Positions 1-47,236 of a stretch of DNA of 47,236 bases are shown here, in pieces (position 1 is the stretch's first letter; each line of letters begins with the position of its first letter). Source of the DNA: Bdellovibrionales bacterium (lineage in GTDB: Bacteria > Bdellovibrionota > Bdellovibrionia > Bdellovibrionales > UBA1609). A model generated the notes under the pieces. It ran no database searches. It was not told the DNA's origin and saw only the letters and a program-made list of their open reading frames with translations. The stretch is from positions 1 through 47,236 of the forward strand of contig JALZUR010000007.1 of assembly GCA_023301025.1 (NCBI GenBank), in the 5' to 3' direction. A program made the position numbers and the translations under genes.

Positions 1-1
1 C

Positions 2-2410
2 GGAAGTTACAGTTGTAATTTAGTGCCAGTCTTAGCAGATGGAGCGGGACAAGTAATTTCAGTTGCATCAACAGATGCTTTAGGAAACACATCACCTGCG
101 ACAACAGTAACAGTAGATGTAGATACGACGGCTCCAACAGTTGCAATCAATCAAGCAACAACTCAAGCAGATCCAACAGGAGCACAACCTATTTTATTTG
201 ATGTTGTGTTTAGTGAAGAGATAGATCCAGCAAGTTTTACAGTTGCGGATATTGGAAACACAACTGTTGGTACAGATGGAGTGTTTAGCATTCAAGCAAG
301 TGCTGACAATATTAGTTTTGTTGTTGAGTACTCAGGTGCTTCACAAGAAGGAGTGATAACTCCTGAAATAGCTGCAGGTCTTGTTGAAGATCTTGTAGGG
401 TTCACAAATTCAGCGTCTACAGCCACTGATAACTCTGTGACTTTAGATCTAACTTCTCCAGCAATAAATATTACATCTGTTACAACAATAACTACGGCGA
501 ATGAGTCGGCCTGGCCAGTTGCAGGAACATGTTCAGAAGATGGAAGAGAGGTGACAGTTGTTTTAGAGCCAGGAAACGCACCGGGTGATTTAACACCATC
601 GCTTCAACCAACCTGTCAGCCTGATGGAACATGGAGTGCAACTATTGATGTAGCGGCAATTACAACGGCGGGGTCTTACAACCTTGAAGCGACTCATGCA
701 GACATTGCGGGAAACATTGAATTAACTTCAGTTCCAGTATCAAGAGATGGGGCATGTACCTCGCCACCAGATGCAATAACAGATTTGGTTGCCGCTAACA
801 CAGCTCAATCCACAACGGATTTATCTTGGGGAATACCAAGTGACAATGGAACAGCTATTACAGATTATATAGTTGAGCTTAGGGCCATTGAGACCACAGA
901 AGATTGGACGGTGTATTCAGATGGAACCAATATAAACAACATAGTAACAGTTTCAGGTTTAGACCCTTCAACGCGTTATGAGTTTAGAGTAAGAGCAGCG
1001 CAAACACCAATATGTATAGCAGATTTATCAAATTTAATTGAAGTACTTACAAAACCAAATCACCCAATGTTTGATTTAGGAAATTATGAAGTGGTCAACA
1101 TAGCAGGGGCAGAGGTCTCAAGAGTTGTGGCTTTTGATGATTCTACAGTTGTATTAGTATTTAATACACCTGCAGATTATCGAAACAATGTTGTATCTCA
1201 GACTTTAAATTTAGATGCCGGTGATGTAGCCATCATTGATCCTTCAACTAAAGGGATGGTGTTGCAGTCTGTTAATCCAATTTATGCCTCCGGTAATCTA
1301 AGTCCAGGCAATCAGTCTACAAGTACCGGTCCTAATTCAGGTAATCCACCCTGGGCATCTCCACTTTGGGCTGAAAAAATTATTACAGCTAACAATACAC
1401 GTAACGGTCCTGCTGTAGTCGATCTTTACAACTTTGAGGCGGGTACAGATATTTTTGTAAAAGTTGGGGATACAGTTGTAGCAAGTCAGTTAAATGTAGC
1501 AGCAGACACAATGGTTTCACTTGTGATTGATCAGGCTTTTATTGGTGCCGGAAGTGGTCAAGGAAGTTTTATAGTGGATGCCACAGGTTTTGTATTTGGA
1601 ACAATATACAGCACTGACGGATCAGGCAGTACAGTTGGTATCGGAGTCGTTGATGATATGCCTTTTTTGCCAGGGTCTAAAAAAATATACGGGCACGCAT
1701 CAATATCTGGCTATATTTCAACAGCATCGGATACAACGGGAGCAATTACTATGTATCATGCTAATGGAGCGGTTCAAGATAATCTCATTGGGACCAGCGG
1801 TGGTACGGCCATTTCGGGTACAACCAGCTGTCAGGACATATCGCAAAGTCCAGTCGTTGTTGCTAAAGGGAGCTTCACGCGAGTTTACTCTTATGGGGTT
1901 CCAAATAATGTCATGATTTGTACTGGTGTTACTAATGTTGCGCTATTCGCTGGTGTTCCAATGTATGTAGAATCTGATGTTAAAATATCAGGTAATAACA
2001 CAGCTGATAGCAATGGTAACAACTCTGCGCCCTTTGTGCCTTTTGAGCTTTTTAAAAGGCGTTACGCAATACCTTGTAAGGCTAACTACCTGGCGATGGT
2101 TTCTGATAGGCCAGTTGTACTAGATGAGTATGATTCAAGTGGAGTTTTTGTTCAGTCACACAGTTTTATTAGAGAGCCTTTAGGTGCTCAAACCCCTGAT
2201 GGTACAGGTACTGTCACAGCTTATGATACAAAAACGCCATATAGACTAAGACTTGAAGATGTTGGTGAACCTGGATCACAGTTTGTGGGGCAAAGCTCAA
2301 ATGACATCTATGCGGCTTGGTTTCAGTGTAATACGAACACTTCTGACCCTTACGGGGATATAAACGGTTTTTCTAGGCGAGATGAAACCTTACTTTATGG
2401 TTATGATTGA
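2..2410 (+). CDS. Ig-like/FnIII repeat surface protein, 3' part (5' end outside window)
   Basis: The frame is open from base 2, and the residues before the GTG at 23 already read like an Ig-repeat strand, so the gene starts upstream of the window and GTG 23 is not the real start. Residue numbers here count from that GTG. About 1-240 are bacterial Ig-like modules with the linker pattern SPATTVTV then DTTAPTVAI. About 245-345 are a fibronectin type III domain (motif SGLDPSTRYEFRVRAAQT). About 346-795 form a Gly/Ser/Thr-rich C-terminal region with a few cysteines that I do not recognise. Ig/FnIII arrays of this type are known in secreted or surface adhesins, so adhesion is inferred. No membrane anchor is seen at the C-terminus. 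Codons ending in A (ACA, GCA, GTA) are notably common. Confidence 0.85.
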   Translation, partial: GSYSCNLVPVLADGAGQVISVASTDALGNTSPATTVTVDVDTTAPTVAINQATTQADPTGAQPILFDVVFSEEIDPASFTVADIGNTTVGTDGVFSIQASADNISFVVEYSGASQEGVITPEIAAGLVEDLVGFTNSASTATDNSVTLDLTSPAINITSVTTITTANESAWPVAGTCSEDGREVTVVLEPGNAPGDLTPSLQPTCQPDGTWSATIDVAAITTAGSYNLEATHADIAGNIELTSVPVSRDGACTSPPDAITDLVAANTAQSTTDLSWGIPSDNGTAITDYIVELRAIETTEDWTVYSDGTNINNIVTVSGLDPSTRYEFRVRAAQTPICIADLSNLIEVLTKPNHPMFDLGNYEVVNIAGAEVSRVVAFDDSTVVLVFNTPADYRNNVVSQTLNLDAGDVAIIDPSTKGMVLQSVNPIYASGNLSPGNQSTSTGPNSGNPPWASPLWAEKIITANNTRNGPAVVDLYNFEAGTDIFVKVGDTVVASQLNVAADTMVSLVIDQAFIGAGSGQGSFIVDATGFVFGTIYSTDGSGSTVGIGVVDDMPFLPGSKKIYGHASISGYISTASDTTGAITMYHANGAVQDNLIGTSGGTAISGTTSCQDISQSPVVVAKGSFTRVYSYGVPNNVMICTGVTNVALFAGVPMYVESDVKISGNNTADSNGNNSAPFVPFELFKRRYAIPCKANYLAMVSDRPVVLDEYDSSGVFVQSHSFIREPLGAQTPDGTGTVTAYDTKTPYRLRLEDVGEPGSQFVGQSSNDIYAAWFQCNTNTSDPYGDINGFSRRDETLLYGYD

Positions 2411-2439
2411 TAAAGCAGTTTGTAATTAAACCAATTTTT

Positions 2440-2473
2440 ATATCTCTTCGCTTAGGTGGGGAGATATTTTTTT
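2440..2473 (+). terminator. Rho-independent terminator after the Ig-repeat gene
   Basis: The 7-bp inverted repeat ATATCTC (2440-2446) / GAGATAT (2461-2467) is followed by a run of T, 30 bases after the stop codon. The stem is AT-rich, so strength is moderate. Confidence 0.6.
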
Positions 2474-2482
2474 ATTTAAGAA

Positions 2483-2581
2483 CTTAAGACGGATGCACAA
2501 CAGAGATCTATAAGTCCAGTAGTTGCCTCAGTAAATGCCTAGACAGATCCAGCATCAACAGTAACAGTTAGTGTCACAAGA
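2483..2581 (+). pseudogene. Decayed Ig-repeat fragment
   Basis: Read in the same frame as the upstream adhesin, this stretch encodes residues resembling the adhesin's Ig-linker: SPVVASVNA, a TAG stop at 2540-2542, then TDPASTVTVSVT. The intact gene has SPATTVTVDVDTT at about bases 98-130. The DNA core AACAGTAACAGT occurs in both. It lies beyond the adhesin's stop codons and terminator, has no start or SD, and is interrupted by a stop, so it looks like a leftover of a longer or duplicated repeat gene. Confidence 0.5.
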
Positions 2582-2640
2582 CTCGCTTATATATATTTAA
2601 AACCTTTGACACATATGTTTATTTTAAAAAAAATAAGACT

Positions 2641-3135
2641 GTGCAAAAATCTAAAAAAATACTTTTAACTCTATTCTTTATTCTCCTAGCTTTTACTGGC
2701 TCTTACCTATTATTTTTTAGTAAGAAGAGCTTTGATTTAAACAAACCAGTTGATCAAAGTGACGTTCGTTATAGCGATCAAATACGGTTGATTTATATAA
2801 GTGAAAAAAGCCTAGATGCTAAAGAATATGCCTCTGTCCTTAATAAAAACCAGCAAGTTGCAGCTTTTGTAAAAGAACTAGCTGCGCAAAATAAAAATCT
2901 ACAATTCAAATATACACTTAAAGTCTGCCCAAATTTGAAGACGATAGCTTCTAAGCGTGCAGAAAAAAGTAGAAAAATTGAGAATGATTTTAGAAAGTAC
3001 CTATTTAAAAAGCTTGAGCTCTTCAGTGTTTTTAATTTAGAAAAGGTCAAAACTAAATGTGCTGAGATAGAAAATATTGAAAATAGCAACATTGATCACG
3101 TGCTTGTGATTCATAAATATAATTTTAAAAAGTGA
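2641..3135 (+). CDS. Small membrane-anchored protein of unknown function
   Basis: A 164-residue protein starting at GTG 2641. The N-terminus is basic, followed by a hydrophobic segment (about residues 7-27) with no clear cleavage site or lipobox, so a single N-terminal anchor with the rest in the periplasm is likely. The remainder is Lys-rich, alpha-helical in character, with two cysteines that could pair. No family is recognised. The SD is weak and the gene stands alone between the Ig-repeat relic and the ribosomal superoperon, so a real gene is likely but not certain. The opposite-strand frame over 2793-3092 is judged a shadow. Confidence 0.55.
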   Translation: MQKSKKILLTLFFILLAFTGSYLLFFSKKSFDLNKPVDQSDVRYSDQIRLIYISEKSLDAKEYASVLNKNQQVAAFVKELAAQNKNLQFKYTLKVCPNLKTIASKRAEKSRKIENDFRKYLFKKLELFSVFNLEKVKTKCAEIENIENSNIDHVLVIHKYNFKK

Positions 3136-3367
3136 ATGATTAAGAATAATAGCTATCTTAAGCATCTTTTAGTTTACTCACTGGACTTAAGAGTGATCAG
3201 GTTGTTTAGCGGCCCTTTTTTGACTTTTGAGTTAAATCCCCTAAATAATTCTAATTCATTGACACTCTTCCCATTCTTTGGCAAAAACACACTTTATTGC
3301 AGTTAGAGAAACCGTTTATTAAGGGCAAAAAAGCCTACTGATTTACTACTCTAAGTGCCTTTTTTTG

Positions 3368-3390
3368 TGTCTAAACGAGAATTTTAGACA
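3368..3390 (+). promoter_or_regulatory. Inverted repeat in the S10 operon leader
   Basis: TGTCTAAA (3368-3375), 7-nt loop CGAGAAT, TTTAGACA (3383-3390) form a perfect 8-bp stem ending 9 bases before the rpsJ SD (AAGGTGAGG, 3400-3408). It has no T run, so it is not an intrinsic terminator. It could be an RNA control element or a DNA operator. A TTGACA box at 3259-3264 is a possible -35 of the operon promoter, but no convincing -10 follows it. Confidence 0.4.
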
Positions 3391-3410
3391 AAAGAACTTA
3401 AGGTGAGGTT

Positions 3411-3731
3411 ATGCAGAGTCAGAAAATAAGAATTAGATTAAGAGCTTTTGATTATAAGCTCTTAGATCAATCAACAAAAGAAATCGTTCAAACAGCATCA
3501 CGAACAGGTGCTAGAGTTGCCGGACCAATACCTCTTCCAACGAAGATAAATAAGTACACAGTTCTTCGCTCTCCACACGTTGATAAAAAATCACGTGAGC
3601 AGTTTGAAGTGCGCACACACAAAAGACTTTTAGATATTTTAGAGCCTACACAACAAACAGTGGACCAATTGATGAAATTAGACCTTTCTGCTGGTGTTGA
3701 TGTTGAAATTAAACTGTCTGCAATCGACTAA
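3411..3731 (+). CDS. rpsJ: 30S ribosomal protein S10 (NusE)
   Basis: First gene of the superoperon. The 106 residues match the usual S10 length (about 103), with the family signatures [15 protein letters not shown] at the start, GPIPLPTK in the loop and [17 protein letters not shown]10 sits in the head of the 30S subunit and doubles as the NusE transcription antitermination factor. The start is fixed by a strong SD, AAGGTGAGG, just upstream. A hairpin-forming leader precedes it. rplC follows after 25 bases. Confidence 0.97.
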
Positions 3732-3756
3732 TCAGCAGATTTAGAGGTATTAAGTT

Positions 3757-4524
3757 ATGTCAGAAAAAGAGCAACAAAATGTTGAAGAGCAAAAAAAAGC
3801 AGCTGAAGGCATTGAAGTTCAAAAAGATGCTTCAAGTGCAAGTGATACTACTGAGAGTTCAGCAGAGGGCGCTGCTTCAACTAAAGCTAAAGCTTCCCCA
3901 GCTTTAAATGAAGTTTTTGGTTTTAAAAAAGGTATGACAGCAGTATATGACGAGAAAGGTCTTCGCATACCAGTCACTGTGCTTGAATGTAAGCCATGGA
4001 CAATCACAGCACTTAAAACTCAGGAAAAACACGGCTATGAGGCTGTTCAGATTGGATTTGGTGCTAAAAAGCAAAAGAATGCCTACAAATCTGAGTTAGG
4101 TGAGTCTAAAAAAGCAAAATTAGATAATGCATTTAAGTTAAAAAAAGAAGTTAGAGGGTCTGTCCCTGAAAATTGCACCTTAGGGGCAAAAGTAAGTTTA
4201 GCTCAGTTTCCAAAAGGAGCAAAGGTTCAGGTTACTGCTAAGTCTAAAGGAAGAGGTTTTTCTGGCGCTATGAAAAGACATGGTTTTGCTGGTGGTCCTG
4301 CTTCGCATGGTTCTGGTTTTCATAGAAGACCAGGTTCTATTGGTATGTGTACTTTTCCAGGACGTGTAATGCCGGGTAAAAAAATGCCAGGTCAATACGG
4401 TAATGTTAATGTCACAATTTCGGGTTTAGAAATTATTGAAGTCAATGCAGAGCATAACTTTCTTATGGTTAAAGGTGCTGTCCCAGGTTCTATGAACAGT
4501 TTAGTTAAAGTAGCGTTAAGGTAG
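3757..4524 (+). CDS. rplC: 50S ribosomal protein L3 with N-terminal extension
   Basis: Residues from about 53 onward are typical L3, beginning FGFKKGMTAVYDEKG and including the conserved GFSGAMKRHGFAGGPASHGS region and the FPGRVMPGKKMPGQYG segment that reach toward the peptidyl-transferase centre. L3 usually begins within a few residues of the GxKxGMT motif. Here about 50 extra residues rich in Glu, Lys, Ala and Ser precede it. The ATG at 3757 has an SD (GAGGT, about 3745) and no start codon lies close to the conserved domain, so the extension is probably translated. It looks disordered and its role is unknown. Confidence 0.96.
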   Translation: MSEKEQQNVEEQKKAAEGIEVQKDASSASDTTESSAEGAASTKAKASPALNEVFGFKKGMTAVYDEKGLRIPVTVLECKPWTITALKTQEKHGYEAVQIGFGAKKQKNAYKSELGESKKAKLDNAFKLKKEVRGSVPENCTLGAKVSLAQFPKGAKVQVTAKSKGRGFSGAMKRHGFAGGPASHGSGFHRRPGSIGMCTFPGRVMPGKKMPGQYGNVNVTISGLEIIEVNAEHNFLMVKGAVPGSMNSLVKVALR

Positions 4525-4545
4525 TTTGAGGATAAGGGTTTTATT

Positions 4546-5175
4546 ATGGCAAATGTAGATATTTTAAGTTTGGACAATAAAAAGGTTGGAAAAACAGAGT
4601 TGAACTCTGAAATCTTTGAAATTCCTGTAAGAAAAGATCTTATTCATACTGTTGTTAAATGGCAGTTGGCTAAGAGAAGACAAGGAACTCATAAGGCTAA
4701 AACTAGAACTGATGTTTCTGGTGGAGGAGCTAAACCTTACAAGCAAAAAGGTACGGGTAATGCAAGGCGTGGTTCTTCAAGATCACCGCTTATCAGAGGT
4801 GGTGGAGTAATTTTTGGTCCGACTCCTAGGGATTACTCTTTTTCACTCCCTAAAAAAATTAGAAAGGCCGCTGTAAAATCAGCTCTCTCTTATTTGTTTG
4901 AGCAAGGTAAAGTTAAAGTTGTAGATTCGCTTTCATCGGATGATGGGAAAACTAAAACAATTAACACTAAAATTTCAGGATTAGTTCAAAATAAGTCTAT
5001 GCTTATAGGTGCTGAACTTAATGATTCTTTTGAGCGTGCCACAAGAAATTTGCCAAAGTATCTTTATCTTCCTGTGGAAGGTTTAAATGTTTATGATCTT
5101 TTGAAATACAACACATTAGTTATCGAAAAAGATGCTCTCCCACTTTTAGAGAAGAGACTTGGAGTTGAGGCTTAA
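4546..5175 (+). CDS. rplD: 50S ribosomal protein L4
   Basis: 209 residues, close to the normal length. The conserved internal loop that lines the exit tunnel is present (RQGTHKAKTRTDVSGGG, then KPYKQKGTGNARRGSSRSP and the FGPTPRDYSFSLPKK segment). In Escherichia coli L4 also represses its own operon through the S10 leader. Whether that happens here is unknown, although a leader hairpin is present. The stop is followed one base later by the rplW ATG, so translation is probably coupled. Confidence 0.97.
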   Translation: MANVDILSLDNKKVGKTELNSEIFEIPVRKDLIHTVVKWQLAKRRQGTHKAKTRTDVSGGGAKPYKQKGTGNARRGSSRSPLIRGGGVIFGPTPRDYSFSLPKKIRKAAVKSALSYLFEQGKVKVVDSLSSDDGKTKTINTKISGLVQNKSMLIGAELNDSFERATRNLPKYLYLPVEGLNVYDLLKYNTLVIEKDALPLLEKRLGVEA

Positions 5176-5176
5176 T

Positions 5177-5455
5177 ATGAAGACTATAATTAAAAAACCT
5201 TTGATGGCTGCTGAAAAAGCAACAGAGATGATGAAAAATGGGACTTATACTTTTGAAGTTGATCGTAAAGCAACAAAAGTTGAAATCAGAGAAGCTGTTG
5301 AAAAGAGATTTGATGTTAAGGTTCGTTCTGTAAAAACTCTTGTGTGTAGAGGTCGTGTTACTAAACAGCGATTAAAGCCAAGATACTGGAAGAAGGCTTA
5401 TGTAAGTCTTAAAGATGGTGAACAGATTAAAATTTTTGATACGGGAGCAAACTGA
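5177..5455 (+). CDS. rplW: 50S ribosomal protein L23
   Basis: 92 residues, the usual L23 size. I place the start at ATG 5177 ([19 protein letters not shown]), preceded by GGAGTTGAGG as the SD inside the end of rplD. An in-frame start at 5159 would add six residues not seen in the family. L23 lies at the tunnel exit and docks trigger factor and SRP. The C-terminal half keeps the family pattern [13 protein letters not shown] and the basic loop [20 protein letters not shown]. It overlaps rplB by one base (TGATG). Confidence 0.96.
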
Positions 5456-6273
5456 TGGGAATTCGTGTACTAAAACCGCAAATTAACAGTTTAAGAAACC
5501 GTTCTGTTTCTGATTTTAAAGAGATTACAAAGTCGAAGCCTGAAAAAAAGTTAACTCAAGCGCTTAAGAAAAAAGCTGCAAGAAACAACTTTGGTAGAAT
5601 CACCATGAGACACCAGGGTGGTGGACATAAAAGAAGATACAGACTTATAGATTTTAAAAGACAAAAATTTGATATTCCTGCAAAAGTTGTAGCCATTGAA
5701 TATGATCCAAACAGAACATGTAGAATAGCTCTATTGTGTTACACAGATGGTATCAAATCTTATATTATTGCGCCAAATAAACTAAGTGTTGGTGATGTTA
5801 TAATTTCTAGTAACGATGGTGATATAAAGCCTGGCAATTCACTTCCACTATCAAATATTCCTACGGGCACACAGATTCACAATGTTGAACTTAGACCTGG
5901 TAAAGGTGGACAACTTGTAAGAGGAGCTGGAGTATCAGCATCTCTTGTCGCAAAACTTGGTAAGTACTGTCAGGTAAAACTCCCTTCTGGTGAAGTGAGA
6001 CAGATTTTATCGGTTTGTCGCGCTACTATCGGTCAAGTTGGAAATCAAGAAAACGAAAATATTAAAATTGGTAAAGCTGGACGTAAACGTTGGATGGGTA
6101 TTAGACCTACAGTTAGAGGTATGGCTATGAACCCAATAGATCACCCACTTGGTGGTGGTGAAGGTGTTGGTAAAGGCCATCACCCTGTTTCGCCTTGGGG
6201 TCAGCCTTGTAAAGGTCATAAAACCAGAAGCAACAAACGTACAAGCAGTATGATTGTTAAGAGAAGAAAATAA
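5455..6273 (+). CDS. rplB: 50S ribosomal protein L2
   Basis: 272 residues, standard length. It has the N-terminal [15 protein letters not shown] stretch (family: KPTSPGRR-like), the [20 protein letters not shown] core, and the catalytic-centre-proximal C-terminal region [19 protein letters not shown], in which the second His of the HH pair corresponds to the conserved His of the family. That loop appears one residue shorter than in E. coli. L2 is needed for subunit association and peptidyl-transferase activity. Its ATG overlaps the rplW stop. Confidence 0.97.
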
Positions 6274-6310
6274 CTTAAGAAAGTAGATATAAGGAAAAAG
6301 GTAGTTTAAT

Positions 6311-6583
6311 ATGTCACGTTCACTTAAAAAAGGTCCTTTTGTTGACCACCATCTTTTGAGTAAAATTGAAAAAGCTCAAGAGACCGGTGATAAAAAAGTT
6401 ATAAAGACTTGGTCTAGAAGATCTACAATTATACCAGATGCTACTGGTCTTACATTTGCTGTTCACAACGGTAAAAAGTTTGTGCCTGTTTTTGTTTCCG
6501 ACAATATGATCGGTCACAAATTTGGAGAATTTGCTCCTACTAGAAACTACACCGGTCACGGTGCTAAAAAGTCTAAGAAGTAG
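6311..6583 (+). CDS. rpsS: 30S ribosomal protein S19
   Basis: 90 residues with the diagnostic S19 pattern: [15 protein letters not shown] at the start, [26 protein letters not shown] in the middle (quoted in two parts: [13 protein letters not shown] and [11 protein letters not shown]), and [16 protein letters not shown] near the end. It binds with S13 in the 30S head. An SD-like AAGGAAAAAGG lies upstream of the ATG. The 37-base gap after rplB is one of the larger ones in this block and shows no hairpin. Confidence 0.97.
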
Positions 6584-6596
6584 GTGAGGTAAAGTT

Positions 6597-6929
6597 ATGG
6601 AAGTTACTGCTAAATTAAAATATTCAAGAATAGGCGCTTTTAAAGCTCGTTTAGTTGCAGACCTTGTTCGTGGTCAAAACGTTAACGATGCAATAAAAGA
6701 CTTAACCTTTAGCCCTAAAAAAGCTGCTGTGATAATTAAGAAATTAATTGAATCCGGTGTTGCAAACGCTGAGAATAAACAAGTTATGGACGTAGACAAC
6801 CTTTACGTAAAAACCATTACAGTTGACGAAGGACCGTTTCTAAAAAGATTTCGTCCAAGAGCACAAGGTCGTGCATCAGGTATTAAGAAAAAGACTAGTC
6901 ATATCAATGTAACATTGGCGGAGAGGTAA
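6597..6929 (+). CDS. rplV: 50S ribosomal protein L22
   Basis: 110 residues, the normal length. The family core is clear: [16 protein letters not shown], then the tunnel-lining beta-hairpin near [22 protein letters not shown]22 helps shape the nascent-chain exit tunnel, and this hairpin is where macrolide-resistance changes fall in other bacteria. No deviation is obvious. The SD is GGTGAGG before the ATG. rpsC follows after two bases, implying coupled translation. Confidence 0.97.
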
Positions 6930-6931
6930 TT

Positions 6932-7597
6932 ATGGGTCAGAAGGTTAATCCTATTGGATTAAGAGTTGGTGTAATAAGAACTTGGGACTCTCGTTGGTTT
7001 GCAACAGGAAAAGAGTACGCCACCAATCTACAAGAAGATCACAGTATTAGATCGTCTATTATGAAAATGCCTGTTTTAAAAAGAGCAGGAGTTTCGAAAA
7101 TTGAAATTGAGCGCGCAGCCGGTAAAGTCAAAGTTATTATAGCTACTGCAAGACCAGGTGTTGTAATTGGTAAGAAGGGTGCAGGTATTGATGCTCTAAA
7201 AGTTGATTTACAAAAGCTTTCAAAAAGCGAAATTTTCGTAAATATTCAAGAGGTTCGTAAGCCTGATCTTGATGCTAATTTAGTTGCGCAAACCATTGCT
7301 ATGAAATTAGAAAAACGTGTTTCATGGAGACGTGCTTTAAAAATGGCAATTACAGCTGCTGTAAAAAGTGGTGTTAGAGGTATAAAAGTTCAGGTCAGTG
7401 GCCGTCTAGATGGTGCTGAGATTGCAAGAACCGAATGGTACACAGAAAAAAGTGTTCCTTTGCATACATTAAGAGCTGACATTGATTATGGCACAGCGGA
7501 AGCTTTAACCACATATGGAATTATTGGTTTAAAAGTTTGGGTTTATAAGGGTGATGTTTTAACAACTAAAGAGGTTGAGGAGGGCACGCGTGCTTAG
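6932..7597 (+). CDS. rpsC: 30S ribosomal protein S3
   Basis: 221 residues. It begins [20 protein letters not shown], as in most S3 proteins, and contains a type II KH RNA-binding fold with the GxxG loop in [13 protein letters not shown]. The C-terminal domain keeps [20 protein letters not shown] and the [14 protein letters not shown] segment. S3 forms part of the mRNA entry channel. The last eight bases overlap the start of rplP. Confidence 0.97.
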
Positions 7598-8003
7598 TCC
7601 AAAAAAAATTAAGTGGAGAAAACAGCGTAAGGGTAGAATAAGAGGAAAAGCTCAACGTGGTAGTGAAGTTAATTTTGGTGATTTTGGAATCAAAACTTTA
7701 CAGCCAGGTCGTATTACTGCCAGACAGATTGAAGCCGCACGTCGTGCTATTCAAAGATCTGTTAAAAGAGGTGGTAAGCTTTGGATTCGTATTTTTCCAG
7801 ACAAGCCTATTACAAAAAAGCCTGCAGAAGTAAGAATGGGTAAAGGTAAAGGTAGTGTTGAGTATTGGGCGGCTCCAGTAAAACCAGGACGTGTTTTATA
7901 TGAGATAAACGGTGTTACAAAAGAACAAGCTCAAGAGGCCTTTAAGCTTGCGGGTCATAAGTTGCCTGTGAAAACTAAGTTTGTGGAGAGAGAAGGTTTA
8001 TGA
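7590..8003 (+). CDS. rplP: 50S ribosomal protein L16
   Basis: 137 residues from GTG 7590, which gives the family N-terminus (M)[16 protein letters not shown] strong SD, AGGAGGG (7578-7584), lies upstream inside rpsC. A start at 7575 would add five residues foreign to L16. The conserved region [20 protein letters not shown], close to the A-site tRNA, is intact. The gene overlaps rpsC by eight bases and rpmC by four (ATGA), so this part of the operon is tightly coupled. Confidence 0.96.
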
Positions 8004-8206
8004 AGTTTCAAGATGTTAAAGATCTTTCACAGATTGAATTAAAAAAAAGAATCAACACTAGAAAGAATGAACTCTTTCAGTTGAAAATGAAAAATCATAT
8101 GGGTGAACTTGGAAGCCCTGTTGATATCAGAAATGCAAAAAAAGACATTGCTAAAATGATTACGGCTTTCAATCAGTCGCAATCATTAAGCTCTAAGGAG
8201 TCTTAA
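8000..8206 (+). CDS. rpmC: 50S ribosomal protein L29
   Basis: 68 residues forming the typical two-helix L29: [18 protein letters not shown], then [15 protein letters not shown] and [16 protein letters not shown]29 sits near the tunnel exit next to L23. The start overlaps the end of rplP (ATGA), with SD-like AGAGAAGG inside that gene. The stop is two bases before the rpsQ ATG. Confidence 0.95.
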
Positions 8207-8208
8207 AG

Positions 8209-8472
8209 ATGAGTGAGAAAAAAAGAGGTCTAATCAACGAAGTTGTTGGTGAGGTAGTTAGTGACAAAATGCATAAAACTATTGCTGTTAAAATTTTTAG
8301 AACAGTTAAGCATCCTAAGTACGGAAAATTCATTAAAAAGACATCAGTGTTTAAAGCACATGATGAAACTAACGATGCAAAATTGGGTGATAAAGTTAAA
8401 ATTTTTGAAACGCGTCCTTTGAGTAAGACCAAAAGATGGAAACTTTCAGAAGTTATAGAGAGAAGCCGTTAA
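8209..8472 (+). CDS. rpsQ: 30S ribosomal protein S17
   Basis: 87 residues, usual length. Recognised from the OB-fold core [20 protein letters not shown], the [20 protein letters not shown] loop and [20 protein letters not shown] near the end. It is a primary 16S rRNA-binding protein. The SD is AAGGAG in the end of rpmC. The gap to rplN is 17 bases with GGTAGAGG as the next SD. Confidence 0.96.
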
Positions 8473-8489
8473 TCGGTAGAGGTTAAGTC

Positions 8490-8858
8490 ATGATTCAAAT
8501 GCAAAGTAAATTGAGCGTAGCTGATAATTCTGGAGCCAAAGAAGTTGCCTGCATAAAAGTGCTTGGTGGTTCTAAGAGAAGAACAGCGTCTGTAGGAGAC
8601 ATAATTGTTGTTTCAGTTAAGTCTGCTCTTCCAAATTCAAAAGTTAAAAAAGGTGACGTTGCAAAAGCTGTAATTGTTAGAACTAAACATATGATCAGCA
8701 GACCAGATGGCAGTTGCATTCGTTTTGATGAAAACTCTGCTGTTCTTGTTAATGCACAAAAAGAGCCAGTAGGAACACGTATTTTTGGACCAGTAGCAAG
8801 AGAGCTACGTGCTAAAAGTTTTATTAAAATTGTTTCATTGGCACCTGAGGTTTTATAA
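8490..8858 (+). CDS. rplN: 50S ribosomal protein L14
   Basis: 122 residues, exactly the usual size. Family motifs: [31 protein letters not shown], the VRTK segment, [12 protein letters not shown] and [14 protein letters not shown]14 lies at the subunit interface and is a target of the RsfS silencing factor in other bacteria. Followed after two bases by rplE. Confidence 0.97.
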
Positions 8859-8860
8859 AG

Positions 8861-9403
8861 ATGAGTTTAAGTATAGATAAATATAAAAAAGACGTTGTTC
8901 CAGTTCTTAAAAAAGAACTTGGAACAGAGAGTGCTATGCGTATTCCGACAATTAAAAAAATTGTTATCAATACGTGTATGAGTGAAGCGGTTCAAAACCC
9001 TAAAGTTGTTAATACTGCTATTGATCAGTTAACAGCAATCACAGGTCAAAAAGCTGTACCGACAAAAGCTAAAAAAGCGATAGCAAATTTTAAGCTTAGA
9101 GAAGGTATGCCTTTAGGTGCAAGGGTTACTTTGAGAAGAGAGAATATGTGGTCTTTCTTTGATAAGCTTGTACATCTAGCACTACCGCAGGTTAGAGATT
9201 TTAGGGGGCTTTCTCCTAAAGGCTTTGATGGGCGAGGAAATTACAATATGGGAATTAAAGAGCAAATTATTTTTCCAGAAATATCATATGATAAAGTGGA
9301 TAAAGTAAGAGGCATGAATATAACAATTTGTACATCGGCAGACAATGATACAGAGGCTAAGTCTTTGTTAGGTCATTTAGGTATGCCTTTTAAAAGTAAG
9401 TAA
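8861..9403 (+). CDS. rplE: 50S ribosomal protein L5
   Basis: 180 residues, standard. It contains the L5 signatures [21 protein letters not shown], abbreviated here as [19 protein letters not shown], and the P-site loop [21 protein letters not shown] split as LPQVRDFRG and [13 protein letters not shown]5 contacts 5S rRNA and P-site tRNA. In most bacteria rpsN (S14) follows directly. Here only 18 bases separate L5 from rpsH, so rpsN is absent from this position. Confidence 0.97.
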
Positions 9404-9421
9404 GGTCGGAGGGTCAAGAAA

Positions 9422-9811
9422 ATGGATACAGTTGGAGATTTCCTTACTAGAATTAGAAATGCTGGAATGGCGAGACATGAAAAAGTCGATGTTCCTTCTT
9501 CAAATCTAAGAAAAGGAATTGCAAAAATTCTTATGGAAAATGGATATATTAAAAACTTCAGAGAAGCTAATGATGGTAAACAAGGTGTTATGCGTGTTTA
9601 TCTTAATTATGACTCTCGTGGAAATACAGTAATTAGTAAACTACAGCGTGTAAGCACACCTGGTAAAAGAGTTTATGTGAAATCATCGGAGATTCCAAAA
9701 GTTCGTTCTGGTTATGGTTTAGCTATAATCAGTACTAGCAAAGGGATTCTTAGCGGAAAAGACGCTACTCAAAGCAAAGTTGGCGGCGAGTATCTTCTTA
9801 AAGTATGGTAG
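9422..9811 (+). CDS. rpsH: 30S ribosomal protein S8
   Basis: 129 residues, normal length. It starts MDTVGDFLTRIRNAGMARHE, has KGIAKILMENGYIKNF in the N-terminal domain, and ends with the conserved LAIISTSKGILSGKDA and GGEYLLKVW. The final region normally reads RGIMTDREA, so GILSGKDA is a small variation. S8 binds the central domain of 16S rRNA and represses the spc operon in E. coli. The SD is GGTCGGAGGGTC before the ATG. Confidence 0.97.
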   Translation: MDTVGDFLTRIRNAGMARHEKVDVPSSNLRKGIAKILMENGYIKNFREANDGKQGVMRVYLNYDSRGNTVISKLQRVSTPGKRVYVKSSEIPKVRSGYGLAIISTSKGILSGKDATQSKVGGEYLLKVW

Positions 9812-9820
9812 GAGGCTTTT

Positions 9821-10363
9821 ATGTCTAGAATTGGTAGAGCAATAATTAATATACCTGAGAAAGTGACTGTAACTTCAAATGATGCAGGCCTAGTAACTGT
9901 TAAGGGTGGTAAGACTACACACCTAGTTCAAATGACAGGTTCTATGACACTTTCTCAAGAGGGCGCTGAGCTTTCTGTAAAACGAGGTGATGACGAGCCA
10001 AAAACAAGGGCTCTTCATGGCCTTTATAGAAGTTTAATTAACAATGCTGTTGTTGGTGTTTCCACTGGCTGGAAAAAAGAGCTTGAGTTAAATGGTGTTG
10101 GTTACCGTGCTCAAGTTTCTGGAAAGCATTTAGATCTTACATTAGGTTACTCACACCCAATTAAATTTCCAATTCCTGCAGGTATTACTATAAGCGTTGA
10201 AAAACAGACCAGGCTAAAAGTAGAAGGTGCTGATAAAGCTCTTGTTGGTCAGGTTGCTGCAAATATCAGAGCATACAGAGTTCCAGAGCCATTTTTGGGT
10301 AAAGGTATTAAGTACTCTGATGAGATTATCAGAAGAAAAGCAGGTAAATCTGGTGCCAAATAA
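9821..10363 (+). CDS. rplF: 50S ribosomal protein L6
   Basis: 180 residues, typical. It begins MSRIGRAIINIPEKVTVTS, has the duplicated L6 fold with the first copy ending near RSLINNAVVGVSTGWKKEL, and the signature near the end VPEPFLGKGIKYSDEIIRRK. It supports the sarcin-ricin loop region. The SD is TAGGAGG eight bases before the ATG. rplR follows after 22 bases. Confidence 0.97.
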   Translation: MSRIGRAIINIPEKVTVTSNDAGLVTVKGGKTTHLVQMTGSMTLSQEGAELSVKRGDDEPKTRALHGLYRSLINNAVVGVSTGWKKELELNGVGYRAQVSGKHLDLTLGYSHPIKFPIPAGITISVEKQTRLKVEGADKALVGQVAANIRAYRVPEPFLGKGIKYSDEIIRRKAGKSGAK

Positions 10364-10385
10364 TTGGCATCAATGGAGTTAGATT

Positions 10386-10751
10386 ATGAAATTAAATTTT
10401 AGTAAAAATACGAGCACTAGAGTAAAAAACCGTCTTAAGAACAAGGTAAGAATTAGAAGAAAGCTAAGCGGAACGCCTGCTAAGCCAAGATTCTGTGTAT
10501 TTAAAAGTAGCAAGCATATTTATGCGCAACTTATTGATGATGTTTCTGAAAAGACACTTTTTTCAAAATCTACTTTGAAATTGAAGAGTGTAGGTAATTG
10601 TGATGGTGCAAAAGAAGTTGGAAAATTAATAGCAGAAGCTGCCAAAGAAAAAAACTTCTCAGAAGTCGTTTTTGATCGTAGTGGATATAGGTTCCATGGC
10701 AAAGTAAAAGCTGTTGCCGATGGTGCTAGAGAAGCTGGATTAAAGTTTTAA
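10386..10751 (+). CDS. rplR: 50S ribosomal protein L18
   Basis: 121 residues. After a basic N-terminus ([20 protein letters not shown]) comes the L18 core with [19 protein letters not shown] and the C-terminal [20 protein letters not shown]. It binds 5S rRNA together with L5. An SD-like GGAG precedes the ATG. The TAA stop is part of the rpsE SD (AAGGAG), giving tight spacing. Confidence 0.97.
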
Positions 10752-10761
10752 GGAGATATGA

Positions 10762-11232
10762 GTGGAAACAAAACAAGACTTTGAAGATATAGTTGTTGCA
10801 ATCAATAGAGTTGCTAAGGTTGTTAAAGGTGGTAGAAGGTTTTCTTTCTCTGCTTTGGTTGTTTCTGGTGATCGCCAGGGACAGATTGGTTATGGTTCTG
10901 GAAAAGCGACTGAAGTGCCTTCAGCTATTCAGAAAGCTAAACGACTTGCAGAAAAAACATCTACCGAAATCATTATGAAAGATAATCGCACTATACCACA
11001 CGAAATTGTGGGAGTTTATGGAGCTGCAAAAGTTATTATGATTCCCGCAGAACCTGGTACAGGTGTTATTGCAGGTGGTGCCGTTCGTGCTGTTTTAGAA
11101 GCTGCAGGAATAAAAGACATCTTAACTAAGTGTGTGGGAACTAGAAATCCACATAATGCTGTTAGAGCTACATTTCAGGGTTTGAATCAACTCACGAATC
11201 AGACTGTCCTAGAAAAGCAAAACAAAGCTTAA
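10762..11232 (+). CDS. rpsE: 30S ribosomal protein S5
   Basis: 156 residues from GTG 10762, five bases after the SD AAGGAGAT. An ATG at 10758 is out of frame and soon stops, so GTG is the start. The core [19 protein letters not shown] and the loop [17 protein letters not shown] are S5 hallmarks, as is [20 protein letters not shown]5 acts in mRNA helicase activity and decoding accuracy. Confidence 0.96.
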
Positions 11233-11257
11233 AGTTTTAAGCAATAAAGAGGCTTAT

Positions 11258-11437
11258 ATGAAAAGTTATAAAGTAACGTTAAAAAGAAGTTTAATTGGTT
11301 CAACTCAGGGCCAAAAAGACACAATTAGATGTTTAGGTTTAAGAAAAATTGGTGATAGTGTTGTCGTTAAAGATCATCCTGCACAAAAGGGACAAATTTT
11401 TAAAATGCAACAGTGGCTAGACGTTCAAGCCCAATAG
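11258..11437 (+). CDS. rpmD: 50S ribosomal protein L30
   Basis: A 59-residue protein starting at ATG 11258 after a GAGG SD. It reads MKSYKVTLKRSLIGSTQGQK and continues with TIRCLGLRKIGDSVVVKDHP, the classic L30 pattern (SxIG then LGLRKxxxxV). It ends QQWLDVQAQ. L30 binds 23S rRNA domain II. It sits in the expected place between rpsE and rplO, 25 bases from each. Confidence 0.95.
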   Translation: MKSYKVTLKRSLIGSTQGQKDTIRCLGLRKIGDSVVVKDHPAQKGQIFKMQQWLDVQAQ

Positions 11438-11462
11438 TAATTAGAGTTTAAGGAGCACAGCA

Positions 11463-11906
11463 ATGAATTTATTATCAGAGTTAAGACCTAATAGAGGTTC
11501 TTTAAAATCAAGAAGACGTATTGGCCGAGGTGACTCCTCTGGTTGGGGTGGCACTTCAGGTAAGGGTCATAAAGGCCAAAAAGCAAGAGCCGGTGGTGGT
11601 ATTGCAAGAGGTTTCGAAGGTGGGCAAACTCCTTTGGTTCGTCGCTTACCTAAGTTTGGTTTTAAAAATATTCCATTTAAAAATAGATACGATGTTGTAA
11701 CAACTGAGCGTCTTAACAAGTTTGAAGGTGAAGTTACGGCACAAACTCTAAAAGCTGCAGGTGTAGTTTCTGGAAATGAAAAGGTTAAAGTTGTCGTACG
11801 CGGTGAACTTACTAAAGCCATAATTTTAAAAGTACATAAAGTCAGTAAGGGTGCTAAAAAAATTATCGAAGAAAAAGGTGGCAGCGTAGAAGAGATCGGA
11901 TCTTAA
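11463..11906 (+). CDS. rplO: 50S ribosomal protein L15
   Basis: 147 residues, usual length. The N-terminal Gly/Arg-rich extension is clear (RRIGRGDSSGWGGTSGKGHK, then KARAGGGIARGFEGGQTPL), followed by RRLPKFGFKN, a family signature. L15 is a late-assembly 50S protein. The SD is AAGGAG (11450-11455). secY starts two bases after the stop, the classic L15-SecY pairing of the spc operon. Confidence 0.97.
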   Translation: MNLLSELRPNRGSLKSRRRIGRGDSSGWGGTSGKGHKGQKARAGGGIARGFEGGQTPLVRRLPKFGFKNIPFKNRYDVVTTERLNKFEGEVTAQTLKAAGVVSGNEKVKVVVRGELTKAIILKVHKVSKGAKKIIEEKGGSVEEIGS

Positions 11907-11908
11907 CT

Positions 11909-13225
11909 ATGGAAAAGCAAACGGCAACTCATCAGAGACTTACAAACAAAATATTATTTACGTTCGCCATGCTTGCTGTTTACAGAATTGGTGTACAGAT
12001 CCCTTGCCCAGGTTTAGACGGCTCTGCTGTAAAATCTTTTTTTGCAAGCCAAGGTGGTCTTTTTGGAATGTTTAACACCTTTACTGGTGGCGCTCTTGAA
12101 AGGTTTAGTATCTTGGCTTTAGGTGTTATGCCTTACATTTCTGCTTCAATTATTTTTCAGCTGTTACAAACAAGTATTCCTTATTTGGAACAACTTAAAA
12201 AAGAAGGCGAACAGGGTAGAAAAAAGATTAACCAGTATACACGTTATGCTACTGTTCTTCTTTGTTCGGTTCAGGGTTATTTTATGTCCAACTGGTTGTA
12301 TGGATCAGCTGCGCCTGACGGATCACCTTTGGTTCTTGCTAAAACTTTAGGTTTTATCGATTTTAGAGTTTTAACAGTTCTTACGCTAACTGCTGGAACA
12401 TGCTTTATCATGTGGCTTGGTGAGCAGATTACGGAAAAAGGGATTGGTAACGGAATCAGTTTGATTATTTTTGCAGGTATTGCTGCTGGAATTCCTTCTG
12501 GGGCTTTGTCTTTATGGAAACAACTTCAATCTGGTCAGATGTCTGTTCCGCTTGTTTTGGGTATCTTAATTGTTATGGTTCTGACTTTAGCTTTTATTAT
12601 CTTTATGGAGACCGCTCAAAGACGGATTCCTGTTCAGTACTCCCAAAGAGGAGCTGGTGGACCTCAGGCTATGAAAGCTCAAAACAGTCATTTGCCTCTT
12701 AAGATCAACTTTGCAAACGTTATACCGCCAATCTTTGCTTCAAGTTTACTTATGTTTCCGGCAACTATTTCTCAAGTGGTTGATTCGGCATGGCTTAAAT
12801 TTATTCAAGATTCTTTTGTACCAACAGGTGCTTTATATCAAATAGTTTTTGTCGGTTTGGTTGTGTTCTTTTGCTTCTTTTATACAGAAATTGTGTTTAA
12901 CCCAACAGAGGTTGCTGACAATTTGAAAAAACATGGTGGTTTCGTTCCTGGTGTTCGTGCTGGTCAAGCTACTGCGGCATATATAAAAAGAATTTTAGAT
13001 AGAATTACTGTCGTTGGTGCTATTTATTTAAGTATCGTTTGTGTTCTTCCAATTGTCCTAATGAATTCGTTAAGTATTTCGTTTTATTTTGGTGGTACAA
13101 GTCTTCTTATTTTAGTTGGTGTTGCCATTGATTTTATGCAGCAAGTTCAGTCACACCTTATTTCTTCTAAGTATGAAGGTTTAGGGAAAGCTGTAAGAGT
13201 GAAGAGTCGGAGGGTCCAGTATTGA
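11909..13225 (+). CDS. secY: Preprotein translocase subunit SecY
   Basis: 438 residues with ten predicted membrane segments, forming the protein-conducting channel of the Sec translocon. Landmarks: IPCPGLDG near the N-terminus, the plug region FTGGALERFSILALGVMPYI, GIGNGISLIIFAGI, the cytoplasmic loop RRIPVQYSQR, and KHGGFVPGVRAGQAT before the last helices. The C-terminus ends in a basic stretch. It overlaps adk by four bases (TTGA), so the two are probably translated together. Confidence 0.97.
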   Translation: MEKQTATHQRLTNKILFTFAMLAVYRIGVQIPCPGLDGSAVKSFFASQGGLFGMFNTFTGGALERFSILALGVMPYISASIIFQLLQTSIPYLEQLKKEGEQGRKKINQYTRYATVLLCSVQGYFMSNWLYGSAAPDGSPLVLAKTLGFIDFRVLTVLTLTAGTCFIMWLGEQITEKGIGNGISLIIFAGIAAGIPSGALSLWKQLQSGQMSVPLVLGILIVMVLTLAFIIFMETAQRRIPVQYSQRGAGGPQAMKAQNSHLPLKINFANVIPPIFASSLLMFPATISQVVDSAWLKFIQDSFVPTGALYQIVFVGLVVFFCFFYTEIVFNPTEVADNLKKHGGFVPGVRAGQATAAYIKRILDRITVVGAIYLSIVCVLPIVLMNSLSISFYFGGTSLLILVGVAIDFMQQVQSHLISSKYEGLGKAVRVKSRRVQY

Positions 13226-13857
13226 TCTGGTTGATTTTTGGTGCCCCTGGTTCTGGAAAAGGCACTCAGTCTTTGATGTTGAGTAAAAAGTATGATTTTA
13301 GGCATCTTAGTACTGGTGATATGTTCCGACACAATCTTAAAAATCAAACTGATTTGGGTTTAAAAGCGAAGTCTTTTATAGACAAAGGTAATTTAGTGCC
13401 TGATGAAGTTGTAACTTTAATGGTTGAAAGTGCTTTAAGCGAAACTTCAAAAAGTATTATTTTGGATGGTTATCCGAGAACGAAAGAACAAGCACAAAGT
13501 TTAGAGAGTATCTGCTCAAAGCTTAAAAAAGACATTAAAGGTGTTATGTATTTAAACGTTCCTGATGAAAATATAACTCAAAGACTTTCTGGTCGTAGGG
13601 TGTGTGAGTCTTGTGGTGCTGTTTATCATGTGGATTCTAAACCTGAGTCAAAAACAGGAGTTTGTGATAAGTGTGATGGACGTGTCTCTCAAAGAAAAGA
13701 TGATGCTCCTGAGGTGATCAAAAATAGACTAGAGGTTTATAAAAAATCTACTGAGCCTGTAATGTCTTTTTATAAAGATAAGGGTCTGTTTTTTGAAGTA
13801 AATGGTGTAGGTGATACTCAAGATGTGTTTAGCAGGCTTGAGGATGTTTTAGGTTAG
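13222..13857 (+). CDS. adk: Adenylate kinase with zinc-binding lid
   Basis: Converts AMP and ATP to two ADP in the cytoplasm. 211 residues from TTG 13222, chosen because GGAGGG (13209-13214) lies upstream and the P-loop GAPGSGKGT is at residues 7-15. The LID domain carries Cys128, Cys131, Cys148 and Cys151 (VCESC ... CDKC), the zinc-binding type common in Gram-positives and some Gram-negative lineages. The AMP-binding motif DGYPRT is at about 82-87. Position after secY is the usual one. Confidence 0.96.
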   Translation: MIWLIFGAPGSGKGTQSLMLSKKYDFRHLSTGDMFRHNLKNQTDLGLKAKSFIDKGNLVPDEVVTLMVESALSETSKSIILDGYPRTKEQAQSLESICSKLKKDIKGVMYLNVPDENITQRLSGRRVCESCGAVYHVDSKPESKTGVCDKCDGRVSQRKDDAPEVIKNRLEVYKKSTEPVMSFYKDKGLFFEVNGVGDTQDVFSRLEDVLG

Positions 13858-13885
13858 TTTTTATAGGTGAGTGAAGTTATTTTCT

Positions 13886-13955
13886 GGACTAGCTGTCCTT
13901 AAAATGTTACTGCTTCTCACTTTATTGTTTATGAACGCTCTTAAATTCTAAGAGC
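13886..13955 (+). promoter_or_regulatory. Structured leader upstream of rpmJ-rpsM-rpsK-rpoA
   Basis: The 112-base gap between adk and rpmJ is the longest in the superoperon and holds two perfect short hairpins: GGAC-TAGCT-GTCC (13886-13898) and GCTCTTA-AATTC-TAAGAGC (13937-13955). The second ends just before the rpmJ SD (GAGGTG, 13959-13964). No T run follows, so intrinsic termination is unlikely. In E. coli the alpha operon leader is bound by S4. Here S4 is not encoded in the operon, so the ligand is unknown. Confidence 0.4.
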
Positions 13956-13969
13956 TATGAGGTGATCAA

Positions 13970-14083
13970 ATGAAGGTAAGACCATCAGTTAAGCCAATGT
14001 GCAAAAACTGTAAGATTATAAAAAGAAAAGGTGTCATAAGAGTGATATGCGAAAACCCAAAACACAAACAAAGGCAAGGGTGA
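13970..14083 (+). CDS. rpmJ: 50S ribosomal protein L36
   Basis: A 37-residue protein beginning [20 protein letters not shown] and ending [12 protein letters not shown]. It keeps the zinc ligands Cys11, Cys14, Cys27 and His32, so it is the zinc-binding (C+) form. The SD GAGGTG precedes ATG 13970. L36 helps organise 23S rRNA domain VI. Its place at the head of the rpsM group is standard. infA, which often precedes it, is not present. Confidence 0.95.
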
Positions 14084-14088
14084 GATAA

Positions 14089-14457
14089 ATGGCTCGTTTA
14101 GCAGGTGTTGATTTACCAAAAAATAAGAGATTAGAGATAGCTTTAACTTATCTGTATGGCATAGGTAGAGTTTCGGCCAAGAATATTTGTACTAAAGCGG
14201 GCTTTCCTTCTGCTTTACGGACAGATGACCTTAGTGATGATCAGGTTAAATCCTTGAGAACTATTATTGATGGCGAGTACACAGTTGAGGGTGATCTTAG
14301 GCGTGAAGTTGGTCTTTCAATCAAAAGATTAATGGATTTAGGTTGTTATAGAGGCTTAAGACATAGACGAGGTCTTCCTGTAAGAGGACAGTCTACTCAA
14401 CAAAATGCAAGAACACGTAAAGGTCCAAAGAAGACCGTTGCTAACAAAAAGAAATAG
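14089..14457 (+). CDS. rpsM: 30S ribosomal protein S13
   Basis: 122 residues, usual size. It begins [20 protein letters not shown], has the helix-two-turn-helix region [12 protein letters not shown] and ends with the tRNA-contacting tail [20 protein letters not shown] followed by a basic run. S13 sits in the 30S head and makes intersubunit bridges. Only five bases separate it from rpmJ, whose end supplies the SD-like AAGGCAAGGG. Confidence 0.97.
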
Positions 14458-14464
14458 GTAGAAA

Positions 14465-14851
14465 ATGGCTGGTAAAAAATCAACTAAAAAGAAAATTAAA
14501 AAGAATGTTCCTAATGGCCGCTGCTATATTTCCGCTGGCTTTGGAAACATAATCATTAGTGTAACTGACCCTGCTGGAAATGTTATTGCTTGGTCAAATG
14601 CTGGTGGAATGGGCTTTAAGGGCAGTCGTAAAGGCACTCCATACGCTGCTCAGGTGACTATGGAAGACGCTATCAAAAAGGCACAAGAACACGGTATTAA
14701 ATCCGTAGACGTTCTGCTAACAGGCCCTGGAGCAGGCCGTGAGCCAGCTCTTAGAGCTTTAGGTGCTCTCGGTGTTAAAGTAAATACTTTCAGAGATATA
14801 ACACCAGTACCACATAATGGATGTCGTTCACCTAAAGTAAGAAGAGTTTAG
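14465..14851 (+). CDS. rpsK: 30S ribosomal protein S11
   Basis: 128 residues, typical. The basic N-terminus ([20 protein letters not shown]) leads to the S11 core: [34 protein letters not shown] and the C-terminal [18 protein letters not shown]. It lines the mRNA exit path on the platform. In most bacteria rpsD follows. Here the next gene, 46 bases on, is rpoA. Confidence 0.97.
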
Positions 14852-14897
14852 GCTTACTTACCAATTAACTTATAGCTTTCAATAAGGAGCACAGGTC

Positions 14898-16007
14898 ATG
14901 CAAACGCATTACTACAAATTTTGGAGAGAACTTATCATGCCTCAAGGTTTTGAGCAGACAGGTTCTAAGTTTAATAACAGTTACGGAAAATTTAGCGTTA
15001 AGCCTCTTGAAAAAGGTTACGGTGTAACCCTAGGAAACTCTCTTAGAAGAGTTCTTTTAAACTCAATGATGGGTTCTGCAGTAACTGCAGTTAAGTTTGA
15101 AGGTGTTTTACATGAGTTCAGTACAATTACTGATGTTATGGAAGATGTTACCGACATTATTTTAAATCTTAAAGAAGTTCGTTTTAAACAGCATGATGCT
15201 GATTATAAGTCCTTAAGAATCTCTAAGAAAGGTCCTGGAGTTGTAACTGGTGCTGATATTCAGGAAGTGACAGGAATTGAAGTTATTAACAAAGAACAGC
15301 ACATTGCTACTCTAGGTAAAAATGCAAGTTTTGAAGCTGAGATCATTGTTGAGTTTGGTAGGGGTTATATCTCTGCAGAGAGCCATAACAACCTCGATTT
15401 ACCAACTGGATTTATCCCTGTAGATTCTCTTCATAGTCCTGTTAAAAAAGTTAATTATAGAGTATCTGATGCACGTGTTGGTCAAAGAACAGATTACGAT
15501 GCACTTGATTTTGAAGTTTGGACTGATGGTTCAATTAAACCTGATGAAGCAATCTCTTTAGGTGCTAAAATTTTAAAAGAACAGTTAAAAATCTTTGTTA
15601 CATTTGATGAAGACATCGAACCTGTAGAAGTTGAAGAAACTGTTGAGAGTCCTGAACTTAATCACAATCTTTTTCGCTCTGTGGATGACTTAGAGCTTTC
15701 AGTAAGAAGCGCAAACTGCCTTAAGAATGCAAATATCAAGTTCATTGGTGAGCTTGTTACTAAATCTGAAGGTGAAATGCTAAAGACGAAGAATTTTGGT
15801 AGAAAATCATTAAATGAAATCAAAGAAATTTTAATCAAAATGGGATTAAACCTAGGCATGAAGATTGAAGGTTGGCCTCCAGTAGGCTGGGACCCTAACA
15901 CGGCAAGGGCTTATGTTCCTCCAACAGCAGAGGCTGGTGCAACTACTGCTTCAGCAAGTGCTCAACCTACTGCTGCTACTAATGGCAGTGGTGAGAACGT
16001 TAACTAA
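14898..16007 (+). CDS. rpoA: DNA-directed RNA polymerase alpha subunit
   Basis: 369 residues. The N-terminal domain starts the core assembly dimer with [20 protein letters not shown]. The C-terminal DNA/activator-binding domain runs about 275-330 ([30 protein letters not shown]). An Ala/Thr/Ser-rich tail of about 30 residues follows and is longer than usual. ATG 14898 has the SD AAGGAG (14883-14888). A start at 14937 is possible, but the segment [10 protein letters not shown] resembles the N-terminus I recall for related deltaproteobacterial alpha subunits, so the longer form is preferred. Confidence 0.96.
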
Positions 16008-16032
16008 TTTTTGATTTCAGGAGTTAAATACA

Positions 16033-16545
16033 ATGAGACATAGAGTACAGAAGAAAAACTTTGGACGTAGAGATGGTGCAAAAAAAGCTCTTATTAGAGG
16101 TTTAGTTGATTCACTTGTTAAAGAAGAGCGCATTAAGACAACTTTAACAAAAGCCAAAGAGTTAAGACGTCATGTTGAAAAAGCTATTACAAAAGGCAAG
16201 GCTCAGTCCGTTCATGCCAGAAGAATTGTTCTTGCTAAGTTTCCAAACAAGAATACTACAAATAAGATTGTTGATGATCTTTCTGTAAGGTTCAAAGAAA
16301 GACCTGGTGGCTACACTAGAATCAGAAAGCTTGGTTTGAGACCAGGAGATAAAGCTGAAGTCGCCTACATTGAGTTTGTTGATTATAAGCCGCCAGTAAA
16401 AGATGAGGCTTGGGTTGCTGCCAATGAAGAAAAAATGAGAGACGAAAAAAATCTTGGTAAAAAGAGATTAGAAAAACTCAGAAAGAGTAAAAGAAAAATG
16501 CAAGCAAAGAGCAGATCATATAACTTTGCTCGCGCCAAAAGATAA
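16033..16545 (+). CDS. rplQ: 50S ribosomal protein L17 with C-terminal extension
   Basis: Residues 1-119 are standard L17 (MRHRVQKKNFGRRDGAKKAL, then HARRIVLAKFPN and GGYTRIRKLGLRPGDKAEVA). The usual protein stops near 116-130 residues. This one continues to 170 with a charged, Lys/Arg/Glu-rich tail that looks helical and then basic. The SD is TCAGGAG. It is the last gene of the superoperon, followed 15 bases later by an intrinsic terminator. Confidence 0.96.
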   Translation: MRHRVQKKNFGRRDGAKKALIRGLVDSLVKEERIKTTLTKAKELRRHVEKAITKGKAQSVHARRIVLAKFPNKNTTNKIVDDLSVRFKERPGGYTRIRKLGLRPGDKAEVAYIEFVDYKPPVKDEAWVAANEEKMRDEKNLGKKRLEKLRKSKRKMQAKSRSYNFARAKR

Positions 16546-16560
16546 TAAAATTGCTCAGTT

Positions 16561-16586
16561 AAAACCCAAAGTTCTTTGGGTTTTTT
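16561..16586 (+). terminator. Rho-independent terminator of the ribosomal superoperon
   Basis: AAAACCCAAA (16561-16570), loop GTTC, TTTGGG then six T (16575-16586). The A run on the 5' side means it could also work on the minus strand, for the small frame that ends at 16622. Confidence 0.85.
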
Positions 16587-16621
16587 ACTTTTAAGTCGTT
16601 TTAAACCTGTTTTATTTTTAA

Positions 16622-16810
16622 TTAAAGATCGTCGAGCATATCTTTAATCTCTGTAAAAAGAACTGAAGTTCTCTCGCTCGTGTAGTTTTTATTTTTTTTT
16701 AAATTTCTATTCTCTTGTGCTTCGACTTTGTTGCTTTTCATAAAACTTTTAACAAGTTTTAGAACACTTTTATTTTTTGAGTTTAGTGTTTTAGGTTCAA
16801 AGTTTTGCAT
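16622..16810 (-). CDS. Possible small Lys-rich protein, unknown
   Basis: A 62-residue frame on the minus strand from ATG 16810 (MQNFEPKTLNSKNKSVLKLV). A longer version from TTG 16846 has no SD. It is rich in Lys and Asn and ends in an acidic stretch, TEIKDMLDDL. No transmembrane segment or family is recognised. It fills an otherwise empty 320-base gap between rplQ and ettA and ends at a terminator usable on that strand, which mildly favours a real gene. The SD is weak. Confidence 0.3.
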   Translation of the reverse strand: MQNFEPKTLNSKNKSVLKLVKSFMKSNKVEAQENRNLKKNKNYTSERTSVLFTEIKDMLDDL

Positions 16811-16907
16811 TATAAAATTGTCTCTTACTGCTGCATTATTTGACAAGAGTTTAGGTTATTTTAGTTGATGCATTAAACATTATTTATCTTTACAAAAGTT
16901 GGAGCCT

Positions 16908-18581
16908 ATGTCTGAAGAAGTTATCTATACAATGAAAAATGTGAGTAAAGTTTACCCACCTAACAAGTATGTTTTAAAAGACATCTACCTTTCCTATTTT
17001 TATGGTGCAAAAATTGGTGTTCTTGGATTAAATGGGGCAGGTAAAAGCTCTTTGTTAAAAATTATGGCTGGTGTTGATGAAGACTTTATAGGCGACTCTT
17101 ATCCGGCAAAAGATTTTAGACTTGGTTATTTAGAGCAAGAGCCAAAGCTTGATCCAGAAAAAAATGTAAAAGAAAACATCTTGTCCGGCATGGGAGAGCT
17201 CCCAAAGCTTTTAGAGTCATTTTCAAAAATCAGCGAAAATCTTTGTGATCCAGAGCTTGATGAGGATAAAATGATGAGTCTTGTTGAAAAACAAGGCCAA
17301 ATTCAAGAAAAAATAGAGGCTTTAGATGGCTGGGAGGTCGATCAAAAGATTGATCAGGCGATGGATGCTCTTAGGTGTCCTTCAGGGGATAAGAGTATTG
17401 AGATGCTCTCTGGAGGAGAAAAAAGACGTGTAGCCCTTGCTAAACTTCTTTTGTCTAACCCAGATATTCTTTTACTTGATGAACCAACAAACCACCTGGA
17501 TGCAGAGTCTGTCTCGTGGCTTGAGCACTTTTTAGGAAACTTTGCAGGCACAGTCATTGCTGTTACCCATGATCGTTACTTTTTAGACAATATTGCAGGT
17601 TGGATTTTAGAACTTGATAGAGGACAGGGCATACCATGGAAAGGCAATTACACCTCATGGTTGGATCAAAAAAATCAAAGGCTCAAACAGGAAGAAAAAA
17701 GTGAAAACCGTAAGCAAAAAACATTAGAGCGTGAGCTTGATTGGATAAAGATGGCGCCTAAAGGGCGTCATACAAAATCTAAGGCTAGAATTTCGCAGTA
17801 TGAATCTTTGCTAAAAGAGCCGGACAAAGAAAAGCTTAAAGATCTACAGATCTATATTCCTCCCGGGCCTCGTTTGGGTGATATTGTTATTAAAGCAAAT
17901 AATGTAACCAAAGCTTTTGGTGATAAAATTTTGTTTAAAGATTTAAGTTTTGAAATACCTAAAGGGGGAATTGTTGGAATAGTTGGACCAAATGGTGCTG
18001 GTAAAACAACTCTTTTTAGAATGATGGCAGGCGAAGAAAAGCCTGATGAAGGGGATTTTATCATAGGTTCTACTGTAAAGATGGCTTATATTGATCAATC
18101 TAGAAAAGATCTAGATCCTGATAAAACTGTTTGGGAGCAGATTTCTAATGGTCATGATTTGATGAAGGTAGGCGAAAGAGAAATGAACTCCAGAGCTTAC
18201 GTTTCGAAGTTTAACTTCACAGGTTCTGATCAGCAGAAAAAAGTGGGCGCTCTGTCTGGTGGAGAACGAAACAGAGTTCAGCTTGCTATGCTGCTTTCAA
18301 AAGGGGCTAACCTTATTCTTTTAGATGAGCCTACAAATGACCTTGATGTAAACACAATGCGTGCTTTAGAAGATGCACTTCTTCATTTTGGTGGAAGTGC
18401 TATTGTTATTTCACATGATCGTTGGTTTTTAGACAGAGTTTGTACGCACACTATGGCTTTTGAAGGAAACTCACATGTTGAGTTTTATTGGGGACCTTAT
18501 TCTGAGTACGAAGAAGATTACAAAAAAAGACTCGGTGTTGATACAGTTCAACCCAAAAGAATCAAATACAGAACCATATAA
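16908..18581 (+). CDS. ettA: ABC-F ATPase EttA (energy-dependent translational throttle)
   Basis: Binds the ribosomal E site and gates the first elongation step according to ATP/ADP. 557 residues from ATG 16908 (MSEEVIYTMKNVSKVYPP), with GGAG upstream. A start at TTG 16899 is less likely. Two ABC domains: Walker A LGLNGAGKSS (about 39-48) and GPNGAGKTT, signatures LSGGEKRRVAL and LSGGERNRVQL, Walker B with LLLDEPTNHLD and LLDEPTNDLD. The EttA arm and the segment GWILELDRGQGIPWKGNY match E. coli EttA closely, as does the C-terminus EPKRIKYR-like PKRIKYRTI. A single-gene unit between terminators. Confidence 0.93.
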   Translation: MSEEVIYTMKNVSKVYPPNKYVLKDIYLSYFYGAKIGVLGLNGAGKSSLLKIMAGVDEDFIGDSYPAKDFRLGYLEQEPKLDPEKNVKENILSGMGELPKLLESFSKISENLCDPELDEDKMMSLVEKQGQIQEKIEALDGWEVDQKIDQAMDALRCPSGDKSIEMLSGGEKRRVALAKLLLSNPDILLLDEPTNHLDAESVSWLEHFLGNFAGTVIAVTHDRYFLDNIAGWILELDRGQGIPWKGNYTSWLDQKNQRLKQEEKSENRKQKTLERELDWIKMAPKGRHTKSKARISQYESLLKEPDKEKLKDLQIYIPPGPRLGDIVIKANNVTKAFGDKILFKDLSFEIPKGGIVGIVGPNGAGKTTLFRMMAGEEKPDEGDFIIGSTVKMAYIDQSRKDLDPDKTVWEQISNGHDLMKVGEREMNSRAYVSKFNFTGSDQQKKVGALSGGERNRVQLAMLLSKGANLILLDEPTNDLDVNTMRALEDALLHFGGSAIVISHDRWFLDRVCTHTMAFEGNSHVEFYWGPYSEYEEDYKKRLGVDTVQPKRIKYRTI

Positions 18582-18614
18582 ATTTACTTTTTAAGTATAC
18601 GTAAAAAGTAAATT
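18581..18614 (+). repeat. 13-bp AT-rich inverted repeat after ettA
   Basis: AATTTACTTTTTA (18581-18593) pairs perfectly with TAAAAAGTAAATT (18602-18614) across an 8-base loop containing GTATAC. It starts in the ettA stop codon and precedes the G/C stem terminator. It may protect the mRNA end or be a second, weak terminator. Confidence 0.5.
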
Positions 18615-18639
18615 AAATAACTGCACAGCTCTTTTACAG

Positions 18640-18664
18640 CCTGCTTTTCTAAGCAGGTTTCTTG
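18640..18664 (+). terminator. Rho-independent terminator after ettA
   Basis: CCTGCTT (18640-18646), loop TTCT, AAGCAGG (18651-18657), then TTTCTTGTT. It separates ettA from the opp operon. Confidence 0.75.
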
Positions 18665-18713
18665 TTCATTGTCGGTCTATCAGGTATCTTGATATCACTT
18701 TAATGGGGACCTT

Positions 18714-20309
18714 ATGCTTAGTTTCAAAAATTTTTTAATACTCTTGTTCATTTGTCTTACATTTTTACTAAACGCCTGTGTCAAGAAAGACACGAGCGGA
18801 GACTTCGGTCTTCCCAAATCCAAAACTTTAAGAATGCGTTTATCTGGTGAGCCTCCGACAATTGATTGGCATAAGTCTTCCGATACAGCATCAAGCCTAA
18901 TCACATCTAACATTATGGAAGGTTTAATTGTTTTTAATTACACTGGTGATGAAGTAAGTTTGGCACCTGCACTTGCGGAAAGTTGGGAGTCTTTGGAATC
19001 TGCAAAAAAGTGGGTTTTTAAAATTAAAAAAGGGGTCACTTGGTCAGATGGTGAGCCTTTTGAGCCTAAGCATATTGTTGATGGTTGGGAAAGACTTCTA
19101 AACCCGGAAACAGCATCACCTTACTCATATTTTTTGTATTCTATAAAAAATGCAAAGGAGTACAGCGAAGGTAAGATAAAAGACTTTTCTAAAGTTGGTA
19201 TAGAACTTCAAGGGCATACTTTAACAGTTTCTTTAAAACAGCCTCAAGACTTTCCAAGTCTTTTGACTCACTCTTCAACTTTTCCTGTACGTAAAGATGT
19301 GGTTGAAAAATATAAAGATAAATGGACAGAGCCTGAAAACATTGTAACTCTTGGCCCTTTTAAGCTTACTAAATGGATTCATGATCAAGCTATGGTTTTG
19401 AAAAAAAACACAGGCTACTTTGGAATCCAATCACGAACAGAAAATATTGTTTTTTATATCATTCAAGAGGCGCAGACTGCGATTAATCTTTTTGAAATGG
19501 GAAAAATTGATGTTATCAGAGACCTACCTCCTAAAGATCTTCCGGCACTCAGAAAGTTAAAAGAGTTCTACACTTATCCAAATTTGAATATTTACTACTA
19601 CGGCTTTAATACAGAGGTTGCACCTACAGATAATAAGTTCTTTAGAAGAGCTTTGGTACACGCTGTTGATAGACAGCAGATAATTAAAATACTAGGCGGT
19701 GATCAAAAGCTTTTAACAGGCTGGATCCCTCACGGTATGTTTGCATATAATCCTAATGTCGGACTAGCTTACGACCCAGTAAGAGCTAAGGCTTATCTTA
19801 AAAAACTTGGATACAGTTCTAAAAATCCACCTCCAAAAGTAGAGCTTTCTTTTAATGCTTTGGAGGCCCATAAAGTCATTGCAGAAAATATTCAGGCACA
19901 ACTTAAAGAAAATCTTGGGATAACAGTAGAACTTAAAAGTGAAGAGTGGAAGGTGTATCTAGAAACTTTAAAAGTGCGCCCGGCAAACCTTTACCGCATG
20001 GGTTGGGTTGCTGATTATCCGGACCCAAGTAATTTTTTTGATATAATGCTCTCTTACGGAGAAAACAACAGAACAAAATGGAAGAACCTTGAATATGACA
20101 GATTCGTTGAACAAGCTTCAGGTTTAGTGAGCAACAAAGGAAAAAGGTTAGAGCTTTACAACAAAGCCCATCAAATTTTAGTTAGTGATGAAGTTCCTGT
20201 TTTCCCAATTTTTACCAATGTTGCGCAACATCTTATTTCTAGTAGAGTCATCTCTTTTCCTACAAATGTTATGAGAGAATTTAGATTAAAAAATACGAGT
20301 CTTCAGTAG
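18714..20309 (+). CDS. oppA: Peptide ABC transporter substrate-binding lipoprotein (OppA-like)
   Basis: A 531-residue family 5 extracellular solute-binding protein. It has a lipoprotein signal (hydrophobic 7-19, lipobox LNAC, lipidated Cys22). Motifs: LRMRLSGEPPTIDWHKSSDT near the mature N-terminus, EGLIVFNYTGDEVSLAPALAESW, the KKWVFKIKKGVTWSDGEPF signature, and YRMGWVADYPDPSNFFDIML near the C-terminus. These fit peptide binders such as OppA. The SD is GGGGA. oppB starts at the next base after the stop. Confidence 0.9.
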   Translation: MLSFKNFLILLFICLTFLLNACVKKDTSGDFGLPKSKTLRMRLSGEPPTIDWHKSSDTASSLITSNIMEGLIVFNYTGDEVSLAPALAESWESLESAKKWVFKIKKGVTWSDGEPFEPKHIVDGWERLLNPETASPYSYFLYSIKNAKEYSEGKIKDFSKVGIELQGHTLTVSLKQPQDFPSLLTHSSTFPVRKDVVEKYKDKWTEPENIVTLGPFKLTKWIHDQAMVLKKNTGYFGIQSRTENIVFYIIQEAQTAINLFEMGKIDVIRDLPPKDLPALRKLKEFYTYPNLNIYYYGFNTEVAPTDNKFFRRALVHAVDRQQIIKILGGDQKLLTGWIPHGMFAYNPNVGLAYDPVRAKAYLKKLGYSSKNPPPKVELSFNALEAHKVIAENIQAQLKENLGITVELKSEEWKVYLETLKVRPANLYRMGWVADYPDPSNFFDIMLSYGENNRTKWKNLEYDRFVEQASGLVSNKGKRLELYNKAHQILVSDEVPVFPIFTNVAQHLISSRVISFPTNVMREFRLKNTSLQ

Positions 20310-21404
20310 ATGCTAAAAAAGATATTATCTAAATCCACACATGTTTTTAGTTTTTTCCTTTTGGTTTTAGGCTTTTGGGCTATTTGTTTAAACCTTTCAA
20401 ATTACTATGTGCCAAAGCTTTTGAGTTATGGGATTTTTTTAAGCCTTATTTTAGCTTTTTTATCTTACTCGGCTTCTAGTGGAACAGTTTTTTACTGCTT
20501 TAAAAGAATAATTGAAGCCTTTATAACAATTTTTGTGATTGCAACCTGTACATTTATGCTTTTAAGACTTATGCCAGGGGGGCCTTTTGATGAAGAAAAA
20601 GCTTTGCCACCTAAAATAAAAGCTAAGATTGAAGCCAAGTACGGGTTGGACAAGCCATTGGCTGTTCAGTATTTTGACTATTTAAAAAAAGCAGCTGTTT
20701 TTGATTTAGGAACTTCTTACAAATACATTGGCCGCTCTGTTGGAGAAATGATTTTACAAAATTTTTCTGTGTCTTTTACTTTAGGTTTTTATGCTTTTTT
20801 ACTTTCATTTTTAATAGGAATTCCGACAGGACTTTTTGCAGCATCGAAACACAACACCTTTTGGGATAATTTTGCAATGACCTTATCTATTAGTGGAGTG
20901 GCACTTCCTAATTTTTTAGTCGGTTCAGTTTTAATTGTAGTGTTTGCGTATCAATTAGATTGGTTTCCTTCAGCTCTTTGGGATAGCTCCTTACACTACG
21001 TACTTCCTGTTGTAACATTAGGTATTAGGCCTGCAGCTTTTATTGCTAGGCTCACTAGGTCCACTGTTTTAGATGTGATTAAGTCTGATTTTATTAGAAC
21101 CGCTAAAGCTAAGGGGCTCTCCCCTTTAGCTATATTATATAAACATGTTTTAAAAAACTCTATGATACCTGTTTTAACCTATTCAGGACCATTGCTAGCT
21201 GGAATTCTTTCTGGATCTTTTGTTATTGAAATTCTTTTTGCAGTTCCTGGAATTGGTAAAGACCTTGTTCAAAGTGTGACTAATAGAGATTATCCCTTAA
21301 TCTTGGGCTTAACTTTACTTTATTCAGTTTTACTTGTGATTAGTAATCTTTTGGTTGATTTTTTATATTCATTTTTTGATCCAAGAATTAGACTTGGTGT
21401 GTGA
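20310..21404 (+). CDS. oppB: Peptide ABC transporter permease (OppB-like) with extra N-terminal membrane segments
   Basis: 364 residues. The E. coli OppB-like core begins near residue 65 (CFKRIIEAFITIFVIATCTF, RLMPGGPFDEEKALPP) and carries the EAA-type loop for the ATPase partner (FIRTAKAKGLSPLAILYKHV) and the end PGIGKDLVQSVTNRDYPLI. OppB is about 306 residues. Here about 60 extra residues with two hydrophobic segments (about 10-30 and 37-55) come first. ATG 20310 abuts the oppA stop. A later start cannot be excluded. Confidence 0.9.
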   Translation: MLKKILSKSTHVFSFFLLVLGFWAICLNLSNYYVPKLLSYGIFLSLILAFLSYSASSGTVFYCFKRIIEAFITIFVIATCTFMLLRLMPGGPFDEEKALPPKIKAKIEAKYGLDKPLAVQYFDYLKKAAVFDLGTSYKYIGRSVGEMILQNFSVSFTLGFYAFLLSFLIGIPTGLFAASKHNTFWDNFAMTLSISGVALPNFLVGSVLIVVFAYQLDWFPSALWDSSLHYVLPVVTLGIRPAAFIARLTRSTVLDVIKSDFIRTAKAKGLSPLAILYKHVLKNSMIPVLTYSGPLLAGILSGSFVIEILFAVPGIGKDLVQSVTNRDYPLILGLTLLYSVLLVISNLLVDFLYSFFDPRIRLGV

Positions 21405-21411
21405 GAATGAC

Positions 21412-22299
21412 ATGAATCATTTAAAAAAATCATCAAGTCTGTGGCAAGACTCTTTAAAACGACTAAAGAAAAATAACGCTTCTGTGATTTCTTTTTATTT
21501 TATAGTTTTTATCTGTTTAATTGCAATCTTTGCACCTCTTCTTTCACCTTTTGCCTTTGATAAACAGCATATAGACTTTATTTTAAGCTCTCCTAATCAA
21601 AATGGTTTTTTGTTTGGTACTGATAGTTTAGGGCGAGATCTTTTGTCTCGTATTATTTATGGTTCAAGAATGTCTATGGCTGTTGGAATCATTACAGCTC
21701 TTATATCTATGCTGGTTGGAACAGTATATGGAGGGGTGTCTGGTTGGATTGGTGGTAGGGTTGATGCTTTCATGATGAGAGTTGTAGACATTTTAATATC
21801 TATTCCCTCACTAGTTCTCTTGATTTTAGTAAAAGTCGTTTTTGATTCTGTTTCTTTGTTTGAAGATCCTGAACTCAAAGCTCTAACAGGCATGCTCTTA
21901 GCCTTGAGTGTTGTTGGATGGGTGACGTTAGCTAGAATCGTAAGAGGTCAAGTCCTTCAAGTTAAATCTTTAACATACATTGAAGCCTCAAAGGCTTTAG
22001 GTATTCCAAGCTATTTGATTCTTTTAAAACACATACTTCCTAATATTCTTGGACCTATTATTGTACTTTTAACGTTTCAAATACCTTCTAATATTTTAAC
22101 TGAGAGCTTTTTAAGTTTTATTGGTTTAGGACTTCAGCCACCTTATAGCAGTTGGGGAGTATTGGCAGCCGATGGTTGGAGGTCTATGAGACACTATCCA
22201 CATCTAATTATCTTTCCTTCTATTGCACTTGGCGTAACAATGCTTGCTTTTAACCTGTTTGGAGATGGCTTAAGAGATGCTCTAGATCCTAAGTCCTAG
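21412..22299 (+). CDS. oppC: Peptide ABC transporter permease (OppC-like)
   Basis: 295 residues from ATG 21412 (MNHLKKSSSLWQDSLKRLKK), eight bases after the oppB stop. A frame from 21355 would overlap oppB and add unlikely residues. One N-terminal membrane helix, then LFGTDSLGRDLLSRIIYGSR, a hallmark of the family, and the EAA loop YIEASKALGIPSYLILLKHI. It should pair with OppB in the inner membrane. No OppD/OppF ATPase follows. The next gene is on the other strand with a gap of only nine bases. Confidence 0.91.
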   Translation: MNHLKKSSSLWQDSLKRLKKNNASVISFYFIVFICLIAIFAPLLSPFAFDKQHIDFILSSPNQNGFLFGTDSLGRDLLSRIIYGSRMSMAVGIITALISMLVGTVYGGVSGWIGGRVDAFMMRVVDILISIPSLVLLILVKVVFDSVSLFEDPELKALTGMLLALSVVGWVTLARIVRGQVLQVKSLTYIEASKALGIPSYLILLKHILPNILGPIIVLLTFQIPSNILTESFLSFIGLGLQPPYSSWGVLAADGWRSMRHYPHLIIFPSIALGVTMLAFNLFGDGLRDALDPKS

Positions 22300-22308
22300 A
22301 GCTAAGAT

Positions 22309-22821
22309 TTAAAGAGCGTCTTTATCTACTGATTTAATAATGGTGTCAGCTTTTGGTGCTGCTTTTACGGTACATCTTTTTTCCATTTCAACAGTGGGGT
22401 AAATCTCGATATGCGTAGGTGTACTTGGACATGCAACATCGTTACCTTCTTTCATTGGTAGAATCAAAAATGTTTTATCGCCTTTAGTATCAAGAGAGCC
22501 AACAAGAAACTCTGCGTGTCCACAGTAAGACCTTGGCGCCTCTGTTTGAGTATTTTTAAACTTACGTACAAGCTTATGATACTCTAAGTTTGATTTACAC
22601 TGATAGTACACATTAAAGAAGTAAGGGTTAAGCACAGGTTCTCTGTAATTGATCTTAAAAATTGATATTTTTAAAGTTTCAGTCTCTAAAGTGTATTTGC
22701 TGTACTGCTCAGGTAAGTTTTCAGCTAAGTCTTTTTGCATAAGTAAGTTTGCAGTACTTAGCTCACTTGATTGTGCATTTATACTAAAAGTGCTTATTAG
22801 TATTAATATTATTTTTTTCAT
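22309..22821 (-). CDS. Secreted protein of unknown function
   Basis: 170 residues with an N-terminal signal peptide (basic MKK, hydrophobic ILILISTFSI, likely cut after NAQSS or nearby). The SD is AAGGATAG. Five cysteines lie in the mature part, which suggests disulfides in the periplasm. No family is recognised. It converges with oppC with almost no gap and no visible terminator. The upstream neighbour on the same strand is the M15-like lipoprotein, 33 bases away, so they may be co-transcribed. Confidence 0.75.
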   Translation of the reverse strand: MKKIILILISTFSINAQSSELSTANLLMQKDLAENLPEQYSKYTLETETLKISIFKINYREPVLNPYFFNVYYQCKSNLEYHKLVRKFKNTQTEAPRSYCGHAEFLVGSLDTKGDKTFLILPMKEGNDVACPSTPTHIEIYPTVEMEKRCTVKAAPKADTIIKSVDKDAL

Positions 22822-22854
22822 GTTCTATCCTTAAATTCTTTAAATCTTTATTTT

Positions 22855-24237
22855 TTAAATACAATTTGTTTTAAATTGCTTTCTCTTTTCTTCGGTAAAT
22901 GGCAGTGAAATATGAATGTGGTTGTCATGAGCTTGATTGAATCTATAGGTTAAAGCACCGGCTCTTGATTTCACTGAGCAGCTGTTTGGTGAAAAAGTTC
23001 TGATTCTGTTTCTCCAGCATCCGACAAAAGACCAGTAAAATTTAAAATTTTCTTTTTCAACATTTGAATCGCCATCGACTGCATTTTTATGAAATTTGAT
23101 CTCTCTGGTTCTCTCACCATCTTCATCCCAAAATATCTGAGCTTTAAAAATATCTAGAGCACGACCTCTATGATGAAGAGAGTCTGAATTTGCACGATTC
23201 ACAGATCCGCCATTCGAAGTAAACTGAACATGGTGTGGCGTTTTGTTAAAAGTATTTTTTGCAGCAAATACAGTACACTGATGTCCATGGACTTTCATGA
23301 ATTCTATGAATTCATTTGAAAGAGTAAGTTTTTTATAACAATCGTTACCACTTTTTCCACCAAGGCTTGGTTTGAATGCACAGCCTGAAAATGTTTTAGA
23401 GGCTCCAATAACTTGAATTCTTTTTTCAGCTTTTTCAGTTGGATAAGGGAATGAAATGGGTTGTATTCCAAGATTTTCAACAATGGATTCTATTTGATCA
23501 CTTGTAGGCTTATTATAATCAACACCGTTTGTAGAATTTGTAAGATCAATATCTAAAGATGTGGTGTCAATTTCAGGGGTATGAATATGTGTATGATCTA
23601 AGTTCTGAATAGCGTCTTCTTCAGAGTGATCCTCTGATGGAATTTCATGCTCTGTACTAAGTGAAACACTAACTTCAGTAGCTTTCACTTCTGATTGAAG
23701 CTTTGAAGCTTTAAAGTCTTTAGAAAGAAGAATTTCTGCATTTTCAAGTTCAACTTTTTTTACAATAAGATCTTCTAAAAGTTTTACTTGAATCCTTTTT
23801 TTAGTGTCAAGATACTCAAGCCATCCTTTTATGTTCTCGCCCTTTGGGTTTGTCCAAATGACCTCAATATGATTATTTGCGATGTTATAGGGCCACACAA
23901 CTTGAACTTCTGTTAGAGGTTTTAAACTGTAGCCTGTTGATTTGGCTAGATCTAAGTAGTTTTGATTTAAAACCAAATCTTTTTTAGATACAATAACGGC
24001 TCTTTTAGTATTCTGATTTTTAATGTTATCTTGCTGAATACTCTCAATTGCTGACTCATCTCTTATTCTAAAGTTTTCTGTATTGTTAACTACCTGACTG
24101 ATATCAGTAAGGTAATCACCATTTTCATTTTGAGCATAGTCTACAGCTCCAAAGTTACCTTTAGGTTGGCAGGCGCTAACTGAAAGCATTAAAAATACTA
24201 AAGTTGTGCTAGTGAATGTAAGAGCCGAGTTTATCAT
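22855..24237 (-). CDS. Lipoprotein with C-terminal M15-type zinc peptidase domain
   Basis: 460 residues from ATG 24237, chosen because it gives a short signal ending in the lipobox VSAC. An earlier ATG (24303) would put the lipobox too far in. No good SD is seen for either. The middle region is acidic and His-rich. The C-terminal domain (about 285-460) has HHRGRALD (His355, Asp362) and HIH (His440, His442), matching HxxGxAxD ... HxH of M15/VanY/MepA-like LAS peptidases that cleave peptidoglycan peptides. Several cysteines surround it. Cell-wall peptidase activity is inferred. An extensin-like non-catalytic relative is the alternative. Confidence 0.72.
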   Translation of the reverse strand: MINSALTFTSTTLVFLMLSVSACQPKGNFGAVDYAQNENGDYLTDISQVVNNTENFRIRDESAIESIQQDNIKNQNTKRAVIVSKKDLVLNQNYLDLAKSTGYSLKPLTEVQVVWPYNIANNHIEVIWTNPKGENIKGWLEYLDTKKRIQVKLLEDLIVKKVELENAEILLSKDFKASKLQSEVKATEVSVSLSTEHEIPSEDHSEEDAIQNLDHTHIHTPEIDTTSLDIDLTNSTNGVDYNKPTSDQIESIVENLGIQPISFPYPTEKAEKRIQVIGASKTFSGCAFKPSLGGKSGNDCYKKLTLSNEFIEFMKVHGHQCTVFAAKNTFNKTPHHVQFTSNGGSVNRANSDSLHHRGRALDIFKAQIFWDEDGERTREIKFHKNAVDGDSNVEKENFKFYWSFVGCWRNRIRTFSPNSCSVKSRAGALTYRFNQAHDNHIHISLPFTEEKRKQFKTNCI

Positions 24238-24445
24238 AGGATAAATTCTGCAAAATATAAGCCAAACCCAAGTATTTTGGGCGAGCTTAAAGGCGTAGTA
24301 CATGAACTAAATTTCATTTATTTAGTCAAAAGTGTCATTTTTTGTCGCTTTAGGCTGTTCTTCTTAAAAACGTGTCTTTTTAAAGGGTTTTACGTGTGAA
24401 GAGACTGATTTTGATAAGAGATGTTCTACATATGGTTATCTAAGT

Positions 24446-26758
24446 TTATAAAATAACTACAGTAGCACCATCGTCAGTGTCTGACTTCCAAGTTTTGATT
24501 GAAGGGTGTCTAGATAAAAAACTTCTTACATTCTTTTTAATCTTTTCAGTGCCATGGCCATGAATAACTCGTAGTTTGTCACAGCTTATTCTTAAGGTTT
24601 GATCAATGGCATCTTCTAAGTCTCTAAGAGCCTCTTCAACAGTTTTACCTCTAAGATCAACAGAGTGCTCGGTACTATCAGATTTTATAATATCAAAGCT
24701 GCTTTTTACTTTTTTTAAAGAAGAACTTTGAGTATTTAGATTTTTGTTTATCTGTCTCGCATCACTCCACTTTATAAGAACCCTCATTGAGTCACTCATA
24801 ATAGGAACAAAACCTTTAGAATCAGGGGTTCCCTGAACTACTCCATTCTTTTTAAGTGAAGGGATAAAAGCAGGTGAGCCTGGAGGAAACATTTGACTAA
24901 AATTTTCTTGAGTGATGATGGATTCTTTAACATTACTTTTTATTACCTTAGGTGCAGAATCTTTCATTTTGTCTAAATTGACTTTATTTTTTAAACGCTC
25001 TTGAATCTGTGAGTAACCTTGGTTTTGATTAAGTTTATCTTTAAAGTTTTTAATACTTTTTTCTAAAAGTTGATCTTGCTCGCTTTGAAACTCTTTTATC
25101 ATTTTTTTGTAATCAAGCTTTAAAGCTTCAAGCTCTGTTGATTTTTTCTTAAATTCAGTTTTTTGCTCTTGTAGACTTTTTTGTAAAGACTCAATCTCTA
25201 CAAGTCCTGAGTATTTTTTTCTTTGTTCTGGAGAAAGATAAAAAACAGCCTTATCAATAATTTTAGAATCTACTTTAGCTTTTTTGGCTGTCTCAATAGC
25301 TAAAGAGTCCCCAGGAACACCTTTTATAAACTCATAGGTGGATTGCCCTTTTTTTTGATCAAAAAACATTGAACCATTCACGACACCACTTTCTTTGTCC
25401 CAGCCTGTTTTAAGTGGGCCTAAGTGTGAGGTGATAATGGCAATAATGCCGTATTTTGAGTACTCTTCGATAAAAGCCCTAGCAAGTGCAGACCCTTCTC
25501 CGGCTTCAGTTGAACCACAGATTTCATCGATCAAAACAAACTCAGTCGCAGATTTTAATTTGGTACATGAGTCTAGAAGTCTTAAATGGGCTTCAAAAGT
25601 TGATAAAGACTCTCCAACACTTTGATTATCTCCAATTATAGATGTGATGTTTTTAAAGAAAGGAACCAAACTGCTAGCTTGAGCACATGCAGGAAGTCCA
25701 CATCTGGCCATTTGACAGATCAAACCTAAAGTTTTTAAAAAAACAGTTTTCCCTCCTGCGTTCGGACCCGAGAGAATTAGGATTCTTTCTTTTTGTTCAA
25801 AGTTAAAATCATTTTTAATAAGATCTTTATCTAAAGAATTAAGAAGAGGGTGAAAACCTTCTTTGATATCAAGCTCTCCAGTTGCCGAAAGCTTAAGAGC
25901 ATGTGCATTGTTAGCTGTGGCCCACTCTGCAACTGATAAGTTTGCATCCATGTCTACAGCTGTTTCAAAAGCCTTTTGGATTTGGTTGATTTTTTCAAAC
26001 AAAAGAGTTGTCACTTCTTTTAAAAGTCGCTCAACTTCATTTTTGATGAGATCATCAAGCTGTCTGATTTTATTGTTTAACCCAACAACTTCTTCGGGTT
26101 CCATAAAAACGGTTTCTTTTGAATTTGAAGAGTCATGGACAAGGCCTTTAAAGTCATGTTGTTTCCCACTTATTACCGGTAGCACCCAACGGCCTTCACG
26201 TGTTGTAACATAACGGTCTTGTAAGACTTTCTCCAAAGAGCTTTCTTTGACAAGCTTATCTAAGGTTTGGTGTACGTTTTTACTTAAATTCCTTTTTTTG
26301 TTAAAACTCTCTAACAGAAGTGTGCTTGCATCTGATCTGATTTCACCAGTTTCTGTTACAATAGCGTTTATTCGATCAAGAAGAGTGTCTGTGTTAAGGA
26401 TAGAGTCTTTATACTTTTTGAGTATAGAAAATTTATGCAAAGGGTATATGCTCTCAATAGATTTTAAATCAATTAAAAAATGCCTTACTTGATTTAAATC
26501 ATTAACCTTAAGAGTTTGTGACTTTTTAATTGAAAAAATAATAGATTCAATAAACTCAAAACTTTCTAAGTGAACACGTTTTCCTTGAGCTTCAACCAAT
26601 ACATCTTTAAAGGCTTCAATAAGCTCCATACTTTTTTGGGCTAAGCTTAGGTGGGTGTATGGACTAGTTTTAAGAATCTGCTCATTACTTTGCGAGCAGG
26701 TCGCAAATTTAGAGATCTCGTTTAAGACCAAGTTCCAATCAATATTATTTTTTTCCAT
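24446..26758 (-). CDS. mutS2: Endonuclease/recombination suppressor MutS2
   Basis: 770 residues. It has the MutS core with Walker A LSGPNAGGKTVFLKTLGL, the segment SSLVPFFKNITSIIGDNQSV, Walker B FVLIDEICGSTEAGEGSAL and the switch TSHLG, then a long coiled coil (about 520-610) and a C-terminal Smr nuclease domain with VDLRG and HGHGTEKIKK. There is no mismatch-recognition domain, as expected. MutS2 proteins suppress recombination or rescue collided ribosomes in other bacteria. The start overlaps the end of lnt by 14 bases, so the pair is an operon. Confidence 0.94.
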   Translation of the reverse strand: MEKNNIDWNLVLNEISKFATCSQSNEQILKTSPYTHLSLAQKSMELIEAFKDVLVEAQGKRVHLESFEFIESIIFSIKKSQTLKVNDLNQVRHFLIDLKSIESIYPLHKFSILKKYKDSILNTDTLLDRINAIVTETGEIRSDASTLLLESFNKKRNLSKNVHQTLDKLVKESSLEKVLQDRYVTTREGRWVLPVISGKQHDFKGLVHDSSNSKETVFMEPEEVVGLNNKIRQLDDLIKNEVERLLKEVTTLLFEKINQIQKAFETAVDMDANLSVAEWATANNAHALKLSATGELDIKEGFHPLLNSLDKDLIKNDFNFEQKERILILSGPNAGGKTVFLKTLGLICQMARCGLPACAQASSLVPFFKNITSIIGDNQSVGESLSTFEAHLRLLDSCTKLKSATEFVLIDEICGSTEAGEGSALARAFIEEYSKYGIIAIITSHLGPLKTGWDKESGVVNGSMFFDQKKGQSTYEFIKGVPGDSLAIETAKKAKVDSKIIDKAVFYLSPEQRKKYSGLVEIESLQKSLQEQKTEFKKKSTELEALKLDYKKMIKEFQSEQDQLLEKSIKNFKDKLNQNQGYSQIQERLKNKVNLDKMKDSAPKVIKSNVKESIITQENFSQMFPPGSPAFIPSLKKNGVVQGTPDSKGFVPIMSDSMRVLIKWSDARQINKNLNTQSSSLKKVKSSFDIIKSDSTEHSVDLRGKTVEEALRDLEDAIDQTLRISCDKLRVIHGHGTEKIKKNVRSFLSRHPSIKTWKSDTDDGATVVIL

Positions 26759-28286
26759 AGACTACTGAGAGAATAAACACACTTAAGAGTAGTGGTAAAG
26801 TCAGCAAAAAACCAAGTCTCTGATAGAAGGTTTTTTTAGGGTTTAGCAGGTAGGGCACCTGATAGGTTTTTGACCATTTTGTATAAACTGATGATGGCTC
26901 TATAATTTTAGAATTAGGTAAAAGTACAGTTGAAATTCCTGTGTTAGTTGCTCGAATAATAGGAAGCCTTGTCTCAATAGACCTAGCAAGTAGGCTGTAA
27001 AGATGCTGTTTTGGCTCTGACCATCTTCCGTACCATGAGTCATTTGTCAAATTGACTATAATTTGAGCGTCTTTTTCAGCAAGCCCTCTACTAAAAGCTG
27101 TGAAAAAAGACTCATAGCAGATCTGTACTCCAAGCTTTACCCCATCAATGTTTAAGACTTGTGGCCCAGGTCCTGGTTCAAAATTTCCAACCATAGGGAA
27201 GTATGTTCTCAGAAGTGGAAAAAAACTTTCAAAAGGCATGTACTCACCAAAGGCAAGAAGGTGAACTTTTTTAACTGGAGGGTAGGGGAAACTTCCATCA
27301 GCTGCAAAAAAAAGAGCCGAATTAGAGAGTCTTCTAGTTTTCTCGTTATAAGCATATATGCCACTAAGAAGTGGGACGTTGTTTTGTTTTAAAAAGCTTA
27401 AAGTTTCTCTTGTTCTGCTGTGATATTTAAATCCACTTCTATATATTTGTGGGTAAGCTGTTTCAGGCCATATCAAAAGTTGGCTTTTTGCAGTCAGCGC
27501 CTCAGTACTTAGGTCTAGATATGTGTTTATTATCTCACTTTTATAGTTTGCGCCAAAGCTTTTGAAAGCTTCATTAACATTGCCGATATTTGATTGAGCC
27601 AAAGTAGCGTAAAATGTTGAATCTGATTTTGGTTGAGCATAAAAAGAGTAAAAGTAACCAGCTAAATTAAAGAAAAATAAAAAGCTACAGCTTGCAATCA
27701 CTGGTTTATAGTTCGTATCTTTTATCAAACTTAAAAAAGAAAATAATAGAGAAGCATTTATAAAAACAGTTAGAGCATGAAGTCCTTGGGAGCCTATAAG
27801 GTCCATAAACTCATAGCCCTTTAGTCCCCCATAGATCCAATTGATGCCAAAATCCCAGGGAAAGAGCATAGGGCTTAAGATCCAAGTGATACTAAAAATG
27901 GAGGCTAGAGTAAGAAGAGGGTAGTTGCTCTTCGGTCTTAACCATTTTGCATAGATAAAGGCTAGAACAGGAAAGCTTGCATGAAAGAAAAGACAAAAAA
28001 TTAGAAGTAGAAGAATAGATATAAATTTTGGAAGTCCTGCAAAGTTTTGTAGTAAAGAGGACACCCAAAAAAAACCAATAAGTGAAGAGATAAAAAATGT
28101 GAGAGCAGTACACCAAAAAACTTTTTTGGGAGTTTCATTAAGCCAAACCCACATAAGGGGGCATAAACAAAAAAACAAGGCCCAAGGGGGGAAAGGAATA
28201 GTGCTTGTCCCGATTAAAATACCTGATAATATAGACAAGGATACCGGGGACATGGGGAATTGTATTAAACTTATAATAACACTCAT
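26745..28286 (-). CDS. lnt: Apolipoprotein N-acyltransferase
   Basis: Adds the third acyl chain to lipoproteins at the inner membrane. About 513 residues with several N-terminal membrane segments and a C-terminal nitrilase-fold domain. Likely catalytic triad: Glu in LLIWPETAYP, Lys in VKKVHLLAFGEYMPFE, Cys in LGVQICYESFF. The motif NLTNDSWYGRWSEPKQHL is typical. ATG 28286 is taken as start, since a frame from TTG 28322 would abut the divergent gene and lacks an SD. ATG 28253 is another option. It fits with the lipoproteins in this window. Confidence 0.91.
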   Translation of the reverse strand: MSVIISLIQFPMSPVSLSILSGILIGTSTIPFPPWALFFCLCPLMWVWLNETPKKVFWCTALTFFISSLIGFFWVSSLLQNFAGLPKFISILLLLIFCLFFHASFPVLAFIYAKWLRPKSNYPLLTLASIFSITWILSPMLFPWDFGINWIYGGLKGYEFMDLIGSQGLHALTVFINASLLFSFLSLIKDTNYKPVIASCSFLFFFNLAGYFYSFYAQPKSDSTFYATLAQSNIGNVNEAFKSFGANYKSEIINTYLDLSTEALTAKSQLLIWPETAYPQIYRSGFKYHSRTRETLSFLKQNNVPLLSGIYAYNEKTRRLSNSALFFAADGSFPYPPVKKVHLLAFGEYMPFESFFPLLRTYFPMVGNFEPGPGPQVLNIDGVKLGVQICYESFFTAFSRGLAEKDAQIIVNLTNDSWYGRWSEPKQHLYSLLARSIETRLPIIRATNTGISTVLLPNSKIIEPSSVYTKWSKTYQVPYLLNPKKTFYQRLGFLLTLPLLLSVFILSVVYGKK

Positions 28287-28322
28287 TACAGAACACTTTA
28301 CATTAAAAATATGTGAGGCCAA

Positions 28323-29099
28323 ATGAATAATTTAAGTAAAAAACCAAGCCATGGTTCAGAAGCTAAAATTCGTTTTAGGTGCCCTAACTGTTCTAAACTA
28401 TACACCTCAAATCCAGCAGAAATTTTTGTAGATAAGCCAGAGTTCAGATGCACCTCTTGTGAATCAAACTTCTACATTTCTTTTAACGATGCTTTAAAAA
28501 ACCACGAAGTTATTGGATATCTTTTGGATCAAAAGCAACTCGAGTCTGAAAAAATCCTTAGTACTAGTAGAAAGAATACTTCTAAAAAATTTGTAAGCAT
28601 GCAATCTGAAATGTCTGATAAAAATTTTGTAGCTAAAGTTGATTGGTCTGTTTTTGATTACAATGTTCAATTTGTCGAAGAGAATAAAAAAAATATTTCT
28701 TTAGAAGAGGCTTGGGCTTTTGTTCAAACAGCCTACAATAATAACTTGGCTCATAAAAAGTTTATTAAAATGGCTAAAAAGTTTAACAATATTGAGTTTG
28801 CTAAGCAGATGTACAGCCAAATTTTAAAAAGCAATCCCTTTGATGAGATCGCTAGATCTAAATTTAACCTTATAAGTATAGAAGAAGAAACAGAGAGGAT
28901 GCTATTAAAAGAAAACGATAAAACTCAGCTTAAATGGAGCATGTGGTCGTTTTTTACTATTGGGTTTGGTTTGTTGTTTCTTTTTTTAGGCCTAGTGGTT
29001 TTTCCTGAGTTTAAAAAAATTGCAGGTTTAGGTTTAGGCCTAGTTGTTTTTACTTTTGCTCTAAAGTCTCTTCTTCAGGATGATCGTCAAGACTATTAG
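28323..29099 (+). CDS. Zinc-ribbon protein with C-terminal membrane segments, unknown
   Basis: 258 residues. Residues 18-50 form an MJ0042-type zinc ribbon: Cys20-x2-Cys23 and Cys43-x2-Cys46, spaced by a short loop. A TPR-like helix pair is around 140-175 (KKFNNIEFAKQMYSQILKSN). Two membrane segments lie at about 203-225 and 229-245. The topology is likely a cytoplasmic zinc finger with a C-terminal anchor. No specific function is recognised. It is divergent from lnt and overlaps the 3' end of the S8 protease gene by 50 bases. Confidence 0.75.
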   Translation: MNNLSKKPSHGSEAKIRFRCPNCSKLYTSNPAEIFVDKPEFRCTSCESNFYISFNDALKNHEVIGYLLDQKQLESEKILSTSRKNTSKKFVSMQSEMSDKNFVAKVDWSVFDYNVQFVEENKKNISLEEAWAFVQTAYNNNLAHKKFIKMAKKFNNIEFAKQMYSQILKSNPFDEIARSKFNLISIEEETERMLLKENDKTQLKWSMWSFFTIGFGLLFLFLGLVVFPEFKKIAGLGLGLVVFTFALKSLLQDDRQDY

Positions 29100-30513
29100 G
29101 TTCTCTATTGTTGTTCAATTGACGACTTTTGCCATTCTTTTTACTTTTAATCTTATCAGCTAAGCTTGCAGAAAATCTGCTTACACTGTTTTTAGATTTT
29201 TTGGATTCATAGTTAAACTTTTCTGAACTGAACGTGTCTGATGAAAGGTTTTGAATATTTCCTGCAACAACGCCTGTTGCAGAGATGCCTTGATCTAAAA
29301 TACTTAAAGCTCTGTAAGAGTTTAATACTTTTCTATACCTTGTTTTTCCTTTAAGGGTTTTTGCAACATCACCTGTGTTTTTTATGTATTTGGCTACCTT
29401 TTGAGCAGTATAGTCACGGTTGTGAGCCATTAGTAGTGCTGCTACTCCTGTAACAAAGGCTGTTGCTTGGGAGGTTCCAGTCATTGTGCCATATTTTCCA
29501 TTGGGCATAGTGGAGTAGATATTTTTACCAGGGGCTGCAATATCTACAGTGATTTGTCCGTAGTTACTAGAAGATAGGATTTTAATCTTCGGATCTACAG
29601 CAGTTACCGAAATAATATTGTCTAATTCGTAATCTGCAGGATAATATCTCTTTTTATCAGAGTTTGACTTTTCATTTCCTGCTGCAGCTACAAACAAAAT
29701 ACCTTTGCTTTGAGCTTTTTTAATAGCTTCTTTTTCTTTTGTGCTAAAATCAGTTCCACCACCTGAGTAGTTTATTATATTAGCGCCATTTTCAATAGCA
29801 TAATGAATAGCTTTAACAGTGTTTTCTAAATTGTTATCCCCAAGACTTTTTGGGTCAAAGTACTTTAGGGGCATAAGGCTAACTTTAGGAGAAACTCCGC
29901 TGACACCTTTGCCATTTCCACCAACTGCGCCAATGATTCCAGATATGTGACTTCCATGTCCATGATTGTCATAAAGAGAGTTGTTGTTTCCTACAAAGTT
30001 CCATCCATTTACGTCATCAACGTAACCATTTTTGTCATCATCAATACCATTTCTAGCTTTATTTTTTCCATTTTTATCATAGCCTGATTCACCTTTGTTC
30101 ACCCAGACATTCTGAGATAGGTCTTCATGCTTAACATCAATTCCTGTATCAATGATTGCAACTACTATATCTTTACTGCCTTGAGAAATTTTCCAGGCTT
30201 TATTTGAAGCCGTAAGTTTAAGTCCCCATTTTTCTGGCATGTTGGGATCATTCATTAAAACACTTGTTTCTTTTAACTGTGTGTTTGTAGAGCTTATTTG
30301 TCCAAGTTCTAAGGATCTTGATCCTTTATCATTTATGTTTGATAGAGATAAAATATGATTTATATCTGTGTTTTTCACAGGTCCTAGATTTTCAGAATTG
30401 TAGCTTCTTGAATTTTGTTTAAAAACTTCTTTTTGTAAGAAGAGTACAAAAGCCACTAAAAAAAGTAAGATACAAGCATAGAAAAAACTATTTTTTTTAA
30501 GGTGATTGAGCAT
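29050..30513 (-). CDS. Subtilisin-like serine protease (S8), membrane-anchored
   Basis: 487 residues. An N-terminal hydrophobic segment (about 11-27) gives a signal or anchor. The S8 triad is complete: Asp122 (VVAIIDTGID), His186 (NHGHGSHISG), Ser348 (GTMTGTSQATAF), with the oxyanion Asn280 (AAAGN). Between Asp and His lie several Asp/Asn-rich stretches (NGIDDDKNGYVDDVNGW) that could bind calcium. A charged, low-complexity tail (about 455-487) follows the catalytic domain. It should act outside the cytoplasm. Lack of an SD makes the exact start uncertain. Confidence 0.9.
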   Translation of the reverse strand: MLNHLKKNSFFYACILLFLVAFVLFLQKEVFKQNSRSYNSENLGPVKNTDINHILSLSNINDKGSRSLELGQISSTNTQLKETSVLMNDPNMPEKWGLKLTASNKAWKISQGSKDIVVAIIDTGIDVKHEDLSQNVWVNKGESGYDKNGKNKARNGIDDDKNGYVDDVNGWNFVGNNNSLYDNHGHGSHISGIIGAVGGNGKGVSGVSPKVSLMPLKYFDPKSLGDNNLENTVKAIHYAIENGANIINYSGGGTDFSTKEKEAIKKAQSKGILFVAAAGNEKSNSDKKRYYPADYELDNIISVTAVDPKIKILSSSNYGQITVDIAAPGKNIYSTMPNGKYGTMTGTSQATAFVTGVAALLMAHNRDYTAQKVAKYIKNTGDVAKTLKGKTRYRKVLNSYRALSILDQGISATGVVAGNIQNLSSDTFSSEKFNYESKKSKNSVSRFSASLADKIKSKKNGKSRQLNNNREPNSLDDHPEEETLEQK

Positions 30514-30575
30514 AAATTAATATCGGCAAACTCGACCTTTGATCTTATATTAATTTTTGAGTGTTTTAAAATGAA

Positions 30576-32561
30576 TCAGTTAGAAATTTGGTTATAGATC
30601 TCCATATTTCTTAACACAAGCTTTACATACTTTCTGGTCTCTCTATAAGTGATTTCTTCTATCATTGTTAGTACATCATCATTTTTATAAAAGCGTTCTT
30701 TCCAAGATTTAACCTTGTTGATGTTAGCGTTGTAGGCGGCAATAGACAGAGAAAGTTTGTTATCAAGTTCTTTTAAATTGCTCTCTAAAAGCCAGGATCC
30801 GACAGAAATATTAAAGCTTGGATCATACATTTCAATGGGGCTTAAGTTTTCTTTTTTTAGATTTTGCTTTTCTGCTAAATAAGACAGTGCTCTTTTTTCT
30901 AAAACTTGCATAAGTCCGTAGGCATCGGCCCAACTTTTCGCATAAGGATTAAAATTGGATTCTTGTCGTATAATAGACCAGATTAAGACCTTTGGGATTT
31001 TAAATTCAAGAGCTTTTTTCTCTATGATATTTTCATACTTTGTAGAAAACAGATAACTTAAGTGAGATTTTGGGCTAATATTTTCTGCTTCTAAATCTAG
31101 TAAAAGATCAGCATACATACCATTAAGAGCTTTTAGTGTTTTCCATGTTAAGCTTTTTTTAAAAGGTTTGATCTTTTCTGTAGTAGATATGTAAGTTCTT
31201 GTGAGGTTTGGAAAATTGGATTTGGTAAGTAAAAAAAGTTCTTTTTCATGTTTGGTTTTTACAGAAAGTTTAGACGCTTGAGTCTTTTTAAGCTTTATTC
31301 CTTTACCCATAGCAAGAGGGCTCCACAAGTAGAAGCTTAAAGGGTGGTGCTTTTCAATAAGAGACTCATACTTTGCTTTTTCTTTTTCACTTTCAGTCCA
31401 CCTGCTCATCCAGAAATAGATTTTAGAACTGACGTCTTTTGCTTTAAGGTCATAGGTGTAGGCTTTTGCAGTCTCTAAGGCTTTTTCTTTTGATATCGAT
31501 TTTGATTCTAACCACAAAAGATTCCAAAGCCTATGAATGTATTCGCTCGACTTTTCGGGTGTGGCATCCATAGATTTTTTAAGCCATACTCTTGATTGTG
31601 AAAAGTCTTTTTTTTCATCGTAAATACGTCCTAAAATCCAGTAGTGCTCAGAGCATTCAGTATCAAACTTGCAGTGATAAGTTATTAAGACTTTTAGTCT
31701 TTTTAAAGCTTCATTTGTTGAGCGATAAGTCCAAATTCTTCTGATGTTTAAAAGGCCATGCTTTAAGTAGTCTCTTCGTTTCCATTTATTTTTTTTATTT
31801 TGTTTATATCTTTTATAAACAATGTCGGTGTAGTTTTGAGAGTATTTTAAAAAATTTTTATCTCTGCTGATATTTTTTTGTGTTGCTATTAAACTTTTAT
31901 GAACTTTGTTGCCGGAAGGGTACTTTTTTTTAAGTTTTATCAACATCTCCAAAGCTTTTTTATCTAAGCCTCTTCTTCTTAGATCTTTAACTAGCTTTAG
32001 TCTTGGGAGTTTAAGCTGGGCAGGGTCGTGTGATGGAAAGTTTGAGTGAAGCTGCTGTTTTTCGTTACTGATGTCTAAGCCAAGCTTTGTCCTAAAGTTT
32101 ATTTGATCAAGAAGACTTTTTTCTCTTAAATTTTTATTTTTAATGTAAGGGTAAAGCTGAGTTTTTAGGTTTAGCTCTTCTTCTATGTTTAATGGTTTTG
32201 AGTAGTTTTTTTTTGTGAGAGCCTCAAATATCCATTTTTTTTTAGGGTGTTTTTCTTTTAAAGCCTCTAAAGCTTTTAAAGGGTGACATAAAAACTGAGC
32301 ATAATCTGTAACTAGGTCTTTAAAAGAGCTTTTGTATTTTACAAATTCTTTTTCACAAACTGTGGGTTTTGATAAATCAGCACCTTCTCTCCAGGAATCA
32401 TCTTTTTCTTTAGATGAAGGCTGTCTTTTTGTAGGCTCTTCGTTTTGCTCAAGTTTTTCTGAAATTTTTATGGACATACCAGGTATGGTAGTTTGTGCAG
32501 AGGCATTACTAAAACATATGACCACTAAAATATAAAAAACTGTTTTTCCTAAAACATTCAC
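30576..32561 (-). CDS. Lytic murein transglycosylase (Slt70-like)
   Basis: About 661 residues. A signal peptide (ending near SNASAQ) leads to a long helical, TPR-like region typical of Slt70-type U-domains, and a C-terminal SLT domain: catalytic Glu in WSIIRQESNFNPYAKS, then DAYGLMQVLEKRA and the IAAYNANINKVKSW segment. It should cleave glycan strands of murein in the periplasm to 1,6-anhydro ends. GTG 32561 is favoured as start. A TTG at 32597 is in frame but has no SD. Confidence 0.88.
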   Translation of the reverse strand: MNVLGKTVFYILVVICFSNASAQTTIPGMSIKISEKLEQNEEPTKRQPSSKEKDDSWREGADLSKPTVCEKEFVKYKSSFKDLVTDYAQFLCHPLKALEALKEKHPKKKWIFEALTKKNYSKPLNIEEELNLKTQLYPYIKNKNLREKSLLDQINFRTKLGLDISNEKQQLHSNFPSHDPAQLKLPRLKLVKDLRRRGLDKKALEMLIKLKKKYPSGNKVHKSLIATQKNISRDKNFLKYSQNYTDIVYKRYKQNKKNKWKRRDYLKHGLLNIRRIWTYRSTNEALKRLKVLITYHCKFDTECSEHYWILGRIYDEKKDFSQSRVWLKKSMDATPEKSSEYIHRLWNLLWLESKSISKEKALETAKAYTYDLKAKDVSSKIYFWMSRWTESEKEKAKYESLIEKHHPLSFYLWSPLAMGKGIKLKKTQASKLSVKTKHEKELFLLTKSNFPNLTRTYISTTEKIKPFKKSLTWKTLKALNGMYADLLLDLEAENISPKSHLSYLFSTKYENIIEKKALEFKIPKVLIWSIIRQESNFNPYAKSWADAYGLMQVLEKRALSYLAEKQNLKKENLSPIEMYDPSFNISVGSWLLESNLKELDNKLSLSIAAYNANINKVKSWKERFYKNDDVLTMIEEITYRETRKYVKLVLRNMEIYNQISN

Positions 32562-32693
32562 ACTAAAATTACACCACTTGAATGTGGGTGAGGACAATAG
32601 CTATTTGTATTTTAAATTATAAGAGTTGTGATATTTAGTTTGTTTTAAAATTGTTTATTTATTAATCAATCTATAAGGTATTTTAATTAAACT

Positions 32694-33629
32694 TTAAGAT
32701 GTTTTTTTATTAAGGCCTGCAAGGGTTGAGCTGCCAATACCAATCAGGACAAGTAAAGCGCCAAAGTATCCTAAAATACTAAGAGGCTCATAAGGTATAA
32801 AGGGGCTTAAACCTGAACCAAATGTAATAATAATTAAAGTTAAAATGGGGTTTGCTGTAATAATAATAGAGACCTGTGATGCTGGGGCATATTTTAGAGC
32901 TTGTCCAAATGCACCGTAGGCCACTAAAGTGTTCAAGCCCAAAAAACCTAAAAAGAGCCACTGATTAATGCTAAAAGACTTCACTTGATCAAAGTTGATT
33001 CCAAAAGACAAAACTAAAGAACAGCAAAGAAAAACAACAAGGTTCAATTCAAAAGCCGAATATCCCTTTTTAGTAAAGTGCTTAATCACCAAACTGTAAA
33101 AGACCCAAGTAAGGGCAGCCCAAAAAAGCCATATGTTCGCTAAAATTAAGTTTTTTGATGAGCCAAGTTCCAGCTGATCCCAAAAAAAGCTTGAAAAACC
33201 TACCAAAGCTAAAAGAAGCCAAAGAGCTTGAACGCGTTTTAGGTTTTCTTTAAAAATTATAAAACCCGAGAGCATTAAAAATAAGGGTCCGAGTTGGATC
33301 ATGATTTGCGCATTTGAGGCGCTGGAATACTCAACGCCTTTCATAAAACCTAGATAGTTAAAAGCTAGTCCTAAGCTCCCAAGTATTAAAAAAAGAGGAG
33401 GTCTTTTTAAAAGTTTTAGATTTTTCTTAAAGTTTTTTTTATAGAGTAGAGCATTTATAGTTATTGCCATTGAAAAAGCAAAGATCATTCTAAACGCAAC
33501 AATGGTTTGAGAGTCTGCAAAATTTAGAGCATTTTTTAAAAGTATGGCAAGCACACTCCAGCAAATGGCAGTGGTCATAGCATAAAAAAGGCCCGTAATA
33601 TGAGCTTGATTTTTTTGAGGCTTAAGCAT
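32694..33629 (-). CDS. EamA/DMT-family transporter
   Basis: 311 residues with ten predicted membrane segments arranged as two EamA repeats (about 10-145 and 160-300). Features: AICWSVLAILLKNAL in helix one, EYSSASNAQIMIQLGPLFLML and the second-repeat equivalent LKYAPASQVSIIITANPILTL, both typical of the drug/metabolite transporter superfamily. Substrate cannot be told. The start at ATG 33629 has no strong SD. The gene lies between the Slt gene and a striking hairpin, after htpX. Confidence 0.88.
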   Translation of the reverse strand: MLKPQKNQAHITGLFYAMTTAICWSVLAILLKNALNFADSQTIVAFRMIFAFSMAITINALLYKKNFKKNLKLLKRPPLFLILGSLGLAFNYLGFMKGVEYSSASNAQIMIQLGPLFLMLSGFIIFKENLKRVQALWLLLALVGFSSFFWDQLELGSSKNLILANIWLFWAALTWVFYSLVIKHFTKKGYSAFELNLVVFLCCSLVLSFGINFDQVKSFSINQWLFLGFLGLNTLVAYGAFGQALKYAPASQVSIIITANPILTLIIITFGSGLSPFIPYEPLSILGYFGALLVLIGIGSSTLAGLNKKTS

Positions 33630-33652
33630 GAATAGCAGATAGGCTTTTTAAA

Positions 33653-33695
33653 GTGCTAATTCAAAACAATTGTTTAAAATTGTAAGAATTAGCAC
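33653..33695 (-). repeat. Long hairpin between htpX and the EamA transporter gene
   Basis: GTGCTAATTC (33653-33662) and GAATTAGCAC (33686-33695) are perfect arms; inside them ACAATT (33666-33671) pairs with AATTGT (33678-33683) across a 6-base loop. Together they make a 10+6-bp stem with a small bulge. It lies downstream of htpX and 24 bases upstream of the transporter start. On the minus strand a weak T/A tail follows, so it may terminate htpX or regulate the next gene. Confidence 0.6.
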
Positions 33696-33731
33696 CCACC
33701 TTTGATAAAGTCAGAAGTGGTGGTGTTTAGC

Positions 33732-34628
33732 TTAAAGTGATCTACTTTTTAAGGTTGAGATTCTTTGATCCAATGGGGGATGAGTAGACATAAGCTGAGC
33801 GAGGCTAGAATTCTTAAAAGATCCAGAAATTCTTAAAGCTGCAACTGATTTTGAACGCTGCTCAGCCTGTTCTCGAACCTCTTTTGGGGGGTAGACGTTT
33901 TTAAGTTTTTCTAGGGCGCGGATCATTTTGTCATTACCAACAAGACGTGCAGCTCCGTGATCGGCTCTGTACTCCCTTTTTCTAGAAAAAGAGCCTGTAA
34001 CCATCATGCCAAGCATACCTAAAGCCATAGCAAAAGCTTGATACAAAATCATACGGATAAAGAAGTTACCACGCTCTCCTTTAGATAAGGCTGAAGAGAC
34101 TAGGTCTGATAAAATGCGCGCGGCAAACATAACTAGAGTGTTGATGATTCCCTGAAGAATAACCATTGTAACCATGTCTCCATTTTTTATATGAGCCACT
34201 TCATGAGCCAAAACACCTTCGACTTCATCTTCATTCATAGCCATTAATAAACCTTCAGATACAGCAACCAAACTGTTTGATTTGGAAGGGCCTGTGGCAA
34301 ATGCGTTAACTTCACGACCCGGGTAAATTCCTACTTCTGGTGTTTTTGGTAGTTCTGCTTTTCTAGCAATATTTTTAACAGTTTCGAAGAGCCACTTTTG
34401 CTGAGAGTTGGCCGTGTTAGGGTCAATAATTTGAACCTTCATGGTCCATTTGGCCATTTTTTTTGAAAGTAGAAGAGAAATAAATGCACTTCCAAAACCA
34501 AAGATAGAGTACATAATTAAAAGACCAAGGTGTGATCCTCTAGGAATGGGTAAAAAACTTATAATTACACCAAAGGTTAAAACCAAAACCAAGTTTAAAC
34601 CTAAAAAGTAAACTATTCGACGTAGCAT
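33732..34628 (-). CDS. htpX: Membrane zinc protease HtpX
   Basis: 298 residues from ATG 34628, with SD GGAGG five bases upstream (an in-frame ATG at 34640 overlaps the SD). Two N-terminal membrane helices (about 4-26, 34-56), then the M48 zinc motif HEVAH with His142, Glu143, His146 and a third ligand Glu around 222 (EYRADHGAA), with two more helices between. HtpX degrades misfolded inner-membrane proteins. A likely promoter (34704-34733) precedes it, overlapping the end of clpA. Confidence 0.94.
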   Translation of the reverse strand: MLRRIVYFLGLNLVLVLTFGVIISFLPIPRGSHLGLLIMYSIFGFGSAFISLLLSKKMAKWTMKVQIIDPNTANSQQKWLFETVKNIARKAELPKTPEVGIYPGREVNAFATGPSKSNSLVAVSEGLLMAMNEDEVEGVLAHEVAHIKNGDMVTMVILQGIINTLVMFAARILSDLVSSALSKGERGNFFIRMILYQAFAMALGMLGMMVTGSFSRKREYRADHGAARLVGNDKMIRALEKLKNVYPPKEVREQAEQRSKSVAALRISGSFKNSSLAQLMSTHPPLDQRISTLKSRSL

Positions 34629-34703
34629 AGTGCCCTCCATAAAAATAATACTGTCCTTAAAGCAAAGACTTAAAATACTATAGTTTTAATTCAATATGAG
34701 ATC

Positions 34704-34733
34704 ATTATATAGGCTTGGCAAGGCGGGTGTAAG
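34704..34733 (-). promoter_or_regulatory. Sigma70-type promoter for htpX
   Basis: On the minus strand, -35 CTTACA (34728-34733) and a perfect -10 TATAAT (34704-34709) are spaced 18 bases, about 75 bases upstream of the htpX start. The -35 box ends just before the clpA stop. Confidence 0.5.
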
Positions 34734-34734
34734 A

Positions 34735-36942
34735 CTATTTTACCTTTAGACCCTCTTTATCCAACAAAAGCTTTAATGTGCTTAGCTCTGAGCCGTTTTT
34801 AGAGCCTGGTTTTTTAAGTTTTAAAAGCTTTTCTGCAATAGGAGTTCTTATGTTTTTGCTAATAAAGCGCTCAAAAGGCCTAGCACCCATACCCTTTTCA
34901 TAGGCCTTATCAAGCACCCACGCTTCAATCTCTTTAGTCCACTCAAGTGTGTGGCCTAAAGTTTTCACCTCATCACTTAATGACTGAAGTTCTTTTTGGA
35001 CCACTTTTAGTAGAAGTGTTCTGTCTAACGATTTAAACTTAACAATTGAAGTTAAGCGGTTGATGAACTCCGGGGTAAAAAAGTTTTTAATGGCCTTATC
35101 TGAAAAATCAGAACTTGGGGCTTCAAAAATTCCCATAGAGCCTCTGTCAGCTTCTCGTGCTCCAGAGTTTGACGTCATGATTAAAATGCAGTTGTTAAAA
35201 TATGTTTTTTTACCAATGCTGTCTGTAAGAACACCTGAGTCCATAACTTGTAAAAGTATGTTGATCACATCAGGGTGTGCTTTTTCGATCTCATCAAGAA
35301 GTAAAATTGAGTGCGGACTTTTTGAAACTTCATCTGTTAAACGTCCCCCTTCTTCATGACCTACATAACCTGGGGGAGAGCCAATAAGTCTAGAGACAGA
35401 GTGTTTCTCCATGTACTCTGACATATCAAATCTGATTAAGGGTAGATTTAAATTTTCAGCTAAGCGTTTTGTAAGTTCTGTTTTTCCAACACCAGTGGGG
35501 CCTGTAAATAAAAAAGATCCTAAAGGCTTGTCTTTAATTTTTAGCCCAGAGTAGGCCACTAAAATACTTGAGTGAAGTTCATCAATGGCCTTATCTTGTC
35601 CGTAAATGTCAGCTTTTAGTTTTTCTTTTAAATCTAGAACAATGTCAGAACTTTCTTTATCCACTTGGTCTGTAGAGATCTTATAAAGCCGTTTAAGGTT
35701 TGTTTTTACGTTTGCTGCAGAAATTGTAAAATTGTTTTTTATAGTCCGTTCATGGGCACAAGTCTCATCGAGCAAATCAAAAGCCTTATCCGGAAACTTT
35801 TTATCAAGCAGGTGTTTTTTTGAAAGGTCCACACACTCTTTTAAAGCCTCATCTTCAATACTAACTTTATGAAAACTCTCATAGTTTTTCTTAGACTCTC
35901 TTAAAATTTTTAAACACTCTTTTGAACTTGGCTCTTCTACAAAAACAGCTTGAAATCGTCTTGAAAGAGCTGGGTCTTTTGCAAAATGCTTTCTGTACTC
36001 TTCATAGGTTGTGGTGCCCATGACTTTTAAGTGAGGATCAGACAGACTTGGTTTGAGTAGACTTGCAAAATCCACTTGGCTACCAGAAGTTGTACCTGCC
36101 CCAACAATTGTGTGTATCTCATCAATTAAAAGAAGGGGGTTATCTACTTTTTTTAACTCTGATAAAAGAGACTTCATTCGAGCTTCAAAATCTCCGCGGT
36201 ATTTTGAGCCGGCAAGAAGAGCTGCTAAATCAAGTTCAAAAACTTTTAGATTTTTAAAATCCCCAGGAAGTTTATCTTCAACAGACTTTTCAGCTAGTCC
36301 CTGGCCAATGGCAGTTTTACCAACCCCCGGGTCTCCTACAAGTAGAGGATTGTTTTTTGTCTTTCTAGATAAAACTTCAACGACTCTATTAAGTTCGTCT
36401 TCTCTACCGATTAGGGGATTTACTTCACCTTTTTTAAATTTTTTATTTAAATCTTCACAAAACATTTTAAGAGGGTCTTTAGACTTTGCAGCACTTGCAC
36501 TACTTGAAGCGTCTGGTTGGCTAGAAAGGTGCTCCATGATCACAAGTGGAGTTAAGCCGTTTTTTTCTAAAAGGTAGAGAGCATAAGACTCTTGTTCATC
36601 AAAGAGAGCTAAAACAACATGAAGGGATGAGATTTGATTTTTTCCTGCAGCTTGCGCCTGTTTTAAAGCACGCTCAATACTTCTGTGTAGACCAATTGTT
36701 GGTTCGGGGTTGTACTGAGAGCTAAGCCTTGGAATGGGTTTGTGGTTGTCTTTAATAAAACTTTTAAGTTCAATTTTTAATTGATTTATATCGATGTGTG
36801 CGATGTCTTTAAAAAAACTTTGAACAGAGTCAGAGTCTAGAGCGCAGAGTAAAAAGTGCTCTAAAGTTATAAACTCATTTTTATTTTTTCTAGTCATTGT
36901 TGTGGCTTTGTGTAAAGCCTCTTGCATGGTGTGATCAAACAT
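34735..36942 (-). CDS. clpA: ATP-dependent Clp protease ATPase subunit ClpA
   Basis: 735 residues, a AAA+ unfoldase that feeds ClpP. N-domain 1-140, D1 with Walker A GDPGVGKT (203-210) and LLLIDEIHTIVGAG, D2 with GPTGVGKTELT and ILLLDEIEKAHPD, plus IGSPPGYVG. The linker is short and lacks a ClpB-type middle coiled coil. The upstream clpS confirms ClpA rather than ClpC. The ATG overlaps the end of clpS by eight bases, with GGAGC as SD. No clpP is in the window. Confidence 0.95.
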   Translation of the reverse strand: MFDHTMQEALHKATTMTRKNKNEFITLEHFLLCALDSDSVQSFFKDIAHIDINQLKIELKSFIKDNHKPIPRLSSQYNPEPTIGLHRSIERALKQAQAAGKNQISSLHVVLALFDEQESYALYLLEKNGLTPLVIMEHLSSQPDASSSASAAKSKDPLKMFCEDLNKKFKKGEVNPLIGREDELNRVVEVLSRKTKNNPLLVGDPGVGKTAIGQGLAEKSVEDKLPGDFKNLKVFELDLAALLAGSKYRGDFEARMKSLLSELKKVDNPLLLIDEIHTIVGAGTTSGSQVDFASLLKPSLSDPHLKVMGTTTYEEYRKHFAKDPALSRRFQAVFVEEPSSKECLKILRESKKNYESFHKVSIEDEALKECVDLSKKHLLDKKFPDKAFDLLDETCAHERTIKNNFTISAANVKTNLKRLYKISTDQVDKESSDIVLDLKEKLKADIYGQDKAIDELHSSILVAYSGLKIKDKPLGSFLFTGPTGVGKTELTKRLAENLNLPLIRFDMSEYMEKHSVSRLIGSPPGYVGHEEGGRLTDEVSKSPHSILLLDEIEKAHPDVINILLQVMDSGVLTDSIGKKTYFNNCILIMTSNSGAREADRGSMGIFEAPSSDFSDKAIKNFFTPEFINRLTSIVKFKSLDRTLLLKVVQKELQSLSDEVKTLGHTLEWTKEIEAWVLDKAYEKGMGARPFERFISKNIRTPIAEKLLKLKKPGSKNGSELSTLKLLLDKEGLKVK

Positions 36943-37270
36943 CTGATTCAGGCTCCATAGAACATTTTAAAGGAAAGTTATTTTCTTTTGCAGCTTGATG
37001 AACCATATAAACTTTGGTTTCAGCGACATCTTTTGTAAAGATGCCGCAAAGCCCTTTACCACTGTTGTGAACTTGTAGCATTATCTTGTGTGCCTCTGTC
37101 TCACTTTTGTAAAAAAACTGCACCAAAACCTGAATAACAAAGTCTTGAGTAGTGAAGTCATCGTTATGAAGGAGTACAGAGTATTTAGAAGGCTCTTTGA
37201 CCTCAAAGTCGTGTTGGGCATCAGGTGAGCTGTCATTTTGATTTTGGCTATTTGACATGTCATCTGTCAT
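36935..37270 (-). CDS. clpS: ATP-dependent Clp protease adaptor ClpS
   Basis: 111 residues. It delivers N-degron substrates to ClpA. A disordered, polar N-terminus of about 27 residues is followed by the core KYSVLLHNDDFTTQDFVIQV, with the ND pair that binds the N-terminal amino acid, and MLQVHNSGKGLCGIFTKDVAE with the pocket His. The start ATG 37270 follows SD AAGGAG. It is the first gene of the clpS-clpA unit, and a 15-base palindrome lies upstream. Confidence 0.95.
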   Translation of the reverse strand: MTDDMSNSQNQNDSSPDAQHDFEVKEPSKYSVLLHNDDFTTQDFVIQVLVQFFYKSETEAHKIMLQVHNSGKGLCGIFTKDVAETKVYMVHQAAKENNFPLKCSMEPESDV

Positions 37271-37312
37271 TTAAAGCTCCTTAGTAAAAACTGAGTTTAA
37301 ACCGCTTATAAT

Positions 37313-37327
37313 AAGACGCTGCGTCTT
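37313..37327. promoter_or_regulatory. 15-base palindrome in the clpS/pilA divergent region
   Basis: AAGACGC-T-GCGTCTT, perfect 7-base arms about a central T, next to a minus-strand TATTAT that could be the -10 of clpS. It is short, GC-rich for this genome and shaped like a dimeric repressor site. Confidence 0.4.
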
Positions 37328-37372
37328 TGGTCTGGTTTAATCTATTTTTGAGAAAAAGAAAATAATTTACTC

Positions 37373-37399
37373 AAGTCTGGCCCAAGACTTAACGATAAT
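37373..37399 (+). promoter_or_regulatory. Inverted repeat and possible -10 upstream of pilA
   Basis: AAGTCT-GGCCCA-AGACTT (37373-37390) lies four bases upstream of GATAAT (37394-37399), a possible -10 about 30 bases before the pilA ATG. No good -35 is seen at normal spacing, so an activator-dependent promoter is possible. Confidence 0.35.
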
Positions 37400-37428
37400 T
37401 ACATATAGCAAGAGCTTAAGGAGATGTT

Positions 37429-37989
37429 ATGAAGAGTCAAAAAGGTTTTTCACTTATCGAACTAATGGTAGTTGTAGTGATTATAGGTTTTTTAGTGGGT
37501 ATGGGTCTTCCCCAGTACCAAAAATATGTAATGAAGTCTAAAAGATCAGAGGGAAAAAGCCTACTAAGCGGTATGTACACGGCTCAAAAGTCTTTTTACG
37601 CTGAGTGGACACAGTACTATGGTGACTTTGATGCTGTTGGATACGGTCTAGAAGGTGACCTAACTTACGGAGTTGGTTTTGCTGGTGCTGGTGTTGCAGG
37701 TCCTGCTACTCATCCATTTCAACCATTTAGAAATGCCGCTGCAACTTTCAATGCGACTGTATATTGTGCCAGACCATCCCCTGGTGGAGCCGCTCAATCA
37801 TGTCGATCTAAAGTTGGAGGCGTATTAATGCCACAGCTTGTTGCCCAAATACCTGGAACAGCAGTAATTGCCGCTCAAACTTTTAGATTTGGTGCTGCTA
37901 CAAATTTAGATAATGATCCGATATTTGACACTTGGGAGATCGATCAAGATAGAGTTCTTTTTATGACGACCGATGATATTAGTCAGTAG
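37429..37989 (+). CDS. pilA: Type IV pilin (PilA-like)
   Basis: 186 residues with a short basic leader, then the prepilin site KG|FSLIELMVVVVIIGFLVG: Gly at -1, Phe at +1 and Glu at +5, followed by the hydrophobic spine helix. The globular part has two cysteines near YCARPSPGG and QSCRSK that could form the D-region disulfide. The SD is AAGGAG. It could be the major pilin or a pseudopilin; the window cannot decide, since no pil assembly genes lie nearby. Pili are needed for prey invasion in Bdellovibrio (known for that genus). Confidence 0.9.
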   Translation: MKSQKGFSLIELMVVVVIIGFLVGMGLPQYQKYVMKSKRSEGKSLLSGMYTAQKSFYAEWTQYYGDFDAVGYGLEGDLTYGVGFAGAGVAGPATHPFQPFRNAAATFNATVYCARPSPGGAAQSCRSKVGGVLMPQLVAQIPGTAVIAAQTFRFGAATNLDNDPIFDTWEIDQDRVLFMTTDDISQ

Positions 37990-38019
37990 CAATTGATACT
38001 TAAAATATTGAGTTACAAT

Positions 38020-38051
38020 AACCCTTGTCTATGGACTGGGGTTTTTTTTTG
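38020..38051 (+). terminator. Rho-independent terminator after pilA
   Basis: AACCC (38020-38024) and GGGTT pairing with an inner weak stem, followed by nine T (38042-38050), 30 bases after the pilA stop. It sits before the next plus-strand gene. Confidence 0.7.
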
Positions 38052-38090
38052 TCTTTTACAGGGCTTTGAAAAGTAAATTATAATAAAAAG

Positions 38091-38729
38091 ATGAAGACTT
38101 CTTTTCTTTTAATAGCTTTATCTTTAGCACTTCTTACGTTTAAGCCTCTTACAAAAAAAAACTCTGGTGGAAAAATATTTGCTCCTCCTAAGAGTTTAGA
38201 TCTAACACACTTTGGTTTTAATTTAGTTTTAAGTGACATCTTATGGCTCGATTTTATTCAGCACAACTTTGAATGCTCACCTTACGGTGAAGATGGGGCA
38301 TGTACAAAAAGATGGGGCTTTACTGTTTTAGAGGAGGCCACTCAGCTTGATCCCAAATTTTTATATCCCTATCTTCACGGAGGCGTTCAGCTTTCAGTCA
38401 TCAATGGGGATCACAAGGGGGCAGCCTCTTTGTTTGAAAGAGGGATAGAGAGCATTGGTGACAAATGGCAGCTCTTTTATAGAGCGGCCTACATAAATAT
38501 GATTGAGCTTGATGATAAAGAAAAGGCTGCAGGCTACCTCGTCACAGCAGCAGACCTTGGAGCCCCTCAGTGGACCCGCTCTTTGGCTTCAAAGCTTTAT
38601 ACAAAGGTAGGTAAGGCTGAGCTCAGTTACAGAACACTTTATGATTTATATTCAAAAACAGAAGAGGGCCCTTGGCGTGATGATCTAAAAAAACGCCTAG
38701 ATGAGCTAAGTTTAGAGCTGAATCTATAG
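38091..38729 (+). CDS. Membrane-anchored TPR-like protein, unknown
   Basis: 212 residues. A hydrophobic N-terminus (about 4-17) gives a signal or anchor. The remainder is helical: DLTHFGFNLVLSDILWLDFI, EATQLDPKFLYPYLHGGVQL, then KGAASLFERGIESIGDKWQL, a TPR-like pattern. Two cysteines (CSPYGEDGAC) may pair. It lies between pilA and dnaJ but is separated from pilA by a terminator. A role in pili or in chaperone work is not supported by more than position. The SD is weak. Confidence 0.72.
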   Translation: MKTSFLLIALSLALLTFKPLTKKNSGGKIFAPPKSLDLTHFGFNLVLSDILWLDFIQHNFECSPYGEDGACTKRWGFTVLEEATQLDPKFLYPYLHGGVQLSVINGDHKGAASLFERGIESIGDKWQLFYRAAYINMIELDDKEKAAGYLVTAADLGAPQWTRSLASKLYTKVGKAELSYRTLYDLYSKTEEGPWRDDLKKRLDELSLELNL

Positions 38730-38791
38730 GAATATTACAAATATAGCCTTCAGACCTTGACCAAGTACGAAAACATCTCAAATTTAGGTCT

Positions 38792-39919
38792 ATGTCAAAA
38801 CGTGATTATTACGAAGTTTTAGGAGTGGATAAGTCCTCACCTGCAGATGTTATCAAAAAGGCCTATAGAAAAAAGGCTATGAAGTTTCACCCGGATAAAA
38901 ATCCTGATGATAAGGCAGCTGAGGATAAGTTTAAAGAGGCTGCAGAAGCCTATGAGGTTTTAAGCAGCCCTGAAAAAAAAGCTCAGTATGACCGTTTTGG
39001 CCACTCAAGCTTTGGTGGAGCAGGTGGTGCTGGAGGCGGTGGGTTTCACGATGCTTCAGATATTTTTGAAAACTTCTCTGACATTTTTGGTGATATCTTT
39101 GGCGGCGGCCAAGCCGGTGGCTTTGGTGGCGGAGGTGCTAGGTCTAGAGGCCGTGCTACTCCTCGCCCACGACGTGGCTCTGATTTAAGATATCACTTAG
39201 AACTAAGCTTTTTAGAGTCTTTTGAAGGTGTAAAAAAAGAGATTGAATTTGAAGTTGAAGAGGACTGCACAGAATGTAAAGGCTCTGGTATTGAAAAAGG
39301 CAAAAAACCTGTAACTTGTGGCACCTGTTCTGGAAGTGGTCAGGTGATTCAAAGACAGGGCTTTTTTACTATGGCTACAACGTGCCCTGCGTGTAAGGGT
39401 GCAGGCCAAATAGTCAAAGACCCATGCAAAAGGTGTAAAGGTCAAAAAAGAGTCAACAGAACAAAAAAGTTAAATGTAACAGTCCCTGCCGGTGTTGAAA
39501 CAGGCACTCAAGTTAGAATGTCTTCAGAAGGTGATGGTGGCCACCTTGGTGGTGGAGCCGGAGATCTGTATGTGGCTTTAAGAGTTCTAAAAGATCCTAA
39601 ATTTATGCGCGAGGGTTTGGATTTAGTTACAAAAGTTGAGGTCACTTATCTGCAAGCTATTTTAGGTGCAACGTTTGAAACTGAGTCTCTAAATTCTAAA
39701 GTCATTTTAGAAGTGCCCGAGGGTACACAACCTGGAGATGAAATACGTCTAAAGAAAAAAGGCTTTTCAGCTCACAGAGGTGGTGGTGTTGGGGACTTAG
39801 TCTACAGAGTTAAAGTGCTTATCCCTAAAAAGATCTCAGGAGATGAGTCTAAACTTTTAAAAGAAATAGCTTTAACTAAGGGTGAAGAGGTAAAAGAAAA
39901 ATCAGGTTGGTTTTCATAG
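38792..39919 (+). CDS. dnaJ: Chaperone protein DnaJ
   Basis: 375 residues, full type I Hsp40. J domain 1-70 with HPD ([10 protein letters not shown]), Gly/Phe region about 75-125 ([22 protein letters not shown]), four CxxCxGxG-type zinc repeats ([24 protein letters not shown], and a last CKRCKGQK with Gln in place of Gly), then the substrate-binding domains. It stimulates DnaK ATPase. It lies upstream of dnaK with 121 bases between, reversing the common dnaK-dnaJ order. Confidence 0.95.
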
Positions 39920-39986
39920 TTAATTTTGTTATTTGAATTTTTTGTGAGTTTTTAGAGAATTTAAAAATCAGGTTTTAGCGCATACC

Positions 39987-40018
39987 TTGACATGTGCTTT
40001 TTAGATTTCAAATTTTAA
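39987..40018 (+). promoter_or_regulatory. Possible dnaK promoter
   Basis: A perfect -35 TTGACA (39987-39992) is followed by an AT-rich stretch (AAATTTTAAAT, 40010-40020) that could serve as -10, although no hexamer matches TATAAT well. No CIRCE element (TTAGCACTC-N9-GAGTGCTAA) is present. Confidence 0.3.
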
Positions 40019-40040
40019 ATGTATTATAAGGAGTATTAAA

Positions 40041-41945
40041 ATGAGTAAAGTCATAGGAATAGATTTAGGAACAACAAACTCAGTTGTTGCTGTAATGGAG
40101 GGCGGAGAGCCCAAAGTATTAGTAAACGAAGAGGGTGCAAGAACAACACCGTCAATAGTTGCGTTTACAAAAGATAAAGAAAAGTTAGTGGGACAAGTTG
40201 CAAAAAGACAGGCTGTAACAAATCCTGAGAAAACAATATACTCGTCTAAAAGATTTATTGGCCGAAGGTTTGAAGAGGTCAAAGACGAGATCCCTTTTGT
40301 TCCTTATAAAATAGTTAAAAAAGGTGATGACTGTGGTTTTGATGTTGATGGTGAAGTTGTTTCACCAGAAGAGATTGCGGCCTCAGTTTTATCAAAGCTA
40401 AAAAAAGTTGCTGAAGACTATTTGGGTCAAGAGGTTACAGAAGCTGTTGTTACAGTTCCTGCTTATTTTAATGACTCTCAAAGACAGGCTACAAAAGATG
40501 CTGGTCGTATTGCAGGTTTGGAAATCAAAAGAATTATAAACGAGCCAACAGCTGCAGCTCTTGCATACGGTCTTGATAAAAAGAAAGACCAAAAAATTGT
40601 AATTTATGATTTAGGTGGTGGTACGTTTGACGTTTCTATTCTTGAAGTAGGTGATGATGTTGTTGAAGTTAAATCAACTAATGGTGACACACTTTTAGGT
40701 GGAGACAACTTTGACTCAGTGATCTTAGAGTGGCTTATTGATGAGTTCAAAAAAGATCAAGGTGTTGATTTAAAAAATGATAAGATGGCTTTGCAACGTT
40801 TAAAAGAAGCTGCTGAAAAAGCAAAAGTTGAGTTAAGCTCAGCTTCTGAAACTGACATTAATCTTCCGTTTATAACAGCTGATCAAACAGGTCCTAAGCA
40901 TTTAAATTTAAAACTAAGCCGTTCTAAGTTTGAACAGTTGGCTGATGAACTTATTCAAAGAACACTAATACCTTGTAAAACAGCACTTAAAGACTCAGGT
41001 CTTGATGTGAGTGAAATTGATGAAGTTGTTTTAGTTGGGGGTTCAACTAGAATTCCTGCCATTCAAGAGTTAGTTAAATCATTTTTTGGAAAAGAGCCTA
41101 ACCGCTCTGTAAACCCCGATGAAGTTGTAGCCCTTGGTGCAGCCGTTCAGGGTGGTGTTTTAACAGGTGAAGTTAAAGATGTTTTATTACTTGATGTAAC
41201 ACCTTTGTCTTTAGGTTTAGAAACTTTAGGTGGAGTGTTTACAAAACTAATTGAGAAGAACACAACAATCCCTACAAAAAAATCTCAAGTTTTTTCAACT
41301 GCTGCTGACAATCAAACTTCCGTTGATGTACATGTGCTTCAAGGGGAGCGTGAGATGGCGACTGATAATAAATCTTTAGGTCGTTTTGAGTTAGTAGGTG
41401 TACCTGCAGCTCCTCGTGGGGTTCCTCAGATTGAAGTGTCTTTTGATATTGATGCCAACGGAATTATTAATGTTTCTGCTAAAGATAAAGGAACTGGAAA
41501 AGAGCAGGCTATTAAAATCACATCTAAATCTGGTCTTAGTGAAGACGAGATTGAAAAGATGGTTAAAGATGCTGAGGTTCATGCTGAAGAGGATCAAAAA
41601 AGAAAAGAAAAGATTAATTCTAAAAACCAATTAGACAATATGGTTTACCAGTTAGAGAAGTTGATTGCTGAGAACAAAGATAAGCTTCCGGCCGATGAAG
41701 TTACAAAAACTGAAGAGGCTATCAAAGTTGCAAAAGAAGTTTTAGAAAAAGAAGAGTCTGGTACTGAAGAGTATAAGTCAGAACTTGAAAAGTTAACAGC
41801 TGTTAGTCATGAACTCAGTTCAAAGCTTTATGAAAATCAAAGTGCTCAAGCAACTGCTAACCCTTCAGAGGATGTAGTTGAACACAACGAAGGTAGTGCT
41901 GATGTAGGAAGTGATTCAAATCAAGACGCAAAAGATGTAAACTGA
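40041..41945 (+). CDS. dnaK: Chaperone protein DnaK (Hsp70)
   Basis: 634 residues. ATPase domain begins [20 protein letters not shown] and includes the phosphate loop [15 protein letters not shown] and [14 protein letters not shown]; the linker is [16 protein letters not shown]; the substrate-binding domain and lid follow, with an acidic, low-complexity C-terminus. The SD is AAGGAG (40028-40033). A perfect terminator follows. It works with DnaJ just upstream; GrpE is not in the window. Codon use looks like that of highly expressed genes nearby. Confidence 0.97.
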
Positions 41946-41975
41946 TACAACACTTTTGCAACACTTTTTTTCTCA

Positions 41976-42004
41976 AAGCCTGGAGACTCTCCAGGCTTTT
42001 TTTG
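41976..42004 (+). terminator. Rho-independent terminator of dnaK
   Basis: AAGCCTGGAG (41976-41985), loop ACT, CTCCAGGCTT (41989-41998), then six more T. A perfect 10-bp G/C-rich stem, one of the strongest in the window. Confidence 0.92.
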
Positions 42005-42174
42005 TTTGAACTTAAGCTGTTAAAGGCGCTTAAGAGGAGCTTAAGGATTATTTACAAATCTAGTTTTTAATTTTTAACATTTAATTTATTCTCATTTTGA
42101 GATGTATCTATATAGTTAAGAAAAATAGCTAAAATGTTTAATTTGTACGTGTTTGATGACGATAATATAGTGTT

Positions 42175-45100
42175 ATGAAAATTACAAAAATACTATTTTT
42201 AGTCCTTTTATCCACAATTTTTGGATGTAGCGGTGGTACACCGTCAATCAGCATTCAACCAACAGTTGAAGATTTTTCTGAAAATTCTTCTGTGAATATC
42301 AAGCTTGATATTTTATGGGTGGCCGACCCATCAAGAAGTATGTTTGAAGAAACTGAAAATGTAAAAGCAAACATTGGTAATTTCATGCAAGGCATTTTTA
42401 ATGCAGAGTTTGATTACAGAGTGGGTGTTATTTCAACGGCGGCCTGGAGTGATCTGTCTTATCAAGAAGATGCAAATGGACGAGAGTTTTTGGTAGATGT
42501 TAACAACAAACCTGTATTTAACAGACTTCATAACGGTGAGTGTAATAACTTTTCAGCTTCTGTTTCAAACGCCAACAGATTTTTAAGTCCTGAGAATGCC
42601 AACAATTTAGAAACTTTTTCTGATAGTTTTGATGTTTACTTTGATATATATGGTTCTGGTCTTGGCACTAGCTCTTGTGGTTTAGTAGGTCCTCCTTTTG
42701 GTGATTTCTCATCAGTTGGAAATAACATTTTTGCAGATCCAAACTACAACACTGCTGAGCGTTCTATTTTAGGTGAGTACTCAAATGATGAAAGACCTCT
42801 TCAAAGCTTAGACGCGTTTTTAAAAGGTTCAGAAGGCAAAGACTTTATAAGAGAGGATGCCTTTTTAGCCGTTGTTATTATTACTGATGAGCCTGATGGA
42901 TCTAGAGATGATTTAAATCCTAATCCCACTTTTGATTCAAATCAGGAAGGGCTTCATGAGGCTGAACGTTATGTTGATATGCTAACGGATCTTAAAGGAA
43001 GTAAAGAGCGTTATGCTGTTTACTCTATAGTAAACCCTGATGGATCAAACTCTGTTGATGAAAATATAGCTAACCTTACAGGCGGACAAGTTGTTGATAT
43101 AAATGGAACAAGTGCTGATTATGCTCAAGGTCTTGATTCTATTCAGCGTTCTATAATTGAATCTTCATCTTTATTTGTATTAAACGGTGAGCCTATAGTT
43201 GAATCTATTAGAATCACTCTTGTTAAAGAAGCTACCGGTGAGGTGATTGAAGTTCAGCCAAACAATGGAAGTGGTGAAGGTGGTTATATTTATGTACCTT
43301 CTGTTAACGGTGTTAAATTTATCCCTCCAACGGTTGTAGAAAATGGTGATAGTCTTTTTGTTGTATTTGATAGACCAAGTTTAGCTGGTGGAACTGATGG
43401 CCTTCAGCCTTCTATTCAACTCTCTAACAACACAATTTCTGAAAATGCAGATATTGGTGAGACTGTTGGACAGTTCTCAATTGCTAACGCTTCTGAGGTT
43501 ACAGAGGTGAGTTTTATTCTTGATTCAGACACCTCTAATGGTGGTTTTTCTATATCTCCTGAAGGTCTACTAACGGTTGCAGATCCAGATAAACTTGATA
43601 AAGAAGCTCTTCCACTTCACACTGTCGAAGTTAGAGTTACAGGAAGTGGAAACTTTGAATTAGAAAGAAGTGTTCTTCTTGTTTTAGAAGATGCAGTAGA
43701 TTCTGTACCTGTAGCTGTTAATGATCAGTTTATAGTATCAGAAGCTTCAGCTAATGCTTCAGGCCTTATAACTGTATCAGGCAGTATCTTTTCTAATGAT
43801 CAAGGTATTGATTCTTCTGAAGGTCACTCTTTTGATCTAACTGTTACACCTTCACGAGGAAATGATGGTGCTATTGATTCTAATGGCACATTTACATTTA
43901 CTATTAATAGATCTGAATTAACTTTAGCTAGTGGACAAAAAGAAGATTTATTTTTTCAGTACACTCTTACAGACACATCTGGAAATTTAAGTTCTGCTGC
44001 TGAAATAAAAGTAACTATTGAAGGTTTAAATGAACCACCTGTTAATGACTTAGTTATTGATGATGTTAATATTCAAGTGAACAATAACGGTATAGCTTCA
44101 ACTGTAAACTTAATTCCAGTTTCATCTGACAGTTCTGGTATAAGTACAGGAACATACACAAGCTCTGTTGATGGAAATGCTACAACTGGTTTTTCTAGTA
44201 ATGCAAATACTGTTGGTGCTCATATTGTTACTTATGAAATGCAAGATGTTGCTGCTGCAGGGTCTGAGCTTTATCAAGTATCTTCAGTTAATCTAACAGG
44301 TGCTCACTCAATGGGGAACACTGTAATCCAAGTTCTTTCTGAAGATGATCAAGTTCTAAGTCGTGAAGTTTTAAGTATTGGTTCAGGTGTTGCGACAGGG
44401 GACGTTGATTTTTCTACTAAAGCTATTGGTAAAAAGATCAAAGTTATTCGTCCTAGTGGTGCTGACAACTCTGATGGGGATACAAACATTCAACTGAATG
44501 AAATTTCTGTTATGGGTGTTTTAGCTGATATAGTAACCATAAATCTAGATGATCACTTTACTGATCCAGACAATTCAAGTGCTGGTGCTTTAACGTATTT
44601 TGCAACAGATTCTATTGGTGAAGGTCCAGCTCCTGGTTGGGCAAGAATTGATGGAACGAACTTAATCATGGTTCCTCCTGCAGGGACAGATACCGTTATT
44701 GGTATAGTTGCTGAAGATGCTTCAGGGGCTACAGTCTTTATAACTTTTAATGTAAAAAGAACTGGTGGAAACACTATTAACTCTGCACCAATTGCTTTAC
44801 TTAGTATTGATGACACTCAACGTGGTGGACTTTCTTTAGCACGTTATGGTGGTGGACCACAAAAACAATCAGGACCTGGTGGTTGTACAGCAAACACTGA
44901 TCCTAGTGGTGATAATTCTGCTCAGTACATCACTTGGGATGAAGGTGATGATTTTATAGATCAGCTTTTAGATGATGAAGGAAACTTTATTTATCCTGAC
45001 CAGTTTGATGCAATACTTTTTGCTGAACAGCCTGATGATGGTCACGGAACTGTTGAAAATGGTTGGAATCAAGTTCCTACTACAAATATAGATAAGTACT

Positions 45101-45987
45101 CTGATGCCGGAAGGATCTTACCACTCAACAATACGGAACGCTGTTATGGAGAAAGCTATACAGGTTTCTTTGTTCCTGACAGAACAGGTCTTTATAGGTT
45201 TAGAACAAACACACTTGATGATATTGTAAGGCTTTTAGTGTCTACTGGTGAGTACGGATCAGAGCTTGTGAATGTAATCACTGGTACAATTGATACAACT
45301 AAGATGAGAGATGTAACTCAAGAAACCATCAACAGTGGGTCAAACTTTTTAGGTTTAAATCCACAAGTTGACAGTTCAACAAATGAATTTTTTCCGCAGC
45401 AGTCGGGCGTAGGTGCTTATGGATCAGGTCATGATACTCAGATCTTTTTTGCTGGTGGAATTCAAGGCTATCAACCTGGTTACATCTATTTAAAAGAAGG
45501 AAATGTTTACAGTTTCCAAATTAGATTTATGGAAGGTGGTGGATCTCAACGCTTTGATTTTGAATTTGACTATAGAGAAGATGGCAGTGGATCTGGCAGT
45601 TGGGAAGACAACTGGCGCTCTATTGATGGGATTGTTTCGGTTCCTTCATCTGGTCCAGAATCTCATGAAGCACTTTATGTTAGTAGTGTACCATTTGTAG
45701 CTTTTAACTCAAACGAGCTTTTTTATGATTCAGAATTTGATGTTTTAGAATATGCTGCAGAGATTGTAAAAGCTGATGGCAGTGCATTTATGGGCCCCGG
45801 TGGGACGTCAGACGTCAGTGAACTGGGTTTAAGTTTTAACACAAGCACAGGTTTACTTTCTGGTGCACTAAACAGCTTTTTTGATAACAGTGCAATGAAG
45901 CCTAGAATTAAATTTAGTGCAACTGAGCGTTTTACGCCAGATCAACAATCTGTTGAATCTCTAGTGATTAAGTTTAAAACCAACTGA
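42175..45987 (+). CDS. Large VWA/cadherin-like/PA14-like surface lipoprotein
   Basis: 1270 residues. Signal with lipobox IFGC (Cys18). About 44-330 is a von Willebrand A-like domain with the MIDAS motif DPSRS (Asp51, Ser53, Ser55) and TDEPDG near 236. About 413-505 looks cadherin-like (ending VLLVLED); about 513-620 is VCBS/cadherin-like (AVNDQFIVSEASANASG, then NEPP). About 990-1150 resembles PA14: YTGFFVPDRTGLYRFRTNTL, then GYIYLKEGNVYSFQIRFMEG. These suggest ligand or glycan binding at the cell surface, which is inference. No clear SD precedes ATG 42175. It stands alone between two terminators. Confidence 0.82.
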   Translation: MKITKILFLVLLSTIFGCSGGTPSISIQPTVEDFSENSSVNIKLDILWVADPSRSMFEETENVKANIGNFMQGIFNAEFDYRVGVISTAAWSDLSYQEDANGREFLVDVNNKPVFNRLHNGECNNFSASVSNANRFLSPENANNLETFSDSFDVYFDIYGSGLGTSSCGLVGPPFGDFSSVGNNIFADPNYNTAERSILGEYSNDERPLQSLDAFLKGSEGKDFIREDAFLAVVIITDEPDGSRDDLNPNPTFDSNQEGLHEAERYVDMLTDLKGSKERYAVYSIVNPDGSNSVDENIANLTGGQVVDINGTSADYAQGLDSIQRSIIESSSLFVLNGEPIVESIRITLVKEATGEVIEVQPNNGSGEGGYIYVPSVNGVKFIPPTVVENGDSLFVVFDRPSLAGGTDGLQPSIQLSNNTISENADIGETVGQFSIANASEVTEVSFILDSDTSNGGFSISPEGLLTVADPDKLDKEALPLHTVEVRVTGSGNFELERSVLLVLEDAVDSVPVAVNDQFIVSEASANASGLITVSGSIFSNDQGIDSSEGHSFDLTVTPSRGNDGAIDSNGTFTFTINRSELTLASGQKEDLFFQYTLTDTSGNLSSAAEIKVTIEGLNEPPVNDLVIDDVNIQVNNNGIASTVNLIPVSSDSSGISTGTYTSSVDGNATTGFSSNANTVGAHIVTYEMQDVAAAGSELYQVSSVNLTGAHSMGNTVIQVLSEDDQVLSREVLSIGSGVATGDVDFSTKAIGKKIKVIRPSGADNSDGDTNIQLNEISVMGVLADIVTINLDDHFTDPDNSSAGALTYFATDSIGEGPAPGWARIDGTNLIMVPPAGTDTVIGIVAEDASGATVFITFNVKRTGGNTINSAPIALLSIDDTQRGGLSLARYGGGPQKQSGPGGCTANTDPSGDNSAQYITWDEGDDFIDQLLDDEGNFIYPDQFDAILFAEQPDDGHGTVENGWNQVPTTNIDKYSDAGRILPLNNTERCYGESYTGFFVPDRTGLYRFRTNTLDDIVRLLVSTGEYGSELVNVITGTIDTTKMRDVTQETINSGSNFLGLNPQVDSSTNEFFPQQSGVGAYGSGHDTQIFFAGGIQGYQPGYIYLKEGNVYSFQIRFMEGGGSQRFDFEFDYREDGSGSGSWEDNWRSIDGIVSVPSSGPESHEALYVSSVPFVAFNSNELFYDSEFDVLEYAAEIVKADGSAFMGPGGTSDVSELGLSFNTSTGLLSGALNSFFDNSAMKPRIKFSATERFTPDQQSVESLVIKFKTN

Positions 45988-46052
45988 TTACTTTAGCGTA
46001 TTTAAATAGATTTCTTTAGATTAGAAATCTTACAAAAAATCAGTATCCAAAT

Positions 46053-46085
46053 GCCTCTTATTATCTAAAATGAGAGGCTTTTTTT
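46053..46085 (+). terminator. Terminator whose 3' arm contains the rimO SD
   Basis: GCCTCTTATT (46053-46062), loop ATCTAA, AATGAGAGGC (46069-46078; one G-U pair), then seven T ending right at the rimO ATG. GAGAGG (46073-46078) is the only SD for rimO, so the stem would hide it. Confidence 0.7.
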
Positions 46086-47236
46086 ATGTTAAATACTCTA
46101 GAAAAATCAGTACATTTTACGTCTTTAGGATGTTCAAAAAATTTAGTAGACGCGCAAGTTATGTTAGGCGTTTTAAACGACTATGGATACAGTGTTAGTC
46201 AAGACTCTGCAGAAGCTGAAGTCATGGTGGTCAACACCTGTGCTTTTATCGATGAAGCAAAAAAAGAGTCTATCAAAACAATCTTAGACTTAGGGTCACA
46301 AAAAAAACCTGGTCAAACATTAGTAGTATCAGGCTGTCTTGCACAACGTTATTCAGATGATTTAGAAGAAGAGATGCCAGAGGTAGACCTTTTTATTGGA
46401 ACGGGAGAGTACCAAAATATTCATCAGTATCTTGAATTAAAAAAAGAGGCTGAAAAAGATTCTGGTAAAAATGGAAAGCTTTTAAAAAAATCTTTTGTTG
46501 AAGTTCCTAAGTACATTCACACAGAGTTTGATCCAAGGCTTAATACCTCTCCTGGTTATATGGCCTGGTTAAAGGTTTCAGAAGGTTGCAACAGAAAGTG
46601 CACCTTTTGCATTATACCAAAACTAAGGGGCTCATTAAGAAGCAGGTCTGTTGAGTCTTTGGTGGTTGAGGCAAAAAAGCTTGTGGCAGAAGGTGTAAAA
46701 GAGCTCAATATAATTTCTCAAGATCTTTCTAGCTATGGTGTTGATTTAGAAGATAAAAATAATTTTTTAGAACTTTTAAAAGGTTTAGAAAGTGTTGAGG
46801 GTTTAAAATGGGTACGTCTTTTTTACTACTATCCAGATGAACTTACAGATGAAATTATTGATTATATGTCAAAATCTAAAAAGGTTTGTGCCTACCTTGA
46901 TATGCCCGTACAGCATTTTTCTGATTCAGTTTTAAAAAGGATGAATAGAAAAATAAAAGGTGAAATCATTCATGAAAGAGTAAAGCGCCTTAAAGAAAAG
47001 ATTCCTAAGATAGTTATTAGAACATCTGTAATAGTAGGTTTTCCGGGTGAGAGTGAGGATGACTTTCAAATTTTATTAAAAGGCATAAAAGATGCTAAAT
47101 TTGATCACTTAGGAGTTTTTAAGTACTCCGATGAAGAAGGCACCCCTGCTTTTAGACTTAATGAAAAAATAAGTGAAGATGTAATAGAAGAACGTTTTAA
47201 AACTGTGTACGAAGCTCAGAAAAAAATTGCAGATCA
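46086..47236 (+). CDS. rimO: Ribosomal protein S12 methylthiotransferase RimO (3' end outside window)
   Basis: First 383 codons, open to the window end. The radical-SAM methylthiotransferase adds a methylthio group to an Asp of ribosomal protein S12. The N-terminal UPF0004 domain has Cys16, Cys52 and Cys84 (FTSLGCSKNLVDAQVM, NTCAF, SGCLAQ) for one FeS cluster; the radical SAM motif CNRKCTFC carries Cys168, Cys172 and Cys175. MLNTLEKSVHFTSLGCSKN and the HTEFDPRLNTSPGYMAWLKV segment favour RimO over MiaB. A TRAM domain would lie beyond the edge. It starts directly after a terminator-like hairpin. Confidence 0.93.
   Translation, partial: MLNTLEKSVHFTSLGCSKNLVDAQVMLGVLNDYGYSVSQDSAEAEVMVVNTCAFIDEAKKESIKTILDLGSQKKPGQTLVVSGCLAQRYSDDLEEEMPEVDLFIGTGEYQNIHQYLELKKEAEKDSGKNGKLLKKSFVEVPKYIHTEFDPRLNTSPGYMAWLKVSEGCNRKCTFCIIPKLRGSLRSRSVESLVVEAKKLVAEGVKELNIISQDLSSYGVDLEDKNNFLELLKGLESVEGLKWVRLFYYYPDELTDEIIDYMSKSKKVCAYLDMPVQHFSDSVLKRMNRKIKGEIIHERVKRLKEKIPKIVIRTSVIVGFPGESEDDFQILLKGIKDAKFDHLGVFKYSDEEGTPAFRLNEKISEDVIEERFKTVYEAQKKIAD

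Follow-up and report, generated by a model that had tools for sequence, protein, structure and literature searches.

A candidate two-site adhesin of the Bdellovibrio MIDAS family with a long cadherin-like and PA14-like arm

Results

The window (the whole stretch of DNA analysed, 47,236 nucleotides) forms a single contig in a genome of 2.03 Mb and 55 contigs. Towards its end lies a complete open reading frame of 1270 amino acids, running from ATG to stop with exact coordinates (Table 1). Three more homologues were detected in two other genomes, with 1084-1192 positions aligned at 37-49% identity; an open reading frame occurring by chance would not be alignable over such lengths. The gene is preceded by dnaK and followed by rimO. 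One terminator-like site follows dnaK (41975-41999) and another lies past the gene. Since terminator-like hairpins flank it on both sides, the gene is probably transcribed on its own.

Further upstream, the window carries a type IV pilin-like gene (37429-37989) and, next to it, a second gene (38091-38729). The pair lies approximately 4 kb upstream of the long-arm gene, with the unrelated genes dnaJ and dnaK in between. It is homologous to an adjacent pair, probably Bd1290-Bd1291 by position, in a comparison genome of the same order, which we take to be B. bacteriovorus HD100 and in which gene positions agree.

Table 1. Features of the long-arm lipoprotein gene and its product (window coordinates).
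Feature	Residues	Position	Strand	Basis
Long-arm MIDAS lipoprotein gene	1270 aa	42175..45987	+	complete ORF; homologues along whole length
Signal peptide and lipobox, ending Cys18	1-18	42175..42228	+	sequence; Cys18 conservation
Small beta domain, N-terminal part	19-42	42229..42300	+	Bd0875 alignment and published domain description; boundary by analogy
VWA/MIDAS head	43-331	42301..43167	+	family HMM, 84-sequence alignment
MIDAS motif D51-P-S53-R-S55	51-55	42325..42339	+	aligned with Bd0875 D66/S68/S70
Insertion at Bd0875 cap site, with Cys168	157-202	42643..42780	+	plain ~350-aa relatives lack it
D238-E239, E239 aligned to Bd0875 E213	238-239	42886..42891	+	84-head and Bd0875 alignments
Small beta domain, C-terminal part; Y371 corresponds to Bd0875 Y349	332-404	43168..43386	+	Bd0875 alignment
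Cadherin-like domain	410-511	43402..43707	+	G009 homologue Pfam match; PDB profile search
Cadherin_4/Big-like domain	512-621	43708..44037	+	G015 homologue; weak Big_6 in window protein
Module conserved in four homologues	638-785	44086..44529	+	no family match
He_PIG-like Ig segment (weak)	786-868	44530..44778	+	He_PIG E=8e-4 in one homologue
PA14/GLEYA-like domain with insertions	872-1150	44788..45624	+	Pfam GLEYA, hhalign, PDB profile
D1015-D1016, aligned with Asp-Asp of PA14 lectins	1015-1016	45217..45222	+	PDB profile, hhalign
C-terminal He_PIG-like segment (weak)	1155-1270	45637..45984	+	hhalign 54.5% over 31 columns
Terminator-like hairpin past gene		46053..46078	+

The N-terminal part belongs to the Bdellovibrio MIDAS-adhesin family. 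Residues 1-406 match the family HMM along its full length at 355.8 bits, a score to be read knowing that the HMM seed comprised the window head itself and nine short relatives. The Cys of the lipobox-like I-F-G-C18 is invariant in 4/4 long-arm homologues, and 58 of the 68 family heads with a residue at this position also have Cys there. D51 and S53 are kept in all 84 aligned family heads, 79 heads have Ser and 5 have Thr at position 55, D238 is found in 83 and E239 in 78. In the alignment, C22, D66, E213 and Y349 of Bd0875 correspond to C18, D51, E239 and Y371 of the window protein. With a DxSxS motif, the E213-equivalent acid, a lipobox and a head set in a two-ended small domain, residues 1-406 are, as judged by sequence, a full-length member of the family. 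The cap-site insertion is present in all four long-arm heads, Bd0875 residues 143-176 aligning to residues 166-181 of the window protein.

The one characterised relative of the head, Bd0875, is a lipoprotein located where predator and prey meet, and its MIDAS is needed for efficient prey invasion (PMC11003981). Neither the D66A nor the E213A variant complements a bd0875 deletion, although some effect remains with E213A; the Y349A variant gives full complementation (PMC11003981). Deletion of Bd1483 gave no invasion phenotype (PMC11003981). In the HD100 genome, family matches lie where the gene numbers would place Bd0767, Bd0875, Bd1483 and Bd3132; the score identifies Bd0875 clearly, and we infer the identities of the other three. 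A four-head profile run against the HD100 proteins tested placed the probable Bd1483 first (E=4.8e-45), with Bd0875 at 1.3e-12. The nearest HD100 relative is thus probably Bd1483, not Bd0875. Identity with the Bd0875 equivalog (NCBIfam NF052240, Bd0875 MIDAS adhesin) was ruled out by a score of 29.1 bits against a cut-off of 700, together with a different branch in the head tree.

Within one bacterial order, MIDAS heads have been joined to long repeat regions both in front of them and behind them. Other long family proteins (770-1145 aa), where scanned, carry Ig-like domains first and the head in their C-terminal half, and a further group of ~600 aa has it behind thrombospondin type 1 repeats (TSRs). 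The long-arm group is the only one with an N-terminal head followed by repeats among the matches listed and examined. In the head tree, a branch with 100/100 support separates the four long-arm heads from the rest. Two other MIDAS lipoproteins of the window's own genome (L036:61-1809, 583 aa; L037:187-1809, 541 aa) have large insertions inside the head and share a half of this tree with the long-arm proteins.

Four genomes of the family to which the window belongs encode lipoproteins with four TSRs (PF19030, E 1.1e-20 to 2.6e-51) and a C-terminal MIDAS head: L079:471-2249 (the window's own genome, contig C20), L101:1262-3130, L106:1680-3479 and L107:1657-3492. The apicomplexan proteins TRAP and MIC2 combine VWA and TSR, and the domain content of these Bdellovibrionales lipoproteins recalls them. 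A search of the open-access literature for Bdellovibrio together with thrombospondin returned one paper only, which was unrelated.

The long arm has a narrow distribution. A four-row profile of the arm (residues 406-1270, 865 aa) was run first against 141 genomes from the order and later against 369 from the phylum. Matches extending along the arm, and with them the combination of MIDAS head and long arm, were limited to four proteins in three of the 369 phylum genomes (the window's genome, G009 and G015), all from one uncultured family. The remaining profile matches scored <30 bits and were limited to the cadherin-like and neighbouring parts; the window protein alone, as query against the genome contigs, gave no match. 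G009, an uncultured Bdellovibrionales MAG, has a single copy, which a contig end truncates. G015 has two tandem copies, 49% identical, located right after rimO (L073:4961-13085), the second of which is likewise truncated by the contig end. The gene neighbourhood is therefore partly shared, rimO preceding the copies in G015 and following the gene in the window.

The arm begins with two cadherin-like domains, an assignment for which the homologues give stronger evidence than the window protein does. Pfam Cadherin matches the G009 homologue at the aligned place of residues 410-511 (E=6.4e-13; 49.4 bits against a cut-off of 28.8), with no match in the window protein itself, and cadherins prevail among the PDB profile matches. 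At the place of residues 512-621, a G015 homologue matches Cadherin_4 (E=1.3e-8).

Residues 620-980 included a region that the original prediction had left unplaced. Part of it can now be assigned, residues 786-868 weakly as He_PIG-like, with hhalign not supportive, and residues 872 onward as PA14-like. Residues 638-785 had no match in Pfam, the PDB profile search or hhalign. An F5/8C (discoidin-like) identity was rejected after no match to a three-domain profile, a weak negative since the profile is so small. The RTX adhesin AhLap has a split Ig (He_PIG) domain (PMC12077191). When the flanks of residues 638-785 were joined as in such a split, one homologue gained in He_PIG score, with 23.6 bits against 20.2 before joining; the same join in the window protein gave no match, and hhalign showed no gain over the C-terminal half or control joins.

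The PA14-like domain is supported by several comparisons. Pfam GLEYA matches the window protein at 27.5 bits (cut-off 26.2), and PF07691 (PA14) is not reached. Aligned by hhalign with a profile of PA14 domains from 17 relatives, the region scored 77% probability (E=2.2e-5), versus ≤1.1% for four other query alignments used as controls. Flocculins were the only matches in a PDB profile search with this region, over ~28 residues at E=0.14. PA14 lectins have an Asp-Asp pair in a calcium-binding loop and bind sugars through calcium (PMC6650083). The first Asp of the corresponding pair, D1015, is present in 4/4 long-arm homologues and D1016 in 3/4, the second G015 copy having D-N in place of D-D; the pair also aligns with the Asp-Asp of the flocculins. 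Sugar binding is predicted for this domain. It is not the extreme end of the protein, as an Ig-like segment of ~110 aa follows.

Conservation varies along the protein. Across the four arm homologues, invariant columns make up 26-29% of the VWA domain with its cap, the PA14-like domain and residues 786-868, versus 11-18% of the cadherin-like and small domains. This pattern fits binding parts joined by a spacer, although it is no proof of such an arrangement because the well-kept residues 786-868 have no known binding role.

Structure models add little. Models predicted from a two-sequence alignment reached a mean pLDDT of 34.6 for residues 508-1270 and 48.7 for residues 20-640, and we consider these AlphaFold models too poor to serve as evidence of fold. 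A Foldseek search with the 20-640 model returned cadherins at low TM-scores and was given no weight.

A complete reading frame, a lipobox, a MIDAS and the Pfam, hhalign and homologue evidence together bear out the original prediction of a lipoprotein combining VWA, cadherin-like and PA14-like domains. The predicted domain order also agrees with the sequence, the MIDAS being next to the lipid anchor and the PA14-like domain close to the opposite end.

Discussion

To our knowledge, how Bdellovibrio-like predators choose and grip their prey is poorly understood, and we know of only one MIDAS adhesin with a demonstrated role in prey grip. Our preferred reading, to which we assign a rough probability of 0.45, is that the long-arm protein is a two-site surface adhesin of the Bdellovibrio MIDAS family used for prey contact. 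A MIDAS-family ancestor would have acquired the long arm at its C-terminus, in the simplest case in a single event. In the present protein, the lipid anchor and the small beta domain would keep the MIDAS/VWA head near the outer membrane, while the arm (two cadherin-like domains, the 638-785 module, the Ig-like segments and the PA14-like domain) would extend outward as a stalk, probably stiffened by calcium. First contact might be made by the PA14-like domain, plausibly the binding tip, with a surface glycan on prey or another cell. The head, near the membrane, could then make a second, closer contact, metal-dependent and force-sensitive.

The earlier proposal of a recognition adhesin holds in part. 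There is good ground for an adhesin role, since the head is of one family with Bd0875, for which MIDAS-dependent adhesion in prey invasion has been published (PMC11003981); prey or polysaccharide is a plausible target. The head retains the residues without which Bd0875 function is abolished or impaired (PMC11003981), the PA14-like kinship includes the Asp-Asp pair, the four arms align lengthwise and the heads group together. Against the preferred reading stand the Bd1483 deletion without phenotype (Bd1483 being the probable closest HD100 relative), the D-N paralogue and the absence of a known binding module in residues 786-868.

The position of the head allows for a different function. In contrast to the other long proteins of the family that were examined, this one carries its head next to the lipid anchor instead of at the tip. 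The head might thus act in cis, gripping a partner on the cell's own surface (e.g., a pilus or an outer-membrane protein) as a clutch or force sensor, so that the arm alone meets the target. The type IV pilin gene and its probable Bd1290-Bd1291-like neighbour ~4 kb upstream might hint at such a partner, but this is weak evidence since dnaJ and dnaK, which are unrelated, intervene. Bd0875 itself, moreover, is thought to face the prey. We consider a cis-acting head unlikely.

A two-site adhesin for prey contact must also be weighed against adhesion by the same molecular mechanism to something other than prey, for instance kin cells, particles or the polysaccharide of a biofilm. The sugars bound by PA14 domains of bacterial adhesins are diverse, and these domains have a role in biofilms (PMC6650083). 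Furthermore, an arm found in only three genomes, all from a single uncultured family, is not a general part of predation. The one characterised relative of the head nevertheless acts at the predator-prey junction (PMC11003981), and a non-prey target seems rather improbable to us, if conceivable.

It would be more surprising still if neither domain bound a ligand and the protein served as a coat or spacer. The PA14-like domain is divergent and carries insertions, one paralogue has D-N, and the probable closest HD100 relative can be deleted without phenotype (PMC11003981). Yet the MIDAS residues are invariant family-wide, and few parts of the protein are as well conserved as the head and the PA14-like domain; we regard a structural or inactive protein as very improbable.

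Every assigned part of the protein belongs, by its sequence matches, to a known family, and residues 638-785 match none. We found no description of this domain combination and order in the open-access literature searched. The more speculative view, about which we are doubtful, is that the long-arm proteins form an undescribed class of two-site adhesin in a small Bdellovibrionales lineage, in which the MIDAS head near the membrane would be a force-dependent latch or sensor, a PA14 lectin on a cadherin arm would select the target by glycans, and residues 638-785 would be a third binding module that projects from a split Ig domain. If the preferred two-site reading is true, a MIDAS head and a lectin-like domain are coupled in one molecule, linking glycan recognition with force-dependent gripping.

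The long-arm protein shares features with three known systems. Lipoproteins of the Bd1483/Bd0875 type have the same lipobox, small domain split round a VWA/MIDAS head, DxSxS motif and loop-3 acid. Both Bd0875 and the window protein have an insertion at the cap site, although the inserted sequences are unrelated. The Bd1483/Bd0875-type proteins stop after the head, at ~350-400 aa, whereas the window protein adds an 865-aa arm. The long Ig-stalk MIDAS proteins of Bdellovibrionales (e.g., L089-L096) likewise join a head of this family to long repeat regions; however, their head is C-terminal of the stalk, while that of the window protein is N-terminal, with the arm after it. The PA14 lectin domains of bacterial RTX adhesins and yeast flocculins share the GLEYA/PA14 motif and the Asp-Asp pair. 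Compared with flocculins, the similarity covers only the short stretch noted above, and the window domain has two insertions. RTX adhesins have RTX nonapeptide repeats, whereas RTX models from Pfam and NCBIfam (E up to 10) found none in the window protein, which has a lipoprotein signal instead.
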